DNA of 64,000 nt. Origin: Roseateles saccharophilus. Its GTDB lineage: Bacteria > Pseudomonadota > Gammaproteobacteria > Burkholderiales > Burkholderiaceae_C. The stretch is from NCBI RefSeq assembly GCF_004342485.1, contig NZ_SMBU01000012.1, positions 62,001 through 126,000 of the forward strand, in the 5' to 3' direction. The translations under genes and the position numbers were made by a program. This document shows positions 1-64,000 of the stretch, piece after piece. The notes beneath the pieces were generated by a model. That model ran no database searches. It was not told where the DNA came from and was given only the letters and a program-made list of their open reading frames with translations. Positions within the stretch are counted from its first letter, which is position 1, and each line of letters opens with the position of its first letter.

Positions 1-983
1 CCGCGGTCGCGCAGCACGAGGCCGGGCTCGGCGCCCAGGGCCTCGAACACGGCGGCGTTCAGCGCCATGCCGCTGAGCCGGCCCTGGGGTGTCATGACCT
101 CGTCCGCAAAAAAGGCGCTGCTGCCGACAAACACGCTGCGGCCGGCCAGTTGCCTGGCCAGCCCGGTATCGTCGACCTCGCCCAGGGCCGCCCGCATCAG
201 GCGCTGCCAGGAAATGCGCGCCAGCTCGCCACCGTTCAGCGGCAGGCGCAGGCGCAGCCGGCCCTGTTCGTCCACCGGCCAGCGGCGCGCACCGGCGACC
301 AGCTCGCCGGCCTCGACGCGCCAGCCGGTGGCGCCGTCGGCCCGCAGCCGCGCGGCCAGGGCCAGGCTGGGCAGGCCGCGGCCCCGCACCTGGTGCAGCA
401 GGGGCAGCTGGCGCAGCAGGCCGTCGTCGTCCAGCGCGACCGAGATGAGGCCCAGGCTGCCGGGCAGGGTCAGGGCGTCCAGCAGCGGGTCGGACGGCGC
501 CGTCAGCCCGGCCCAGGAAAGGCCGGCCGGCGCGGCGCCCACGCGCCGCAGCGCCGCCGCTTCGGGCGGCGTGGCCCCGGCCAGCTCGACGCCGGCGCGC
601 TGCTGCGGCGCGAGGCCAGCCGCGGCCAGCACCGTCGGCAGGTTGCCGGCAAGGGCCTCGGCGAAGCGGGCGTCGCCCTCGCGCGGGCCGGCGAAGACGA
701 TGTCGATGACGACGAGGCGGGCTCCGGCCTGGCGCAGATAGTCCAGCATCAGCGCATAGACCTCGCGCGAGTACGGCCACTCGCCCAGCGGCTCGCGCAG
801 CGCTCGCAGCGAGGCGTCGTCGATGTCGACGATGACGCTGCCGGGCTCGGCGGCCGGCGCGGGCGCCGCGGCGCGCACGAGGGCGTCGCCCAAGACCCGG
901 TCGACCCGCGGCTGCACGCCCAGCAGGCTCAGCAGAGCCCAGAGCACGAGCGCTCCGGGCAGGGCGAGCCCGGGCCAGCGCAT
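1..983 (-). CDS. CHASE2-domain sensor protein, 3' end cut off by window edge
   Basis: The first 327 residues are visible; the gene runs off the left edge. A hydrophobic N-terminal segment (residues about 7-22) is followed by a typical CHASE2 extracytoplasmic sensory region with VIVDIDDASL, RLVVIDIVF and GSSAFFADEVMTPQG, so the protein is probably anchored in the inner membrane and senses a periplasmic signal. CHASE2 proteins usually end in an adenylate/guanylate cyclase, kinase or GGDEF output domain; that part lies outside the window, so the output is unknown. The ATG at 983-981 overlaps the stop of the upstream FecR-like gene by one base (TGATG), so the two are almost certainly co-translated and act together. 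Confidence 0.85.
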   Translation of the reverse strand, partial: MRWPGLALPGALVLWALLSLLGVQPRVDRVLGDALVRAAAPAPAAEPGSVIVDIDDASLRALREPLGEWPYSREVYALMLDYLRQAGARLVVIDIVFAGPREGDARFAEALAGNLPTVLAAAGLAPQQRAGVELAGATPPEAAALRRVGAAPAGLSWAGLTAPSDPLLDALTLPGSLGLISVALDDDGLLRQLPLLHQVRGRGLPSLALAARLRADGATGWRVEAGELVAGARRWPVDEQGRLRLRLPLNGGELARISWQRLMRAALGEVDDTGLARQLAGRSVFVGSSAFFADEVMTPQGRLSGMALNAAVFEALGAEPGLVLRDR

Positions 984-2605
984 CAGAGCAGCGGCACCAG
1001 CACGAGCGGCAGCAGCCAGAGCCAGCGCGGGTAGGGCTGCTCGATCATCTGCGTCTGCCCCCAGGGGCTGGCCGCACCCGCGGCGTTGAAGGCCCGCGCA
1101 CGCAGGAAGTACTTGCCGGGCGAAGGCTTGGGCATCACGAGCTCGGGCTTGTCGGTCGAGAAGCGCTGCACGTCGGCGCCGTCGAAGGCCTCGGTCTTCG
1201 CCCACTCCAGCTCGTAGCGCGCGACGCCCTCGTCCGCGCGCCAGCGCAGCCGGAGCTGGTCGCCGTCCACCCGCGGCTCGGCCGGCGGCGGCGCGGGCGG
1301 CGGCGGCTTGATCTCGAAGCGCTGCGGGTCGCCGAAGGGGCCGGCATGGCCGTTCGCCTCGACGGCGGCGATGCGCCAGTGGTAGAGGCCATCCGGCAAT
1401 TTCGCGTCGTAGCCCGCCGCGTCGATGGGCGGCTGCAGGGCCAGGTCCTTGAAGCCGGCATCGCGCGCGATCTGGAGGCGCACGCCGGGCGCTGCCGTGT
1501 TGCGGCTCCAGGCCAGGTTGATGCCGCCGCTGTAGCTGACGGCGCCGTCGGCCGGCGCCTGGATGAAGGGCGGCTCGGGGCGGGCCTGCAGATGGATCTC
1601 GGCATCCGCCGCGGCGCCTTCCTGGCCACGGACGTCGATGCCGCGCAGGCGCAGCGTGTAGTCGCCATCGGGCAGCTCGCGTGCCTCGGGCCAGGCGGCC
1701 ACGGGCTCGGTCACGCGCGCGTCCAGCAGCAGGCGTTCGAAGTCGCCCTTGGCGTAGAGCTGGGCGCGCCAGGCCACGGCGCCGGCCGGCGACGCTGTCC
1801 AGGCCAGGCGCAGCGGCAGGCGCTCGGCGGTGCGCGGCAGCGTGGTCAGGTCGGGCGCCGGCAGCAGCGGCGCGACGCTGCGCGCCGAGCCTTCGGCCAG
1901 CAGGCCCTGGCCGCTGGCGACATTGGGGCCGAGGCCGTCGGCATGCACCGCGCCACTCAGCACCTGCATGCGACTCTGCGCGCCGGCCGTCTGCACGCGG
2001 AACTCGGTGCCGCGCACGCCGAGGTTGACGTGGGGCGTGCGCAGTTCGTACAGCGGCACGCGCTGGACATTGGGCACGACATGGTTGTCCGCGCCGCCCT
2101 TGCCCAGGTTCAGCGTGACGGCGGGGATGGCGCCGCGGCCGAGCACGAGGAGCTGCTCCAGCGTGACCTCGCTCTCGGGCGGCACCAGCAGGCGCGAGCC
2201 GTCGGCGAAGCGCAGGCTGGCGCTGGCCTGGGCGCCGGTGCGGATGCGGTCGCCGCCTTGCAGCGTCGCGCCGGTGGCGAGGGCCTCGTCGGTGCCGCCG
2301 CGCTGGCGCTTCACGTCACCCTTCACGAAGACGGCCTCGGCCACGCTGGCCTCGCGCCTCAGCCAGGCCACCGGCATGCGCAGCGTCGCGCCGGGCCTGA
2401 GATGCAGCGGGTCGGCCACGTGGTTGAGCTTCTGCAGGTCGCGCCGGGTCCGGGGCGGCGCCAGCCAGGCGTCGGTCAGCGAGATCAGCGTGTCGCCGGC
2501 CGCGATGCGATAGCGCCAGTCCAGGTCCGCGCCATCGGGCTCCGCGTGCAGTGCGCCCGCCCCCAAGCACAGCATCGCCGTCAGCCAGACTCTCAGTCGG
2601 TTCAT
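983..2605 (-). CDS. FecR-domain protein with LysM-like N-terminus
   Basis: A 540-residue exported protein. The start at 2605 (MNRLRVWLTAM) is preferred because GGAGGAGG lies about ten bases upstream and a signal peptide ending ALHA follows directly; an ATG 33 bases further upstream has no ribosome site. After the signal comes a LysM-like stretch (YRIAAGDTLISL to about residue 80), a FecR domain (roughly 85-240, with TPHVNLGVRGTEFRV), two or three fibronectin-like beta repeats (270-500, PDGDYTLRLRG and PDGLYHWRIAA) and a C-terminal membrane segment (WLWLLPLVLVPLL). In Burkholderiales such FecR proteins commonly precede a CHASE2 cyclase or kinase, as here. Function is probably envelope sensing; the ligand is unknown. 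Confidence 0.85.
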   Translation of the reverse strand: MNRLRVWLTAMLCLGAGALHAEPDGADLDWRYRIAAGDTLISLTDAWLAPPRTRRDLQKLNHVADPLHLRPGATLRMPVAWLRREASVAEAVFVKGDVKRQRGGTDEALATGATLQGGDRIRTGAQASASLRFADGSRLLVPPESEVTLEQLLVLGRGAIPAVTLNLGKGGADNHVVPNVQRVPLYELRTPHVNLGVRGTEFRVQTAGAQSRMQVLSGAVHADGLGPNVASGQGLLAEGSARSVAPLLPAPDLTTLPRTAERLPLRLAWTASPAGAVAWRAQLYAKGDFERLLLDARVTEPVAAWPEARELPDGDYTLRLRGIDVRGQEGAAADAEIHLQARPEPPFIQAPADGAVSYSGGINLAWSRNTAAPGVRLQIARDAGFKDLALQPPIDAAGYDAKLPDGLYHWRIAAVEANGHAGPFGDPQRFEIKPPPPAPPPAEPRVDGDQLRLRWRADEGVARYELEWAKTEAFDGADVQRFSTDKPELVMPKPSPGKYFLRARAFNAAGAASPWGQTQMIEQPYPRWLWLLPLVLVPLL

Positions 2606-2682
2606 CGCCACGCCCACCTCCTCCGCAGGGAGGCTCATCCTAGCGACTGCCCGAGAATGCCGAACCGAAAGAGGAGGGCTTG

Positions 2683-2964
2683 ATGTCAGCGATTTCTCGC
2701 TTTGTCGGCTGGCTTCGCCGCCACCCGCTCGCCTGCTTCGGCCTGATGGTGCTGGGCTTCATCGCCTTCGGGCTGCTGACGCTGGACCTGGTGCGCGTCG
2801 TCGGCGCGAACGCGGCCTTTCTGTCCGAGAACGGCTGGCAGGGCCTGATGGACGGCGGCCTGCGTCAGCTGCTGGAGCTGGCGGCCACCACCGTCGCGGC
2901 GATGGCGGCCTGGCTGCTGTTCAAGGTCTGCGAGACGGTGCTGGTGCAGTCGGTCACGCGCTAG
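2683..2964 (+). CDS. small two-helix membrane protein, unknown function
   Basis: 93 residues. The ATG at 2683 is chosen because GAGGAGG (2671-2677) lies five bases upstream. Two hydrophobic segments are visible, about residues 17-40 (FGLMVLGFIAFGLLTLDLV) and 68-82 (AATTVAAMAAWLLF), with a positively charged N-terminus, so it is likely an inner-membrane protein with both ends on the same side. I do not recognise a family. It is transcribed away from the FecR gene and converges on the TetR gene, whose 3' end it overlaps by 11 bases. Confidence 0.65.
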   Translation: MSAISRFVGWLRRHPLACFGLMVLGFIAFGLLTLDLVRVVGANAAFLSENGWQGLMDGGLRQLLELAATTVAAMAAWLLFKVCETVLVQSVTR

Positions 2965-3658
2965 CGGCCATGGCGTCCTGCAACTGGGAACGCAGCCGGC
3001 GCAGCCGCTGCAGTTCCTGGCCGGGCGCTTGCAGGGCCGGCCACAGCAGCGCGACGAGATCGCGGGCGCTGGCCTCCACGTCGATCTGGCGGCCGGTGAT
3101 GACGACCTCCCACAGCATCTGCTCGATCGGCCCGAAAACCAGCGAGCGCAGCAGGCGCAGCGGGATGTCGCGCCGCACCTCGCCGGCCTCCTGGCCACGC
3201 GCCAGCAACTCCATCAACGGCGCGGTATAGCGGCGCTGCAGTTCGACGAGGCCTTCACCCAGGTCGAGGTCCTGGCCCTTGGCCCGGCCCTCCGACAGCA
3301 CCAGCGCGCAGATCCCCGTGCCCTGGACGAGGAAGACCCGCAGGTTCATCAGCACGAGGTATTCCAGCTGCTCGCGCACCGGCGCGGCGCGCGGCAGCCC
3401 GGCTTCCATGGCCGCGATGTTCTCGTCGTACCAGTCCTGAATGACCCGCTGGCAGAGCTCGCGCTTGGCGCGGAAGTAGGTGAAGATAGTCGCTTCGGAG
3501 ATGCCCAGGCGCTGGGCGATCTCGGTGGTCGTCGCGCCCTCGTAGCCGCGCTCGGCGAACACCTCGCGGCCGATGCGCAGGATGTCGCGCACGCGCTGCT
3601 CGGCCTTGGGGCCGGCGGGGGATCGGCGTTGCGGGGCGGCGGTGGCTGCAGGGCTCAT
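2954..3658 (-). CDS. TetR-family regulator, probable repressor of the leucine-catabolism operon
   Basis: 234 residues. The N-terminal helix-turn-helix (about 20-65) has the classical TetR pattern RDILRIGREVFAERGY, TTTEIAQRLGISEATIFTYF; the rest is an alpha-helical ligand domain. ATG 3658 is used; an in-frame TTG at 3676 would add six residues. It is divergent from mccB with 149 bases between. Two copies of a TTGAGTG-type dyad lie in that gap, one beside each gene, which suggests autoregulation plus control of the operon. TetR regulators of leucine degradation (LiuQ) are known in betaproteobacteria; assignment to that group rests on context, and the inducer is likely an acyl-CoA of the pathway. 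Confidence 0.85.
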   Translation of the reverse strand: MSPAATAAPQRRSPAGPKAEQRVRDILRIGREVFAERGYEGATTTEIAQRLGISEATIFTYFRAKRELCQRVIQDWYDENIAAMEAGLPRAAPVREQLEYLVLMNLRVFLVQGTGICALVLSEGRAKGQDLDLGEGLVELQRRYTAPLMELLARGQEAGEVRRDIPLRLLRSLVFGPIEQMLWEVVITGRQIDVEASARDLVALLWPALQAPGQELQRLRRLRSQLQDAMAASA

Positions 3659-3679
3659 CGAGCGTATTCTGCGCAATTA

Positions 3680-3694
3680 TTGAGTCACACTCAA
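3680..3694. promoter_or_regulatory. putative TetR operator 1 (beside the regulator gene)
   Basis: TTGAGTCACACTCAA is a near-perfect palindrome (TTGAGT, three central bases, ACTCAA). It lies 22 bases upstream of the regulator's ATG, where it could block its own promoter. Its reverse complement matches the second site at 3771-3785 at 12 of 15 positions, including the first eight. Confidence 0.6.
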
Positions 3695-3770
3695 GTCGCC
3701 ATTGCATCCGTGTTCACCCTGGATTATCCTGACGCACCTCATGCGGCTCACGAGGCCGCCCATTCATAAA

Positions 3771-3785
3771 TTGAGTGTCGCTTAA
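3771..3785. promoter_or_regulatory. putative TetR operator 2 (beside mccB)
   Basis: TTGAGTGTCGCTTAA, a degenerate copy of the palindrome at 3680-3694, ends 22 bases before the mccB start codon. The equal distance of both sites from their genes (22 bases) supports one regulator acting on both divergent transcripts. Confidence 0.55.
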
Positions 3786-3807
3786 GCGGCCCTCGCCGGG
3801 AGACTCC

Positions 3808-5414
<1,607 letters not shown>

Positions 5415-5415
<1 letters not shown>

Positions 5416-5933
5416 TGATGATTCGCCCCCTCCAACCCGGCGACTCCTTCGAGACGCTCACCGCGCTGCTGCACGCCGCCTACGCCAGCCTGGCCGCTCA
5501 GGGCTGGAACTTCACGGCCGTGGACCAGAGTGTGGACGTCACGCGCGAGCGCCTGGCCGGCGCCCAGGGCTTCGTCGCCGAGCTGGATGGCCGCATCGTC
5601 GGCACCGTGGCCGTGCGCGGCCCCAAGCCCGCCGGCGAGGCCTACATCGCCGACCCGCCACCGCCGCTGTACACGACGCCCGGTACGGCCATCCTGGCCC
5701 AGCTCGCCGTCCACCCGGACTGCCGCGGCCTGGGCCTGGGCGAGCGGCTGATGGACGCCGCCGAGGCCTGGGCGCTCGGTCAGGGATTTGCGCAGCTGGC
5801 GCTGGACACGGCCGAACCCGCCGCCGCACTGCGCCGCCGCTATGAGCGGCGCGGCTATGTCACGGTGGGCGCCGTGCAGTGGCAGGGCAAGACCTATGCG
5901 TCGGTGCTGATGAGCAAGCGGCTCGCTGCCTGA
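5415..5933 (+). CDS. GNAT-family N-acetyltransferase
   Basis: 172 residues starting MMIRPLQPGD; ATG 5415 overlaps the mccB stop (TGATG). The acetyl-CoA-binding motif is clear in the middle: AILAQLAVHPDCRGLGLGERLMDAAEAWA, the Q/RxxGxG/A loop being CRGLGLG. The C-terminal half (LDTAEPAAALRRRYERRGYVTV) is the usual GNAT strand-helix-strand ending. The substrate cannot be read from the sequence. It is part of the leucine-catabolism operon by position, but members of this family are often unrelated to the pathway around them. Confidence 0.85.
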
Positions 5934-5979
5934 GCCGCAACGCATAAAATACACAAGAACATCACCATTCGTACACACC

Positions 5980-6303
5980 ATGCGCACCAACATCGACATT
6001 GACGACGACTTGATGGCCGCCGCAATGGCAGCCGGCCCGTTCAAGACGAAGCGGGAAGCCGTCGAGGCCGGGCTGCGCATGCTGGAAAAGCAGGCGGCGG
6101 TGCGCGAACTCCTGAGGCTCGAAGGCAAGCTCGACTGGGGCTGGGAGGGCGAGGAGCGGCTGAACGGTGAAGCCAACTGGTCGACGACGGCCCCGCCTGC
6201 CGGCGCCGCCAAACCGGCCGCCAAACCGGCCGCCAAACCCACCGCCCGCCGGCCGGCGGCTGCCAAGCCGGCGCGCACACCAGACCGCAGGAGCGCGCGG
6301 TGA
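5980..6303 (+). CDS. VapB-type antitoxin with an unusual Ala/Lys/Pro tail
   Basis: 107 residues. The first 60 are a typical VapB of the ribbon-helix-helix DUF2191 type: MRTNIDIDDDLMAAAM, TKREAVEAGLRMLEKQ and LLRLEGKLDWGWEG. Such proteins bind their own promoter and cap the VapC nuclease. Residues 70-107 are a low-complexity basic tail (AAKPAAKPAAKPTARRPAAAKPAR), partly encoded by three tandem 12-base units (6205-6240), which is longer than the usual VapB tail. It starts 46 bases after the acetyltransferase in an AT-richer gap (CATAAAATACACAAG) that could hold its own promoter. The stop overlaps the vapC start (GTGA). Confidence 0.85.
   Translation: MRTNIDIDDDLMAAAMAAGPFKTKREAVEAGLRMLEKQAAVRELLRLEGKLDWGWEGEERLNGEANWSTTAPPAGAAKPAAKPAAKPTARRPAAAKPARTPDRRSAR
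6205..6240 (+). repeat. three tandem 12-base units inside vapB
   Basis: GCCGCCAAACCG occurs at 6205-6216 and 6217-6228, and as GCCGCCAAACCC at 6229-6240. Each unit encodes Ala-Ala-Lys-Pro. The near-identity at DNA level suggests recent slippage expansion. Confidence 0.9.
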
Positions 6304-6707
6304 TCGTCGCCGACAGCAGCGTCTGGATCGACTACTTCAAGGGCCTGCCCTCGATCGAGCGCGACACCTTGCGCGAGCTGCTGCGCAACAGCCCGTCCCA
6401 GCTCATCGTGCCCGACCTCGTGCTGTTCGAAGTGCTGCGCGGCTTTCATCACGAGCGCGCCCAGCGGCTGGCTCACGCGGCCTTTCAGGCCTTGCAGATG
6501 ACAGGCGCCGTCGACCCCGCCGCGGCGGAACGGGCCGCGCAACGCTATCGCCGCCTGCGCGAAGCCGGCATCACGGTGCGCAGCAGCATCGACGTGCTGC
6601 TGGCCTCCTATTGCATCGACCACGACTTGATCCTGCTGCAACGCGACCGCGACTTCGTTCCCTTCGAGACCCACTTCGGCCTGCGCCTGCTGCGCCCGCT
6701 GCACTGA
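6300..6707 (+). CDS. VapC-type PIN-domain ribonuclease toxin
   Basis: 135 residues, normal for VapC. The four acidic PIN-domain residues are present: Asp5 (VADSSVWIDYF), Glu44 (LVLFEVLRGF), Asp98 (RSSIDVLLASYC) and Asp116/118 (LLQRDRDFVPF). VapC toxins cleave RNA, often initiator tRNA, when not bound by VapB. The start is the GTG at 6300, overlapping the vapB stop by four bases; no ATG is available nearby. It lies just five bases before liuC, so the toxin is embedded in the catabolic operon and nothing suggests that it is broken. Confidence 0.88.
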   Translation: MIVADSSVWIDYFKGLPSIERDTLRELLRNSPSQLIVPDLVLFEVLRGFHHERAQRLAHAAFQALQMTGAVDPAAAERAAQRYRRLREAGITVRSSIDVLLASYCIDHDLILLQRDRDFVPFETHFGLRLLRPLH

Positions 6708-6712
6708 CGACC

Positions 6713-7501
6713 ATGACCGCTCCCGCCCTGAATCTCGCCATCGCCGGCCCCGTCGCCCGCGTCACGCTGAACCGCCCCGAGGTCCGCAACGCCTTCAACG
6801 AGGGCCTGATCGCCGAGCTGACCGCGGCCTTCACCGAACTCGGCGCCCGCGATGACCTGCGCGCCATCGTGCTTGCCGCCGAGGGCAAGGCCTTCTGCGC
6901 CGGTGCCGACCTGAACTGGATGAAGGCCATGGCCGCCTACTCGTGGGACGAGAACCATGCCGACGCGACCCGCCTGGCCGACATGCTGTGGGCGATCTAC
7001 AGCTGCCCGGTGCCGGTCATCGTGCGCGTGCAGGGCGACGTCTACGCCGGCGGCGTGGGCCTGGTGGCCTGCGCGGACATCGTCGTGGCGGTAGACACAG
7101 CGGGCTTCTGCCTCAGCGAGGCCAAGCTGGGCCTGCTGCCGGCCACCATCGGGCCCTATGTCGTCAAGGCCCTGGGCGAGCAGGCCTCGCGGCGCTATTT
7201 CGTGACGGCGGAGCGCTTTTCGGCCGACGAGGCCAAGCGCCTGGGCCTGGTGCATGAGGTCGTCGCGGCGGATGCGCTGGACGCCAAGGTCGACGAGCTC
7301 GCTGCCGCCATCGCCGCCAACGGCCCCGCTGCCGTGCGCGCCTGCAAGAAACTCGTCAAGGACGTGGCCCCCCGCGAGATCACGCTGGCGCTGCGCGACG
7401 ACACCGCGCGGCGCATCGCCGACATCCGCGCCAGCGCCGAGGGGCGCGAGGGCGTGCAGAGCTTCCTGAACAAGTCCAGGCCGTCCTGGCTGCCGGGATG
7501 A
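6713..7501 (+). CDS. liuC: methylglutaconyl-CoA hydratase (enoyl-CoA hydratase family)
   Basis: 262 residues. Crotonase fold with the oxyanion-hole loop KAFCAGADLNWMKAMA and the second loop QGDVYAGGVGLVACADIVVA; EAKLGLLPATIGPYVV follows. The ADLNWM signature is typical of LiuC/AtuE-type hydratases, which hydrate 3-methylglutaconyl-CoA to HMG-CoA, the step between MCC and HMG-CoA lyase, both encoded nearby. It starts five bases after vapC and its stop overlaps the next start (ATGA). A generic enoyl-CoA hydratase cannot be excluded from the sequence alone, but the operon context is strong. Confidence 0.9.
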   Translation: MTAPALNLAIAGPVARVTLNRPEVRNAFNEGLIAELTAAFTELGARDDLRAIVLAAEGKAFCAGADLNWMKAMAAYSWDENHADATRLADMLWAIYSCPVPVIVRVQGDVYAGGVGLVACADIVVAVDTAGFCLSEAKLGLLPATIGPYVVKALGEQASRRYFVTAERFSADEAKRLGLVHEVVAADALDAKVDELAAAIAANGPAAVRACKKLVKDVAPREITLALRDDTARRIADIRASAEGREGVQSFLNKSRPSWLPG

Positions 7502-8109
7502 ATCTCGACACCGCCCACCTGCTCGCCCTCGCCGCCGCCCTCGGCTGGGCCAGCGGCCTGCGCCTGTACCTGACGGTGCTGCTGGTCGGCATTGCCGGGC
7601 ACTGGGGCTGGATCACATTGCCGCCGGGCCTGCAGGTGCTGGCCTCGCCGCTGGTCATGGGCTGCGCGGCGGTGCTCGCACTGATCGAGTTCCTGGCCGA
7701 CAAGATCCCGCTGGTGGACAGCGCCTGGGACGCGCTGCACACGCTGATTCGCATCCCGGCTGGTGCGGCCCTCGTGGCCGGGCTGGTGAGCGGCTGGGCC
7801 GGCGACCATGGCGAGGCCTGGACGGCCATGGCCGCGCTGCTGGGCGGCGGCCTCGCGGCCACGGCCCATGCGGCCAAGGCCAGCACGCGCGCAGCGGCCA
7901 ACACCTCGCCCGAGCCCTTCTCCAACATCGGCCTGTCGCTGATGGGCGACGTGGCCGTGCCGACCATGCTGTGGCTGGCCTGGGCGCATCCCTTCGTCTT
8001 CTTCCCGCTGCTGGCGCTGTCGCTCGCCGTCATGGCCACGCTGATCTGGTTCTGCTTCCGTTTCCTGCGCGCGCTGCTCCGCCGCGTGCGACGCTCAGCT
8101 CCTGCATGA
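7498..8109 (+). CDS. DUF4126 membrane protein
   Basis: 203 residues with about five hydrophobic segments (residues about 5-40, 48-68, 85-103, 108-125, 155-185). The sequence SGLRLYLTVLLVGIAGHWG, LADKIPLVDSAWDALHTLIRIP and AATAHAAKASTRAAANTSPEPFSN is characteristic of DUF4126 inner-membrane proteins of unknown function. It overlaps liuC by four bases and bioA by four bases, so it is translationally coupled to both. A transport or membrane-homeostasis role would be a guess. Confidence 0.82.
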   Translation: MNLDTAHLLALAAALGWASGLRLYLTVLLVGIAGHWGWITLPPGLQVLASPLVMGCAAVLALIEFLADKIPLVDSAWDALHTLIRIPAGAALVAGLVSGWAGDHGEAWTAMAALLGGGLAATAHAAKASTRAAANTSPEPFSNIGLSLMGDVAVPTMLWLAWAHPFVFFPLLALSLAVMATLIWFCFRFLRALLRRVRRSAPA

Positions 8110-9398
8110 CGTCCCGCATGACTTCCCTCCAAGACCGCAGCCGCCAGGCCGTCTGGCATCCCTGCACGCAGATGGCTCGCCTGGACGCCGTGCCGCCCCT
8201 GCCCATTGCGCACGGCGAAGGCCCCTGGCTGTTCGACACCGACGGCAATCGCTATTTCGACGCCAACTCGTCCTGGTGGGTCAACCTGTTCGGCCACAGC
8301 GACAAGCCGCTGCACGACGCCATCAAGGCGCAACTGGACACCCTGCCCCATGTGATGCTGGCCGGCTGCACGCACGAGCCCGCGGTGCGCCTGGCCGAGC
8401 GCCTGTCGGCCCGCACCGGTGGCGCGCTGGGCCATGTGTTCTTCGGCAGCGATGGCGCCAGCGCCGTCGAGATCGCGTTGAAGCAGAGCTTCCATTCGTG
8501 GAAGAACCGCGGCCATGCGGACAAGCGCGAGTTCGTCTGCCTGAAGAACAGCTATCACGGCGAGACGCTGGGCGCGCTCAGCGTGACCGACGTGCAGGTC
8601 TTCCGCGACGCCTACGACCCGCTGCTGCTGCGCAGCCACATCGTGGCCTCGCCGGACGGGCGGTTGGGCAACGAGGCCGAAGCCCTGGCCGCGATGCGCG
8701 CGCTGCTGGCCGAGCGGTACGCCTCCATCGCCTGCGTCATCGTCGAACCCCTGGTGCAGGGCGCGGCCGGCATGGTCATGTATTCGCCGGGCTATCTGAA
8801 GGGCCTGCGCGAGCTGACGCGCGAGTTCGGCGTGCACCTGATCGCCGATGAGATCGCCGTGGGCTGCGGCCGCACCGGCTCTTTCTTCGCGTGGGAGCAG
8901 TCCCAAGCCGACTGGCCGGACTTCCTGCTGCTGAGCAAAGGCATCACCGGCGGCACCATGGCCCTGTCGCTGGTGCTGACGACCGATGACGTGTTCGCCG
9001 CCTTCTGGAGCGAGGACGTCACGCGCGGCTTCCTGCACTCGCACTCCTACACCGGCAACCCGCTGGCCTGCGCGGCGGCGAATGCCGTGCTGGACCGCTT
9101 CGACGCCGGCCAGCTCGACGCCAACCGCGCCCAGGCCGAACGCCTCACCCGTGCGTTCGCGCCCTTGTCCTCACGAGTCAGTCATCTGCGCCAGCGCGGC
9201 ATGATCCTCGCCTTCGATGTGCCTGAAGCGCCACCGCGCTTCGCGGAAGCCTTCCACCTGAAGGCGCGCGAGCACGAACTGCTGATCCGCCCGATCGGAT
9301 CGACGGTCTACCTGATGCCCCCTTATCTGATCGACGACGCGACCGCGGCCTTCCTGGCCGGGGCCGTGACGGCGACCTTGAACGATGTCCTTGCTTGA
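8106..9398 (+). CDS. bioA: adenosylmethionine-8-amino-7-oxononanoate aminotransferase
   Basis: 430 residues, class-III aminotransferase. It converts KAPA to DAPA using S-adenosylmethionine as amino donor, the third pimelate-side step of biotin synthesis. Visible hallmarks are VWHPCTQM and SSWWVNLFGH (BioA-specific substrate residues), GSDGASAVEIALKQ, YHGETLGALSVTD, the PLP-binding DEIAVGCGRTG and the Schiff-base Lys278 in LLSKGITGG, then HSHSYTGNPLACAAA. Two candidate ATGs (8106, 8118) are in frame; 8106 overlaps the DUF4126 stop by four bases. It overlaps bioF by 14 bases. Confidence 0.95.
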   Translation: MTSRMTSLQDRSRQAVWHPCTQMARLDAVPPLPIAHGEGPWLFDTDGNRYFDANSSWWVNLFGHSDKPLHDAIKAQLDTLPHVMLAGCTHEPAVRLAERLSARTGGALGHVFFGSDGASAVEIALKQSFHSWKNRGHADKREFVCLKNSYHGETLGALSVTDVQVFRDAYDPLLLRSHIVASPDGRLGNEAEALAAMRALLAERYASIACVIVEPLVQGAAGMVMYSPGYLKGLRELTREFGVHLIADEIAVGCGRTGSFFAWEQSQADWPDFLLLSKGITGGTMALSLVLTTDDVFAAFWSEDVTRGFLHSHSYTGNPLACAAANAVLDRFDAGQLDANRAQAERLTRAFAPLSSRVSHLRQRGMILAFDVPEAPPRFAEAFHLKAREHELLIRPIGSTVYLMPPYLIDDATAAFLAGAVTATLNDVLA

Positions 9399-10599
9399 AC
9401 ACCTGAACGCCAAGCTCGACGCCATCTCGGCGCAGAGCCTCAAGCGCAGCCTGCGCCGCGCCGATACCGGCACCGCGCCCCGCCAGACCATCAACGGCCG
9501 CGAGCTGCTGATGTTCTGCTCCAACGACTATCTGGGCCTGGCCGCCGAGCCGGCGATTGCCGAGGCCCTGGCCGAAGGCGCACGCCGCTGGGGCGGCGGC
9601 TCGGGCGCCTCGCCCCTGGTCAGCGGCCACAGCGCCGCGCACGAGGCCGTCGCCGACACGCTGGCGGCCTGGTTTGCGCCGCACATCCCGCAGGCCCGCG
9701 CCATCGGCTTCTGCACCGGCTATATGGCCAACCTCGCCGTCGTCACGGCGCTGGGCGACGAGCACACCGAGATCTTCTCGGAGCAGCTCAACCACGCCTC
9801 GCTGATCGACGCGGCCCGTCTGGCCAGGGCCCGCATCACGCGCTATGCACACGCCGACGTGACCGGCCTGCGCACTCTGCTGGCCGCCAGCACCGCCAAG
9901 ATCAAGCTGATCGTCACCGACGCCGTCTTCAGCATGGACGGCGACCTGGCTCCCCTGCCCGGCCTGCTCGCGCTGGCCGAGGAGTTCGACGCCTGGCTCA
10001 TCGTCGATGACGCCCACGGCTTCGGCGTGCTGGGCGAGAAGGGCCGCGGCTCGCTGGAGCACTTAGGCCTGAGCAGCGAGCGCCTGATCCTCGTCGGCAC
10101 GCTGGGCAAGGCCGCCGGCCTCGCGGGCGCCTTCGTCGCGGCCCACGCCACCATCGTGGACTATCTGCTGCAGGCGGCGCGCAACTTCATCTTCTCGACC
10201 GCCTCGCCGCCGGCCGTCGAGCATGCGCTGCTGACCAGCTTCGCGCTGATCGACGGCCCGGTCGGTGCCGCGCGCCGGGCCAACCTCGTCGCACGCCAGG
10301 CCCAGTTGCGCAACGGCCTGATGGCCCTCATCAACCGCCACCCTCATCTGGGCTGGGCGCTGACCGATGCCGCCACGCCCATCCAGCCGCTGATCGTCGG
10401 CGGCAATGCCGAAGTGATGGCCCTGGCCGCAGCGCTGGAGCATGCCGGCCTGCGCGTGCCGGGCATCCGCCCGCCCACGGTCGCCGCCGGCACGGCGCGG
10501 CTGCGCATCACGCTGTGCGGCACGCACACGGAGGCGGACGTCGATGCGCTGCTGATTGCGCTGGAGCGCGCCGCAGCTTCCCAGGAACGGGCTGCATGA
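9385..10599 (+). CDS. bioF: 8-amino-7-oxononanoate synthase
   Basis: 404 residues, alpha-oxoamine synthase family. It condenses pimeloyl-ACP/CoA with L-alanine to KAPA. Motifs include [13 protein letters not shown], the glycine-rich [17 protein letters not shown], the PLP aspartate region [13 protein letters not shown] and the Schiff-base lysine at about residue 242 ([15 protein letters not shown]). The ATG at 9385 lies inside the last codons of bioA and the stop overlaps bioD by four bases, so bioA-F-D-B are one coupled block. No pimelate-ACP genes (bioC, bioH) appear in the window. Confidence 0.95.
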
Positions 10600-11288
10600 T
10601 GAAGGGCTTCTTCATCACCGGCACCGACACCGAGATCGGCAAGACCGCCGTCACGGCCGGCCTCGCGCATGCCTTTGCGCTGGGCGGCCGGCGCGTCGCC
10701 GCGCTCAAGCCCATCTCGGCCGGCCTGGACTTCGTCGACGGCCACTGGCTCAACGACGACGTCGAGCGCCTGCTCGCCGCCGGCAACATGGGCCTCACGT
10801 CCGCCGAGGTCGGCGCACTGCAGCTGCGCACCGCCTGCGCGCCCCACATCGCCGCCCGCATCGAGAACGAGGCCATCGCCCGCGAGCCGCTGCTGCATGC
10901 GCTGCGCTGGGTCGGCGGCCGCGCCGACGTGGCCCTCGTCGAAGGCGTCGGCGGCTTTCGCGTGCCGCTGAACGACGACTGGGACACGGCCGACCTCGCC
11001 GCCGACCTCGGCCTGCCCGTCATCCTCGTCGTCGGCCTGCGTCTGGGTTGCATCAACCACGCGCTGCTGACGGCCGAGGCCGTGCGCGCCCGCGGCCTGA
11101 CGCTGGCCGCCTGGGTGGCCAACACGGTGGACGAGCACCAGCCCCACGTCACCGACAATCTGCAGGCTCTGCAATCGGGCCTGCAGGCCCCCTGCCTCGG
11201 CCATGTGCCCCGCCTGGCCCACGCCGACCACGCCACGATGGCACGCCATCTGTCGCTAGCCCCCCTGCTCGGACACCTCCTCGCATGA
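10596..11288 (+). CDS. bioD: dethiobiotin synthetase
   Basis: 230 residues. It closes the ureido ring of DAPA with CO2 and ATP. The P-loop GTDTEIGKT is at residues 9-17, the substrate loop LKPISAGLD near 40, and the [20 protein letters not shown] segment is the usual BioD switch region. Start: ATGATGAAG at 10596; the first ATG overlaps the bioF stop, and either of the two ATGs could be used. It overlaps bioB by four bases. Confidence 0.93.
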
Positions 11289-12334
11289 ACCCCAACCAGA
11301 TCCAATCGCTCACGCCCACCACCGACGCCGAACGCCGCCAGGCCAAGCCCTGGACCGTTGCCGAGGTCGCGGCCCTGTTCGAGCTGCCCTTCAACGACCT
11401 GCTGTTCCGCGCGCAGACCGTGCACCGCGAGCACTTCGACGCCAACGCGGTACAGCTGTCCACGCTGTTGTCCATCAAGACCGGCGGCTGCGAGGAGGAC
11501 TGCGCCTACTGCCCGCAGTCGGCCCACTTCGACACCGGCCTGAAGGCCGAGAAGCTGATTCCGCTGCAAGAGGTGATGGAAGCCGCCCGCGCCGCCAAGG
11601 CCAATGGCGCGACGCGCTTCTGCATGGGCGCCGCCTGGCGCTCGCCCAAGCCGCGCCACCTGGAAGCCATCGGCGAGATGATTTCCGAGGTCAAGGCCCT
11701 GGGCCTGGAAACCTGCCTGACCGCCGGCATGCTGGAAGACGGCCAGGCCGAGCAGCTGAAAAGCGCGGGCCTGGACTACTACAACCACAACCTCGACACC
11801 TCGCCCGAGTTCTACGGCCAGATCATCACGACGCGCACCTATCAGGACCGCCTGGACACGCTGGACCGCGTGCGCCAGCAGGGCATGAAGGTCTGCTCGG
11901 GCGGCATCGTCGGCATGGGCGAGACGCGCCGCGAGCGCGCCGGCCTCATCGTGCAGCTGGCCAACCTCGCCCCCTATCCCGAGAGCGTGCCCATCAACAA
12001 CCTCGTGCAGGTCGAAGGCACGCCGCTGGCCGGCACCGCGCCGCTGGACCCGCTGGAGTTCATCCGCACCGTGGCGGTGGCCCGTATCACGATGCCGCGC
12101 GCCATGGTGCGCCTGTCCGCCGGCCGCGAGGAAATGCCCGAGACCATGCAGGTCCTCTGTTTCCTGGCCGGCGCGAACTCGATGTTCTACGGCGACAAGC
12201 TGCTGACCACCAGCAACCCCCAGGCCGAGAAGGACCGCGCGCTGCTGGAGCGCCTGGGCATGCGCTGCTCGACCGAGGCCGAGCTGACGCCGTCCGATGC
12301 GGCGGCCAAGGTCGAGGTGTGCCGGGCGCACTGA
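11285..12334 (+). CDS. bioB: biotin synthase (radical SAM)
   Basis: 349 residues. It inserts sulfur into dethiobiotin. The radical-SAM cluster cysteines are Cys69, Cys73 and Cys76 ([15 protein letters not shown]); further family motifs are [47 protein letters not shown] and [11 protein letters not shown], which carries the conserved arginine ligand of the second Fe-S cluster. The last gene of the coupled bioAFDB block; about 215 bases separate it from mccA. Confidence 0.96.
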
Positions 12335-12424
12335 GCGCCTGCAGCTCAGCGCGCCGATGGCCCACAGGCCTGCGGCGCGCGCCGATCCCGAATCCACAAG
12401 AAGACGGCTGAGGAGATAGCAAAG

Positions 12425-12548
12425 ATGTTCAAGAAGATCCCGATCGCCAACCGCGGTGCTCGCGCCGCTGGCGCGGTCGCGCAAGCGACAAATTGCATGG
12501 TGATCGGCACAGCCGAGCACACAGGCGAGTTCACCCCAAGGAACCGCC

Positions 12549-12556
<8 letters not shown>
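12425..12556 (+). pseudogene. mini-ORF repeating the first codons of mccA (remnant or leader)
   Basis: An ATG at 12425, with AGGAG nine bases upstream, opens 43 codons beginning MFKKIPIANRG; the real mccA 124 bases downstream begins MFKKILIANRGE. Over the first 33 bases the two are identical at 28 positions. After the glycine the similarity stops and the peptide continues ARAAGAVAQATN to a TAA at 12554-12556 that lies within the second and third codons of mccA, so the ORFs overlap by eight bases. It may be a relic of a second biotin-carboxylase gene, a failed duplication, or a short upstream ORF that couples translation to mccA. The good ribosome site argues that it is translated. Confidence 0.6.
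12538..12542 (+). promoter_or_regulatory. mccA ribosome-binding site
   Basis: AAGGA six bases before ATG 12549. It lies inside the last codons of the mini-ORF 12425-12556, so ribosomes finishing that ORF would uncover or pass over it. Confidence 0.6.
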
Positions 12557-14531
<1,975 letters not shown>

Positions 14532-14541
14532 CAATCCAGCC

Positions 14542-14739
14542 ATGCTGCGCACGCTGACGATCACCACCGCGAAACGCCAGACCAACGAAGACCTGGCGTA
14601 TTGGCGCTCGCGCCCGGCTGCCGAGCGGCTGGCCGCGGTGGAGCAATTGCGCCTGCAGCACGAGGGCCTGTCGGAACATCCCGATGCTCAACCCCGACTT
14701 CAAAGAGTTTGCCGAGTTACTCAACGCACACCGCGTTGA
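14542..14739 (+). CDS. small partner protein of the nucleotidyltransferase (possible antitoxin)
   Basis: 65 residues starting ten bases after the mccA stop. The sequence (TNEDLAYWRSRPAAERLAAVEQLRLQHEG, then PRLQRVCRVTQRTPR) is mostly helical and resembles the small hypothetical proteins found directly upstream of DUF6036-type nucleotidyltransferases. Its 3' end overlaps the next gene by 56 bases in another frame, as toxin-antitoxin pairs often do. It could be the antitoxin or a co-factor of the enzyme; I cannot show which. Confidence 0.65.
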   Translation: MLRTLTITTAKRQTNEDLAYWRSRPAAERLAAVEQLRLQHEGLSEHPDAQPRLQRVCRVTQRTPR

Positions 14740-15127
14740 CTACCTGGTCGTCGGCGGCTATGCGCTGGCGGCCCACGGGCACCCGCGCTACACGGGCGAC
14801 ATCGACTTCTGGCTGGCCCGCAGCCCCGAGAACATCGGCCGGCTGCTCACCGTGCTGCAGGAGTTCGGCTTCGGATCGCTCAAGCTGCAGGCCGCCGACT
14901 TGGCGCCGGACTCGGTGATCCAGCTGGGTCAGCCGCCCCGCCGCATCGACCTGCTGATGGGCATCGATGGCGTCGAATTCGACGCCTGCTTCGCGCGTCG
15001 CGAGGTCGTCGCGATCGACGGCTTGCCCCTGAACTTCATCGGCCTTGACGACTTCAAGGCCAACAAGCGCGCGAGCGGTCGGCTCAAGGACCTGGCCGAC
15101 CTCGAAGCGCTCGACGACAAGGATTGA
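14684..15127 (+). CDS. nucleotidyltransferase-fold protein (DUF6036/AbiEii-like)
   Basis: 147 residues. The start of a minimal nucleotidyltransferase fold is plain: the helix-turn HRVDYLVVGGYALAAHG with the GGxAL loop, followed by RYTGDIDFWLAR, whose DxD (Asp-Ile-Asp) pair would bind metal, and a later acidic strand PPRRIDLLMGI. Proteins of this type act as toxins in type IV-like toxin-antitoxin pairs or as small nucleotide transferases. The upstream 65-residue overlapping ORF is the probable partner. The pair sits between mccA and the HMG-CoA lyase gene, four bases from the latter. Confidence 0.75.
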   Translation: MLNPDFKEFAELLNAHRVDYLVVGGYALAAHGHPRYTGDIDFWLARSPENIGRLLTVLQEFGFGSLKLQAADLAPDSVIQLGQPPRRIDLLMGIDGVEFDACFARREVVAIDGLPLNFIGLDDFKANKRASGRLKDLADLEALDDKD

Positions 15128-15131
15128 ACCC

Positions 15132-16040
15132 ATGGCACTCCCCACCCACGTCAAGATCCTCGACGTCGGCCCGCGCGACGGCCTGCAGAACGAGAAGGAG
15201 AACGTCTCCACCGAGCACAAGGCCCAACTCGTCGCGATGCTGCAGGACGCCGGCCTGAAGGAGATCGAGGTCACCAGCTTCGTCAGCCCGAAGTGGGTGC
15301 CGCAGATGGGCGACAACACGGCGGTGATGGCCGCGATCGCCCGGCGTGCCGATGTGAGGTATTCGGTGCTGGTGCCCAACACCAAGGGCCTGGAGCCGGC
15401 GCTGGCTGCCAAGCCCGACGAGATCCTCGTCTTTACGGCAGCCAGCGAAGCCTTCACGCAGAAGAACATCAACTGCTCCATCGCCGAGAGCCTGGAGCGC
15501 TTCGCGCCGGTCATCGAAGGCGCGCACGCGGCCGGCCTCAAGGTGCGTGCGGCGCTGTCGTGTGCGTTGGGCTGCCCCTACGAGGGCGAGATCACGGCCG
15601 ACCAGGTTGAGCGCGTCGTGAAGCCGCTGCGCGCGCTGGGCGTGGACGCCATCGACATCGCCGACACCATCGGCGTCGGCACGCCGCGCAAGGTGCAGGC
15701 GGCGATGGAGCGCGCGCTGAAGCACTTCCCGCTCGCGGAGGTGTCGGGCCATTTCCACGACACCTATGGCCAGGCGCTGACCAATATCTACGCCAGCCTG
15801 GAACTGGGCGTGCACAGCTTCCACGCCAGCGTCGCGGGCCTGGGCGGCTGCCCCTATGCGAAGGGTGCGACGGGCAATGTCGCGACCGAGGACGTGGTGT
15901 TCATGCTGAACGGCCTCGGCATCGCCACCGGCATCGACCTCGACAAGCTGGTGGATGCCGGCGCCTTCATCTCCGGCGTGCTGGGCCGCGCGCCGGTGTC
16001 GCGCGTCGCGCGCGCGATGCTGGCCAAGCGCGCGGGCTAG
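15132..16040 (+). CDS. mvaB: hydroxymethylglutaryl-CoA lyase
   Basis: 302 residues. TIM-barrel lyase that splits HMG-CoA to acetyl-CoA and acetoacetate, the last step of leucine degradation (also called liuE or hmgL). Motifs: KILDVGPRDGLQNEKE with the metal/base residues Arg-Asp, EVTSFVSPKWVPQMGD, GHFHDTYGQALTN (metal histidines) and the cysteine loop VAGLGGCPYAKGATGN with the conserved catalytic Cys. Four bases follow the nucleotidyltransferase stop. The gene's TAG stop lies in a CTAG that forms the left border of the interrupted inverted repeat described below. Confidence 0.95.
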   Translation: MALPTHVKILDVGPRDGLQNEKENVSTEHKAQLVAMLQDAGLKEIEVTSFVSPKWVPQMGDNTAVMAAIARRADVRYSVLVPNTKGLEPALAAKPDEILVFTAASEAFTQKNINCSIAESLERFAPVIEGAHAAGLKVRAALSCALGCPYEGEITADQVERVVKPLRALGVDAIDIADTIGVGTPRKVQAAMERALKHFPLAEVSGHFHDTYGQALTNIYASLELGVHSFHASVAGLGGCPYAKGATGNVATEDVVFMLNGLGIATGIDLDKLVDAGAFISGVLGRAPVSRVARAMLAKRAG

Positions 16041-16057
16041 AGGCCTGTTCACCCTAG
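16034..16057 (+). repeat. left arm, outer part, of an interrupted inverted repeat
   Basis: GGGCTAGAGGCCTGTTCACC and the CTAG that follows. It matches, in inverse orientation, the outer part of the right arm (18151-18173) with one extra A and two substitutions. The rest of the left arm continues at 18009, beyond the insertion sequence. The first CTAG holds the stop codon of the HMG-CoA lyase gene. Confidence 0.75.
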
Positions 16058-16080
16058 GCCGAACTTTGACCGACTGATCT

Positions 16081-16119
16081 GGCCGTAACCCAGCAGTGAT
16101 GCGGGTTACGGCCTTTTTT
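16081..16119 (+). terminator. rho-independent terminator inside the IS left end
   Basis: GGCCGTAACCC (16081-16091), an 11-base loop, then GGGTTACGGCC (16103-16113) form a perfect 11-bp stem followed directly by six T. It would stop read-through from the leucine operon into the transposase gene, a common protection device of insertion sequences. Confidence 0.88.
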
Positions 16120-16194
16120 GGGGCCGGGTTTGTACCCATGTAAATAGGCCATTGTTGGCTTGATTTGCGCAGTGCATCGCCTATACATGAAGCC

Positions 16195-17934
16195 ATGTAC
16201 ATCGAGTCTGTCCCCAACCGCGACTCTCCCCCCGCGATCCTGCTGCGCGAGTCCTATCGCGAAGACGGCAAGGTCCGCAAGCGCACCCTGGCCAATCTGT
16301 CGTGCCTGCCCACCGAGGTGATCGAGGGCCTGAAGCTGCTACTGCGCGGCGGGGTCGCCGTGCCCAGCGCCGAGGCGGTCTTCAGCGTCGAGCGCAGCCT
16401 GCCTCACGGCCACGTGGCCGCGGTGCTGGGCTGCGCGCGTGGCGCCGGGGCCGCCAGCTGGTTCGCCTCGGCCCCCAAGGAGCTTCAGCCGCTGCTGCTG
16501 GCGATGCTGGTCGCGCGCGTGATCGTGCCCGCCTCCAAGCTGGCCACGCATCGCGTGCTGCACGACGACACCGCCAGCTCCTCGCTCGGGCGGGTGCTCG
16601 GGGTGGGCCAGTGCAGTGCCGATGACTTGTACCGGGCGCTGGACTGGCTGCATGAGGCCCAGCCGGCGATCGAGCGCCGCCTGGCGCGCCAGCACCTGGT
16701 GGGCTCCACGCTCGTGCTGTACGACCTGACCTCGACCTGGCTGACGGGGCGCTGCTGCGAGCTGGCCGCGCGCGGCCACTCGCGCGATGGCAAGCGCGAC
16801 GATCCGCAGATCGTCTTCGGCCTGATCTGCACCGCTACGGGCTGCCCCGTCGCGGTGGAGGTGTTCCCCGGCAACACCGTCGATCCGGCCACCGTGGCCG
16901 CGCAGGTGAGCAAGCTGCGCGAGCGCTTCGGCATCGAGCACATCGTGTGGGCCGGCGACCGCGGCATGCTCACCTCGGCGCGCATCGAGCAAGTGCTCAA
17001 GCCCCAGGGCATGGATTGGGTGAGCTCTTTGCGCGCGCCGCAGATCGCGCAGCTGGCCGCCGAGCACGGGCCCTTGCAGCCCTCGCTGTTCGACGAGCGC
17101 AACCTGCTGGAGCTCACCAGCGAGCACTTCCCCGGCGAGCGCCTGGTGGTGTGCCGCAACCCGCTGCTGGCCGAAGAGCGCGCGCGCAAGCGCGGCGAGC
17201 TGCTCGCCGCCACCGAGGCCGATCTGGCCAAGATCGCCGCGGCCACGCGGCGCGAGCGCCAGCCGCTGCGCGGCGAGCAGGCGATCGCTCTGCGCGTGGG
17301 CCGCGTGATCGAGCGCTTTCACATGGCCAAGCACCTCGAGCTGTCGATCACCGACACGTCGCTGAGCTGGCAGCGCCGCCAGGAGGCCATCGCGCAGGAG
17401 GCCGCGCTCGACGGCCTGTACGTGATCCGCACCAGCGTGCCGGCCGCGCAGCTTGACGCCGCCGCGGCGGTAGCCGCCTACAAGAGCTTGTCGCATGTGG
17501 AGCGGGCGTTCCGCTCGATCAAGACGGTGGACCTGCACGTGCGCCCGGTCTTCCACTACAACGCCCAGCGCGTGCGCTCGCACGTGTTCCTGTGCATGCT
17601 GGCCTACTACGTCGAATGGCACATGCGGGCACGGCTCAAGCCCATGCTCTTCGACGACGAGCACCTCGACGAGGCCAGCGCCAGCCGCGCCTCGCCCGTG
17701 CTCAAGGCGGTCCGCTCCGAGCAGGCCAAGGCCAAGGACGCGAGCAAGACGGCCGATGACGGGCTGCCGCTGCACAGCTTCAGGACGCTGCTGCAGGACC
17801 TCGCCACGCTGGCATACAACGTCACCCACACCGCACTCAACCCCGAGGCCAAGATCGTCCTCACCACGCGGCCCACACCTGTGCAGGCCAAGGCCTTCGA
17901 GTTGCTCGGCCTGAACCCGGCCTGTACCCAGTAG
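16195..17934 (+). CDS. IS1634-family (DDE, IS4-superfamily) transposase
   Basis: 579 residues from ATG 16195 (MYIESVPNRDSPPAILL), full length for the family. DDE signature: first Asp in TLVLYDLTSTWLTG, second in VWAGDRGMLTSARIE, Glu in the YKSLSHVERAFRSIK segment near residue 435, which fits the Y-x2-R-x3-E-x6-K style of IS4-like enzymes. A possible promoter TTGATT-N16-TATACA lies at 16160-16187, which would give a very short leader. No frameshift or stop is present, so the element may still be active. Its GC content is like that of the host genes. Confidence 0.92.
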   Translation: MYIESVPNRDSPPAILLRESYREDGKVRKRTLANLSCLPTEVIEGLKLLLRGGVAVPSAEAVFSVERSLPHGHVAAVLGCARGAGAASWFASAPKELQPLLLAMLVARVIVPASKLATHRVLHDDTASSSLGRVLGVGQCSADDLYRALDWLHEAQPAIERRLARQHLVGSTLVLYDLTSTWLTGRCCELAARGHSRDGKRDDPQIVFGLICTATGCPVAVEVFPGNTVDPATVAAQVSKLRERFGIEHIVWAGDRGMLTSARIEQVLKPQGMDWVSSLRAPQIAQLAAEHGPLQPSLFDERNLLELTSEHFPGERLVVCRNPLLAEERARKRGELLAATEADLAKIAAATRRERQPLRGEQAIALRVGRVIERFHMAKHLELSITDTSLSWQRRQEAIAQEAALDGLYVIRTSVPAAQLDAAAAVAAYKSLSHVERAFRSIKTVDLHVRPVFHYNAQRVRSHVFLCMLAYYVEWHMRARLKPMLFDDEHLDEASASRASPVLKAVRSEQAKAKDASKTADDGLPLHSFRTLLQDLATLAYNVTHTALNPEAKIVLTTRPTPVQAKAFELLGLNPACTQ

Positions 17935-18004
17935 CTGCACACCCCGCGAACGCAAAGTTCAAGCGGGGCGCCGACTTACGTTCGCAGAGGCGCCAAAGTT
18001 CGGA

Positions 18005-18042
18005 CTAGGGCAGCAGGTCGCGTTGTGACCAGAAAGCCCGCG
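18005..18042 (+). repeat. left arm, inner part, of the interrupted inverted repeat
   Basis: Continues the left arm after the insertion sequence. GGCAGCAGGTCGCG (18009-18022) pairs with 18137-18150 of the right arm (one mismatch), and the 21 bases at 18022-18042 (containing TTGTGACCAGAAAGCCCG) pair perfectly with 18099-18119. The right arm has 18 extra bases between these two blocks. Confidence 0.8.
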
Positions 18043-18098
18043 AGCAAGGCGCAAGCCGGAGCCGGGCTGGCTGCCCGGCGAGGATTTGCAACGCCGCG

Positions 18099-18173
18099 CG
18101 CGGGCTTTCTGGTCACAACCCGAAGGGAAGGCCATTCGCGACCTACTGCCGTAGGGGGAACAGGCCCTAGCCC
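18099..18173 (-). repeat. right arm of the interrupted inverted repeat
   Basis: Read on the minus strand it starts GGGCTAGGGCCTGTTCCCCC and ends in the 21-base block shared with 18022-18042. It includes the TAG stop of the BlaR1-like gene (18169-18167). Between the arms is a 56-base loop (18043-18098) with a short GCCGGGCTGGCTGCCCGGC hairpin. Without the insertion sequence the unit would be about 175 bases and flanked by CTAG on both sides, like a MITE or a bidirectional terminator. Confidence 0.78.
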
Positions 18174-20434
18174 AACCGGTCCAGCGCCGTCTCCAGCTGG
18201 CCACGCTCGAACTCGCCCAGGCCGCGGCCGGCGCGGCGCAGGCGCTCGGTCAGGCCGGCGCCGGCAGCCGGTAACTCGGCCAGCTTGCCGGCCACGCGCA
18301 GCAGCACCTGCAGGCGGTCGAAGCCGGCGTCCATGCCCTCGGCCGCGGCGATGACCTGCTCCAGGCCGGCCGCCGGCAGCGTCGCGCGATCCAGCAGCGC
18401 GATCAGGGCCTCGCGCTTGTCGAAGTCGCCGTGGATGCCGGCGGCGACGCGGGCGTAGGCCTGCACCAGCTCGGCCTCGTCGCCGTGCAGCTGCCGGGCC
18501 ACGGCGTCCAGCGCCTCGCGCTTGTCGAAGTCGCCCTGCAGCTTGTCGGCAGCCTGCAGCGCGCCGCGCAGCAGGGCCGGCTCGGGCGTGGCGGCCACCT
18601 GGGTTTCGATGGTCGAGCGCAGGTCGAAGTCGCCGCTGATGCGGCCCAGCGCCTGCTGCCAGGCCTCGACGACGGCGGGCGCCATCGACAGCCGCGGCGC
18701 CAGTGCGCCGAGCGTCTCGCGGCGATCGAAGTCGCCGTCGATGCCGGCGGCGGCCTGCAGCCAGGCGAGCTGCTGGGCATCGGCCAACGGCAGCCGGGCG
18801 ATGGCGCTCAACGCCTCGCGCCGCTCGAAGCTGCCGCCGACGCGCTGTGCCAGTGCAATGAGGCGCTCCAGCGTTGCGGCGTCCAGCGGCTCGCCGAGCT
18901 TGAGGACGGCCTCGATGCGCTGGCGGCGCGGATAGTCGTCCTGCGCGGCCTCGAGGTCGGCCAGCACGGCCGGCATGCCGCCCTTGGCGAACAGCTTGCG
19001 CGCCCGCACCAGCGGGTCGGTCAGCTGCTCGGACATGCGGCGCACGGCCTGGCCCCACCACCGGTGCGCGGCCTCGTCCATGGGCCGGCTCACGCGGCCG
19101 ACGCGGTAGTCGCGCTCGATGCGCCCGTCGGCCGTGGACTTGAGCGACATCTCGCGCGTCTGCCCGCCGCCGCGCTCGCGCACGACGAGGCGGCCGCTCA
19201 GCGTCTGGACATCGTCCTCGGCCTCGTTGAAGCCGACCTGCCCATCCAGCATCACGGAGAAGCTGCCGCCCGGGTAGCGGCTGACGATGCGCGTGCCGGC
19301 CGAGAAGAAGCCCGGCTCGGCGACATCGCCCAGGTTGAAGCGCTCCAGCAGCTCGCGCGCATCGGTGCGGCTGACGACGACGGCGGGCAGCGCGACCAGC
19401 ACCGCGAGCATGGCCGCGAGCAGCCCCCAGCGCAGCGCGCGGCGCTCGCGCGGCGCGGCCTCGTCCGCCTCGGGCCTGAGCAGGCGGCGCACGCGGGCCA
19501 GCAAGGGCGAGCCGCTGCCCGCCGCGCCGCAGGCCAGGGCCGGGCCGGCGCGGCCGCCCTGGGTCCGCAGGGCCTCGGCACAGCGCAGCAGGCTTTGCGC
19601 CAGGGCCAGGCGCTGGCCCGCGGGCGCGGCGGCTGCGGCGTCGCAGGCCAACTCGGCCAGCAGGGCCAGGCGCCGCAGCGCCAGCCGGTTCAGCAGCTGC
19701 GGCCACAGCAGCGCCGCGACGGCGGCGGCGAGCAGGCGCCAGGCCGGGTCGTGCCGGCGCAGGTGCGCCAGCTCGTGGCCCAGCACCGCGCGGGCCTCGT
19801 CGTCGGGCAGGTCCAGGCACCAGGCCGGCAGGCACAGCGCCCGGCCGGGCGCGAGCAACGGGCTGGCCCAGCCGGCACGGGCGTGGCGCAGAGCCGGCAG
19901 GGGCACGCGCATCGTGGCCGCCAGCCGCGCCGCGAGGCGCTGCCAGCGCGGGTCGGCCAACTCGGGCAGGCGGCCCACCGCACGGCGCAGCCAGGCCCAT
20001 TGCAGCATCAGGCCGGCCAGCATCAGCAGCGCGCCGGCCAGCCACAGCGCGACGAAGCCGAGAGCGGCATCGTGGGCCTGCGGCGCGATGCGCGCCGTGA
20101 TCGGCAGCCCGCCGAGCCGGGCACTGGGGCTGAGGCTGGCCGCGGCCGGTACCCCGACGACGGCAGGGCGGGCGCTGGCCACCAGCACCGGGGCCGGCGC
20201 AGCGAGGCGGGGCCGCGCGGTATCGGCCGGCGGCGCGCCCGCCGGCAGGGTGGGCAGCAGAGGCAGGCAGGCGCTGACCAGTCCACCGAGCAGGGCCAGG
20301 CGCCACAGCGCCTCCTGCGTCCGCATCCCCAGGCGGCCCAGCAGGCCGGCGCGCTCGGCCGCCCACAGGCCGGCGATCAGCAGGCTGCTGTGCAGCAGAT
20401 AGCTGCACAGCCAGGTCAGCAGCGCATCAGTCAT
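18167..20434 (-). CDS. BlaR1-like M56 membrane metallopeptidase with C-terminal repeats
   Basis: 755 residues. N-terminal transmembrane helices (about 8-28, 42-62, 124-150) and the zinc-protease motif HELAHLRRH at 220-228 identify the BlaR1/MecR1 peptidase family (M56); another helix follows near 335-355. Instead of a penicillin-binding sensor the C-terminus has six copies of a 33-37-residue helical unit (about 526-720) with the core G-D/S-F-D/E-x-R-E-x-L, for example HGDFDKREALIAL. The protein presumably senses a signal and cleaves the BlaI-like repressor encoded eight bases (overlapping) upstream. The ligand is not evident; no beta-lactamase lies nearby. Confidence 0.85.
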   Translation of the reverse strand: MTDALLTWLCSYLLHSSLLIAGLWAAERAGLLGRLGMRTQEALWRLALLGGLVSACLPLLPTLPAGAPPADTARPRLAAPAPVLVASARPAVVGVPAAASLSPSARLGGLPITARIAPQAHDAALGFVALWLAGALLMLAGLMLQWAWLRRAVGRLPELADPRWQRLAARLAATMRVPLPALRHARAGWASPLLAPGRALCLPAWCLDLPDDEARAVLGHELAHLRRHDPAWRLLAAAVAALLWPQLLNRLALRRLALLAELACDAAAAAPAGQRLALAQSLLRCAEALRTQGGRAGPALACGAAGSGSPLLARVRRLLRPEADEAAPRERRALRWGLLAAMLAVLVALPAVVVSRTDARELLERFNLGDVAEPGFFSAGTRIVSRYPGGSFSVMLDGQVGFNEAEDDVQTLSGRLVVRERGGGQTREMSLKSTADGRIERDYRVGRVSRPMDEAAHRWWGQAVRRMSEQLTDPLVRARKLFAKGGMPAVLADLEAAQDDYPRRQRIEAVLKLGEPLDAATLERLIALAQRVGGSFERREALSAIARLPLADAQQLAWLQAAAGIDGDFDRRETLGALAPRLSMAPAVVEAWQQALGRISGDFDLRSTIETQVAATPEPALLRGALQAADKLQGDFDKREALDAVARQLHGDEAELVQAYARVAAGIHGDFDKREALIALLDRATLPAAGLEQVIAAAEGMDAGFDRLQVLLRVAGKLAELPAAGAGLTERLRRAGRGLGEFERGQLETALDRLG

Positions 20435-20831
20435 GGCGGGCCTCCAACTTGCGCTGCTTCAGCAAGGCCTGCAACGCGGCCAGCTCCTTGGCATCCACGC
20501 CGCGCGCGTCCAGCAGATGGCTGACGAGGGCGCTGGCGCGGCCGGCGAACAGGCTGTCCACCAGGCTGCCGACCATGGAGCGCTGCACGTCGGCCTCGCT
20601 GACCCGCGGCGTATAGAGCAGCGCCCGGCCCTCGCGGCGGCTGCTCAGCAGGCCGCGTTTCTCCAGCCGCGTCAGCAGCGTGGCCACCGTGGTGTGGGCC
20701 AGGTCGCGCTCGCCCCGCAGGGCCTCCGCCACTTCGGCCGTGCTGGCCTCGCCGCGCGCCCACAGCACACGCATCAGGCCAAGCTGCAGTTCGCTCAGCG
20801 ACACGTCTGCACTGTCCAGATCCTGCTCCAT
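20427..20831 (-). CDS. BlaI/MecI/CopY-family repressor
   Basis: 134 residues, family-typical length. Winged-helix N-terminus: LSELQLGLMRVLWARGEAST, VAEALRGERDLAHTTVATLLTRLEKRGLL and SRREGRALLYTP; the C-terminal helices (VQRSMVGSLVDSLFAG) form the dimer. In this family the repressor is inactivated by proteolysis after the M56 partner is triggered, here the gene overlapping its 3' end by eight bases. A dyad operator lies ten bases upstream of its start, consistent with autoregulation. Confidence 0.92.
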   Translation of the reverse strand: MEQDLDSADVSLSELQLGLMRVLWARGEASTAEVAEALRGERDLAHTTVATLLTRLEKRGLLSSRREGRALLYTPRVSEADVQRSMVGSLVDSLFAGRASALVSHLLDARGVDAKELAALQALLKQRKLEARHD

Positions 20832-20840
20832 CGCGACCTT

Positions 20841-20866
20841 CTACAGTTGTCGTACTACAAATGTAG
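20841..20866. promoter_or_regulatory. BlaI-type operator dyad
   Basis: CTACAGTTGT, six central bases, ACAAATGTAG: a 26-base imperfect palindrome (11 of 13 base pairs symmetrical) containing the TACA...TGTA pattern bound by BlaI/MecI proteins. It is the only dyad between the repressor gene and the VOC gene and lies in an AT-rich patch suited to a promoter. Confidence 0.75.
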
Positions 20867-20905
20867 AAGATCAATGCAAACGCCGCAAGCGGCTTTTGCC
20901 AGGAA

Positions 20906-21358
20906 TCAGACAGGCGGGTTCCTGAGGCGCTGGCTGAACCACCACAGATGGCCGTCCGGATCCACGCAGCCGTAGCTGCGGTCACACCAGTACTCGGCGC
21001 CGTAGTCGTTATCGGCCGGCTCGTAGGTCACGCGGGCGCCAGCCGCGCGGGCCTGCGCGCAATGCGCGTCCACGTCGTCGACGTAGAGGAAGAGGCTCTG
21101 CGTGTTGGCGCCGCCGATGGCCCGGGGCGCACGGCCCGGCACGCCGAAGCGCGCCTCGCGCTCCGCGCTGCCCTCGGCGACCATGACGATGGCCTCGCCG
21201 TAGCGCAGCTCGCTGTGCATGACGCCGCCATCCGGCGCATCCACGACGATCTCGACCTCGAAGCCGAAGGCACGCTGGTACCAGGCGATGGCCTCGCGGG
21301 CGTTCTCGCAGTACAGGGCCGACGACAGGCGCGGCCATCCGGGCGGGGTGGGTTTCAT
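20906..21358 (-). CDS. VOC-family (glyoxalase/bleomycin-resistance fold) protein
   Basis: 150 residues from ATG 21358, with GGAGA about six bases upstream. The two babbab modules of a vicinal-oxygen-chelate protein are visible: SALYCENAREAIAWYQRAFGFEVE, ELRYGEAIVMVAEG, then SLFLYVDDVDAHCAQARAAGA and CVDPDGHLWWFSQR. This PhnB-like layout is common in proteins of unknown substrate; the C-terminal DPDGHLW contains the usual metal/active-site region. It is divergent from the YciI-like gene and not linked to the BlaI unit. Confidence 0.85.
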   Translation of the reverse strand: MKPTPPGWPRLSSALYCENAREAIAWYQRAFGFEVEIVVDAPDGGVMHSELRYGEAIVMVAEGSAEREARFGVPGRAPRAIGGANTQSLFLYVDDVDAHCAQARAAGARVTYEPADNDYGAEYWCDRSYGCVDPDGHLWWFSQRLRNPPV

Positions 21359-21422
21359 CGCAGTCTCCGGGAAGCGGGGTTGCGGTTCAATCCTCGCACC
21401 GCCACTGCCGCGCCGCCACACC

Positions 21423-21878
21423 ATGAAGCCCAACGCCGCCGCCCTGCTCGCCCTGTTCTGCACGCTGGCCGCCCATGCCCAGGAAGCGGCGCCCGCCTAC
21501 GACGCCGCCAAGGCCCAGGCCTGGGGCGCCAACGACAACGGCATGCGCGCCTACACCTTCGTGCTGCTGAAGACCGGCCCCAAGCGCATGCCCGACGGCC
21601 CGGCGCGCGACGAGATGTTCAAGGGCCATTTCGCCAACATCCAGCGCCTGGCCAACGAGGGCCTGCTGGTGTACGCGGGCCCGCTGGACGGCGTGGACGG
21701 CTGGCGCGGCCTCTTCATCTTCGCCACCGCCGACCTGGACGTGGCCCGCAAGGCCGTGGAGACCGACCCGGTCGTCATCAACGGCGAGATGGTGCCGGAG
21801 CTGCACAAGCACTACGGCTCGGCCGCGCTGGTCGGCGTCAACGACCAGCACAACCGGCTGATCAAGCCCAAGCCCTGA
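21423..21878 (+). CDS. exported YciI-like protein
   Basis: 151 residues. A signal peptide is clear (MKPNAAALLALFCTLAAHAQ). The mature part contains a YciI/ferredoxin-like fold: YTFVLLKTGPKRM, FKGHFANIQRLANEGLLVYAGPL, WRGLFIFATADLDVARKAVETDPVV. YciI proteins are small possible enzymes with a His-Asp pair; the GHFANI histidine fits. An exported version is less common than the cytosolic type and its role is unknown. Confidence 0.8.
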   Translation: MKPNAAALLALFCTLAAHAQEAAPAYDAAKAQAWGANDNGMRAYTFVLLKTGPKRMPDGPARDEMFKGHFANIQRLANEGLLVYAGPLDGVDGWRGLFIFATADLDVARKAVETDPVVINGEMVPELHKHYGSAALVGVNDQHNRLIKPKP

Positions 21879-21889
21879 GGCGGGACCAA

Positions 21890-21911
21890 GCGCAGTGCCT
21901 GCGCACTGCGC
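21890..21911. terminator. possible bidirectional hairpin between convergent genes
   Basis: GCGCAGTG and CACTGCGC form an 8-bp stem with a six-base loop, between the convergent ends of the YciI-like and phosphofructokinase genes. There is no T run, so termination is only a suggestion. Confidence 0.4.
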
Positions 21912-21958
21912 GACGCTCGCCGAAGGCCCGTCGGCATGCAGGCCGGCGGGCATGAACC

Positions 21959-23176
21959 TCAACCGCGATTGAGCACCTTGGCCACCGGATTCGGCCGCAG
22001 CCGGTACGCATCCGGCATGCCCGAGCCCAGCAGCGGCCGCAGGTAGAGGCGGAAGGCGTCGGTCACGTCGGTGCCGGCGGCGTTGATGAAATGGTCTTCC
22101 ATCGTGCGCGTCCTGCCGGCGACGGCGGCCAGCGGCAGCAGTTCGTAGTCGACCGAGTAATAACCCACGCGCCTGATCGCGACGGAGCCGTCGCGGTCGC
22201 CGTGGAAGGCGTATTGAACGGCCTTCTCGCCGACCTCGCGGGCCTCGCGCTGGTCGACGTCGCTGACGCAGCCGAGGAAGCTGCGCTGCAGATAGCCGAA
22301 GGTGTCGCCGCGCACGCGCTTGATGCTCAAGCGGGACTTGATCTCCTCGCAGAGCAGGTCGGCCAAGGCACCGGTGCCGCTGAGCTGCACATTGCCGTGG
22401 GCGTCGCGCTCCAGGTCGCCGGCGAGCTTGGCCAGCATGGGCGCGCCCGAGGCGTCGTGGATGCCCTCGCTGACGGCGATGACGCAGCGGCCGTAGCGTT
22501 CATGCGTGGCCTTCACGTCATGCAGGAACTGCTCGATGTCGAAGCTGCGCTCGGGCAGGTAGATGAGATGCGGGCCGTCGTCGTCGAACTTCTTGCCCAG
22601 GGCCGCAGCGGCGGTCAGGAAGCCGGCGTGGCGGCCCATGACGACGCCGACATAGACGCCCGGCAGGGCCGCGTTGTCGAGGTTGGCACCGGCAAAGGCC
22701 TGGGCGACGAAGCGCGCGGCGGAGGCGTAGCCGGGCGTGTGGTCGTTGCCGACCAGGTCGTTGTCGATGGTCTTGGGGATGTGGATGCAGCGCAGCGGAT
22801 AGCCGGCCGCGGCGGCCTCCTCGGACACGATGCGCACGGTGTCCGACGAGTCGTTGCCGCCGATGTAGAAGAAGTGCGTGATGCCATGGGCCTGCAGCAC
22901 GGTGAAGATCTCGCGGCAGTAGGCGGCGTCGGGCTTGTCGCGCGTTGAGCCGAGCGCCGAGGCGGGCGTGTTGGCCACCAGTTCCAGGTTGTGGCTGGTC
23001 TCCTGCATCAGGTCGACGAAGTCCTCGTTGACGATGCCGCGCACGCCGTGGCGCGCGCCGTAGACCTTGCCGACACCGGCCTGCCGCCGCGCTTCGAGCA
23101 CGACGCCGACAAGGCTCTGGTTGATGACGGCGGTGGGGCCGCCGCCCTGGGCGACGAGGATCTTGGCGAGGCTCAT
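21959..23176 (-). CDS. 6-phosphofructokinase, probably pyrophosphate-dependent
   Basis: 405 residues, the length of the PPi-PFK group rather than the ~320 of bacterial ATP enzymes. Motifs: VAQGGGPTAVINQSL at the N-terminus, FYIGGNDSSDTV (where ATP enzymes have GGDGS), and IPKTIDNDLVGNDHTPGY; a Lys before TIDND is typical of PPi users and ATP enzymes carry Gly there. VVMGRHAGFLTAAAAL and the substrate arginine region follow. It phosphorylates fructose-6-phosphate, reversibly with PPi. The gene stands alone, 205 bases from the next minus-strand gene. Confidence 0.88.
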   Translation of the reverse strand: MSLAKILVAQGGGPTAVINQSLVGVVLEARRQAGVGKVYGARHGVRGIVNEDFVDLMQETSHNLELVANTPASALGSTRDKPDAAYCREIFTVLQAHGITHFFYIGGNDSSDTVRIVSEEAAAAGYPLRCIHIPKTIDNDLVGNDHTPGYASAARFVAQAFAGANLDNAALPGVYVGVVMGRHAGFLTAAAALGKKFDDDGPHLIYLPERSFDIEQFLHDVKATHERYGRCVIAVSEGIHDASGAPMLAKLAGDLERDAHGNVQLSGTGALADLLCEEIKSRLSIKRVRGDTFGYLQRSFLGCVSDVDQREAREVGEKAVQYAFHGDRDGSVAIRRVGYYSVDYELLPLAAVAGRTRTMEDHFINAAGTDVTDAFRLYLRPLLGSGMPDAYRLRPNPVAKVLNRG

Positions 23177-23292
23177 GGACGCTCCTGGCAGTCGTCAATC
23201 GACGGCGCAGTTTAGGAGCGCGGCGACGCCGCGCACGATTTGTATTGGGGCCGAGCGCCGGGCCGGCCCAAGCCGGCCCGCGCCGGCGATGT

Positions 23293-23336
23293 GCTTGCGG
23301 CTCAATGCCGCAAGCATCGTCGTCCCCTCGGGGGAC
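23293..23336. repeat. two adjacent hairpins in the 205-base gap upstream of the phosphofructokinase gene
   Basis: GCTTGCGGC (23293-23301) and GCCGCAAGC (23307-23315) form a perfect 9-bp stem; GTCCCC-TCG-GGGGAC follows at 23322-23336. The C-run/G-run hairpin resembles the CCCCTTGAGGGG hairpin of the intergenic repeat at 41895 and 56356. The remainder of 23177-23381 is GC-rich without genes. As it lies directly after the phosphodiesterase gene end (upstream on the plus strand) it may act as that gene's transcript end. Confidence 0.55.
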
Positions 23337-23381
23337 CGGCCGGATGCGCCCGCGTTCAGCGGCGCAAGCGGACGAGGGGCC

Positions 23382-25595
23382 TCATTTCGGCATCCAGGCT
23401 TCGAGCTGCTCCGCCGGCATGGGCTTGGCGAACAGCCAGCCCTGGCCTTCGTGGCAGCCCAGTCCGATCAGGTACTGGCGCTGCTCCTCGGTCTCGATGC
23501 CTTCGGCGATGACGGTGAGGCCCAGGCCATGGCCGAGGTTGACGACCATCTGCGCGATGGTGGACCCGGCGGACGAGGCCTGTGCCTCCTGCACGAAGGC
23601 GCGGTCGATCTTGAGGCGGTCCACCTGCAACTGGCGCAGCTGGCTCAGCGACGAGAAGCCGGTGCCGAAGTCGTCGATGGCGACGCTGAAGCCGAGTTGC
23701 TTGATGTCGGCCAGCACACGCAGCACGAGATCGGCGTCCTCCATGGCCATGGACTCGGTGATCTCGAGCTCGAGGTTCTGGCCGGCAACGCCGCCGTCCT
23801 TCAGCGCGCGGGCCAGCATGTCCAGGAAGGCCGGGTGGCGGAACTGGGCCATCGAGATGTTGACCGCCATGCGGAAGTCGGCATGGCCCTGGGCCTGCAG
23901 CCTCCTGAGCTGGTGGCAGGCCGTGCGCATGACGAACTCGCCGATCGGGATGATGAGGCCGCTCTGCTCGGCCAGCGGAATGAACTGGTCCGGCGGGATG
24001 AAGCGACCATCGTCGGTGCGCCAGCGCAGCAGCGCCTCGGCGCCCAGCACGCGCCCGCTGCCCAGGTCGACCTGGGGCTGGTAGACGACGAAGAGGCGGT
24101 TCTCCTCGAAGCCGGTGCGCAGGCCCTTGAGCAGCTTGAAGCGCTCGCGCGCGTCGCTGCCCATGGCGGCGGAGAAGTACTGCGAAGCGCCGCGCTGGTG
24201 CTGCTTGGCGCGCTTGAGCGCGATCTGGGCGTCCAGCAGCAGCTCGGAGCCGACGGCCTTGGACTCGCCCAGGCGCACGAGGCCGGTCGTGGCCGACAGT
24301 TGCAGCCGCTCGCCGGCCACCATGAAGGGCTCGGCGAAGACGGCCTGCACGCTCTCCGGGCAGACCTTGGCATGCTCGCCAAGCACGCCGAAGGTGTCGG
24401 CGCCGACGCGGGCCATGGCCGTGTTCAGGCCCAGCATCTCGCTCATGCGGTGCACGACGGCCTGCAGCACCTGGTCGCCGAAGTGGTGGCCGAAGGCGTC
24501 GTTGATGTCGGAGAAGTCGTCGATGTCGATCAGCGCAAGCGTGACGCCGGACGGGTCTTTCAGGTTCTTGTCGAGCAGCTCGACGAAGCGGTTGCGGTTG
24601 GGCAGGCGCAGCAGCGGGTCGTTGTAGGCCTGGTCCAGCAACTGGCTGTACAGCACGACGTTCTCGAAGCCGACCGCGATGTTGGAGCAGAAGGCGCGCA
24701 GCAGCTGCTGGTCGAGCTCGTCGAGCTCGCGGCCCACGTCCACCAGCGCCGCCATCGCACGGCCCTGGCCCATGCCGAAGTAGAGGCAGGTGCCGTCGTC
24801 GTAGATGCTGCGCTGCTCGCGCAGGCAGCGCTCCAGGCGCTCGCGCACGGCGGCGATCTTGACCTGGGCCAGCGGACGGTCGATGAGGCCGCTGTACTGG
24901 CCGGCCGCGGCGACGATGCGCACCTCGTCGCCGCCGTCGCCATGGACCTGGGCGCAGACCAGGCCCTCTGGCAGGATGCCGAGCAGGGCGCAGAGCTGGG
25001 TGACGACGCCTTCGGCGAAGCGCGACAGGCCGCGCATGCGCGACAGCGAGGTGCTGCTCTCGACGATCATCTCCAGGCCGCGGCGGTTGGCCTCCAGCGC
25101 ACAGATCTGGCGGTAGGAGCGCACGGCCGCGGTCAGCACGGTGTAGAGCCGCGTGCGGGTCAGCTCGGACTTGGTCTTGTAGTCGTTGATGTCATAGGCC
25201 TGCACCGTCTCGATCTCGGGTGCATAGCCGGGCTGACCGGTGCGCAGCACGATGCGCACGGCGTTCAGGCGCAGTTCCTCGCGGATATGGCGCACGAGCT
25301 GCAGGCCGGCGTCTTCGCTCTCCATGACGACGTCCAGCAGCACGACGGCGAGGTCGTCTTCGCTGGCGAGCAGCTGGCGGGCCTGGGCGGCGGAGGAGGC
25401 GTGCAGGAAGACCAGGGGTTGGCCTTCGACGGTCAGGCCCTGCATGGCCAGTTCGGTGGCCTTGTGGACGTCACCGTCGTCGTCGACGATCAGGATGCGC
25501 CAGGGCCGGTCGTGGGGGCGATGTTCCGCGTCGGCGTGCTCGGGCTCGTCGAGCAGTTCGAGCAAATCGTCGTCAGCGGCGGGCGTTTCTTGCAT
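23382..25595 (-). CDS. response-regulator c-di-GMP phosphodiesterase (REC-DUF3369-GGDEF*-EAL)
   Basis: About 737 residues. Order: receiver (WRILIVDDDGDVH, phospho-Asp in VVLLDVVM) near residues 30-155; a DUF3369-type linker to about 330; GGDEF-like domain (about 345-480) in which the signature is RVGADTF instead of RVGGDEF; EAL domain (about 495-737) with intact EALLRWR, MAVNISMAQF, LELEITESM, IDDFGTGFSSLS and VIAEGIETE. So cyclase activity is almost certainly lost and c-di-GMP hydrolysis retained. ATG 25595 is used; an ATG seven codons earlier (25616) is possible. No kinase gene is adjacent. Confidence 0.9.
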   Translation of the reverse strand: MQETPAADDDLLELLDEPEHADAEHRPHDRPWRILIVDDDGDVHKATELAMQGLTVEGQPLVFLHASSAAQARQLLASEDDLAVVLLDVVMESEDAGLQLVRHIREELRLNAVRIVLRTGQPGYAPEIETVQAYDINDYKTKSELTRTRLYTVLTAAVRSYRQICALEANRRGLEMIVESSTSLSRMRGLSRFAEGVVTQLCALLGILPEGLVCAQVHGDGGDEVRIVAAAGQYSGLIDRPLAQVKIAAVRERLERCLREQRSIYDDGTCLYFGMGQGRAMAALVDVGRELDELDQQLLRAFCSNIAVGFENVVLYSQLLDQAYNDPLLRLPNRNRFVELLDKNLKDPSGVTLALIDIDDFSDINDAFGHHFGDQVLQAVVHRMSEMLGLNTAMARVGADTFGVLGEHAKVCPESVQAVFAEPFMVAGERLQLSATTGLVRLGESKAVGSELLLDAQIALKRAKQHQRGASQYFSAAMGSDARERFKLLKGLRTGFEENRLFVVYQPQVDLGSGRVLGAEALLRWRTDDGRFIPPDQFIPLAEQSGLIIPIGEFVMRTACHQLRRLQAQGHADFRMAVNISMAQFRHPAFLDMLARALKDGGVAGQNLELEITESMAMEDADLVLRVLADIKQLGFSVAIDDFGTGFSSLSQLRQLQVDRLKIDRAFVQEAQASSAGSTIAQMVVNLGHGLGLTVIAEGIETEEQRQYLIGLGCHEGQGWLFAKPMPAEQLEAWMPK

Positions 25596-25723
25596 GGGGG
25601 CGAGGGCTCCGGGCACGGGCGGCAGCCACGGCGGCAGCGGCCTCGTCGGTCAAGAGCCGCAAGCGTAGTGCATCCGCAAGCGGCATGTCACGAAAAGCGC
25701 GGGCAAATGTCCCGCAGGCGCCC

Positions 25724-27988
25724 TCAACGTTTACCGGGTTTGCCCGGACGCGAGGCAGCGGGGCGGGCCGCACCGGTCACGCGCGGCGGCAGGCCGGTGT
25801 GCTGGGTCAGCAGTTGGCCCTTGCGCGGCATGGCCGCCTTGGCCATGGTCGAGTTCTTGCGCCGCGCGCTCTCGTAGCTGCCGTCGGTGACGGGCTGATA
25901 GCTCGGGATCAGGTGGTGCTTGCCGTTGCCGATCAGGTCGGCGCGGCCCATGGCCTTGAGGGCCTCGCGCAGCAGCGGCCAGTTGTTGGCGTCGTGATAG
26001 CGCAGGAAGGCCTTGTGCAGCCGGCGGCGGCGCTCGCCGCGCACGACGTCGACCTTCTCGCCACGCGTCTCGTCGCGGCTGATGCCCTTCAGCGGGTTGA
26101 GCCCGGAGTGGTACATCGCCGTGGCCGTGGCCATCGGGCTCGGGTAGAAGGTCTGCACCTGGTCGGCCCGGAAGCCGTTCTTCTTCAGCCAGACGGCGAG
26201 GTTCATCATGTCCTCGTCGCTGGTGCCGGGATGGGCGGCGATGAAGTAGGGGATCAGGTACTGCTTCTTGCCGGCCGCCGCGCTCGCCGCCTCGAACATC
26301 TGCTTGAAGCGGTCATAGGTGGCTATGCCCGGCTTCATCATCTTGGACAGCGGCCCGCCCTCGGTGTGCTCGGGCGCGATCTTCAGGTAGCCGCCGACGT
26401 GGTGGCTGACCAGCTCCTTCACGTACTCGGGCGACTGCACGGCCAGGTCGTAGCGCAGGCCGGAGCCAATCAGGATCTTCTTCACGCCCGGCAGCGCACG
26501 GGCGCGGCGGTACATGCTGATCAGCGGGCCGTGGTCGGTCTTCAGGTTCTGGCAGATGCCCGGATAGACGCAGCTGGGCTTGCGGCAGGCGGCCTCGATC
26601 TCGGGGCTCTTGCAGCCCAGGCGGTACATGTTGGCCGTCGGGCCGCCGAGGTCCGACACGATGCCGGTGAAGCCATTGACCTTGTCGCGCATCTCCTCGA
26701 TCTCGCGGATCACGGAGTCTTCGCTGCGGCTCTGGATGATGCGGCCCTCGTGCTCGGTGATGGAGCAGAAGGTGCAGCCGCCGAAGCAGCCGCGCATGAT
26801 GTTCACGCTGAAGCGGATCATTTCCCAGGCCGGGATCTTGGTCGCGCCGTCATGGCCGCCGGCCTCGTCCGCATAGCGCGGGTGCGGGCTGCGCGCGTAT
26901 GGCAGGTCGAAGACGTGATCCATCTCCGGCGTCGTCAGCGGGATCGGCGGCGGATTGATCCAGAGGTCGCGCTCGACGCCGTTGAAGTCGTAGCGCTGCA
27001 CCAGCGCGCGCGCGTTGCCGGGGTTGGTCTCCAGGTGCAGCACGCGGTTGGCGTGGGCATAGAGCACCGGGTCGCTCCTGACCTTCTCGTAGGCGGGCAG
27101 GCGCACCACCGTGTGCTCGCGCGGCGGCATCGTGATGCGACCGGTCTTGTGGATAGTGATCGGCTTGACCTCGTCATTGGATGCGCAGGCCTTGCCCTCG
27201 TCCACCATCTGGTAGGGGCTGATCAACTCGTCGACGCGGCCCGGGCGGTCCACCTCGGCCGAGTCCAGCACGAACCAGCCCTCGGCGGACGGATCGTCAC
27301 TACGGCGCATGAAGGCCGTGCCGCGCACGTCGGTCAGACTTTCGATAGGCTCGCGGCGCGCCAGGCGGTGGGCGATCTCGACGATGGCGCGCTCGGCATT
27401 GCCATAGACCAGCAGGTCGGCCTTGCTGTCCACGAGGATGGAGCGGCGCACCTTGTCCTGCCAGTAGTCGTAGTGCGCGATGCGGCGCAGGCTGGCCTCG
27501 ATGCCGCCGATGACGACGGGCACGTCCTTGAACGCCTCCTGGCAGCGCTGCGTGTAGACCAGCGTCGCGCGGTCGGGCCGCTTGCCGCCCTCGCCGCCGG
27601 GCGTGTAGGCGTCGTCGCTGCGGATCTTCCGATCAGCCGTGTAGCGGTTGATCATCGAGTCCATGTTGCCGGCCGCGACGCCGAAGAAGAGGTTGGGCCG
27701 GCCCAGCGCCTTGAAGGCGTCGGCGCTGCTCCAGTCCGGCTGGGCAATGATGCCGACGCGAAAGCCCTGGGCCTCCAGCGTGCGGCCGATGACGGCCATG
27801 CCGAAGCTGGGGTGGTCGACGTAGGCGTCGCCCGTCACGATGACGATGTCGCAGGAATCCCAGCCGAGTTGCTCCATCTCCTGCCGGCTCATGGGCAGGA
27901 AGGGTGCGGGGCCGAAGCGCTTGGCCCAGAACGGGCGGTAAGCGGTCAGCGCCTTCGGGGGCGTGGCGGGCAGTGCGGACATAGCCAT
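25724..27988 (-). CDS. ygiQ: YgiQ-family radical SAM protein
   Basis: 754 residues, full length. N-terminal YgiQ domain ([39 protein letters not shown]), the radical-SAM cysteines in [19 protein letters not shown] (C-x3-C-x2-C) and the C-terminal helical part ending in a basic tail (GKPGKR). Members are of uncertain function. ATG 27988 or 27982 fits best; earlier GTG 28018 lies inside the terminator of the upstream cold-shock gene and is unlikely. The gene stands alone. Confidence 0.92.
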
Positions 27989-28015
27989 CGATTGTCGTTG
28001 GGCGACCCCGGAAAG

Positions 28016-28046
28016 CACAAAGCCCGCGCCAGGCGCGGGCTTTGTG
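28016..28046 (-). terminator. terminator of the cold-shock gene
   Basis: A perfect 15-bp inverted repeat with one central base: CACAAAGCCCGCGCC (28016-28030) and GGCGCGGGCTTTGTG (28032-28046). On the minus strand it follows the csp stop by 17 bases and ends CTTTGTGCTTT, a weak T run. It separates csp from ygiQ. Confidence 0.8.
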
Positions 28047-28063
28047 TCAGGGCGACGCGTGAA

Positions 28064-28279
28064 TTACAGCGCGCGGATGTTCGCGGCCTGCAGGCCCTTG
28101 GGGCCCTGCTTCACTTCGAACTCGACCTGGGCGCCTTCGGCCAGCGTGCGGAAACCGCCGTTGTTCTTAATCTCGCTGTGGTGGGCGAACAGATCCTTGC
28201 CGCCGTCGGCGGGGGTGATGAAGCCGAAGCCCTTGCCGTCGTCAAACCACTTGACGATGCCGGTTTGCATGGTGCTCAT
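28064..28279 (-). CDS. CspA-family cold-shock protein
   Basis: 71 residues, one OB fold. RNP-1 is KGFGFI, RNP-2 is the slightly unusual LFAHHSEI, and the end [10 protein letters not shown] is typical of betaproteobacterial CspA. It binds single-stranded RNA/DNA as an RNA chaperone. ATG 28279 has AAGGAA about nine bases upstream (minus strand). The 132 bases in front of it contain no gene and probably hold the promoter and a leader; no defined cold-box was found. Confidence 0.94.
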
Positions 28280-28411
28280 GAAAGATTTCCTTGGTGTCGT
28301 TGAATCAGGATTCATCCGCAGCCCGAGCGGCTGCGGCAAAACACAACACTCAAGATCAGACAAAGCGGACGCCGGCGGCGGATGCCGACCGAAGTGCCGG
28401 ATTGTAGGCGC

Positions 28412-28636
28412 TCAGGCGGTCCGCAGGGGCCGGATGGCAACGGCCATGCCGCGCGCCCGTGGCGCACCGCCCTCGACGCGGCTCTCCTCGAAGACCGCGC
28501 AGGCGCAATCACGACAGGCGCCGCAGGCCGTGGCCACGCGCAATTCGTCCTGCAGGGCCTCGAAGCTCGGGCAGCCGCTGGAGGCGGCAATCGCGATGTC
28601 GCGATCGGAGACGCGGTGGCAGACACAGACAATCAT
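28412..28636 (-). CDS. bfd: bacterioferritin-associated ferredoxin
   Basis: 74 residues. The four [2Fe-2S] cysteines are Cys4 and Cys6 (MIVCVCHRVSD) and Cys38 and Cys41 (ATACGACRDC), the spacing of Bfd. It hands electrons to bacterioferritin to release stored iron. It is divergent from bfr, with a Fur-box-like site between, so iron limitation likely raises its expression. The C-terminal 20 residues (GGAPRARGMAVAIRPLRTA) extend a little past the usual Bfd. Confidence 0.88.
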   Translation of the reverse strand: MIVCVCHRVSDRDIAIAASSGCPSFEALQDELRVATACGACRDCACAVFEESRVEGGAPRARGMAVAIRPLRTA

Positions 28637-28648
28637 GGGACCGAAGTC

Positions 28649-28673
28649 TAATGCGAATCAGTCTCATTTGCAA
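28649..28673. promoter_or_regulatory. Fur-box-like site between bfd and bfr
   Basis: On the minus strand TGCAAATGAGACTGATTCGC followed by ATTAG; the core AATGAGACTGATTCGCATT resembles the Fur consensus GATAATGATAATCATTATC with its AATGA/TCATT half-sites. It lies 13 bases in front of bfd and 70 before bfr, the place expected for iron control of both. Confidence 0.65.
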
Positions 28674-28742
28674 TAATGGCGACTTTGCCTGGAGGCTTCC
28701 GCTGGGGATACTGCGGACCGATTTCACGTTTCGGAGAGCCCC

Positions 28743-29219
28743 ATGCAAGGCGACGCTCAGGTCATCGTCCATCTCAACCAGCAGCTCAAGCTGGAGCTGA
28801 CGGCCATCAACCAGTACTTCCTGCATGCCCGCATGCTGAAGAACTGGGGCCTGATGAAGATGGCCAAGCACGAGTACGAGGAGTCCATCGAGGAGATGAA
28901 GCACGCCGACAAGCTCATCGAGCGCGTGCTGATGCTGGACGGCCTGCCCAATCTGCAGGACCTCGGCAAGCTGCTGATCGGCGAGAACGCCGTCGAGACG
29001 ATGGAGTGCGACCTGAAGATCGAGAAGGCCGGCCACGCCCACCTGAAGGAGGCCATCGCCCACTGCGAGAGCGTGCGCGACTACGTCTCCCGGGAAATCT
29101 TCGTCGAGATCCTCGACGACACCGAGGAGCACATCGACCACCTCGAAACCCAGCTGGAGCTGGTCGACACCGTCGGCGCGCAGAACTATCTGCAATCCCA
29201 GATGGGCGAGCCGAGCTGA
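28743..29219 (+). CDS. bfr: bacterioferritin
   Basis: 158 residues, exact family length. Ferroxidase ligands Glu18 ([11 protein letters not shown]), Glu51 and His54 ([12 protein letters not shown]) and the haem ligand Met52 are all present, as are the C-terminal pair [17 protein letters not shown]. So this is the haem-binding, catalytically competent type that oxidises and stores iron as a 24-mer. The start ATG 28743 lies just after a GGAGAG site. Bfd is its divergent partner. Confidence 0.96.
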
Positions 29220-29220
29220 G

Positions 29221-29697
29221 TTACAGGAAGCGCTCCAGCAAGCGCTTCGAATGCCGGTCCAGCGCCCAGCGGTCCGGCACCTGCAGCTGCACGCCGTGCG
29301 TGGACGTGATCAGCAGCCGCCCTTCTTCCAGGCGGCGGATGTCTTCCTCGCTCTTCAGCACGAAGTCGACCTCGCCGCGGTCGGTCTCGATGCGCCAGGT
29401 GCTGGGCGTGCCGAAGGTGTTGACCGCGATCAGGCGCTTGAGCGTCGGATGGAATTCGCGCGCCGCAAGCTCGGCCTCCAGCAGGCGGCGCGGGCCGTCC
29501 GGCAGCGCCGACACACGTTCGACCCAGGCCAGTTCGTGGCCATGGCTGCCGACCAGGGACAGGCCCTCGTCCGGCGCGGAGATGGGGTGGGCGCGCACCG
29601 GCATCACGCCGACGTGGCTGTCGCCGTTCAGGTCGGTCAGCACGAGCCGGCCGTTGGCATCGAGATGCAGGTCGCGGAAGGGAAGCGTCGTGCTCAT
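29221..29697 (-). CDS. DUF1854 protein associated with cyanophycin metabolism
   Basis: 158 residues. The sequence LHLDANGRLVLTDLNGDSHVGVMPVRAHPISAP, LLEAELAAREFHPTL, EVDFVLKSEEDIRRLEEGRLLIT and DRWALDRHSKRLLERFL is DUF1854, a family found with cyanophycin synthetase genes. Start ATG 29697 overlaps the ABC transporter stop by four bases, so the pair is co-translated. No catalytic residues can be named. Function unknown; an accessory part of the transporter is plausible. Confidence 0.85.
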   Translation of the reverse strand: MSTTLPFRDLHLDANGRLVLTDLNGDSHVGVMPVRAHPISAPDEGLSLVGSHGHELAWVERVSALPDGPRRLLEAELAAREFHPTLKRLIAVNTFGTPSTWRIETDRGEVDFVLKSEEDIRRLEEGRLLITSTHGVQLQVPDRWALDRHSKRLLERFL

Positions 29698-31949
29698 GCG
29701 TTCACCGTGTGCGCGTTCGGGTTGGGGGCCACGACCATCAGACCGGCGTCCTCGGCCGTCTCGGCATCGACGCGGCGGGCCTGGGCCTCCCACAGCCGCC
29801 AGTAGTGGCCCTGCTGGGCGATCAGCTCGTCGTGCGGGCCCAGCTCGACGATCTCGCCACGGTCCATCACGACGAGGCGGTCGGCCTTGCGCAGCGTGGA
29901 CAGGCGGTGGGCGATGGCGATGGTGGTGCGGCCCTTCACGAGGTTGTCCAGCGCGCGCTGGATCTCCTTCTCGGTCTCGGTGTCCACCGCGCTGGTGGCC
30001 TCGTCGAGGATGAGGATGGCCGGGTCGATCAGCAGCGCGCGGGCGATGGAGATGCGCTGGCGCTCGCCGCCGGACAGGCCCTGGCCGCGCTCGCCGACCA
30101 GGCTGTCGTAGCCATGCGGCAGGCGCAGGATGAACTCGTGGGCATGGGCGGCGCGGGCGGCGGCGACGATCTCGTCGCGCGTCGCGTCGGGCTTGCCGTA
30201 GGCGATGTTCTCGGCGATGGTGCCGAAGAACAGGAAGGGCTCCTGCAGCACCAGGCCGATGTGGCGGCGGTAGTCGGCCACCTTGACGCGGCGCAGGTCC
30301 ACGCCGTCGACCTTGATGGCGCCCTCGGTCACGTCGTAGAAGCGGCAGATCAGGTTCACCAGCGTGCTCTTGCCCGAGCCGCTGTGGCCCACAAGGCCCA
30401 CCATCTCGCCGGGGCGGATGTCCAGGTTCAGCGTGCGGATGACCGAGCGCGAGCCGTAGCGGAAGTTGACGCCCTGCATGGAGATCGCGCCCTTCACGTT
30501 CTCGAAGGGCTGGGGGTTGACCGGGTCGGGCACGTTGGAGACGTGGTCCAGGATGTCGAAGATGCGCTTGGCGCCCGCCGCGGCCTTCTGCGTGACGGAG
30601 ACGATGCGGCTCATCGAATCCAGCCGACCGTAGAAGCGGCCGATGTAGGCCAGGAAAGCGGTCAGTGTGCCGACCGTGATGCTCTGGTGGGCGATCAGCC
30701 AGATGCCCACGCCCCAGACCACCAGCAGGCCCATCTCGGTCAGCATCGCGACGCTGGGCGTGAACAGGCTCCAGGTCTTGTTCAGCCGGTCGTTGACCTG
30801 CAGGTTCTTCACATTGGCCTCGCGAAAGCGCGTGGCCTCGCGCTTCTCCTGCGCGAAGGCCTTGACGACGCGGATGCCGGGAATGGTGTCGGCCAGCACA
30901 TTGGTGATCTCGCCCCAGACGCGGTCGATCTTCTCGAAGCCGGTGCGCAGCCGGTCGCGCACCAGGTGGATCAGCCAGGCGATGAAGGGCAGCGGCACCA
31001 GCGTCGCCAGGGCCAGGCCGGGGTGGATGCTGAACAGGATCAACGCCGTCATCGCCAGCATCAGCACGTCGGTGATGAAGTCCAGCGCGTGCAGGCTCAG
31101 GAACACCGAGATGCGGTCCGTCTCCGAGCCGATGCGCGACATCAGGTCGCCGGTGCGCTTGTTGCCGAAGTATTCGAGCGACAGGCCCAGCAGATGCTCG
31201 AAGGTGGCCGTGCGCAGGTCCGCGGCGATGCGCTCCGAAACGAGGGCCAGCAGATAGGTCTTGGCCCAGCCCATGGCCCAGGAGAACAGTGCCGCGCCGA
31301 GCAGGCCGCCTAGCAGCCAAGTGACGAGGTTGGGGTCGATGGCCTGGCCGTTCTGGAAGGGAATCAGCACCTTGTCCATCAGGGGCATGGTCAGATAGGG
31401 CGAAACCAGCGTCGCGCCGGTGGCGCCCATCATCAGCGCGAAGCCGAGCAGCAGCTGGCCCTGGTAGGGCCGCGCGAAGCGCCACAGGCGCAGCAGCACC
31501 CAGGTGCTAGGCGGCGTGCTGGCCTCGCCGAAGTCGAAGGCCGAGTCCTCGCCCTCTTCCTCCTCGTCATGCACGACATGGCCGGCCAGGCGCTGCACCT
31601 CGCGGTCGAAACTGTCGGCAAAGCGCACGGCGGCCGGGTTGCAGGCCAGCGTGAAGCGCCAGCGCGCCAGGCGGCGGTCGGCGCCGAACAACTCCATGAA
31701 GGCCAGGCCGCCGTGGTCGCTGAGCTTGAGGCTCTGGCCCACGGCCAGCGGGAACTCGGCCCAGCCGCCTCCGGCCGGCTCGAAGGCCAGCAGGCGTGAA
31801 TTCGTCAGCGCAACCAGGCCCTGGGCGAAGCGGCCGTCGGCGCCCAGGTCAACCTCCAGCGTCGCCACCACGTTCTCGCCAGCCAGGAGGCGCCCCTGCA
31901 GGGCAGCCATTTGAGGATGAGGCGTGATGACGGGAGGATGGTCTTGCAT
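29694..31949 (-). CDS. ABC transporter (fused permease-ATPase) of the cyanophycin locus
   Basis: 751 residues. An unusual N-terminal domain of about 130 residues (ENVVATLEVDLGADGRFAQG, ALTNSRLLAFEP; PH-like beta pattern) and an acidic linker (HDEEEEGEDSAFDFGE) precede six transmembrane helices (about 160-440, exporter type) and an ATPase with Walker A GHSGSGKST, signature LSGGERQRIS and Walker B ILILDEATS. The layout is that of MsbA-like half-exporters acting as homodimers. Family members near cphA are annotated as cyanophycin-metabolism associated; the substrate is unknown. ATG 31949 has AGGAAG upstream. Confidence 0.88.
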   Translation of the reverse strand: MQDHPPVITPHPQMAALQGRLLAGENVVATLEVDLGADGRFAQGLVALTNSRLLAFEPAGGGWAEFPLAVGQSLKLSDHGGLAFMELFGADRRLARWRFTLACNPAAVRFADSFDREVQRLAGHVVHDEEEEGEDSAFDFGEASTPPSTWVLLRLWRFARPYQGQLLLGFALMMGATGATLVSPYLTMPLMDKVLIPFQNGQAIDPNLVTWLLGGLLGAALFSWAMGWAKTYLLALVSERIAADLRTATFEHLLGLSLEYFGNKRTGDLMSRIGSETDRISVFLSLHALDFITDVLMLAMTALILFSIHPGLALATLVPLPFIAWLIHLVRDRLRTGFEKIDRVWGEITNVLADTIPGIRVVKAFAQEKREATRFREANVKNLQVNDRLNKTWSLFTPSVAMLTEMGLLVVWGVGIWLIAHQSITVGTLTAFLAYIGRFYGRLDSMSRIVSVTQKAAAGAKRIFDILDHVSNVPDPVNPQPFENVKGAISMQGVNFRYGSRSVIRTLNLDIRPGEMVGLVGHSGSGKSTLVNLICRFYDVTEGAIKVDGVDLRRVKVADYRRHIGLVLQEPFLFFGTIAENIAYGKPDATRDEIVAAARAAHAHEFILRLPHGYDSLVGERGQGLSGGERQRISIARALLIDPAILILDEATSAVDTETEKEIQRALDNLVKGRTTIAIAHRLSTLRKADRLVVMDRGEIVELGPHDELIAQQGHYWRLWEAQARRVDAETAEDAGLMVVAPNPNAHTVNA

Positions 31950-32041
31950 GTTGTTCTTGCTTCCTACGGGCTGTCGCAATTCTCCCCGATGACTTCGGCG
32001 CACAATTCCACGCGCTTCCCGGCGCCCAACATCCAGACTCC

Positions 32042-34216
32042 ATGAGCAAGAAGAACGACATCCGCCTGCTGCGCATCAACTACCTGCGCGGGCCGAATAT
32101 GTGGACCTACCGGCCGGTGCTGGAGGTCTGGCTGGACCTGGGCGAGCTGGAGGACTACCCCTCCAACCTGCTGCCCGGCTTCAACGACCGCCTGACCACC
32201 GCCCTGCCCGCCCTGATCGAACACCACTGCGGCGTCGGCGAGCGCGGCGGCTTCATCGAGCGCCTGCGCGACGGCACCTGGATGGGCCATGTGCTGGAGC
32301 ACATCGTCATCGAGCTGCTGAACCTGGCCGGCATGCCCACCGGCTTCGGCCAGACCCGTGCCACCAGCCAGCGCGGCGTCTACCGCATGGTCTTCCGCGC
32401 CCGCGACGAGCAGGTCGCCCGCGCGGCGCTGGCCGAGGGCCATGCGCTGCTGATGGCGACCATCAACGCCGAGGCCTTCGACGTGCCCGCTGCCGTGGCC
32501 CGCGTGCGCGACAAGCTGGACGACTGCTACCTGGGGCCCTCCACGGCCGCCATCGTGGCCGCGGCCACGGACCGCCGCATCCCCCACATCCGCCTGAACG
32601 ACGGCAACCTCGTGCAGCTCGGCCACGGCCAGCGCCAGCGCCGCATCTGGACGGCCGAGACCGACATGACCAGCGCGATCGCCGAGGGCATCGCCAGTGA
32701 CAAGGACCTGACCAAGTCCCTGCTGAAGGCCGTCGGCGTGCCGGTGCCCGCGGGCCGCGAGATCAAGACCGCCGCCGAGGCCTGGGAGGCCGCGCAGGAC
32801 GTCGGCCTGCCGGTCGTCGTCAAGCCCAGCGACGGCAACCACGGCCGCGGCGTCACGCTGGACATCCAGACCGAGGCCGACTGCGAGGCCGCCTTCAAGC
32901 TGGCCGACGCGCACGGCTCGTCGGTGCTGGTGGAGAGCTATATCCGCGGCAACGAACACCGGCTGCTCGTCGTCGGCGGCCAGGTCGTCGCGGCCGCGCG
33001 CGGCGAGGCGGCCTGGGTCCACGGCGACGGCCGCCAGACGGTCGCCCAGCTGGTCGACAGCCAGATCAACGTCGACCCGCGCCGCGGCCTGACGGAGGAC
33101 TTCCCGCTCAACCGCGTCCGCATCGCCGAAGACGGCGTCATCCTGCTGGACCTGCAGCGCCAGGGCCTGACGCCGGATTCCGTGCCCGAGGCCGGCCGCC
33201 AGGTGCTGATCCAGCGCAACGGCAACGTCGCCATCGACTGCACCTCCGAGGTCCACCCCGAGGTGGCGCACGCCGTGTCGCTGGCCGCGCGCACCGTGGG
33301 CCTGGACATCGCCGGCGTCGACCTCGTCACCGAGGACATCGGCAAGCCGCTGGCCGAGACCGGCGGCGCCATCGTCGAGGTCAACGCCGGCCCGGGCCTG
33401 CTGATGCACCTCAAGCCCGCCGGCGGCGCGCCCCAGCCCGTGGGCCAGGCCATCATCGACCACCTGTTCGCCGAGGACGAGTCCGGCCGCATCCCCATCG
33501 TCGGCGTCGCCGGCTCGCGCGGCGGCCACCAGATCACACGCCTCGTCGCCTGGCTGCTGCATCTGAACGGCCGCCATGTGGGCCTGGCCTGCAAGGACGG
33601 CCTCTTCCTCGGCACGCGCCGCGTCGAGAAGCGCAACAGCGCCCGCTGGGACGCGGCCCACCGCCTGCTGATGAACCGCGGCGTCAACGCCGTCGTCGTC
33701 GAGAACGACGCCGCCTCCATCCTGCGCGACGGCCTGGCCTATGACCGCGCGGCCGTCGGCGTCGTCACCGACCTGGACGGCATCGCCGCGCTGGCCGAGT
33801 TCGACGTGCAGGACGGCGACCAGCTCTACAAGGTGCTGCGCACCCAGATCGACGTCGTGCTCAGCGACGGCGCCAGCGTGCTGCACGCGGCCCACGCCCG
33901 CCTCGTCGACATGGCCGAGCTCAGCGACGGCGAGGTCGTCTTCTACGCCGAGGACGGCGCGCTGGAGGCCATCCTGCACCACCGCGACCGCGGCGGCCGC
34001 GCCGTCTTCCTGCGCGGCGGCGCCGCCGTGCTGGCGCAAGGCCCGGCCGAGACGCCCGGCGCCAACATCGAGGCCCTGCTGCGCCGTTTCGGCAGCGCTG
34101 CGGTGGACGCCGCCACGCTGCTCGCCGCCGTCGCCGCCGCCTGGGCCCTGGGCATCTCGCCCGAGCTGATCGCCGCCGGCCTGGACACCTTCGTCCCCGA
34201 ACTCCACCTCGCGTAA
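32042..34216 (+). CDS. cyanophycin synthetase-like protein with degenerate Mur-ligase domain
   Basis: 724 residues, versus 857 for the neighbour. N-terminal (to ~160) and ATP-grasp domain (~200-480: VVVKPSDGNHGRGVTLD, EVNAGPGLLMH) are well kept. The C-terminal Mur-ligase-like domain is short and its P-loop is lost: GVAGSRGGHQIT at 488-499, where the neighbour has GTNGKT. So it probably cannot use ATP there and cannot add arginine as CphA1 does. It resembles the CphA2 type, which joins beta-aspartyl-arginine units with only the ATP-grasp domain. An accessory or inactive subunit (CphA') is the alternative. Confidence 0.85.
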   Translation: MSKKNDIRLLRINYLRGPNMWTYRPVLEVWLDLGELEDYPSNLLPGFNDRLTTALPALIEHHCGVGERGGFIERLRDGTWMGHVLEHIVIELLNLAGMPTGFGQTRATSQRGVYRMVFRARDEQVARAALAEGHALLMATINAEAFDVPAAVARVRDKLDDCYLGPSTAAIVAAATDRRIPHIRLNDGNLVQLGHGQRQRRIWTAETDMTSAIAEGIASDKDLTKSLLKAVGVPVPAGREIKTAAEAWEAAQDVGLPVVVKPSDGNHGRGVTLDIQTEADCEAAFKLADAHGSSVLVESYIRGNEHRLLVVGGQVVAAARGEAAWVHGDGRQTVAQLVDSQINVDPRRGLTEDFPLNRVRIAEDGVILLDLQRQGLTPDSVPEAGRQVLIQRNGNVAIDCTSEVHPEVAHAVSLAARTVGLDIAGVDLVTEDIGKPLAETGGAIVEVNAGPGLLMHLKPAGGAPQPVGQAIIDHLFAEDESGRIPIVGVAGSRGGHQITRLVAWLLHLNGRHVGLACKDGLFLGTRRVEKRNSARWDAAHRLLMNRGVNAVVVENDAASILRDGLAYDRAAVGVVTDLDGIAALAEFDVQDGDQLYKVLRTQIDVVLSDGASVLHAAHARLVDMAELSDGEVVFYAEDGALEAILHHRDRGGRAVFLRGGAAVLAQGPAETPGANIEALLRRFGSAAVDAATLLAAVAAAWALGISPELIAAGLDTFVPELHLA

Positions 34217-34228
34217 ACAAGAACGAAC

Positions 34229-36802
34229 ATGGACGTTTCCCGTACCCGCGCGCTGCGCGGCCCGAACATGTGGAGCCGCCACACGGCCATCGAGGCCGTC
34301 GTGCATTGCACCGACGCCGAACGCTCTCTCGAACGCCTGCCCGGCTTCGAGGCCCGCCTGCGCCAGCTCTTCCCCACCATCGGCGAGCTGCGTGCCGACG
34401 CCTCGCTGGCCCAGGTGCTGGAGCAGGCCACGCTGGCCCTGCAGGCCCAGGCCGGCTGCCCGGTCACCTTCAGCCAGACCCACATCACGCCCGAGGCCGG
34501 CACCTACCAGCTCGTCATCGAGTACAGCGAGGAAGACGTCGGCCGCATGGCCTTCGAGCAGGCCCTGAAGCTCGTGCAGGCCGCCCTCACCGGCGGCGAG
34601 TTCGACGACGATGCCGTCATCGCCCAGCTGCGTGAGCTCGACGAGGACATCCGCCTCGGCCCCTCCACCGGCTCCATCGTCAACGCGGCCATCGCCCGCG
34701 GCATTCCCTACCGCCGCCTGACCCAGGGCAGCCTGGTGCAGTTCGGCTGGGGCGCCAAGCAGCGCCGCATCTGGGCCGCCGAGGTGGACGCGACCAGCGC
34801 CGTCAGCGAATCCATCGCCCAGGACAAGGATCTCTGCAAGCGCCTGCTGCAGGCCGCCGGCGTGCCGGTGCCCACCGGCCGGCCGGTCGATTCGCCCGAC
34901 GACGGCTGGGCCGTCGCCGAGGAGATCGGCCTGCCCGTCGTCGTGAAGCCCCAGGACGGCAACCAGGGCAAGGGCGTGACGGTCAACGTGGTCACGCGCG
35001 AGCACTTCGAGATCGCCTACAAGGCCGCCGACGAGATCGGCCCCGTGATGGTCGAGAAGTTCCTGCCGGGCTCGGACTACCGGCTGCTCGTCATCGGCGA
35101 CAAGCTCATCGCCGCCGCGCGCCGCGACCCGCCCCATGTCATCGGCGATGGCGTGCACACGGTCAAGCAGCTGGTCGACAAGGTCAACGCCGACCCGCGC
35201 CGCGGCGACGGCCATGCGACATCCCTCACCAAGATCCGCTTCGACGACATCGCCGTCGCGCGGCTCACGCAGCAGGGCCTCAGCCCCGAATCCGTGCCCG
35301 AGAAGGGCCAGCGCGTCATCCTGCGCAACAACGCCAACCTGTCCACCGGCGGCACGGCCACCGACGTGACCGACGACGTGCACCCCGAGGTGGCCGCCCG
35401 CGCCATCGCGGCGGCCCAGGTCGTGGGCCTGCATGTCTGCGGCGTGGACGTGGTGGCCGAGAGCGTGCTGCGCCCGCTGGAGGAGATCAACGGCGGCATC
35501 GTCGAGGTCAATGCCGCGCCGGGCCTGCGCATGCACCTGAGCCCCAGCTTCGGCAAGGGCCGCAACGTCGGCGAGGCCATCGTCGGCCATCTGTTCGGCA
35601 GCACGCAGAAGTCCGGCAGCGCGGCGGAGGATGGCCGCATCCCGGTCGTCGCCGTCACCGGCACCAACGGCAAGACCACGGTCACGCGCCTGATCGCCCA
35701 TCTGTTCGCCAGCTGCGGCCTGAAGGTCGGCATGACCAACACCGACGGCGTCTATGTGGACGGCCGCCAGATCGACAGCGGCGACTGCTCCGGCCCCAAG
35801 AGCGCCCGCAATGTGCTGATGCACCCGGACGTGGAAGCCGCCGTGCTGGAGACCGCCCGCGGCGGCATCCTGCGCGAGGGCCTGGGCTTCGACCGCTGCC
35901 AGGTCGCCGTCGTCACCAACGTCGGCGCGGGCGACCATCTGGGCATGAACTTCCTGCACACCGCGGAAGACCTGGTGCTGGTCAAGCGCGTCATCGTGCA
36001 GAACGTGGCGCCCAACGGCTATGCGGTGCTGAACGCGACCGACCCGCTGACCGCGCAGATGGCCGCCGTCTGCCCCGGCCAGGCCATCTATTTCGCGGCT
36101 GACCGCCACCACCCGCTGATGGCCACGCACCGCGCCCAGGGCAAGCGCTGCGTCTATGTGGACGGCGACCAGCTCGTCGCGGCCCAAGGCGTCTGGCGCG
36201 AGAGCATCCCGCTGCGCGACATCCCGCTGACGCGCGGCGGCCTGATCGGCTTCCAGGTCGAGAACGCGATGGCCGCCGTGGCCGCCGCCTGGGGCGTGGG
36301 CCTGGACTGGGACACCATCCGCCGCGGCGTGGGCAGCTTCGCCAACGACGCCGACAACGCGCCGGGCCGCTTCAACGTGATGGACTACAAGGGCGCCACC
36401 GTCATTGCCGACTACGGGCATAACGGCGATGCGATGAAGGCCCTGGTGGGCGCGGTGGCCGCGCTGCCGGCCAACAAGCGCAGCGTCGTCATCAGTGGCG
36501 CGGGCGACCGCCGCGACGAGGACATCCGCGTGCAGACCGAGATCCTCGGCGCCGCCTTCGACGAGGTCATCCTCTACGAAGACGCCTGCCAGCGCGGCCG
36601 CGCGGCCGGCGAGGTCGTCGCGCTGCTGCGCCAGGGCCTGCAGGGCGCCTCGCGCACTCGGCACATCGAGGAGATCGTCGGCGAGTTCATCGCCATCGAC
36701 CGGGCGCTCGCGCGCCTGCAGCCGGGCGACCTGTGCCTGGTGCTGGTCGACCAGGTGGAGGAGGCGCTGGCGCATCTGGCCAGGCGCATCGCCGAAGGCT
36801 GA
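34229..36802 (+). CDS. cphA: cyanophycin synthetase
   Basis: 857 residues, full length. Three domains: N-terminal (to ~160), ATP-grasp (~200-470; VVVKPQDGNQGKGVTVN, EVNAAPGLRMH), which adds aspartate, and Mur-ligase-like (~475-857) with intact P-loop VTGTNGKTT at 476-484, ETARGGILREGLGFD, VTNVGAGDHLG and YGHNGDA, which attaches arginine to the aspartate side chains. It makes the nitrogen-storage polymer multi-L-arginyl-poly-L-aspartate. Twelve bases after the paralogue gene; no cyanophycinase gene is visible in the window. Confidence 0.95.
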   Translation: MDVSRTRALRGPNMWSRHTAIEAVVHCTDAERSLERLPGFEARLRQLFPTIGELRADASLAQVLEQATLALQAQAGCPVTFSQTHITPEAGTYQLVIEYSEEDVGRMAFEQALKLVQAALTGGEFDDDAVIAQLRELDEDIRLGPSTGSIVNAAIARGIPYRRLTQGSLVQFGWGAKQRRIWAAEVDATSAVSESIAQDKDLCKRLLQAAGVPVPTGRPVDSPDDGWAVAEEIGLPVVVKPQDGNQGKGVTVNVVTREHFEIAYKAADEIGPVMVEKFLPGSDYRLLVIGDKLIAAARRDPPHVIGDGVHTVKQLVDKVNADPRRGDGHATSLTKIRFDDIAVARLTQQGLSPESVPEKGQRVILRNNANLSTGGTATDVTDDVHPEVAARAIAAAQVVGLHVCGVDVVAESVLRPLEEINGGIVEVNAAPGLRMHLSPSFGKGRNVGEAIVGHLFGSTQKSGSAAEDGRIPVVAVTGTNGKTTVTRLIAHLFASCGLKVGMTNTDGVYVDGRQIDSGDCSGPKSARNVLMHPDVEAAVLETARGGILREGLGFDRCQVAVVTNVGAGDHLGMNFLHTAEDLVLVKRVIVQNVAPNGYAVLNATDPLTAQMAAVCPGQAIYFAADRHHPLMATHRAQGKRCVYVDGDQLVAAQGVWRESIPLRDIPLTRGGLIGFQVENAMAAVAAAWGVGLDWDTIRRGVGSFANDADNAPGRFNVMDYKGATVIADYGHNGDAMKALVGAVAALPANKRSVVISGAGDRRDEDIRVQTEILGAAFDEVILYEDACQRGRAAGEVVALLRQGLQGASRTRHIEEIVGEFIAIDRALARLQPGDLCLVLVDQVEEALAHLARRIAEG

Positions 36803-36821
36803 GGCCCGAGGCAGCGCAGCC

Positions 36822-37550
36822 CTAACGGTATCTGGCGAGGATGCGGGTCAGCTCGCCCTCGGCCACCAGGCCGTCGATCGCGCTGTTCAGCGCCGGCAGG
36901 CCGACCGGGCTGGCGGGCCCGAGCGCGCACTGGGCCAGCACCCTGGACACGACCACGGGCGGATGCAGCACGAGGCGGAAATGCCCGATGCGCTGCTGGT
37001 ACTCCAGCATGCGCCGGCCGATCAGCGCATGCTGCACGCGGCCGGCCTGGAGCTTGTGCAGGTTGGTGACGGCGTTGGGCGCGTCGTCGCGCACGAAGCC
37101 ACCATGCAGCACCTCATCCATCTCCGGGTAGACATGGCCCAGCACCGTGCCCACCGGCTGGCCGGCCAGATCGGCCAGGCCGCGCGGCGCGGGCGCGCTG
37201 GCCGAGGTCACGAGCAGGGACTCGTCGGGGATGAAGGCATGACTCCAGCCGAAGGGCCCGGGCAGCCAGTCGCGCTGATAGCCGCAGACCATGTCGGCCT
37301 CGCCGCGCGCCAGGGCCTGGGCCATGCGCTTGCGCGACATGGTGCGCAACTGCAGGTCGCGGCCCAGCCGGCGAGCCAGCGCCGCGCCCAGGTCGGCACG
37401 GACGCCCTCGACGACACGGCCGTTCTCGATGCGCGCATGGGGCATCAACGCCCCGGTGTCCTCGAGCATGACGAGGGGCTTGGCCGACGCGGCGGCGCAG
37501 AAGCCGGCGACCACCGATGCGAGCAGGGCCCACCAAGGTCTCGTGTCCAT
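36822..37550 (-). CDS. periplasmic substrate-binding protein, SBP_bac_3 type
   Basis: 242 residues from ATG 37550. A signal peptide (WWALLASVVAGFCAAASA) is followed by a small two-lobed binding domain: RVVEGVRADLGAALARRLGRDLQL, ALARGEADMVCGYQRDW, GQPVGTVLGHVYPEMDE and LNSAIDGLVAEGELTRILARYR, the usual ending of family-3 amino-acid binding proteins. No permease or ATPase lies next to it, so it may act alone or in sensing. It converges with cphA, 19 bases apart. Confidence 0.8.
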   Translation of the reverse strand: MDTRPWWALLASVVAGFCAAASAKPLVMLEDTGALMPHARIENGRVVEGVRADLGAALARRLGRDLQLRTMSRKRMAQALARGEADMVCGYQRDWLPGPFGWSHAFIPDESLLVTSASAPAPRGLADLAGQPVGTVLGHVYPEMDEVLHGGFVRDDAPNAVTNLHKLQAGRVQHALIGRRMLEYQQRIGHFRLVLHPPVVVSRVLAQCALGPASPVGLPALNSAIDGLVAEGELTRILARYR

Positions 37551-37679
37551 GGCTGGCGATGATGCCGCTGGTTGCGCCGGCCAGCGCAACCAGCGCGCAC
37601 CCGCCGCCACGGATTGCGCGCCGGATTGCTCACCGGCGGGCCCTAGACTGCCGGCTCGCCTTTGCTGGAGCCGCCCGCA

Positions 37680-38150
37680 ATGAAGCCCTGTCCGGTGCTC
37701 TCCATCGCCCTCGCGCTGGCCTTGGGCCTCCCGGTGCCGGCCCGGGCCCAGTCGGCGCCCGGCCAGGGCGGGCCGACCGTGATCCGCGCCCGCGACGATG
37801 CGCTCTACCGCGAGCTCGGCGGCCAGGAGGCCATCCGGCGCTTCACCGACGACTTCTACGACCGCATGCTGAAGGACGCGCGCATCGCGCATTTCTTCGA
37901 CGGCATCAACGCCGCCTATCTGAAGGGCGCGCTGGCCGACTACTTCTGCGTGAGCGCCGGCGGCCCCTGCGACTACGACGGCGTCAGCATGCACAACGCC
38001 CACGCCGGCCTGGGCATCACCAAGGGCGATTTCGACGCACTGGTCGAGGACCTGCAGCAGGCGATGGATGCCGCCGGCCTGCCCTTCGCGACGCAGAACC
38101 GGCTGCTCGCGCGGCTCGCCTTCCACCACCGCGACATCGTCACGCGGTGA
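37680..38150 (+). CDS. exported group-I truncated haemoglobin
   Basis: 156 residues. The N-terminus is a signal peptide (MKPCPVLSIALALALGLPVPARAQS). The globin part starts DDALYRELGGQEAIRRFTDDFYDRML and contains KDARIAHFFDG and SMHNAHAGLGIT, whose histidine is the expected haem ligand in the F helix (proximal His), with the B10/E7 pocket positions Tyr-Phe. Truncated globins bind O2 or NO; export to the periplasm is unusual. GGAG lies about ten bases upstream of ATG 37680. Divergent from the binding-protein gene. Confidence 0.82.
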   Translation: MKPCPVLSIALALALGLPVPARAQSAPGQGGPTVIRARDDALYRELGGQEAIRRFTDDFYDRMLKDARIAHFFDGINAAYLKGALADYFCVSAGGPCDYDGVSMHNAHAGLGITKGDFDALVEDLQQAMDAAGLPFATQNRLLARLAFHHRDIVTR

Positions 38151-38311
38151 GCCGGCCGGCCCCGGCTTCATCCAGGCCCACGCCATAATCCGCGCAGACA
38201 GCGCCGGGCCGCGAGGCCAGGCCGGGGACACGCCGGACACCCACGCAGCCGGCCCAGCCCCGCACCCGCCAGCGGCACCTGCCGTCACCCCCTTTTCACC
38301 AGGCCGCCGCA

Positions 38312-39754
38312 ATGCGTTCAATTGCCGACTTCACCCGCCGTCTGCCGCCCTGGTGGCCGCTCGCCCTGCTCGCGCTGTGGCTCGTCGCCGTGGCCGGCTG
38401 GCGCCCCGTCGCCCTGCCCGACGAGGGCCGCTACGGCGGCGTGGCCTACGAGATGCTGCGCAGCGGCGACGGGCTGACGCCCACCCTCTTAGGCCTGCCC
38501 TATTTCCACAAGCCGCCGCTGATGTACTGGATCGACATGGCGGCCCTGAGCCTGCTCGGCCCGACGGCGCTGGCGCTGCGCGTGGCGCCGCTGCTGGGCG
38601 CCTGGGTGATGGGCCTGGCGCTGTGGATCGAGGCCGGCACGCGCTATGGCCGCGACGGCGCCCGGCAGGCCCTGGCCCTGCTGGCCGTGCTGCCGCTGTT
38701 CTACCTCGGCGGCCAGTACGCCAACCACGACATGCTGGTGGCCGGCTGGATCTCGCTGGCCGTCGTCGCGGCGCGGCGCGCGCTGGCGCCCGGGCAGCGC
38801 AGCCTCGCCTGGCTGTGCACGGCCTGGGCCGCGATGGCGCTGGCCCTGCTGTCCAAGGGCCTGATCGGCGTCGTGCTGCCCGGCCTCATCGTGCTCCCCT
38901 GGCTGCTGCTGAACCGGCGCTGGGCCGACCTGCGCTTCGCGCTGCACCCACTGGCGCTCGCCGTCTTCGCGGCCATCGCGCTGCCCTGGATGCTGGTCAT
39001 GCAGCAGCGCTTCCCCGGCTTCTTCGACTACTTCATCATCGAGCAGCATTTCGCCCGTTACACCCAGGCGCGCTTCAACAATGCCCAGCCCTGGTGGTTC
39101 TTCCTCGCCGTGCTGCCGCTGGGCACGCTGCCGCTGAGCCTGCGGCTGCCCGGTGCGCTGCGCCGCATGGGCTTCGATCTCTGGTGGGTCATCGTCATCC
39201 TGGCCTTCTTCTCGATGCCGCGCTCCAAGCTGGTCGGCTATGTGCTGCCGGCGCTGCTGCCGCTGGCGCTGCTGCTGTTCGAGGCCTGGCGCGAGCGGCG
39301 CGGCGCGCGAGCGGCCTGGATCGTCGGCGCGCTGATCTGCGTGCTCACGGTGCCGGCCGTCGTGTACTGGGGCAGGCCCGACCACAGCGACATCGGCGCC
39401 GCACTGCGCGAGCGCCTGGCGCCCGGCGACCGCGTGCTGCTGACCGGCGGCTCCTTCTTCGACCTGCGCTTCCAGGCCCGCCTAGATGCACCGCCCGCCG
39501 TGCTGGACGACTGGGACGCGCTGCGCACCCGGGGCGGCGACAGCTGGCGGCAGGAGCTGCTGGACGCGGCCCGCTTCGACCCCGTGCGTGGCGATCAGGT
39601 GCTGTGGACGCCGGCCCGCCTGGCCCGCGAGCGCTGCCGGCCGGGCCGCATCTGGCTCGTCGCCGCACCGACCGACGCCCTGCCCGACGCGCGGCCCGTG
39701 TTCACCGGTCGCCGCGCCACGCTGTTCGAGCTGCCGCCCGCCACCTGCCCATGA
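38312..39754 (+). CDS. ArnT-like glycosyltransferase (GT83/PMT superfamily)
   Basis: 480 residues with about ten hydrophobic helices. The first periplasmic loop has the family motif LPDEGRYGGVAYEMLRSGDG and YFHKPPLMYW, with the catalytic Asp-Glu; RSKLVGYVLPALLPLALL follows further on. Such enzymes move a sugar from an undecaprenyl-phosphate carrier to lipid A or another envelope acceptor. It is shorter than E. coli ArnT (about 550). The stop overlaps gtrA by four bases. Substrate unknown. Confidence 0.85.
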   Translation: MRSIADFTRRLPPWWPLALLALWLVAVAGWRPVALPDEGRYGGVAYEMLRSGDGLTPTLLGLPYFHKPPLMYWIDMAALSLLGPTALALRVAPLLGAWVMGLALWIEAGTRYGRDGARQALALLAVLPLFYLGGQYANHDMLVAGWISLAVVAARRALAPGQRSLAWLCTAWAAMALALLSKGLIGVVLPGLIVLPWLLLNRRWADLRFALHPLALAVFAAIALPWMLVMQQRFPGFFDYFIIEQHFARYTQARFNNAQPWWFFLAVLPLGTLPLSLRLPGALRRMGFDLWWVIVILAFFSMPRSKLVGYVLPALLPLALLLFEAWRERRGARAAWIVGALICVLTVPAVVYWGRPDHSDIGAALRERLAPGDRVLLTGGSFFDLRFQARLDAPPAVLDDWDALRTRGGDSWRQELLDAARFDPVRGDQVLWTPARLARERCRPGRIWLVAAPTDALPDARPVFTGRRATLFELPPATCP

Positions 39755-40119
39755 AGCGGCTGGCGCGCTACGCCAGCGTCGGCGTCGGCGCCACGGCGGC
39801 GCATTACGCGCTGCTGGTGCTGGTGGTCGAGGCCTGGCACTGGCCGGCCTGGCTGGGCTCGGGTGCCGGCGCGCTGCTCGGCGCCCAGATCGCCTTCTGG
39901 GCCAACCGGCGCTACACCTTCGACCATCGCGGCCCCTGGTGGCCGGCCTGGTGCCGCTTCCACGCCACCGCCGGCGCGGGCGCGCTGTTGGGCATGCTGC
40001 TGGTCGAGCTCGGCGTGCGCGCCGGCCTGCACTATCTGCTGGCCCAGGCGGCGGCGACCGTCATCGTCATGCTGATCAGCTTCGCCGCAAACCGGGCCTG
40101 GACTTTCAGACACCGCTGA
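39751..40119 (+). CDS. GtrA-family membrane protein (lipid-sugar flippase-like)
   Basis: 122 residues with four predicted helices (about 8-26, 34-50, 70-88, 95-112), the motifs RYASVGVGATAAHYALL, FWANRRYTFDHRG and the repeat FAANRAWTFRH being typical of GtrA. Members are thought to flip polyprenyl-phosphate sugars. Coupled (ATGA) to the ArnT-like gene. It converges on the deacetylase gene and overlaps its end by 14 bases. Confidence 0.85.
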   Translation: MKRLARYASVGVGATAAHYALLVLVVEAWHWPAWLGSGAGALLGAQIAFWANRRYTFDHRGPWWPAWCRFHATAGAGALLGMLLVELGVRAGLHYLLAQAAATVIVMLISFAANRAWTFRHR

Positions 40120-40897
40120 GGGTGACGCCGAACTCGGCCAGGTCCGCCGCAAAGGCCTCGCTGGCCAGATAGGCCATCTCCCTGACCCGCGCCGCGCCTA
40201 TCGCGTCGCCGGCATCGGGCCCGCCCTGCGCCGGGTGGCAGAACAGCAGGGCGCCATCGGGCGCGCTGCCCAGCCAGCCACGCATCAGCGCGCGATAGTC
40301 GGCCTGCGGGTCGAAGCCATAGACGCCCACCAGGGCCGGCGCGGCGCGCAGGCCGCGGGCGCGCATCTCGGCGACCAGCGCTCGGCCGCCGCAGGCTTCG
40401 ATGACACGGCGCTTGAACGCGAAGCCCGGGCCCGGCAGCCGGCCGGTGTTGCGCAACGGCACGCCCAGCCGGGCTGCCGCCTCCAGCACGAAGGGGCGCA
40501 CACCCGGCAGCGCATGCACATGCTGGCGGCCGTCGATGAAGGCCGGCGCGCGCCCCGTGACGTCGATGAAGCGCTGCAGCTGGGCCTCGAACTCGCCGGC
40601 CAGCGCGCCCGGCAGCCGGCCGAGGAAGGCCTGGGCGATGACGGCGCCGAGGGAGGGGAAGCGCGGCCAGTGGCGGCGCAGCTCGGCGCTGAGCGGCTCA
40701 CCCTCGGTCAGGTTGAAGTGCAGGCCGGTGATGTCGGCGCCGACCTCGCGCAGCGCCGGCCCGGCCTGGGCCCAGCGCAGCGCCGTGACCAGGGCGCTCA
40801 GCGCCGTGATGCGGCCCTGCCCGACCAGCGCGAGGATGCCGCGGTCGACGGCCGGGCCGAGGCCGTAGTCGTCGGCGCAGACGGCCAGCCGCTTCAC
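40106..40897 (-). CDS. ChbG/YdjC-family deacetylase (HpnK-like)
   Basis: 263 residues. Metal-binding Asp-Asp in the N-terminal LAVCADDYGLG, the histidine in ITGLHFNLTEG and the second His pair in DGRQHVHALPG are YdjC/ChbG hallmarks; LLFCHPAQGGPD is the C-terminal catalytic region. These proteins deacetylate sugars, for example chito-oligosaccharides, or act in hopanoid glycan modification. The start is the GTG at 40897, overlapping the GT2 stop by four bases. In context it would trim a lipid-linked amino sugar. Confidence 0.82.
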   Translation of the reverse strand: MKRLAVCADDYGLGPAVDRGILALVGQGRITALSALVTALRWAQAGPALREVGADITGLHFNLTEGEPLSAELRRHWPRFPSLGAVIAQAFLGRLPGALAGEFEAQLQRFIDVTGRAPAFIDGRQHVHALPGVRPFVLEAAARLGVPLRNTGRLPGPGFAFKRRVIEACGGRALVAEMRARGLRAAPALVGVYGFDPQADYRALMRGWLGSAPDGALLFCHPAQGGPDAGDAIGAARVREMAYLASEAFAADLAEFGVTLSGV

Positions 40898-41850
40898 CGC
40901 GGCTCGCCGGTGTCGTGGGCGACGACGTAGACGGGCCGCTGCTTGACCTCGTCGAAGATGCGGCCGACGTACTCGCCGATGATGCCGATGGACAGCATCT
41001 GGATGCCGCCGAAGAACATCAGCCCGACGACCATCGTCGCCCAGCCGGGGATCTGGTCGCCGAAGATCAGGTGCTCGACAACGATCCAGGCGCCATAGCC
41101 CAGGCCGCACAGGGCCACCAGCGCGCCCAGGCCGCTCCAGATGCGCAGCGGCAGGTTGCTGAAGGCGGTGACGCCGGTCAGCGCCAGGCGGATCAGGCGG
41201 CGCATCGAGAAGCTGCTGCTGCCGGCGGTGCGGGCCCGCGGCGTGTAGGGCAGGAATTCGGTGCGGAAACCCACCCAGGCGTACAGGCCCTTCATGAAGC
41301 GGTTGCGCTCGGGCAGCGCGTTCAGGGCCGCGACGACGCGCCGGTCCAGCAGCCGGAAGTCGCCCGCGTCGGGCGGGATCTGCAGCTGCGAGGACGCGTT
41401 GACGATGCGGTAGAACAGGCTGGTGCCGAGGCGCTTGAGCGCGCCTTCCTCGTCGCGGCTGGCGCGCACCGCGCAGACCGTGTCGGCGCCGCGCTGCCAG
41501 GCCGCGTCCATCTGTGCGATCAGCTCGGGCGCATGCTGGCCGTCGGCATCCATCAGCAGCACGCGATCGGCATCGGCAACGGCCAGGCCCGCGGTCAGCG
41601 CGGCCTCCTTGCCGAAGTTGCGCGACAGGCGCAGATAGCGGATGGGCACGCCCGCGGTGATGGCCTGCTGCACGACGGCAGGCGTCGCGTCGGCGCTGCC
41701 GTCGTCCACGATGATGAGGCGCCAGCGCGCCGACAGCGGCTCCAGCATCTGGGCGAGCATGGGCAGCAGCTGCGGCAGCGAGGCCGCCTCGTTGTAGGCG
41801 GGCAGCACCACGTCGAGGCTGGCGCGGGCAGGGCGGGGTTCGGTATTCAT
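40894..41850 (-). CDS. GT2 polyprenyl-phosphate sugar transferase (ArnC/GtrB/DPM1-like)
   Basis: 318 residues. A cytosolic GT2 domain: VVLPAYNEAASLPQLLP, LIIVDDGSADATP and the metal motif LMDADGQHAP; two C-terminal helices (about 235-255 and 270-292) anchor it, as in GtrB and ArnC. It would load a sugar onto undecaprenyl phosphate. With the neighbouring GtrA-, ArnT- and YdjC-like genes it forms a complete lipid-linked modification route. ATG 41850; the 197 bases upstream hold the intergenic repeat. Confidence 0.88.
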   Translation of the reverse strand: MNTEPRPARASLDVVLPAYNEAASLPQLLPMLAQMLEPLSARWRLIIVDDGSADATPAVVQQAITAGVPIRYLRLSRNFGKEAALTAGLAVADADRVLLMDADGQHAPELIAQMDAAWQRGADTVCAVRASRDEEGALKRLGTSLFYRIVNASSQLQIPPDAGDFRLLDRRVVAALNALPERNRFMKGLYAWVGFRTEFLPYTPRARTAGSSSFSMRRLIRLALTGVTAFSNLPLRIWSGLGALVALCGLGYGAWIVVEHLIFGDQIPGWATMVVGLMFFGGIQMLSIGIIGEYVGRIFDEVKQRPVYVVAHDTGEPR

Positions 41851-41894
41851 TTCCGCATTGTCGATGCGCCTAGCCGCTTGCGGCAGGCGCTTCC

Positions 41895-42050
41895 TCCAGC
41901 GACTGCCGCGGAACCGGCTTTGCCGGGCCGCTGGCAGTGCCCCCTTGAGGGGACTGAGGCCGGACACAAAGGGTCCTGAGGACTCTTTGTGCCTGCCGAA
42001 GGCCAAGGCCTCTGGCCTTGGCACGGCAAAGCCCGGTAGGGGGTGGGTCA
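41895..42050 (-). repeat. intergenic repeat, copy 1, starting at the pyk stop codon
   Basis: Shares with 56356-56443 the block CCAGCGACTGCCGCGGAACC (one or two substitutions), GGCTTTGCCGGGCCGCTGGC, AGTGCCCCCTTGAGGGG, and at the other end GGGGGTGGG plus the neighbouring stop codon. Between these it has an insert of about 80 bases with a perfect hairpin GCCAAGGCC-TCT-GGCCTTGGC (42002-42022) and ACAAAGGGTCCTGAGGACTC. It lies directly behind pyk and probably forms the transcript end. No gene is in 41851-42047. Confidence 0.75.
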
Positions 42051-43478
42051 GGCCACCCGGCAGACCTTCAGCATGTTGGTGCCGCCGGGATAGCCCATGG
42101 GTTCGCCGCAGGTGATGGCATAGGTGTCGCCCGGCATCAGCACGCCGCGCTCGACGAGGATCTTCTCGGCCGCGGCCAGGGCCACGTCGCGGTCGTCGTA
42201 CTTGGGCATCAGCAGCGGGCGCACATTGCGGTAGAGCGCCATCTTGCGCTGGCTGATGGGCTGGGTCGTCAGCGCGTAGATGGGCACCTGGATGCGGTGG
42301 CGGCTCATCCACAGCGCCGTCGAGCCGGACTCGGTCAGCGCCAGGATGGCCTTGCAGCCGAGGTGGTAGGCCGTGAACAGCGCGCCCATCGCGATCGACT
42401 GGTCGATGCGGCCGAACTGGCGGCCGGCGAAATCGGTGTCGAGGCTGACGAACTCGGCGCGCTCGGCCTCCAGCGCGATGGCGGCCATCTGCTCGACGGT
42501 CTCGATGGGGAACTTGCCGGCGGCCGTCTCGGCGGACAGCATCACGGCGTCGGTGCCGTCCAGCACCGCGTTGGCCACGTCGCTGACCTCGGCGCGCGTG
42601 GGCACCGGGTTCACGATCATGGACTCCATCATCTGCGTGGCCGTGATGGCGACCTTGTCCAGCTCGCGGGCCATCTTGATCATGCGCTTCTGCAGCGCCG
42701 GCACGGCCGCGTTGCCGACCTCCACGGCGAGGTCGCCGCGCGCCACCATGATGCCGTCGCTGGCCTTCAGGATGGCTTCCAGATGGGGGATGGCCTCGTA
42801 GCGCTCGATCTTGGCGATCATGGCCGGCTTGTGGCGATAGGGTTCGCCGGCCACGTTGGCCAGCTGGCGCGCCATCTCCATGTCGGTCGCGTTCTTCGGG
42901 AAGCTCACGGCCAGGTATTCGCACTGGAAGGACATCGCGGTCTTGATGTCCTCCATGTCCTTGCCGGTCAGGGCCGGCGCGGTCAGGCCGCCGCCCTGCT
43001 TGTTGATGCCCTTGTTGTTGGACAGCTCGCCGCCGAGCTTGACGACGGTGTGCACCTGGGGCCCACGCACGGCCTCGACGGTCAGCACCAGCAGGCCGTC
43101 GTTGAGCAGCAGCGTGTCGCCGGGCTTCACATCGCGCGGCAGCTCCTTGTAGTCGAGGCCGACGATGTCCTGGTTGCCGAGCTCGGTGCGGTCGGCGTCG
43201 AGGATGAAGGGCGTGCCGGGCACGAGCTCGATCTTGCCGTTCTCGAACTTGCCGACGCGGATCTTGGGCCCCTGCAGGTCGGCCATGATGGCCACGGACT
43301 TGCCGACCTTCTCGGCCACGGCGCGGACCATGGTCGCGCGGTCGATGTGGTCCTGGGCCTTGCCGTGGGAGAAGTTCAGCCGCACGACGTCGACGCCGGC
43401 GCGGATCATCTGCTCCAGCACCTCCGGCGTGTTGGAGGCGGGGCCGAGGGTGGCGACGATCTTGGTGGCGCGGGTCAT
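42048..43478 (-). CDS. pyk: pyruvate kinase
   Basis: 476 residues. It converts PEP and ADP to pyruvate and ATP. Motifs: TKIVATLGPAS, RLNFSHGKAQDH, MADLQGPKIRVGKF, the active-site lysine/glutamate segment MIAKIERYEAI, GIMVARGDLAVEV, ATQMMESMIVNPVPTRAEVSDVANAVLDG (split here only for reading) and the C-terminal allosteric domain with ALTESGSTALWMSRHR. ATG 43478. Its end lies in the intergenic repeat (TGA at 42050-42048). The 146 bases upstream up to the malic enzyme gene are GC-rich without a gene. Confidence 0.95.
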   Translation of the reverse strand: MTRATKIVATLGPASNTPEVLEQMIRAGVDVVRLNFSHGKAQDHIDRATMVRAVAEKVGKSVAIMADLQGPKIRVGKFENGKIELVPGTPFILDADRTELGNQDIVGLDYKELPRDVKPGDTLLLNDGLLVLTVEAVRGPQVHTVVKLGGELSNNKGINKQGGGLTAPALTGKDMEDIKTAMSFQCEYLAVSFPKNATDMEMARQLANVAGEPYRHKPAMIAKIERYEAIPHLEAILKASDGIMVARGDLAVEVGNAAVPALQKRMIKMARELDKVAITATQMMESMIVNPVPTRAEVSDVANAVLDGTDAVMLSAETAAGKFPIETVEQMAAIALEAERAEFVSLDTDFAGRQFGRIDQSIAMGALFTAYHLGCKAILALTESGSTALWMSRHRIQVPIYALTTQPISQRKMALYRNVRPLLMPKYDDRDVALAAAEKILVERGVLMPGDTYAITCGEPMGYPGGTNMLKVCRVA

Positions 43479-43624
43479 GGCTGTCTCGAATGTCTTTGAG
43501 GGGCGCGGAATTATGGTCCGCCAGGCCCCGCCGAAGTTTCGCGACGTTTCAAGCCCCACCCGCCCCGCTGCGCAGGCCCGGCGGGGGCGCCACGCCTGCG
43601 GCGACAGGTCTGAACCCGCGCCGG

Positions 43625-45961
<2,337 letters not shown>

Positions 45962-46044
45962 GGCAGCGGGTCTCCAGAGGGGAACCCATGAGGTTACGCC
46001 GGGTTTCAGCCCGCGGCCGATGCAGGTTTGCTGGCGATCTATGC

Positions 46045-47298
46045 CTAAGCCGATATCACGCGGTCGCGCCCCCCCTGCTTGGCGCGATACATGGCCTGGT
46101 CGGCTTCGTGCAATGCACGGTCAAGCTCGCCCAGCGCCGAAGCCTGGGCCACGCCCCAGCTCGCCGACACCTTCAGGCCGGCCGGCCACTCGGTGCGCGC
46201 GAGCACCTGCCGCAGCCGCTCGGCCACCGCCACGGCCTCCTCGACCGGTGTCTGCGGCATGACGATGACGAACTCCTCGCCGCCCCAGCGCGCCAGCAGG
46301 TCGTCGCGCGGCAGGTTGGCGCGCAGGGTCTGGGCCAGCAGGGTCAGCACCTGGTCGCCCACCTCGTGGCCATGCTCGTCGTTGATGCGCTTGAAGTGGT
46401 CGGCATCGACGAAGACGACGGACAGCGGGAAGGCCATGTCGCCCTGCACCTGCATCAGCAGGTCCAGCGCGCGGTTCAGGCCGTCGCGGTTGGCGATGCG
46501 GGTCAGCGGGTCGCGCAGCGCCATCTGCTCCAGCATGCGCGAGCGCCGCATCGAGTGCCGCAGCCGGCCACGCATGGCCCAGGCCTCCCAGGCCAGATAG
46601 GCCAGCAGGCTGAACATCCACAGCCCGACGAGGCCGAGGCGGAAGGTCTCGGGCGCCACCCAGTTGCCGACGAGCTCGGCCCGCTCCAGCCGGATCAGGT
46701 GCAGGCCCGGCGCCACCTGGCCGCCGGTGCTGAGGCTGAACACGCGCACGCGGTCCAGCTGCGGCCCCATCAGCGGCACCGGCAGCGGGTGGCTCTGCGC
46801 CCACCAGGAGCTGACCATGAACTGCGACAGCCGCAGCTCCACGGGCACCGGCTGCGCCCCGGGCGCCAGCACGACCTCGTGAGGCTTGAGGTCGATGGCG
46901 CCGCCCTTGGCCGAATAGGCCGGGTCGAAGTTGCGCAGGAAGACGCGCACCTGGGCCGGGCCACCGTCGAGCGTGGGGCCCTCGGCATGCAGCCACAGCC
47001 GGATGTGGCTGAAGGCGCCGAGGTTCAGGTCATGGCCCAGCATCTCGATCTGCAGCTCGCAGAAGGGCCACTCGAAGCCGCGGCGGATTTCGCAGCGCAT
47101 CGCGATCGGCCCGCCCGCGGCGCCTTCGACCAGCTCGGCCCGGCTGGCACCGCCGCTGCCACGGTCATCGATGAGCTGCAGGCCCTGGCCCGGACCGCGC
47201 CCGTCCAGCGCCAGCCGGCGCGTCATCCAGCGCGCGTTGGCGAAAAGGCCCAGCAGCGTCGCGACGACGAGCAGGGCGAGCAGCCAGCGCAGAACCAT
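46045..47298 (-). CDS. membrane-bound GGDEF diguanylate cyclase
   Basis: 417 residues. One N-terminal helix (about 3-20), a periplasmic beta-rich sensor domain (25-205, GASRAELVEGAAGGPIAMRC, FSHIRLWLHAEGP), a second helix (about 210-230) and a C-terminal GGDEF domain (about 250-417) with intact RWGGEEFVIVMP around residue 338 and DPLTRIANRDGLNR. The inhibitory RxxD lies before GGEEF only doubtfully. It makes c-di-GMP, opposing the phosphodiesterase at 23382-25595. Located between maeB and pgk, with which it has no apparent functional tie. Confidence 0.9.
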   Translation of the reverse strand: MVLRWLLALLVVATLLGLFANARWMTRRLALDGRGPGQGLQLIDDRGSGGASRAELVEGAAGGPIAMRCEIRRGFEWPFCELQIEMLGHDLNLGAFSHIRLWLHAEGPTLDGGPAQVRVFLRNFDPAYSAKGGAIDLKPHEVVLAPGAQPVPVELRLSQFMVSSWWAQSHPLPVPLMGPQLDRVRVFSLSTGGQVAPGLHLIRLERAELVGNWVAPETFRLGLVGLWMFSLLAYLAWEAWAMRGRLRHSMRRSRMLEQMALRDPLTRIANRDGLNRALDLLMQVQGDMAFPLSVVFVDADHFKRINDEHGHEVGDQVLTLLAQTLRANLPRDDLLARWGGEEFVIVMPQTPVEEAVAVAERLRQVLARTEWPAGLKVSASWGVAQASALGELDRALHEADQAMYRAKQGGRDRVISA

Positions 47299-47358
47299 GC
47301 CGCGATTGTGGCGGCCCCGGCCGCCACAAGGCCAGCGCGGCGCGCCGGCGGCCGGCGA

Positions 47359-48552
47359 TCAGCCCGCGGCGCGCTTGCTGAGGATCTCGAAGGCCGGCAG
47401 GGTCTTGCCTTCCAGCACCTCCAGGAAGGCGCCGCCGCCAGTGGAGATGTAGCCGACGTCCTTCTCGATGCCGTACTTGGCGATGGCCGCCAGCGTGTCG
47501 CCGCCACCGGCGATGCTGAAGGCCACGCTCTCGGCGATGGCGCGTGCAATGGCCTCGGTGCCATGCGCGAAGGCCGGGAACTCGAACACGCCGACCGGGC
47601 CGTTCCAGACGATGGTGCCCGCAGCGCGCAGCTTCTCGGCCAGCCTGGCGGCGGTCTTGGGACCGATGTCGAGGATGAGGTCGTCGTCTTCCACGTCGGC
47701 GGCCGCCTTCACCGAGGCGGTCGCACCAGCCGCGAAGGTCTTGGCGGTGACGACGTCCTCGGGGATGGGCACTTCGGCGCCGCGCGCCTTCATCGCCTCG
47801 ATGACGGCCTTGGCCTGGTCGACGAGATCGGGCTCGGCCAGCGACTTGCCGATCTTCAGGCCCGAGGCCAGCATGAAGGTGTTGGCGATGCCGCCCCCGA
47901 CGATGAGGCCGTCGACCTTGCTGGCCAGGCTTTGCAGGATGGTCAGCTTGGTCGAGACCTTGGAGCCGGCGACGATGGCCACCAGCGGGCGGTGTGGGTT
48001 GGCCAGGGCCTTGGTGATGGCGTCGATCTCGGCCGCCAGCAGCGGGCCGGCGCAGGCGATCTTGGCGTACTTGGCGATGCCATAGGTCGTGGCCTCGGCG
48101 CGGTGGGCGGTGCCGAAGGCGTCGTGCACGAAGATGTCGCACAGCGATGCGAGCTTCCTGGACAGCTCCTCGCTGCACTTCTTCTCGCCCTTGTTGACGC
48201 GGCAGTTCTCCAGCAGCACCAGCTGGCCGGGTGCCACGGAGACGGCGTCGACCCAGTCGCGCTGCAGCGGCACCGGGCGGCCCAGCAGCTCGGCCATGCG
48301 CTCGGCGACCGGGGCCAGCGAATCCTCGGGCTTGAACTCACCCTCGGTCGGACGGCCCAGGTGGGAGGTGACCATGACGGCGGCGCCGGCGTCGAGCGCC
48401 ATCTTGATGGCGGGCAGGGAAGCGCGGATGCGGGTGTCCTCGGTGATCTTGCCGTTGTCGTCCTGCGGCACGTTGAGGTCGGCGCGGATGAAGACGCGCT
48501 GGCCGGCCACCTTGCCGGCAGCGATCAGGTCGGAGAAGCGGATGACGTTCAT
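47359..48552 (-). CDS. pgk: phosphoglycerate kinase
   Basis: 397 residues. It interconverts 1,3-bisphosphoglycerate and 3-phosphoglycerate with ADP/ATP. Motifs: [39 protein letters not shown], hinge [17 protein letters not shown] region, [13 protein letters not shown] and [16 protein letters not shown] with the C-terminal [13 protein letters not shown]. Start ATG 48552 (MNVIRFSDL). No other glycolysis gene is directly beside it. Confidence 0.96.
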
Positions 48553-48612
48553 GGTCGGGCGGTGCAGTTGAGAAAACTGCCGCGATTCTCGCGCGCCGCG
48601 CGCCACGCCCGG

Positions 48613-48942
48613 TTACCAGCCGAGTCCGAGCCTGAGCGACAGCATGACGGCCATGCCGACCAGGATGGTGCCGAGGATGCCGTGGCGCCAGAAGTAGTAG
48701 GCCGTCGCCGCCAGCGCGGCGGGCCAACGCGCGTCCTGCCAGGTCGTGATGACATGGCCCTGGGTCATGAAGACCTCGGGCGCGACGACGGCGACAAGGG
48801 CCGCCAGCGGCGCGACCTTGAGCAGTTCGCGCAGCCAGTCCGGGATGGGCAGGGGCTGGTCGCCGATCATGAAGAAGCCGCGCGTCAGCACGGTGATGCC
48901 GGCCAGGCCAAACAGCGCGATCCAGGTCATCGGCTCGCTCAT
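48613..48942 (-). CDS. azlD: AzlD-like branched-chain amino acid exporter small subunit
   Basis: 109 residues with three to four helices (TWIALFGLAGITVLTRGFF, VAPLAALVAVVAPEVF, AYYFWRHGILGTILVGMAVML). AzlD proteins pair with AzlC to export branched-chain amino acids or toxic analogues. The start ATG 48942 overlaps azlC by four bases, giving a coupled pair. Confidence 0.85.
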   Translation of the reverse strand: MSEPMTWIALFGLAGITVLTRGFFMIGDQPLPIPDWLRELLKVAPLAALVAVVAPEVFMTQGHVITTWQDARWPAALAATAYYFWRHGILGTILVGMAVMLSLRLGLGW

Positions 48943-49655
48943 GCCTTGCCCCTGCGCGCGTCCAGCCACCAGCCCACGGCGCCCGCCGCGACGATGGCGC
49001 ACAGGATGTTGAGCTTGAGCGGCAGCGAATAGGTCGCGATCGACACCGCGCCGGCCGTGACGGCCACCCACCACAGCATCCTCTCGGCCAGCAGCGAGTA
49101 GGACAGGCCCAGCAGGGCCAGCACGCCGGCGAAGCCTATGCCCCAGTGCGCCGGGATGCGGTCGGCCAGCAGGATGCCGGCGAAGGAGCAGAGCTGCCAG
49201 GTCGGCCAGTTCACGGCCGCGCCGCCCCAGAAATAGCGCTGCTGGCCCGGCGCCGGCTGCGGGTCGGGATAGCGCTTCACGAAGTAGACGAAGTTCAGAT
49301 CGGCCGCGAAATAGCCGTTCAGCAACCGGCGCGCGCGCGGCAGATGGCCGAAGTAGTTGCGCCACTGCGCGCTGAAGATGACGAAACGCAGGTTCACGCA
49401 GAAGGCCGTCGCCAGCAGCACCCACAATGGCGCGCCGGAGGCGATCAGCGGCAGCGCCGTCAGTTGGGCGCTGCCCGCGAACACCAGCAGCGACATGGCG
49501 AAGGCCGCGGCCAAGCTGAGCCCGCTCTTGACCATGGTCACGCCGGTCACCAGGCCCCAGGCGGCCAGGCCCAGGGAGGGCGAGGCCATGTCGCGCGCGC
49601 CGGCTCGGAAATCGGGGTCGGCCGCGAGCGCGCGCAGCCTGGAGGAAAAACTCAT
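48939..49655 (-). CDS. azlC: AzlC-like branched-chain amino acid exporter large subunit
   Basis: 238 residues, about six hydrophobic segments. AzlC signatures: GLAAWGLVTGVTMVKSGLS, LLVFAGSAQLTALPL, LATAFCVNLRFVIFSAQWR, and FAADLNFVYFVKRYP. Co-translated with azlD. In a genome with an operon for leucine breakdown such an exporter may relieve branched-chain amino acid excess, but no regulatory link is visible. An Lrp-type regulator is not adjacent. Confidence 0.88.
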   Translation of the reverse strand: MSFSSRLRALAADPDFRAGARDMASPSLGLAAWGLVTGVTMVKSGLSLAAAFAMSLLVFAGSAQLTALPLIASGAPLWVLLATAFCVNLRFVIFSAQWRNYFGHLPRARRLLNGYFAADLNFVYFVKRYPDPQPAPGQQRYFWGGAAVNWPTWQLCSFAGILLADRIPAHWGIGFAGVLALLGLSYSLLAERMLWWVAVTAGAVSIATYSLPLKLNILCAIVAAGAVGWWLDARRGKA

Positions 49656-49680
49656 GCCGCCATTGTCGGCGGCTCGGCAA

Positions 49681-50439
49681 TCACTGGCCGAGGCGGCGGA
49701 CTTTGCCGCTGCCGGCGATGGAGGAGCTGATCTCCGGCGACCCGACGTACTTCACGTCGCCCGAGCCGGCGATGGTCACATTGAGCCTCTTCGTCGCCTG
49801 GACCTGGGCGTCGCCGCTGCCGGCGATGCTGACCTTGACCTCTTCGGCGGCCAGTTCGGCGGCCTTCACGTCGCCGCTGCCGGCGATGGAGACGCTGGCG
49901 CTGCCGGCGCGGCCGGCCGCGACGATGTCGCCGCTGCCGCTGACCTTCATGCCCAGGCGCTCGGCATCCAGGCCGGCGAAATGGATGTCGCCGGAGCCGG
50001 CGATGGCCGCGTCGACGCCGCCCGTCTTCATGGCCTCGACCTTGACGCTGCCCGAGCCGGCCACGGCGACGGCGCGCAGCGCGGGCATCTCGATGACCAG
50101 GCTGGGGTAGTTGGACGTGGACAGGTTGACGCCCTTCTTCGGCGCGATCTCCAGCGTGCGGCCCTTGCCGCCTTCGACGACGCGGGTCTCGATGTAGGGC
50201 AGCAGGTTGCGGTCGGCCTTGACCTCGACCTTGGTGGCCTGCCCCTGACGGATGACGACGTGGAAGCCGCCGGCCAGAGCCACGGCGTCGAAGCTGCCGG
50301 GCTCGCGGGCCTCGGTGGCGATGTCGCCGTTGCCGGTGATGCGCTCGCCGCTGCCCCAGCCCCAGGCCTGGGCGGCCGTCGTGGCGGCCAGCGCGGCGGC
50401 AAGGGTGGCGACGGTGAAGAGGCGGCGGGTGGTGTTCAT
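49681..50439 (-). CDS. exported head-GIN domain (DUF2807) beta-helix protein
   Basis: 252 residues from ATG 50439 with GGAG eight bases upstream. After a signal peptide (LAAALAATTAAQA) there is a beta-helical head-GIN domain with repeated turns: VAVAGSGSVKVE, AAIAGSGDIHFAG, MKVSGSGDIVAAG, VSIAGSGDVKAAE, VSIAGSGDAQVQA, VTIAGSGDVKYVG. The G-S-G-D turn recurs six or seven times at 17-20-residue steps. The family is envelope-located with unknown function. Alone in its orientation group, 25 bases from azlC. Confidence 0.85.
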   Translation of the reverse strand: MNTTRRLFTVATLAAALAATTAAQAWGWGSGERITGNGDIATEAREPGSFDAVALAGGFHVVIRQGQATKVEVKADRNLLPYIETRVVEGGKGRTLEIAPKKGVNLSTSNYPSLVIEMPALRAVAVAGSGSVKVEAMKTGGVDAAIAGSGDIHFAGLDAERLGMKVSGSGDIVAAGRAGSASVSIAGSGDVKAAELAAEEVKVSIAGSGDAQVQATKRLNVTIAGSGDVKYVGSPEISSSIAGSGKVRRLGQ

Positions 50440-50566
50440 GGCAGGCTCCATCTGAGGGTTGATGGACTGCATGTTGCCGAGCCGCGGGGCGCCGGCCGCG
50501 TGCGGTGCGACGATGCGCAGGATCGAGGGCGCGAAATGCGATCCGGGCGCCCGGACCGGCGCCGAA

Positions 50567-50959
50567 TCAATGGCTCTTGGTCTTGTCCGCGGTCTTGTCC
50601 GCCGCCTTTTCGGCGGGCTTCTCGGACGCCTTCTCCGCAGGCTTGGGCGCGACCTCCTCCTCGTCGACCTTGGCCTTGACAGCCCCCGGGCGCGGCACGA
50701 CGGGCGTGATGCCCTCGAGCTTGTTGTCGCGCATATAGGCGTCCATCTCGAGCCAGCCGGCGTAGACGGCGGCCCTCTGGGCCTTGGGGTTCAGGGTGTA
50801 GCAGTCCTCGATGGCGCGCATCGCGTGCCGGCAGGCACTGCCGATGGCCTTGCCGTCGGCCTCCTTGGCGGCGGCCACCTTGGCGGGGTCGTCGATGCCG
50901 AGCTGCTCGCAGGCACTCAGGGCCGCGAGCAGGGGCAGGGCGAGAAGAAGGCGCTTCAT
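50567..50959 (-). CDS. small lipoprotein with a Lys/Pro/Ala/Glu tail
   Basis: 130 residues from ATG 50959. The lipobox LLAALSAC puts lipidation at Cys17. The middle part (ADGKAIGSACRHAMRAIEDCYTLNP, YAGWLEMDAYMRDNKLEGI) has two cysteines that could form a disulfide. The last 35 residues are a repetitive tail (KPAEKASEKPAEKAADKTADKTK), probably disordered and perhaps touching peptidoglycan. Family not recognised. It lies 36 bases after htpX. Confidence 0.75.
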   Translation of the reverse strand: MKRLLLALPLLAALSACEQLGIDDPAKVAAAKEADGKAIGSACRHAMRAIEDCYTLNPKAQRAAVYAGWLEMDAYMRDNKLEGITPVVPRPGAVKAKVDEEEVAPKPAEKASEKPAEKAADKTADKTKSH

Positions 50960-50995
50960 CTCCGAGGCTATCGGCCGTTGGCGGCGCAACTTGAA

Positions 50996-51847
50996 TCAGC
51001 GCCGGCCCTGCGCCATCGCCATCAGGCGCTGGATGCGCTCCTCGGTGGGCGGGTGGGTGGCGAACAGGCCGGCAATGCCGCCACCGGACAGCGGGTTCAT
51101 GATCATCATCTGCGCCGTCTCGGGGTGGGCCTCGGCGGCGCTAAGCGGGATGCCCTGGGCGACGCGGTGGATCTTGTCCAGCGCCGAGGCCAGCGCGGCC
51201 GGATCGCCGGAGATCTCGGCGCCGCCACGGTCGGCCTCGAACTCGCGCGCACGGCTGATGGCCATCTGGATCAGGCTGGCCGCCAGCGGCGCGAGCAGCG
51301 CGATGGCGAGGCCGGCGATGGGGTTGGTCGGGCGGCCGTTCTCGTCGCGGCCGCCGAAGAAGGCGGCGAAATTGGCCAGCATCGAGATCGCGCCGGCCAT
51401 CGTCGCGCTGACGGTGCTGATCAGGATGTCGCGGTGGGCCACATGGGCCAGCTCGTGCCCCATCACGCCGCGCAGCTCGCGCTCGGACAGCAGGCGCAGG
51501 ATGCCGGTCGTCGCGGCGACGGCCGCATGCTCGGGGTCGCGGCCGGTGGCGAAGGCATTGGGCGCGTCCTCGTCGATCAGGTAGACCTTTGGGGCTGGCA
51601 GGCCGGCGCGCTGCGCCAGCTCCTGCACCAGCCGGTAGAACTGCGGCGCGCTGCTCTCGTCGACCTGCTGCGCGTTGTACATGCGCAGCACCATGTCGGC
51701 CGAGAACCAGTAGCTGAAGAAGTTCATGCCGACGGCCACCAGCAGCGCGACCAGCATGCCGGTCTGGCCGCCGATGTAGGAGCCGATGACCATGAACAGC
51801 GCCGTGATGGCGGCCATCAGCACGGCGGTCTTCACGAGGTTGAACAT
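50996..51847 (-). CDS. htpX: HtpX membrane zinc metalloprotease
   Basis: 283 residues. Family M48: two N-terminal helices (about 5-22, 28-45), zinc motif [10 protein letters not shown] near 130-139 and further helices. [34 protein letters not shown] is the conserved preceding block (read here in shorter pieces). HtpX degrades damaged membrane proteins together with FtsH. It belongs with def-fmt on the minus strand, as in many Burkholderiales. The gap to fmt is 57 bases. Confidence 0.94.
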
Positions 51848-51904
51848 CTCAGCGCACTCCCGGGTCGATGGATGACGCAGCAGATGGTGCCATGCGGCCG
51901 CGCT

Positions 51905-52846
51905 TCAAGCGTCGAAGCGCTCGCCCACGGCGATGGGCCGGGCCTGCAGGAAGGCCGCGGCAGGCCCGCGCTTGCCGCCGGCGCGCTGCAGTTCGGTCAG
52001 GCGCAGCGCGCCCTCGCCGCAGGCCACGACCGGACCTGGGGCGATGACCTCGCCCGGCTCGCCCCGGCCTTCGACGACCTCGGCACGCCACAGCTTGACG
52101 GCCTCGCCGGCCAGCGTCGCGACGCCGCCCGGGAAGGGGTCGAAGGCGCGCAGGCGGCGCTCGATCTCGGCGGCGGGCTGGCGCCAGTCGATGCTGCTCT
52201 CGGCCTTCTCGATCTTGTGCGCATAGCTGACGCCCTCGGCCGGCTGGGGCGTCTGCGACAGACCGCCGCAGGCCGCCATCTCCAGCGCCTCGACGACGAG
52301 GCGGCCGCCGAGCGCGGCCAGGCGGTCGTGCAGCATCGCCGTCGTGTCGTCGGGGCGGATGCGCTCGCGCTCGACGACGCACATCGCGCCCGTGTCCAGG
52401 CCGGCGTCCATCTGCATGATGGTGATGCCGGACTCGGTGTCGCCGGCCTCGATGGCGCGGTGGATGGGGGCCGCGCCGCGCCAGCGCGGCAGCAGCGACG
52501 CGTGGATGTTCAGGCAGCCAAGGCGGGGCAGGTCCAGCACCCACTGCGGCAGGATCAGCCCGTAGGCTGCGACCACCATCACGTCGGCGTCGGCGGCCAG
52601 CAGGGCCTCGCGCGCCGCGGCCGCGTCGGCGGCGTATCGGCCATCCAGCTTCAGGCTCTGGGGCTGGGCGACCGGGATGCCCGCCGCCACGGCGCGCTGC
52701 TTCACGGCCGAGGCCTGCAGCTTCAGGCCGCGGCCGGCCGGGCGGTCGGGCTGGGTCAGCACCAGGGGCACAGCGAAGCCGGCGTGCAGCAGCGCGTCCA
52801 GCGCGACGGCGGCGAACTCGGGGGTGCCGGCGAAGACGACTCTCAT
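51905..52846 (-). CDS. fmt: methionyl-tRNA formyltransferase
   Basis: 313 residues. It formylates initiator Met-tRNA. The folate-binding N-terminal domain shows [36 protein letters not shown] with the catalytic Asn-His region, and [19 protein letters not shown] (Asp). The C-terminal tRNA-binding domain follows from about 205. It starts 13 bases after def. Confidence 0.95.
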
Positions 52847-52859
52847 CGATACGCCCGCG

Positions 52860-53396
52860 TCAGAAGCGGTGGTCGCGCTTCTTGGCCTCGGCCTCCTCCT
52901 CGCGCGTCTTCTTGACCATCTTGGTCTTGATGCGGTCGCGCTTGAGCGGGCTGAGGTATTCGACGAAGACCTTGCCCATCAGGTGGTCCATCTCGTGCTG
53001 CACGCAGACGGCGAGCAGCCCGTCGGCATCGAACTCGTAGACCTCGCCGTCGCGGTTGGTCGCGCGCACGGTGACCTCGGCATGGCGCGGCACCTTGTCG
53101 TAGATCTGCGGCACCGACAGGCAGCCCTCCTCGCCCTCGACCATGCGCTCGCTGGTCTTGACCAGCTCGGGGTTGATCAGCACGCGCGGCGTGTCGCGGT
53201 CCTGCGAGGTGTCGATGACGAGGACGCGCTCGTGCACGTCGACCTGCGTGGCGGCCAGGCCCACGCCGTCGGCGGCATACATGGTTTCCAGCATGTCGTC
53301 GACGAGCTTGCGGATGCGCTCGTCCACGGCCGCGACGGGCTTGGCGACGGTGTGCAGGCGCGGATCGGGGTAGCGGAGGATGTGCAGTTGGGCCAT
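52860..53396 (-). CDS. def: peptide deformylase
   Basis: 178 residues. All three motifs are present: [17 protein letters not shown] and QHEMDHLMG, giving the Cys and two His metal ligands and the catalytic Glu. It removes the N-formyl group from nascent chains, the counterpart of fmt immediately downstream. The C-terminus has an extra charged tail ([17 protein letters not shown]). Divergent from the lysM gene across 127 bases, in which I see no distinct operator. Confidence 0.96.
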
Positions 53397-53523
53397 GAGG
53401 TGTGGGCCGGCGGCCACGGCCGGCGCTTTGTAAGCACTCGCAAGCGCGGGCCGCCCGGGTTGAATGCGGGCAGAATCACCCGGATTTTCGCCGATCCGGC
53501 AACCCCTTCGGAGACCGCGCCTG

Positions 53524-54687
53524 ATGCCCTCTGCCCGCCCCGCCCACATTTCAGTCCTTGTGGCCTGCCTGACCCTCGCGACAAGCTCGGCGTGGGCCCA
53601 AGCCAGCAAGCTCCCCATCACACCCGAGCAGCGCCGCGTGGCCGACCAGGTCGCCAGCGCCGGCGTGCCGCTGTCCGAGCTGGCACCCGACGCGCCCGAC
53701 CAGCATGTCGTGGTGTCCGGCGACACGCTTTGGGACATCTCCAAGCTCTTCCTGAAGAGCCCCTGGCGCTGGCCCGAGCTGTGGGGCATGAACCGCGAGC
53801 AGATCCGCAACCCCCACCTGATCTACCCTGGCCAGGTGTTGCTGCTCGTGAAGACGGACGGCCGCGCCCGCCTGCAGTTCGGCCAGCGCGTCGGCGGCGA
53901 CGCGGCGGGCGACACGGTCAAGCTCGGCCCGAAGATGCGCGTCTCGGCGCTGGACTCCAGTCCCATCCCCAACATCCCGCTGAACCTGATCCAACCCTTC
54001 CTGTCCGACACCGCCGTCTTCGACACCGACGTGCTGGCCACCGCCCCGCGCATCGTCGCCGCTCAGGAGGGCCATGTCGTGCTCGGCCAGGGCGACCTGG
54101 CCTATGCCCGCGGCGACTTCGGCGGCGCGACCGACTTCCGTGTCTTCCGCACCGCGCGCGCGCTGCGCGATCCGGCCACGAAGGAGATTCTCGGCTACGA
54201 GGCGCCCTACGTCGGCACGGCCGACCTGATCCGCGCCGGCGAGGACCGCACCAACGCCGACGGCAAGACCGAGATCGTGCCGGCGACGATGAAGATCAAG
54301 CGGGTCAAGCAGGAGGTCGGCATCGGCGACCGGCTTGCACCCGCGCCGCAGCGCACGCTGGAGCGCTATGTGCCGCATGCGCCCGACAAGCCGCTGGCCG
54401 GCCAGATCGTGTCCATCTACGGCGAGGCTTTGAACGCCGGCCAGAACCAGATCGTCGCGCTGAACCGCGGCGCGGCCGACGGCGTCGAGCGCGGCCATGT
54501 GTTCGCGCTGTGGCGCGGCGGCGATGCCGCCGTCGACGCCACCGGCGACCGGTCCGTGTCGATCCGGCTGCCCGACGAGCGCCACGGCGTGCTGTTCGTC
54601 TTCGAGGTCTACCAGCGCGTGTCCTATGCGCTGATCATCTCCGTGAAGGAGCCGGTCAGGTCCGGCGACCGCTTCACCCAGCCCTGA
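53524..54687 (+). CDS. exported LysM-domain protein
   Basis: 387 residues from ATG 53524. Signal peptide to about residue 27 ([14 protein letters not shown]). LysM follows at about 58-110: [46 protein letters not shown]. The rest (110-387) is a beta-rich domain seen in proteins encoded beside dprA in betaproteobacteria, with [22 protein letters not shown] near the end, a FlgA/beta-clip-like part. It binds peptidoglycan; exact role unknown. The stop overlaps dprA by one base (TGATG). Confidence 0.88.
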
Positions 54688-55784
54688 TGCTTGCGCCGGC
54701 CGAACTGGCCGCCTGGCTGAGGCTGACCGAGAGCCTGGGCCCCGCCGCGGCCCGGCGCCTGCTCGCGATGGCGGGCAGCCCCGAGGCCGTCTTCGAGCTG
54801 CCTGCCGCCGCGCTGGACCAGGCCCTGCCGCCGCGCCAGCGCGAGGCCCTGGGCAAGCCGCCCGAGCATCTGCCCGGCTTGCTGGAGCAGGCCCAGGCCT
54901 GGCTGGCCGAACCCGGGCACCGGCTGCTCGCGCTCGGCGACGCCGACTACCCGCCACGCCTGCTCGCGACCGCCGATCCACCGCTGCTGCTGTGGCTGCA
55001 GGGCCGGCATGAGCTGCTGGCGGCGCCGTCCATCGCCGTGGTCGGCAGCCGCAACCCGACGGCCCAGGGTGGCGACAACGCCCGCGCCTTTGCGCGCGCG
55101 CTGGCGCAGAACGGCTATGCCATCGTCTCGGGCCTGGCCCTGGGCGTGGACGCCGCCGCGCACGAGGGCGCCCTGGACGCCGGCGGCGCCACCATCGCCG
55201 TCGTCGGCACCGGGCTGGACCAGGTCTACCCGCCGCGCAATGCCGGGCTGGCCGGCCGCATCCTGGCCGCCGGCGGCCTCATCGTCAGCGAATACTCGCT
55301 GGGCACGCCGGTCCTGCCGGCCAACTTCCCGCGCCGCAACCGCATCATTGCCGGCCTGAGCCTGGGCTGCCTGGTCGTCGAGGCGGCCGTGCAGTCGGGC
55401 TCGCTGATCACGGCGCGGCTGGCGGTGGAGGCCGGGCGCGAGGTCTTCGCCATCCCCGGCTCCATCCATTCGCCCCAGGCGCGCGGCTGCCATGCGCTGA
55501 TCCGCCAGGGCGCCAAGCTGGTCGAGTCGGCCGAGGACGTGCTGGAGGAACTGCCGCCGCTGGGCGTGCCGGCCGCCGCGCCCCTCGAGGATGAGGCCGA
55601 GACGCCGCACCAGCAGCAGTCCCTGCTGGACACAATGGGCTTCGACCCGGTCAGTCTGGACGCGCTGATGGCCCGCTGCGGCTGGCCGGCAGCCGAGCTG
55701 AGCGCGGCGCTGCTGGAGCTGGAGCTCGATGGCCAGGTCGCGCGCCTGGCGGGCCAGCTGTTCCAGCGCCGAGGCCGGGGATAG
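54687..55784 (+). CDS. dprA: DNA-processing protein DprA
   Basis: 365 residues. SAM-like N-terminus (to ~70), Rossmann-like core (about 100-300: SIAVVGSRNPTAQGGDNARA, IVSGLALGVDAAAHEGAL, VVGTGLDQVYPPRN, FPRRNRIIAGLS), and a winged-helix C-terminus (~305-365). DprA loads RecA on incoming single-stranded DNA in transformation, so the strain may be naturally competent. The next gene, smg, is 86 bases downstream. Confidence 0.95.
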   Translation: MLAPAELAAWLRLTESLGPAAARRLLAMAGSPEAVFELPAAALDQALPPRQREALGKPPEHLPGLLEQAQAWLAEPGHRLLALGDADYPPRLLATADPPLLLWLQGRHELLAAPSIAVVGSRNPTAQGGDNARAFARALAQNGYAIVSGLALGVDAAAHEGALDAGGATIAVVGTGLDQVYPPRNAGLAGRILAAGGLIVSEYSLGTPVLPANFPRRNRIIAGLSLGCLVVEAAVQSGSLITARLAVEAGREVFAIPGSIHSPQARGCHALIRQGAKLVESAEDVLEELPPLGVPAAAPLEDEAETPHQQQSLLDTMGFDPVSLDALMARCGWPAAELSAALLELELDGQVARLAGQLFQRRGRG

Positions 55785-55870
55785 CAAGCTTAACCCCGGA
55801 TATCAGAGGCGGAACCGAGGGGTTATTCGTGCGCGGGGCCGTCAGGACGCTGGGCTATCATCCCCTCACC

Positions 55871-56323
55871 ATGTTCGATGTCCTGGTTTATCTCTACGAG
55901 ACCTACTGGCGCCCGGACGCCTGCCCCGACTCTGCGCAGCTGGCCCGCAAGCTGACGGCGGTGGGCTTCGAGAACGACGAGATCCAGGAGGCCCTGAACT
56001 GGCTCGAGGGCCTGGCCGCGGCCGGCGAGGCCTACCACGGCGAGCAGAGCCCGCATGCGCTGCGCGTCTACTCGGCCGCCGAGGTCGAGCACCTGGGCGA
56101 GGCCTCCATCGGCTTCATCAGCTTCCTCGAATCGGCCGGCGTGCTGCCCGGCGCGATGCGCGAGATGGTCATCGACCGCGCGATGGCCATCGGCGGCAAT
56201 GCGATGGACCTGGAAGACCTGAAGATCATCGTGCTGATGGTGTTCTGGAGCCTGGGCGAGGAGCCCGACGCTTTGATCCTCGACGAACTCTTCGTCGCCC
56301 CCGAGGATCGACTGATCCACTAG
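55871..56323 (+). CDS. smg: Smg family protein (DUF494)
   Basis: 150 residues from ATG 55871 (MFDVLVYLYETYWRPDACPD); an ATG-like start at 55829 would add 14 residues without family support. DUF494 pattern: VGFENDEIQEALNWLEGL, ESAGVLPGAMREMVIDRAMA, LEDLKIIVLMVFWSLGEEPDALILDELF. Function is not established; it is nearly always next to dprA and topoisomerase genes. A strong terminator follows. Confidence 0.92.
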   Translation: MFDVLVYLYETYWRPDACPDSAQLARKLTAVGFENDEIQEALNWLEGLAAAGEAYHGEQSPHALRVYSAAEVEHLGEASIGFISFLESAGVLPGAMREMVIDRAMAIGGNAMDLEDLKIIVLMVFWSLGEEPDALILDELFVAPEDRLIH

Positions 56324-56356
56324 CAAAACGGCGCCTTTGGTGCCGTTTTGCTTTAT
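56323..56356 (+). terminator. rho-independent terminator after smg
   Basis: GCAAAACGGCGCC, TTTG, GTGCCGTTTTGC gives a 12-bp stem, with a bulge, followed by TTTAT. It starts within the smg stop codon. It is followed at once by the intergenic repeat. Confidence 0.85.
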
Positions 56357-56443
56357 CCAGCGACTGCCGTGGAACTGGCTTTGCCAGGCCACTGGCAGTG
56401 CCCCCTTGAGGGGGCGCGCGTCAGCGCGTAGGGGGTGGGCTAT
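56356..56443 (-). repeat. intergenic repeat, copy 2, starting at the DUF1631 stop codon
   Basis: Contains CCAGCGACTGCCGTGGAACT, GGCTTTGCCAGGCCACTGGC and AGTGCCCCCTTGAGGGGGC, then CGCGCGTCAGCGCGTAGG and GGGTGGGCTA. The same blocks are at 41895-42050 (copy 1). The core CCCCCTTGAGGGGG is a self-complementary hairpin. In both copies the GGGGTGGG edge touches the stop codon of a minus-strand gene, so the repeat appears to mark gene ends. Confidence 0.75.
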
Positions 56444-58863
56444 TTCAAGAGTTGTTCGGGATCGGCGTCCAGCTTGGCCAGCGCCTTGCGCGTGGCCAAC
56501 ACGGTGAGGGCCTCGTCCTGGGCCGGCAGCAGCAGGCCGGCCTGCAGGAAGGCCGCCATACGGTTCAGCGAGAACAGCACGCCGCGGCCCTTGGGCGTGA
56601 CGAACAGGGCCAGCTGCTTGCGCAGGCCGCGCCAGGCCAGTTGCACCTGCTCGTTGCGGCCGCGGTAGTCCAGCATGAACCAGCCGCCGACCTGCAGTTC
56701 GCGCGCCCAGGCAACCATGGCCGGCGTCGGCGCGGAACCGCCTTCGGCGACGACCTCCATGCCCTCGGACTCGTGGCCCGACAGGTCGCGCACCAGCATC
56801 TCGTCGACATGGCTCTCGCCGCCGATGTCCTCGGGCAGCATGGCCTCCAGCGTCTCGAGCTGGTCCATCAGTTCCTCGAGGCGCTCGCGCGGGATGGCCG
56901 CCGTCTTGGCCGTGAAGGCCGCCGCCAGCGCGTTGTTCAGCTGGCGCACGTGCTCGTCCTGCTTGTCGATGGGCAGGCCGGCGTGTCCCATGCCGTCGCG
57001 CAGCGTCTTCAGCAGCGGCGGCAGGCGGCGGATCACATCGGCGCGCTCCTCGCGGGAGGACTTGGCGCTGGCCGACCAGATCAGGTCGGCCGCGGCCCGC
57101 TTCATGACCTTGGTGACGTCGGACTGGGCGCCCGAGCGCACGGCCGTCACGGCCAGCACGTCGGCCCAGACATGGAACAGGAAGTCGCGCACGCCGTCCT
57201 GCACCGGCACCTCGGACAGCATCTTGCGCAGCTCGATGGTGTACTGGATGGCCAGGGTCTCGCGCTGCTCGACCTGCTGGGCCAGCGACACGCCGCGCTT
57301 GGAGGCCTGGTTCTCGTTCTCGAAGTAGTGGTCGAGGAATTTCTCGAACTCGGTCAGCACGGTGGCGAACACGCGCCGGCCGGTGTCGGGATAGGCCTCG
57401 ACGACCTGCACGACACGCTTGATCTCGCGCTCCAGCGCGTCGCCGCTGGCGCGCTCGGCGCCGGGACCGGTGCTCTGAGCCGTGTTGAAGCCCATCACGC
57501 AGGCGCCCATGCGGTCGATCAGGCGGCGCGCCGGATGGTCGGCGGCGGCGAAGAAGTCGGGCTCGCCGACGGCGACGCGCAGCACCGGCATCTGCAGGCG
57601 TGCGAACCAGACCCTCACCGTGGCCGGGATGCGCTCCTCGGTCAGGATGCTCTGGAACATCATCGCGACGATCTCGATGGTCGCGCGCTCGGCCGGCGTG
57701 CCCGCGGCCTGCTTGAGGACCTGCTTGAAGGCCTGGCTGCGGGCGCTGATCTCCTCCAGCGCGCGCGGCGCGCTGTGGGCAGCCAGATCGCCCGCCTCGG
57801 CGCCGGCGGCGGCGCCGGACACGCCGGGGCGGCGCTGCAGGGATTCCTGGGCATGCCGGATCGCGCCCATCAGCCGCGGCGACGCGGCGGCGGCCGGCCC
57901 GGCGCCGGACAACGGCGCATCGGCCAGCGCGGGCCTGGCCGCCCCCATGTCGAAGCCGGCCGGCGCCGCGCCGGCCAGGCTGGGCTTGCCGGCACCGGGG
58001 CGGGCCGGCAGCTGGCGCGTCGTGACCGGGAAGCCCGGCACATGGCGGGCCAGCACGCGCTGCAGCTGGGCCATGACCTCCTCGGCCTGGGCGCTGGCCT
58101 TGCTGCGGGCGGCCACGGCGGGCGCCACGGGTGCCGCATCGGCACCCGGTGCTGCCGGCGGCGGCCCGCCCGCGGCGGAGGCCGGTGCCGATGCAGCGGC
58201 CTGGGCCGTGCGGCGGATGAAGGGCCGCAGGTCGACCTCGGGCAACACCTTCTGGGCGATCAGCCAGCGGTTGGTCTCGTGGTAGGCCTCGCTGATGAGC
58301 TGGGCGAACTCCTCGTGCAGCTCGTGGTGCAGCAACTGCCAGATGTTGGCATCCAGGCCGACGCGGGTCCAGGCGTCCAGCGCGAGCCGGGCGACGACGT
58401 GGGCGCGCAGCAGGTCCAGCGGCGCCAGGTCGTCATGGGCCTCCAGGGCCTGCATGCGGGTGCGCAGGTCGGTGAACTCCCAGGTGGCGCGGTCCATCAT
58501 GACCAGGGCCAGGCGGGAGCTGGTGATCTCGCGCTCGATGGTCGAGTCGTCGACCAGGCTCATCTTCAGCGAGGAGTGCCCCGGCACGGTCGGCTCGTGC
58601 TCGCGCCCGGTGTCGGACACGCCATGCACGGCCGCGTGGCGCAGCGCGCCGACGACGGCGATCTGCCAGTTGGGGCCGAGCTTCTGCCAGGCCAGCACCG
58701 CGTCGCGCCGCGCCATCATGACGGCATGCGGCGCGCCCTGCATCAGCTGCTGGCCGGCCCCCTGGCCGACGGCGGCGACGAGAGGCGTCATGCCCCGCAC
58801 CAGGGCCTCGAGGTAGACGCGCCGTGCCTGGGTGGCCAGGGCCTGGTTGCGGGCGGCGGTCAT
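56440..58863 (-). CDS. DUF1631 family protein
   Basis: 807 residues. The N-terminal and middle parts (LVDDSTIEREITSSRLALVMMDR, ATWEFTDLRTRMQALEAHD, LHHELHEEFAQLISEAYHETN, EFEKFLDHYFENENQ) are DUF1631, mostly helical. A proline/alanine-rich disordered stretch lies near 225-330. The C-terminal 100 residues (LQVGGWFMLDYRGRNEQVQLAWRG, FVTPKGRGVLFSLNRMAAFLQAG) are beta-rich and resemble PilZ-like modules, so a nucleotide-second-messenger role is possible. Placed 45 bases after secF on the same strand. Confidence 0.85.
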   Translation of the reverse strand: MTAARNQALATQARRVYLEALVRGMTPLVAAVGQGAGQQLMQGAPHAVMMARRDAVLAWQKLGPNWQIAVVGALRHAAVHGVSDTGREHEPTVPGHSSLKMSLVDDSTIEREITSSRLALVMMDRATWEFTDLRTRMQALEAHDDLAPLDLLRAHVVARLALDAWTRVGLDANIWQLLHHELHEEFAQLISEAYHETNRWLIAQKVLPEVDLRPFIRRTAQAAASAPASAAGGPPPAAPGADAAPVAPAVAARSKASAQAEEVMAQLQRVLARHVPGFPVTTRQLPARPGAGKPSLAGAAPAGFDMGAARPALADAPLSGAGPAAAASPRLMGAIRHAQESLQRRPGVSGAAAGAEAGDLAAHSAPRALEEISARSQAFKQVLKQAAGTPAERATIEIVAMMFQSILTEERIPATVRVWFARLQMPVLRVAVGEPDFFAAADHPARRLIDRMGACVMGFNTAQSTGPGAERASGDALEREIKRVVQVVEAYPDTGRRVFATVLTEFEKFLDHYFENENQASKRGVSLAQQVEQRETLAIQYTIELRKMLSEVPVQDGVRDFLFHVWADVLAVTAVRSGAQSDVTKVMKRAAADLIWSASAKSSREERADVIRRLPPLLKTLRDGMGHAGLPIDKQDEHVRQLNNALAAAFTAKTAAIPRERLEELMDQLETLEAMLPEDIGGESHVDEMLVRDLSGHESEGMEVVAEGGSAPTPAMVAWARELQVGGWFMLDYRGRNEQVQLAWRGLRKQLALFVTPKGRGVLFSLNRMAAFLQAGLLLPAQDEALTVLATRKALAKLDADPEQLLK

Positions 58864-58908
58864 GGGCGAGTCGGGGCGGCGCGGCAGTCGTGGGGGTTGC
58901 GGATCACT

Positions 58909-59943
58909 CTACACGACGGCCCCGGCGTTCGGGTCGCTGGGGTCGTCGCGGTTGATGGCAGTCTTCACCAGGTCCTCGCGCTTCACGCCCAGCCACATCG
59001 CGATGGCGGCGGCGACGAACACCGAGGAGTAGATGCCGAACAGGATGCCGATGGTCAGCGCGACGGCGAAATAGTGCAGCGTCGGGCCACCGAACAGCAG
59101 CATCGAGATCACCATCAGCTGGGTGCAGCCGTGGGTGATGACGGTGCGGCTCATCGTCGAGGTGATCGCGTGGTCGATGACCTCGTGGGTGTTCATCTTG
59201 CGGAACTTGCGGAAGGCCTCGCGCACCCGGTCGAAGATGACGACGGACTCGTTGACCGAGTAACCCAGCACCGCCAGCACCGCCGCCAGCACCGCCAGCG
59301 AGAACTCCCACCGGAAGAAGGCGAAGAAGCCCAGGATGATGACCACGTCGTGCAGGTTGGCGATGATGCCGGCGACCGCGAACTTCCACTCGAAGCGGAT
59401 GGCCAGGTAGATCATGATGCCGGCGATGGTCACGGCCAGGGCCTTGGCCGCGTCCTGGGCCAGTTCGGCACCGACGGCCGGGCCGACGACCTCGGAGCGC
59501 GACAGCTTGATCGGCTCGGCGCCATCGGCCTTCGTGCAGATCTGCTTGCTGACCTGCTCGCCCTGGGGCGTCACCTCCTGGTGCTCGCTGACCACGCCGG
59601 ACTCGGCCTTGCACAGCTCGCCGAAGACCTTGCCGACCAGCTCGGTCTGCTTGACGTCGCCGCGCACGGGCAGGCGGATCATCACGTCGCGCGAGCTGCC
59701 GAAGTTCTGCACCTGCACCTCGCCGAAGCCCATCTTCTCGACGACGAGGCGGGTCTTCTCGATCTCGGCCGCCTGCGGGTAGGCCACTTCGATGACGGTG
59801 CCGCCGGTGAATTCGATCGAGAAATGCAGGCCGCGCGTGAACAGGAAGAACACGGCGGCGGCGAAGGTGATGAAGGAGATCGCGTTGAAGATCAACGCAT
59901 GCTTCATCAGCGGCAGGTCGCGCTTGATGCGAAAGAGTTCCAT
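58909..59943 (-). CDS. secF: protein translocase subunit SecF
   Basis: 344 residues with six helices: N-terminal one (about 15-33), a periplasmic domain (40-160) and five later helices. Motifs: FSIEFTGGTVIEVAYP, the Sec family VLAVLGYSVNESVVIFDRVRE and HAITSTMSRTVITHG. With SecD it pulls preproteins through SecYEG using the proton gradient. Coupled to secD (12 bases). Confidence 0.95.
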   Translation of the reverse strand: MELFRIKRDLPLMKHALIFNAISFITFAAAVFFLFTRGLHFSIEFTGGTVIEVAYPQAAEIEKTRLVVEKMGFGEVQVQNFGSSRDVMIRLPVRGDVKQTELVGKVFGELCKAESGVVSEHQEVTPQGEQVSKQICTKADGAEPIKLSRSEVVGPAVGAELAQDAAKALAVTIAGIMIYLAIRFEWKFAVAGIIANLHDVVIILGFFAFFRWEFSLAVLAAVLAVLGYSVNESVVIFDRVREAFRKFRKMNTHEVIDHAITSTMSRTVITHGCTQLMVISMLLFGGPTLHYFAVALTIGILFGIYSSVFVAAAIAMWLGVKREDLVKTAINRDDPSDPNAGAVV

Positions 59944-59955
59944 GGTCTAGCTTTC

Positions 59956-61836
59956 TCAGGCTTTCGCGGCGACGTCGGTCGTTTCGGCTTCGGGCTTCCA
60001 GATCTGCCCGATCGACACGCTCTTGAGCTTCTTCTGGCGGCCGTACCAGAGGTTCACGAGGCCGCGCGAGAACACGACGGACGAGAACATCGAGGTCAGG
60101 ATGCCCAGGCAGTGCACGACGGCGAAGCCCTTGATCGGGCCCGAGCCGAACACCAGCAGGGCCACGCCGGCGATCAGCGTCGTCACGTTGGAGTCCAGGA
60201 TGGTGGCCCAGGCGCGTTCGTAGCCGAGGTGGATGGCCTGCTGGGGCGAGGCGCCGCCGCGCAGCTCCTCGCGCACGCGCTCGTTGATCAGCACGTTGGA
60301 GTCGATGGCCATGCCCAGCACCAGCGCGATGGCGGCAATGCCCGGCAGCGACAGCGTGGCCTGCATCAGCGACAGCGCCGCGATCAGCAGCAGCAGGTTG
60401 AAGCCTAGCGCCAGCGACGAGAACACGCCGAACAGCAGGTAGTAGATGCACATGAACACCGCGACGGCGGCAAAGCCCCAGGTGACGCTGGCGATGCCCT
60501 TCTCGATGTTCTCCTTGCCCAGGCTCGGGCCGATGGTGCGCTCCTCGATGATCTCCATCGGCGCGGCCAGCGAGCCGGCGCGCAGCAGCAGGGCCGTGTC
60601 GGCGGCTTCCTGGGTGCTCATTGCACCCGTGATCTGGAAGCGGTTGCCCAGCTCGGAGTTGATCTTGGGCGCCGTGACGACCTCGCCCTTGCCCTTCTCG
60701 AAGATCAGGATGGCCATGCGCTTGCCGATGTTCTCGCGCGAGGTCTCCTTCATGACGCGTGCGCCCTTGGCGTCCACGGTCAGGTGCACGGCGGGGTTGT
60801 GGTTCTCGTCGAAACCGGGCTGGGCATCGTTCAGGTTGTCGCCGGTCAGGATGAACTGGCGCTTGACGATGATGGGGCCGAAGCCGCGGTCGATGAAGCG
60901 CTCGGTGCCGAAGGGCACGGGGCCGTTGCCCTTGAGCGCCTCGATCGCCTCGGCGCTGTCGTCCACCATGCGCAGCTCCAGCGTCGCGGTGCGGCCGATG
61001 ATGTCCTTGGCCTTGGCGGTGTCCTGCACGCCGGGCAGCTGCACGACGACGCGGTCCGCACCCTGCTGCTGGATGACGGGCTCGGCCACGCCGAGCTCGT
61101 TGACGCGGTTGTGCAGCGTCGTGATGTTCTGCTTGATGGCCGCGTCCTGCACGGCGACCTGGGCCTTGGGACTCAGGGCGCCGGCCAGCTGCAGCTCGCT
61201 GCCCTCGCCCTGCGGCGTCCAGACCACGTCGGGCAACTGGTTCCTCAGCAGCTCGACGGCGGCGTTGCGCTGCTCGGCATCGCGGAAGGCGACGACGACG
61301 GTGTTGCCGTCGCGTGTGATGCCGGCATGGCGGATGTTCTTCTCGCGCAGCATGGAGCGCACGTCGCCGGTCAGCGCCTCGGCCTTCTTCGTGAGGGCCG
61401 CCTTCATGTCGACCTGCATCAGGAAGTGCACGCCGCCGCGCAGGTCCAGGCCCAGGTACATCGGGTCGGCATGCAGGGCGGACAGCCAGCGCGGCGAGCG
61501 CGACAGCAGGTTCAGCGCGACGATATAGGTCGGCTCGGCCGGGTCGGCGTTCAGCGCCTTGTTGATGGCGTCCTTGGCCTTGAGCTGGGTGTCGGTGTCG
61601 CCGAAGCGGGCCTTGATGGAATTGCCGTCGAACTGCACATAGTCCGCCTGGACGCCGGCGTCCTTCAGCGCGGCCTCGATGCGGCCCTGCAGCGCAGCGT
61701 CGATCTTGACGGTGACCTTGGCCGAAGACACCTGCACCGCCGGCGCCTCGCCGAACAGGTTGGGCAGGGTGTAAAGGGTGCCGATCAGCAGCGCGACGAG
61801 CAGGATCGCGTACTTCCAGAGCGGATAGCGGTTCAT
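59956..61836 (-). CDS. secD: protein translocase subunit SecD
   Basis: 626 residues. N-terminal helix (about 8-25), large periplasmic P1 domain with LGLDLRGGVHFLMQVDM, and six-helix membrane part with IVEERTIGPSLGKENIEKG, LGMAIDSNVLINERVREEL and SVTWGFAAVAVFMCIYYL. Complete and in the usual yajC-secD-secF order. It starts 64 bases after the yajC stop. Confidence 0.95.
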   Translation of the reverse strand: MNRYPLWKYAILLVALLIGTLYTLPNLFGEAPAVQVSSAKVTVKIDAALQGRIEAALKDAGVQADYVQFDGNSIKARFGDTDTQLKAKDAINKALNADPAEPTYIVALNLLSRSPRWLSALHADPMYLGLDLRGGVHFLMQVDMKAALTKKAEALTGDVRSMLREKNIRHAGITRDGNTVVVAFRDAEQRNAAVELLRNQLPDVVWTPQGEGSELQLAGALSPKAQVAVQDAAIKQNITTLHNRVNELGVAEPVIQQQGADRVVVQLPGVQDTAKAKDIIGRTATLELRMVDDSAEAIEALKGNGPVPFGTERFIDRGFGPIIVKRQFILTGDNLNDAQPGFDENHNPAVHLTVDAKGARVMKETSRENIGKRMAILIFEKGKGEVVTAPKINSELGNRFQITGAMSTQEAADTALLLRAGSLAAPMEIIEERTIGPSLGKENIEKGIASVTWGFAAVAVFMCIYYLLFGVFSSLALGFNLLLLIAALSLMQATLSLPGIAAIALVLGMAIDSNVLINERVREELRGGASPQQAIHLGYERAWATILDSNVTTLIAGVALLVFGSGPIKGFAVVHCLGILTSMFSSVVFSRGLVNLWYGRQKKLKSVSIGQIWKPEAETTDVAAKA

Positions 61837-61900
61837 GGGGAGTTCCTAGTCAGCGCCTGCACGGCGTAGTCAGCGCCGACCGAGGTGGCGCCGGGCCTGC

Positions 61901-62224
61901 TTACTTCAAGCTGCCCTTGGGGAGAACCTGGGTGACGGCGCTGCGCTGGACCTGCAGCTCGACGCCGTTGGCCACTTCCAGATGCACGAAGTTGTCGCCC
62001 AGCTTGGCGATCTTCCCGATGACGCCGCCGGCCGTGACGACCTCGTCGCCCTTGGCCAGCGCCTCGATCATGGCCTTCTGCTCCTTCTGGCGCTTCATCT
62101 GCGGCCGGATCATGACGAAATAGAGCACGACGAACATCAGCACCAGGGGCAGCATGCCAAGCAGGCCGGACTCGGGGCTGGCGGCGGCCGGGGCGGCCTG
62201 GGCGTAGGCGTTGGAGATGAACAC
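61901..62224 (-). CDS. yajC: preprotein translocase subunit YajC
   Basis: 107 residues: a single helix (about 23-41, LLGMLPLVLMFVVLYFVMIRP) and a small soluble domain (RPQMKRQKEQKAMIEALAKGDEVVTAGGVIGKIAKLGD). It associates with SecDF. No tgt gene precedes it inside the window; 138 bases separate it from the divergent YcaQ-like gene. Confidence 0.94.
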   Translation of the reverse strand: MFISNAYAQAAPAAASPESGLLGMLPLVLMFVVLYFVMIRPQMKRQKEQKAMIEALAKGDEVVTAGGVIGKIAKLGDNFVHLEVANGVELQVQRSAVTQVLPKGSLK

Positions 62225-62362
62225 GGTGATTTCCTAGGTAAGGCGCGGCTGCGGGAGGCGCAGGGCAACCTTGAATTCTAGTGCCGCGCGGCAGGCGCGT
62301 CCGGCCCGCCTGCTAACCTGCGCCTGCCCCGGAAATCCCGCGGAGCTGCCCTCGCCGACACG

Positions 62363-63451
62363 ATGCCCACACCCGTCGACCTCTCCGCGCTGCGCCGCCA
62401 TGCCGTCGCGCGCAGCCTCTTCACGCCGACGACGCTGCTGAAGGCCGTCGAGAAGCTCGGCGGCTTCGTGCAGGCCGACCCGCTGCGCGCCCCGGCCCGC
62501 GCCCAGGACCTGACGCTGCGCCACCGCGTCAAGGGCTACCAGGCCGGCGACCTGGAGCGCCGCTACCCGCGCCTGCCGCTGCAGGAAGACTTCTTCATCA
62601 ACTACGGCTTCGTCACGCCCGGGCTGCGCGCGCTGATGCACCCGCGCACGACGCGCCGCGCCTGGGACAAGGCGCGCTGGAAGCTCGCCGACGCCGTGCT
62701 CGCCGAGGTCGAGCGCCTGGGCGAGGCCCACCCGGCCGATGTCGACGCGGCGCTGGACCACGGCCCCGTGAAGAACTGGTTCGGCGGCAACAGCCGGCTG
62801 TCCACCGAGCTGCTCGACGGTCTGCACTACCGCGGGCGCCTCGATGTCGTGCGGCGCGACAGCGGCACGCGGGTCTACCGCCTCGGGCCAGCCTGGCAGG
62901 CCCACCCCGACCCGCAGGCCGCGATGGACGCGATGACCGACGTGCTGGTGCAGAAATACGCACCGCTGCCGGCCGGCAGCCTGTCCCAGCTGATCAACAT
63001 GCTCTTCCACGCCGCCCACCAGTGGGAGGCGCTGCGCAAGCCCACCTTCGCCCGCGCGAAGGAACGCCTGGCCCACGCCAGGGTCGACGGCAGGGACTGG
63101 TACTGGCCCGCCGACGAAGACCCGACGCGCGGCTGGCGCATCCCGAGCCAGGTGCGCCTGCTGGCCCCCTTCGACCCCGTCGTCTGGGACCGCCGCCGCT
63201 TCGAGTTGCTGTGGGGTTGGGCCTACCGCTTCGAGGCCTACACGCCGGCCCACAAGCGTGTGCGCGGCCACTACGCGCTGCCGCTGCTGTGGCGGGATCA
63301 GGTCATCGGCTGGGCCAATGCCGGCGTGAAGGAAGGGCGGCTGCGAGTGGAGTGCGGCTATGTGGCCGGCCATGCGCCGCGCGATGCCGATTTCAAGGCC
63401 GCGCTGGCTGACGAAGAACGACGGCTGGCCGACTTCCTCGGCCTCGCCTGA
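62363..63451 (+). CDS. winged-helix DNA glycosylase, YcaQ/AlkX-like
   Basis: 362 residues. HTH_42 (DUF1006) family: LSALRRHAVARSLF, VEKLGGFVQADPLRAPARAQDLTL with the QxD active-site motif Gln-Ala-Asp characteristic of AlkX/YcaQ, DLERRYPRLPLQEDFFINYGF, and late QVRLLAPFDPVVWDRRRFELLWGW. Members unhook interstrand crosslinks and excise alkylated bases. Alone in its unit; the 138-base gap upstream has no recognised site. Substrate inferred from family only. Confidence 0.87.
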   Translation: MPTPVDLSALRRHAVARSLFTPTTLLKAVEKLGGFVQADPLRAPARAQDLTLRHRVKGYQAGDLERRYPRLPLQEDFFINYGFVTPGLRALMHPRTTRRAWDKARWKLADAVLAEVERLGEAHPADVDAALDHGPVKNWFGGNSRLSTELLDGLHYRGRLDVVRRDSGTRVYRLGPAWQAHPDPQAAMDAMTDVLVQKYAPLPAGSLSQLINMLFHAAHQWEALRKPTFARAKERLAHARVDGRDWYWPADEDPTRGWRIPSQVRLLAPFDPVVWDRRRFELLWGWAYRFEAYTPAHKRVRGHYALPLLWRDQVIGWANAGVKEGRLRVECGYVAGHAPRDADFKAALADEERRLADFLGLA

Positions 63452-63577
63452 AGGCGCCCCTCCGGAGAAAGGGTTTGCCCGCTGGCAGCGGCTTGGGCAG
63501 CGTCGCATGGTCTGGCTGGAGACCCCTCGCGATGGGCGCGAGCCGGCCTCAACCATCCACCCAACGAGGCAGCTCCC

Positions 63578-64000
63578 ATGACCACCACCACCGGCAGCTC
63601 GCTGGCGCGCGCAACGCGCCGCATCGCTCGTATCGCAACGGCATTGCTCGTCGCCGGCAGCTCGGCATCGGCCCTGGCCGACGACGGCAGGGGCCCCATG
63701 CTCTCGCTCGGCGACAGCGTGGTCTTCGGCTTCATCGAGCAGGACGGCTATGCCTATGTCAACCCCGAGAACTTCCTGGGCTACCCGGAGATCGCGGGAC
63801 ACGCACTGCACCTGGACGCCAGCAACCCCTCCTGTCCCGGCGAGACGTCGGCCTCCTTCCTGTCGGCCACCGCGCCGGACAACGGCTGCCACAGCTACCG
63901 CGCCAGCTTCCCTCTGCACGAGAGCTACGCCGGCACGCAGATGGAGTTCGCGCGCAGCTTTCTCGGCGCCCACCGCAACACGCGCCTGATCACCCTGAGC
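63578..64000 (+). CDS. exported SGNH/GDSL hydrolase, 3' end cut off by window edge
   Basis: 141 residues are visible. Start ATG 63578; a signal peptide of about 34 residues (RRIARIATALLVAGSSASALA) precedes the mature part. Block I of the SGNH esterases is MLSLGDSVVFGF (nucleophile Ser); cysteines in NPSCPGETSASF and DNGCHSY could form a disulfide. The later Gly, Asn and His blocks lie beyond the window. An extracellular esterase or lipase is likely; no neighbour suggests a specific substrate. Confidence 0.8.
   Translation, partial: MTTTTGSSLARATRRIARIATALLVAGSSASALADDGRGPMLSLGDSVVFGFIEQDGYAYVNPENFLGYPEIAGHALHLDASNPSCPGETSASFLSATAPDNGCHSYRASFPLHESYAGTQMEFARSFLGAHRNTRLITLS

Follow-up and report, generated by a model that had tools for sequence, protein, structure and literature searches.

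A palindromic MITE-like element at the hmgL-M56 junction of Roseateles saccharophilus, split by an IS1634-family insertion sequence

The hmgL-M56 junction

The window analysed here is a 64-kb stretch of the Roseateles saccharophilus genome, within which an hmgL-like lyase gene faces a convergent gene for an M56-family peptidase, with a split palindromic unit and an insertion sequence (IS) between them (Table 1). Alignments of relatives to hmgL reach its last or next-to-last residues and then stop, and seven relatives align within three residues of the M56 end. The tetranucleotide CTAG is scarce in the window (18 occurrences in 64 kb vs 63.6 expected), and four copies lie at this locus, two at the flanks of the palindromic unit and two beside the IS.

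Table 1. Features of the hmgL-M56 junction, in window coordinates
Feature	Position	Strand	Evidence
hmgL-like lyase gene, TAG stop 16038-16040	15135..16040	+	PF00682, 192 bits
TA, left target copy, within CTAG 16037-16040	16038..16039	.	TA duplication signal of GGGCC ends; empty-site join
Left outer arm of palindromic element, part 1	16040..16057	+	GAGGCCTGTTCACCCTAG
CTAG, left copy of IS1634 target	16054..16057	.	
IS1634-family insertion sequence	16058..18004 (16059-18003 if the duplication is an imperfect 6-mer)	+	terminal repeat CCGAACTTTG
IS1634-family transposase, 589 aa from first listed start (TTG)	16165..17934	+	NF033559, 306.6 bits (cut-off 100); PF01609
CTAG, right copy of IS1634 target	18005..18008	.	
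Left outer arm, part 2	18009..18021	+	arm alignment
Hairpin 1, arms 21 bp (18022-18042 / 18099-18119), no mismatch	18022..18119	+	
Conserved hairpin module	18032..18108 = C12:80032-80108	+	covariance model R1, 85.2 bits
Hairpin 2 remnant (~90 bp gone)	18120..18137	+	alignment to full-length sister copy L072
Right outer arm	18138..18167	+	end = GGGCCTGTTCCCCCTACGG on reverse strand
M56-family peptidase (BlaR1-type) gene facing hmgL; its TAG stop falls in CTAG 18167-18170	18167..20434	-	PF05569, 54.6 bits
TA, right target copy, within CTAG 18167-18170	18168..18169	.	empty-site join

A preliminary description of this DNA held that an IS1634-family element had entered at CTAG and split the palindrome, and our analysis bears this out: the transposase scores over its model cut-off, and deleting 16058-18008, which joins 16057 to 18009, rebuilds an inverted repeat that aligns CTAG to CTAG. 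The IS target duplication can be read as CTAG (4 bp, exact) or as CCTAGG/ACTAGG (6 bp, one mismatch), and both readings yield the same rejoined sequence; the left end of a second IS copy lies off its contig. Target duplications of the IS1634 family are 5-6 bp long. The element resembles ISPfe2 of this family in its transposase model match and size (1884 bp vs ~1947 bp here), but ISPfe2 is described with a 6-bp target duplication, as against the exact 4-mer or mismatched 6-mer found here (PMC3281130).

Once rejoined without the IS, the unit runs from G16040 to C18167 and measures 177 bp, close to the roughly 175 bases first estimated. As previously described, its inner 21 bases pair perfectly and its arms are interrupted by one additional A and one 18-base gap; the outer arm has three substitutions, where three or four had been counted. 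Alignment to L072 indicates that a 90-bp deletion removed hairpin 2 from the window copy, and the 18-base gap arises because the deleted hairpin left a remnant. The 38 bases of the outer arm score 48 against their partner while the best of 1000 shuffles scored 24, which rules out a chance palindrome. The reconstructed empty site reads GGC-TAG-CCC, in which both TAG codons fall in one CTAG, so that the proposal of a CTAG supplying the stops of both genes also holds.

The same junction in relatives

Among 18 same-genus hmgL loci, M56 is convergent within reach in seven; one locus (L047) was left out of this count, as another gene ends there. In five of the seven, hmgL and M56 are directly convergent, the palindrome is absent and the stops lie 62, 6, 12, 20 and 82 bases apart, while the other two have 490 and 542 bases between the stops and another gene. 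M56 ends in TGA in the five relatives and hmgL in TAG, TGA or TAA; a CTAG shared by the hmgL-M56 pair was found in none of these five, which are other species. One relative (G014) does have the TAG of hmgL and that of a convergent gene within a single CTAG, although this gene is not M56. Relatives without the palindrome had been listed in the preliminary description as evidence against its reading; they fit an insertion in this lineage and do not amount to a refutation.

A dispersed family with a shared hairpin module

The preliminary description had also suggested looking for further units with CTAG flanks. A dispersed family was indeed found, but the flanks are not general (see below). The genome itself holds 47 family matches at E<=10 and 32 hairpin-module matches, in which the two modules of one Y-class copy count twice and one match is the other strand of another, and module matches occur in 41 of the 60 genomes searched, this one included. 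By sequence similarity, the palindromes are a large dispersed family of Pelomonas-like bacteria and their relatives. Most members are ~160-275 bp long and lack a transposase gene; terminal inverted repeats are present in the family as in the window copy, and full-length copies of the Y class (~265 bp) consist of an outer stem and two hairpins. The hairpin module covaries strongly, its structure being kept while its sequence changes, and it is common to copies with unrelated ends.

No Rfam family matched the window at gathering scores, and in eight loci of this genome the module had no Rfam counterpart at E values up to 0.5. The module is also absent from 14 IS loci (best hit 15.5 bits, E 0.064; nothing under E 0.06). 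Protein clustering around the modules yielded no recurrent mobiliser of the kind expected if an autonomous version enclosed its gene with a module on each side; of two transposase clusters, one is IS5-family (193.7 bits) and one IS110, and both adjoin elements rather than lying within them. A search of loci for end pairs lying far apart returned mainly chance pairs, and only its permutation part, which underlies the duplication counts given below, was used further. Partial matches to a copy of the S class were seen in 5 of 72,556 plasmid records, and a Y copy matched neither these plasmids nor phages. The accessible text of the open-access literature yielded no description of this Burkholderiales repeat family, and the triplex repeats, as set out in the accessible part of PMC4666352, do not fit the elements.

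Element ends, target duplications and relation to IS5

YTA precedes most Y ends, and CTSA most S ends (GAAGSTGTGAACGA). The window copy has TA within CTAG at both flanks, so that the claim of CTAG flanks stands for this copy but not as a rule of the family. Of 42 copies with GGGCC ends, 25 have identical 2-bp flanks, where permutation gives 20.0 (p 0.001), and lengths of 3 or 4 bp show no such signal; the excess is modest because TA is self-complementary. Copies with GAAG ends show 3-bp identity in 13 of 27 cases vs 6.3 (p 0.0005). The target duplications are TA in the Y class and TNA in the S class.

The ends also match those of IS5-family elements. In two relatives (G003 and G002), GGGCCTGTTAACACTA forms both ends of one TA-flanked IS5-family element each, and a third (G023) has seven TA-flanked elements with GGGC[CG]TGTTAACAC or a variant with one change; IS5-family elements with Y-type ends measure ~823 bp and occur in 3 of 40 relative genomes. 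Both ends of one Y copy (L096) show this 16-base sequence, a 16 of 16 match to an IS5-family end. The right end of the window copy agrees at 13 of 16 bases (three differ), its left end being GAGGCC and not GGGCC. For S ends the IS match covers only 8 bp (L245), and for GGCA ends it is partial (L248, L254). IS with GGGCC ends were not found in the genome studied here, where PF13340 had no matches and NF033580 had two below its cut-off (44.6 and 27.7 bits).

IS5 elements of the IS427 group are described as 832-865 bp long with 2-bp repeats in all but one (PMC3281130), and ISPsp10 as duplicating TA and using target sequence for its stop codon (PMC4133298). By their size, two frames and TA target, the IS5-family elements of the relatives probably belong to this group. 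The Y class shares the terminal repeat GGGCCTGTTAACACTA and the TA duplication with these elements of relatives, and IS1248, ISPaes1 and ISPsp10 are the nearest described elements (PMC3281130, PMC4133298). The window copy would regenerate a stop at its junction as ISPsp10 is described to do (PMC4133298), and IS copies make the TAG stop of a neighbouring gene in 2 of the 14 IS examined (L272, L284). The palindromes differ from IS5 elements in lacking a transposase, in their length and in carrying the module. The dispersed family, the class ends matching IS5, the class-wide target duplications and the relatives' junctions without the palindrome agree with the MITE-like character first proposed, which is well supported for the family, its mobility being deduced from these sequence features.

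An alternative is that the unit is an immobile bidirectional transcription terminator, or a stabiliser of mRNA 3' ends, formed in situ between convergent genes. Its very stable fold, the convergent genes on both sides here and the maintenance of the hairpin by covariation would suit such a role, but the unit recurs at many loci unrelated to one another, with target duplications and IS-like ends, and gene calls place 25 of 140 elements between convergent genes, as against 88 in tandem and 21 in divergent settings (6 unscored). No T run was seen, by eye, after the hairpins. Origin in place is disfavoured because of the target duplications and the relatives without the palindrome, and we consider this explanation improbable.

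REP/REPIN-type elements mobilised by a RAYT tyrosine transposase, which are also described as many-copy intergenic palindromes, would be slightly less probable still, even though all 19 same-genus genomes searched have RAYT genes scoring over the cut-off. One genome (G011) has RAYT equally and yet contains no module match, copy number not following RAYT, and the length of our elements, their TA/TNA duplications and their IS5-type ends set them apart from REP/REPIN as described (PMC3116915, PMC2817692).

Stop codons and locked orientation

Stop codons are preferred sites of the elements. The modules of S-type elements (those with GAAG, GAGCTTGAG or GAGGTTGAG ends) lie directly 3' of stop codons in a fixed orientation, antisense to the gene: relative to the gene ending there, 35 of 51 were head, none tail, one both, 10 neither and five unassigned. 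Y copies (n=103) have no orientation bias, with 12 head and 14 tail. Elements with a weak palindrome or odd length were dropped, which kept 140 of 178 in one set and 56 of 60 in another; as the two sets share genomes and some elements, they were merged and 7 of 194 removed as duplicates for the orientation counts.

The folded strand of integron attC sites is likewise antisense to the gene and comes right after its stop codon. An attC-like recombination site would thus account for the placement of S-type modules and for a structure preserved while sequence varies, and an integron integrase scores over the cut-off in two genomes with 26 module matches each (G009, G016). Nevertheless, the integrase passes the cut-off in 12 of 31 genomes, which include neither the richest carriers (G005, G012) nor G007 and G000, while G011 has it and no module match. 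To our knowledge, target duplications and IS-like ends, both seen in this family, are not attC features, and we regard an attC origin as highly unlikely.

A broader reading, which we put forward tentatively and as somewhat short of an even chance, is that of a Burkholderiales MITE superfamily driven by IS5. Its one conserved single-strand hairpin, which in the S class is antisense to the gene, would have been acquired by several transposon ends that are unrelated to each other. S insertion would be aimed at TGA stops with one set orientation: the transposase would recognise the context of the stop codon, or else the antisense hairpin would serve a selected function at the 3' ends of genes.

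Comparison with known miniature elements

Mattes et al. reportedly described a MITE of Polaromonas JS666 in 2008. The bacterial MITEs Correia/CREE and QMITE2 resemble our elements in being small, non-coding, multicopy and strongly folded, with terminal repeats and target duplications, and in being hit by IS; by their descriptions, they differ from the present family, which has one covarying core across several unrelated end types and one class orientation-locked to the upstream stop (PMC10969869, PMC5896051). TIMEs are also miniature and non-autonomous, with inverted repeats and stable RNA folds, but are described as having Tn3-type ends and as usually single copy (PMC4133298).

Proposed history and significance

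A nested insertion very likely explains the locus: a Y-class MITE at a shared CTAG, loss of hairpin 2, then a hit by the IS1634-family element. In the presumed ancestor, the convergent genes would have ended in one CTAG (hmgL in GGC TAG and M56 in GGC TAG on the other strand). A Y-class MITE with IS427-type, IS5-like ends would have entered the TA of this CTAG and duplicated it. Because each element end starts with G, TA+G remakes TAG on both strands, and both proteins would have been left unchanged. The copy may next have lost hairpin 2 (~90 bp), after which the IS would have entered the CTAG in the left arm; the order of these events is the one that we infer from the nesting. The mover was presumably an IS5-family transposase, none with these ends having been found in this genome. 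As working guesses, the internal hairpin may be a strand-specific single-strand structure carried as cargo, and landing at stop codons may make insertion harmless.

On this reading, the odd palindrome records successive insertions and belongs to a common Burkholderiales repeat family. The module, which covariation has preserved on ends of unrelated type, is a candidate for a new structured RNA or DNA-hairpin function. If true targeting underlies the precise placement of the S class at stops and its locked orientation, this would be an example of a mobile element spreading through densely packed genes without harming them.

Restoration of the palindrome and the proposed shared stop codon

The palindromic unit between the convergent hmgL and M56 peptidase genes had been described as split by an IS1634-like element whose excision would restore the palindrome, and both parts of this claim are borne out. 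With the interrupting segment (Table) removed, the unit pairs with itself from end to end; its 21-base inner arms pair perfectly, and its outer arm scores 48, compared with 24 for the best of 1000 shuffles. The transposase gene of the interrupting element belongs to the IS1634 family (NF033559, 306.6 bits). This element has a second copy, 92% identical and truncated at the end of a contig; the only other match is a short fragment with 74% identity. Alignment to the closest full-length sister (L072, 267 bp) showed that the window copy, at 177 bp, is missing 90 bp, essentially its second hairpin. The 18 bases at the position of the “18-base gap” of the preliminary description are a remnant of hairpin 2.

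CTAG is scarce in the window, with 18 occurrences against 63.6 expected. Without the palindromic element and one TA, the rejoined site reads GCGCGGGC-TAG-CCCAACCGG, in which hmgL and the opposite gene both end in GGC TAG within the same CTAG, in agreement with the earlier proposal that CTAG supplies the stop to both genes. Because the element begins with G after TA, its insertion recreates TAG on both strands. TAG was likewise recreated for the neighbouring gene by two of the 14 insertion sequences examined, several others having no called gene at their end, and a stop codon supplied by the target is described for ISPsp10 (PMC4133298). A shared CTAG in a relative (L047, Table) shows that such stops occur in these genomes.

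The junction itself was compared among species-level relatives. A convergent M56 gene lies within reach in 7 of 18 same-genus hmgL loci, and five of these are direct junctions without the palindrome, with stops 62, 6, 12, 20 and 82 bases apart (L036, L039, L041, L043 and L044, respectively); other short hairpins are present in L044 and L036. Two loci have another gene in between (stop distances of 490 and 542 bases), and no M56 end was found within the remaining same-genus hmgL loci.

Features in the window and in related loci
Feature	Sequence	Position	Remark
CTAG sites	window	16037, 16054, 18005, 18167	from reading 15500-18700
Interrupting segment	window	16058-18008	
Right part of unit	window	18009-18173	query for own-genome relatives
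147-aa ORF	window	14684-15127 (+)	nucleotidyltransferase-like by eye; lies between hmgL and a gene resembling, by eye, a biotin-dependent carboxylase
Shared CTAG	L047, relative G014	near 2403	common to TAG of hmgL and TAG of another gene convergent with it; matches the type of empty site suggested for the window
Interrupted module	L009, own genome, contig C23	near 58299	inner part broken by another long hairpin; perhaps an element within an element
S-adenosylhomocysteine riboswitch	L066, own genome, contig C8	1300-1382	RF01057, 44.3 bits; about 75 bp from a copy with GGCA ends
Tandem S copies	L124, MAG SSC6	5749-6071	two abutting copies; the TGA in between apparently belongs to both

A repeat family with a conserved hairpin module

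The right part of the unit matches relatives throughout the source genome, the best at 96% over 127 bases and four more at 76-82% over 90-122 bases, while about eleven have little beyond the central 50 bases in common with it. On folding, these fall into a small class of about 160-170 bp, with a single hairpin within an outer stem, and a large class of about 262-272 bp, in which two hairpins give a Y shape. In an alignment of 18 hairpin modules built without a covariance model, 14 of 26 pairs vary on both sides with pairing retained, and double changes fill 70 cells compared with 23.3 in shuffles, none of 500 shuffles reaching 70. A second alignment used 100 further loci, where 163 matches were found; the 150 that were aligned, 136 of them distinct, have 93.9% of cells paired and 744 changed on both sides, compared with 217 in shuffles, a count that leans towards the model because the matches were fitted to it. 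Among 87 distinct best matches, conservation is 98-100% at the unpaired AA, A, GA, A and AAC, while the stem sequence is variable. On the model strand G.T exceeds A.C, both in the outer helix (67 vs 18 cells) and across all pairs (91 vs 24 distinct local contexts), a hint that this is the strand that folds, although the effect of relatedness is only partly removed. No Rfam family matched the module.

The covariance model gave 32 hits in the source genome at E<=0.001, although Y copies can count twice and one hit is the opposite strand of another. Hits were found in 41 of 60 genomes searched: 19/20 in the genus (source genome included), 13/16 in the rest of the family and 9/24 in the rest of the order. 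Chance may account for the weak hits in distant families. A pattern scan of named genomes returned at least 116 stretches. The 80 listed came from Pelomonas, Roseateles, Rubrivivax, Ideonella, Rhizobacter, Aquabacterium, Acidovorax, Variovorax, Polaromonas, Giesbergeria, an “Alcaligenaceae bacterium” and Comamonadaceae bacteria, as well as from bins labelled only as Burkholderiaceae, Burkholderiales, Betaproteobacteria, Proteobacteria and Pseudomonadota. Mattes et al. reportedly described a Polaromonas MITE in 2008, and this could be the same family as the window element.

Element ends and candidate mobilizing systems

The end logos are YTA/GGGCCTGTTMACR for Y copies (55 copies) and CTSA/GAAGSTGTGAAYGA for S copies, which have GAAG ends (27 copies), the slash marking the element boundary. 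Target duplications were assessed from the agreement of left and right flanks against shuffled partners. Identity of 3-mers was seen in 13/27 S copies (6.3 in shuffled partners) and in 24/79 of a wider set including GGGCC ends (5.9). For GGGCC copies, 2-mers agreed in 25/42 (20.0 in shuffled partners), with no excess at 3 bp (1 vs 0.9) or 4 bp (0 vs 0.1).

An IS5-family transposase (NF033580) scored above cut-off in 6 of 40 relatives’ genomes. Such genes lie within elements of about 823 bp, one each in G003 and G002 (same genus) and seven in G023 (same family), with ends reading CTA/GGGCCTGTTAACACTA or GGGCGTGTTAACAC, which is the Y-class end; one element has one altered end. Elements described for the IS427 group match these in size, and their repeats are mostly 2 bp long (PMC3281130). 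The Y-class end was absent from the other IS5-family transposase loci fetched, and the module was not found in 14 IS5-family loci searched. S copies matched an IS end over 8 bp at best (L245), and copies with GGCA ends matched partially (L248; L254 in the source genome).

Two other systems were considered and rejected. RAYT genes occur in 19/19 same-genus genomes searched, equally in G011, which has no module hit, and this speaks against a RAYT-driven element. Integron integrase is above cut-off in G009 and G016, with 26 module hits apiece, but also in hit-free G011, and it is not above cut-off in G000, G005, G007 and G012, so the integron reading was discarded as well. G011 is the sole genome without a module hit among the 20 of the genus, though it has both RAYT and integrase.

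The repeats also adjoin other mobile elements. In MAG SSC6, an element assigned to the IS5 family from a transposase model on one copy sits flush against the outer edge of an S copy in 3/3 copies found (L142, L177 and L180), with 3-bp duplications of TGA or TCA. In MAG FR_11, an element with an IS110-family (RNA-guided) transposase, likewise assigned from one copy, adjoins a Y copy at four loci (L151, L159, L160 and L173) in both Y-copy orientations, and the same flank begins directly at the Y end each time. Although a single event, the insertion of the IS1634-family element in the window fits with these repeats being struck by further elements.

Stop codons and orientation

Using approximate heuristic gene calls on samples that partly share genomes, we found the stop codon -2 to +5 bases from the element end in 68 of 138 element-facing gene ends; a slightly different count gave 69 close stops (TAG 34, TGA 25 and TAA 10). 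Stops more than 25 bases away are mostly TGA (27/35). S-type elements lie at a stop codon in 43 of 51 cases, against 24.8 (sd 2.7) expected if all TNA sites of a gap were equally likely, a comparison in which many gaps are very short and gene calls are heuristic.

Between tandem genes, single-module copies have their module antisense to the incoming gene in 25/32 cases, and in 25/29 with the stop close by. Orientation was then scored, with both samples merged and duplicates taken out, by the element end at which the stop sits; when this is the head, the module lies antisense to the gene in question. The 51 S-type copies gave head 35, tail 0, both 1, neither 10 and unassigned strand 5 (p 6e-11). 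Other single-module copies, with different ends, gave head 9, tail 4, both 3, neither 16 and unassigned 1, and the 103 Y copies gave head 12, tail 14, both 5, neither 48 and unassigned 24. As TGA, unlike TA, has a direction, the locked orientation of S-type copies could come from the reading of the target. Since Y copies carry two opposed modules, selection for an antisense module is also a possible source of the locked S-type orientation.
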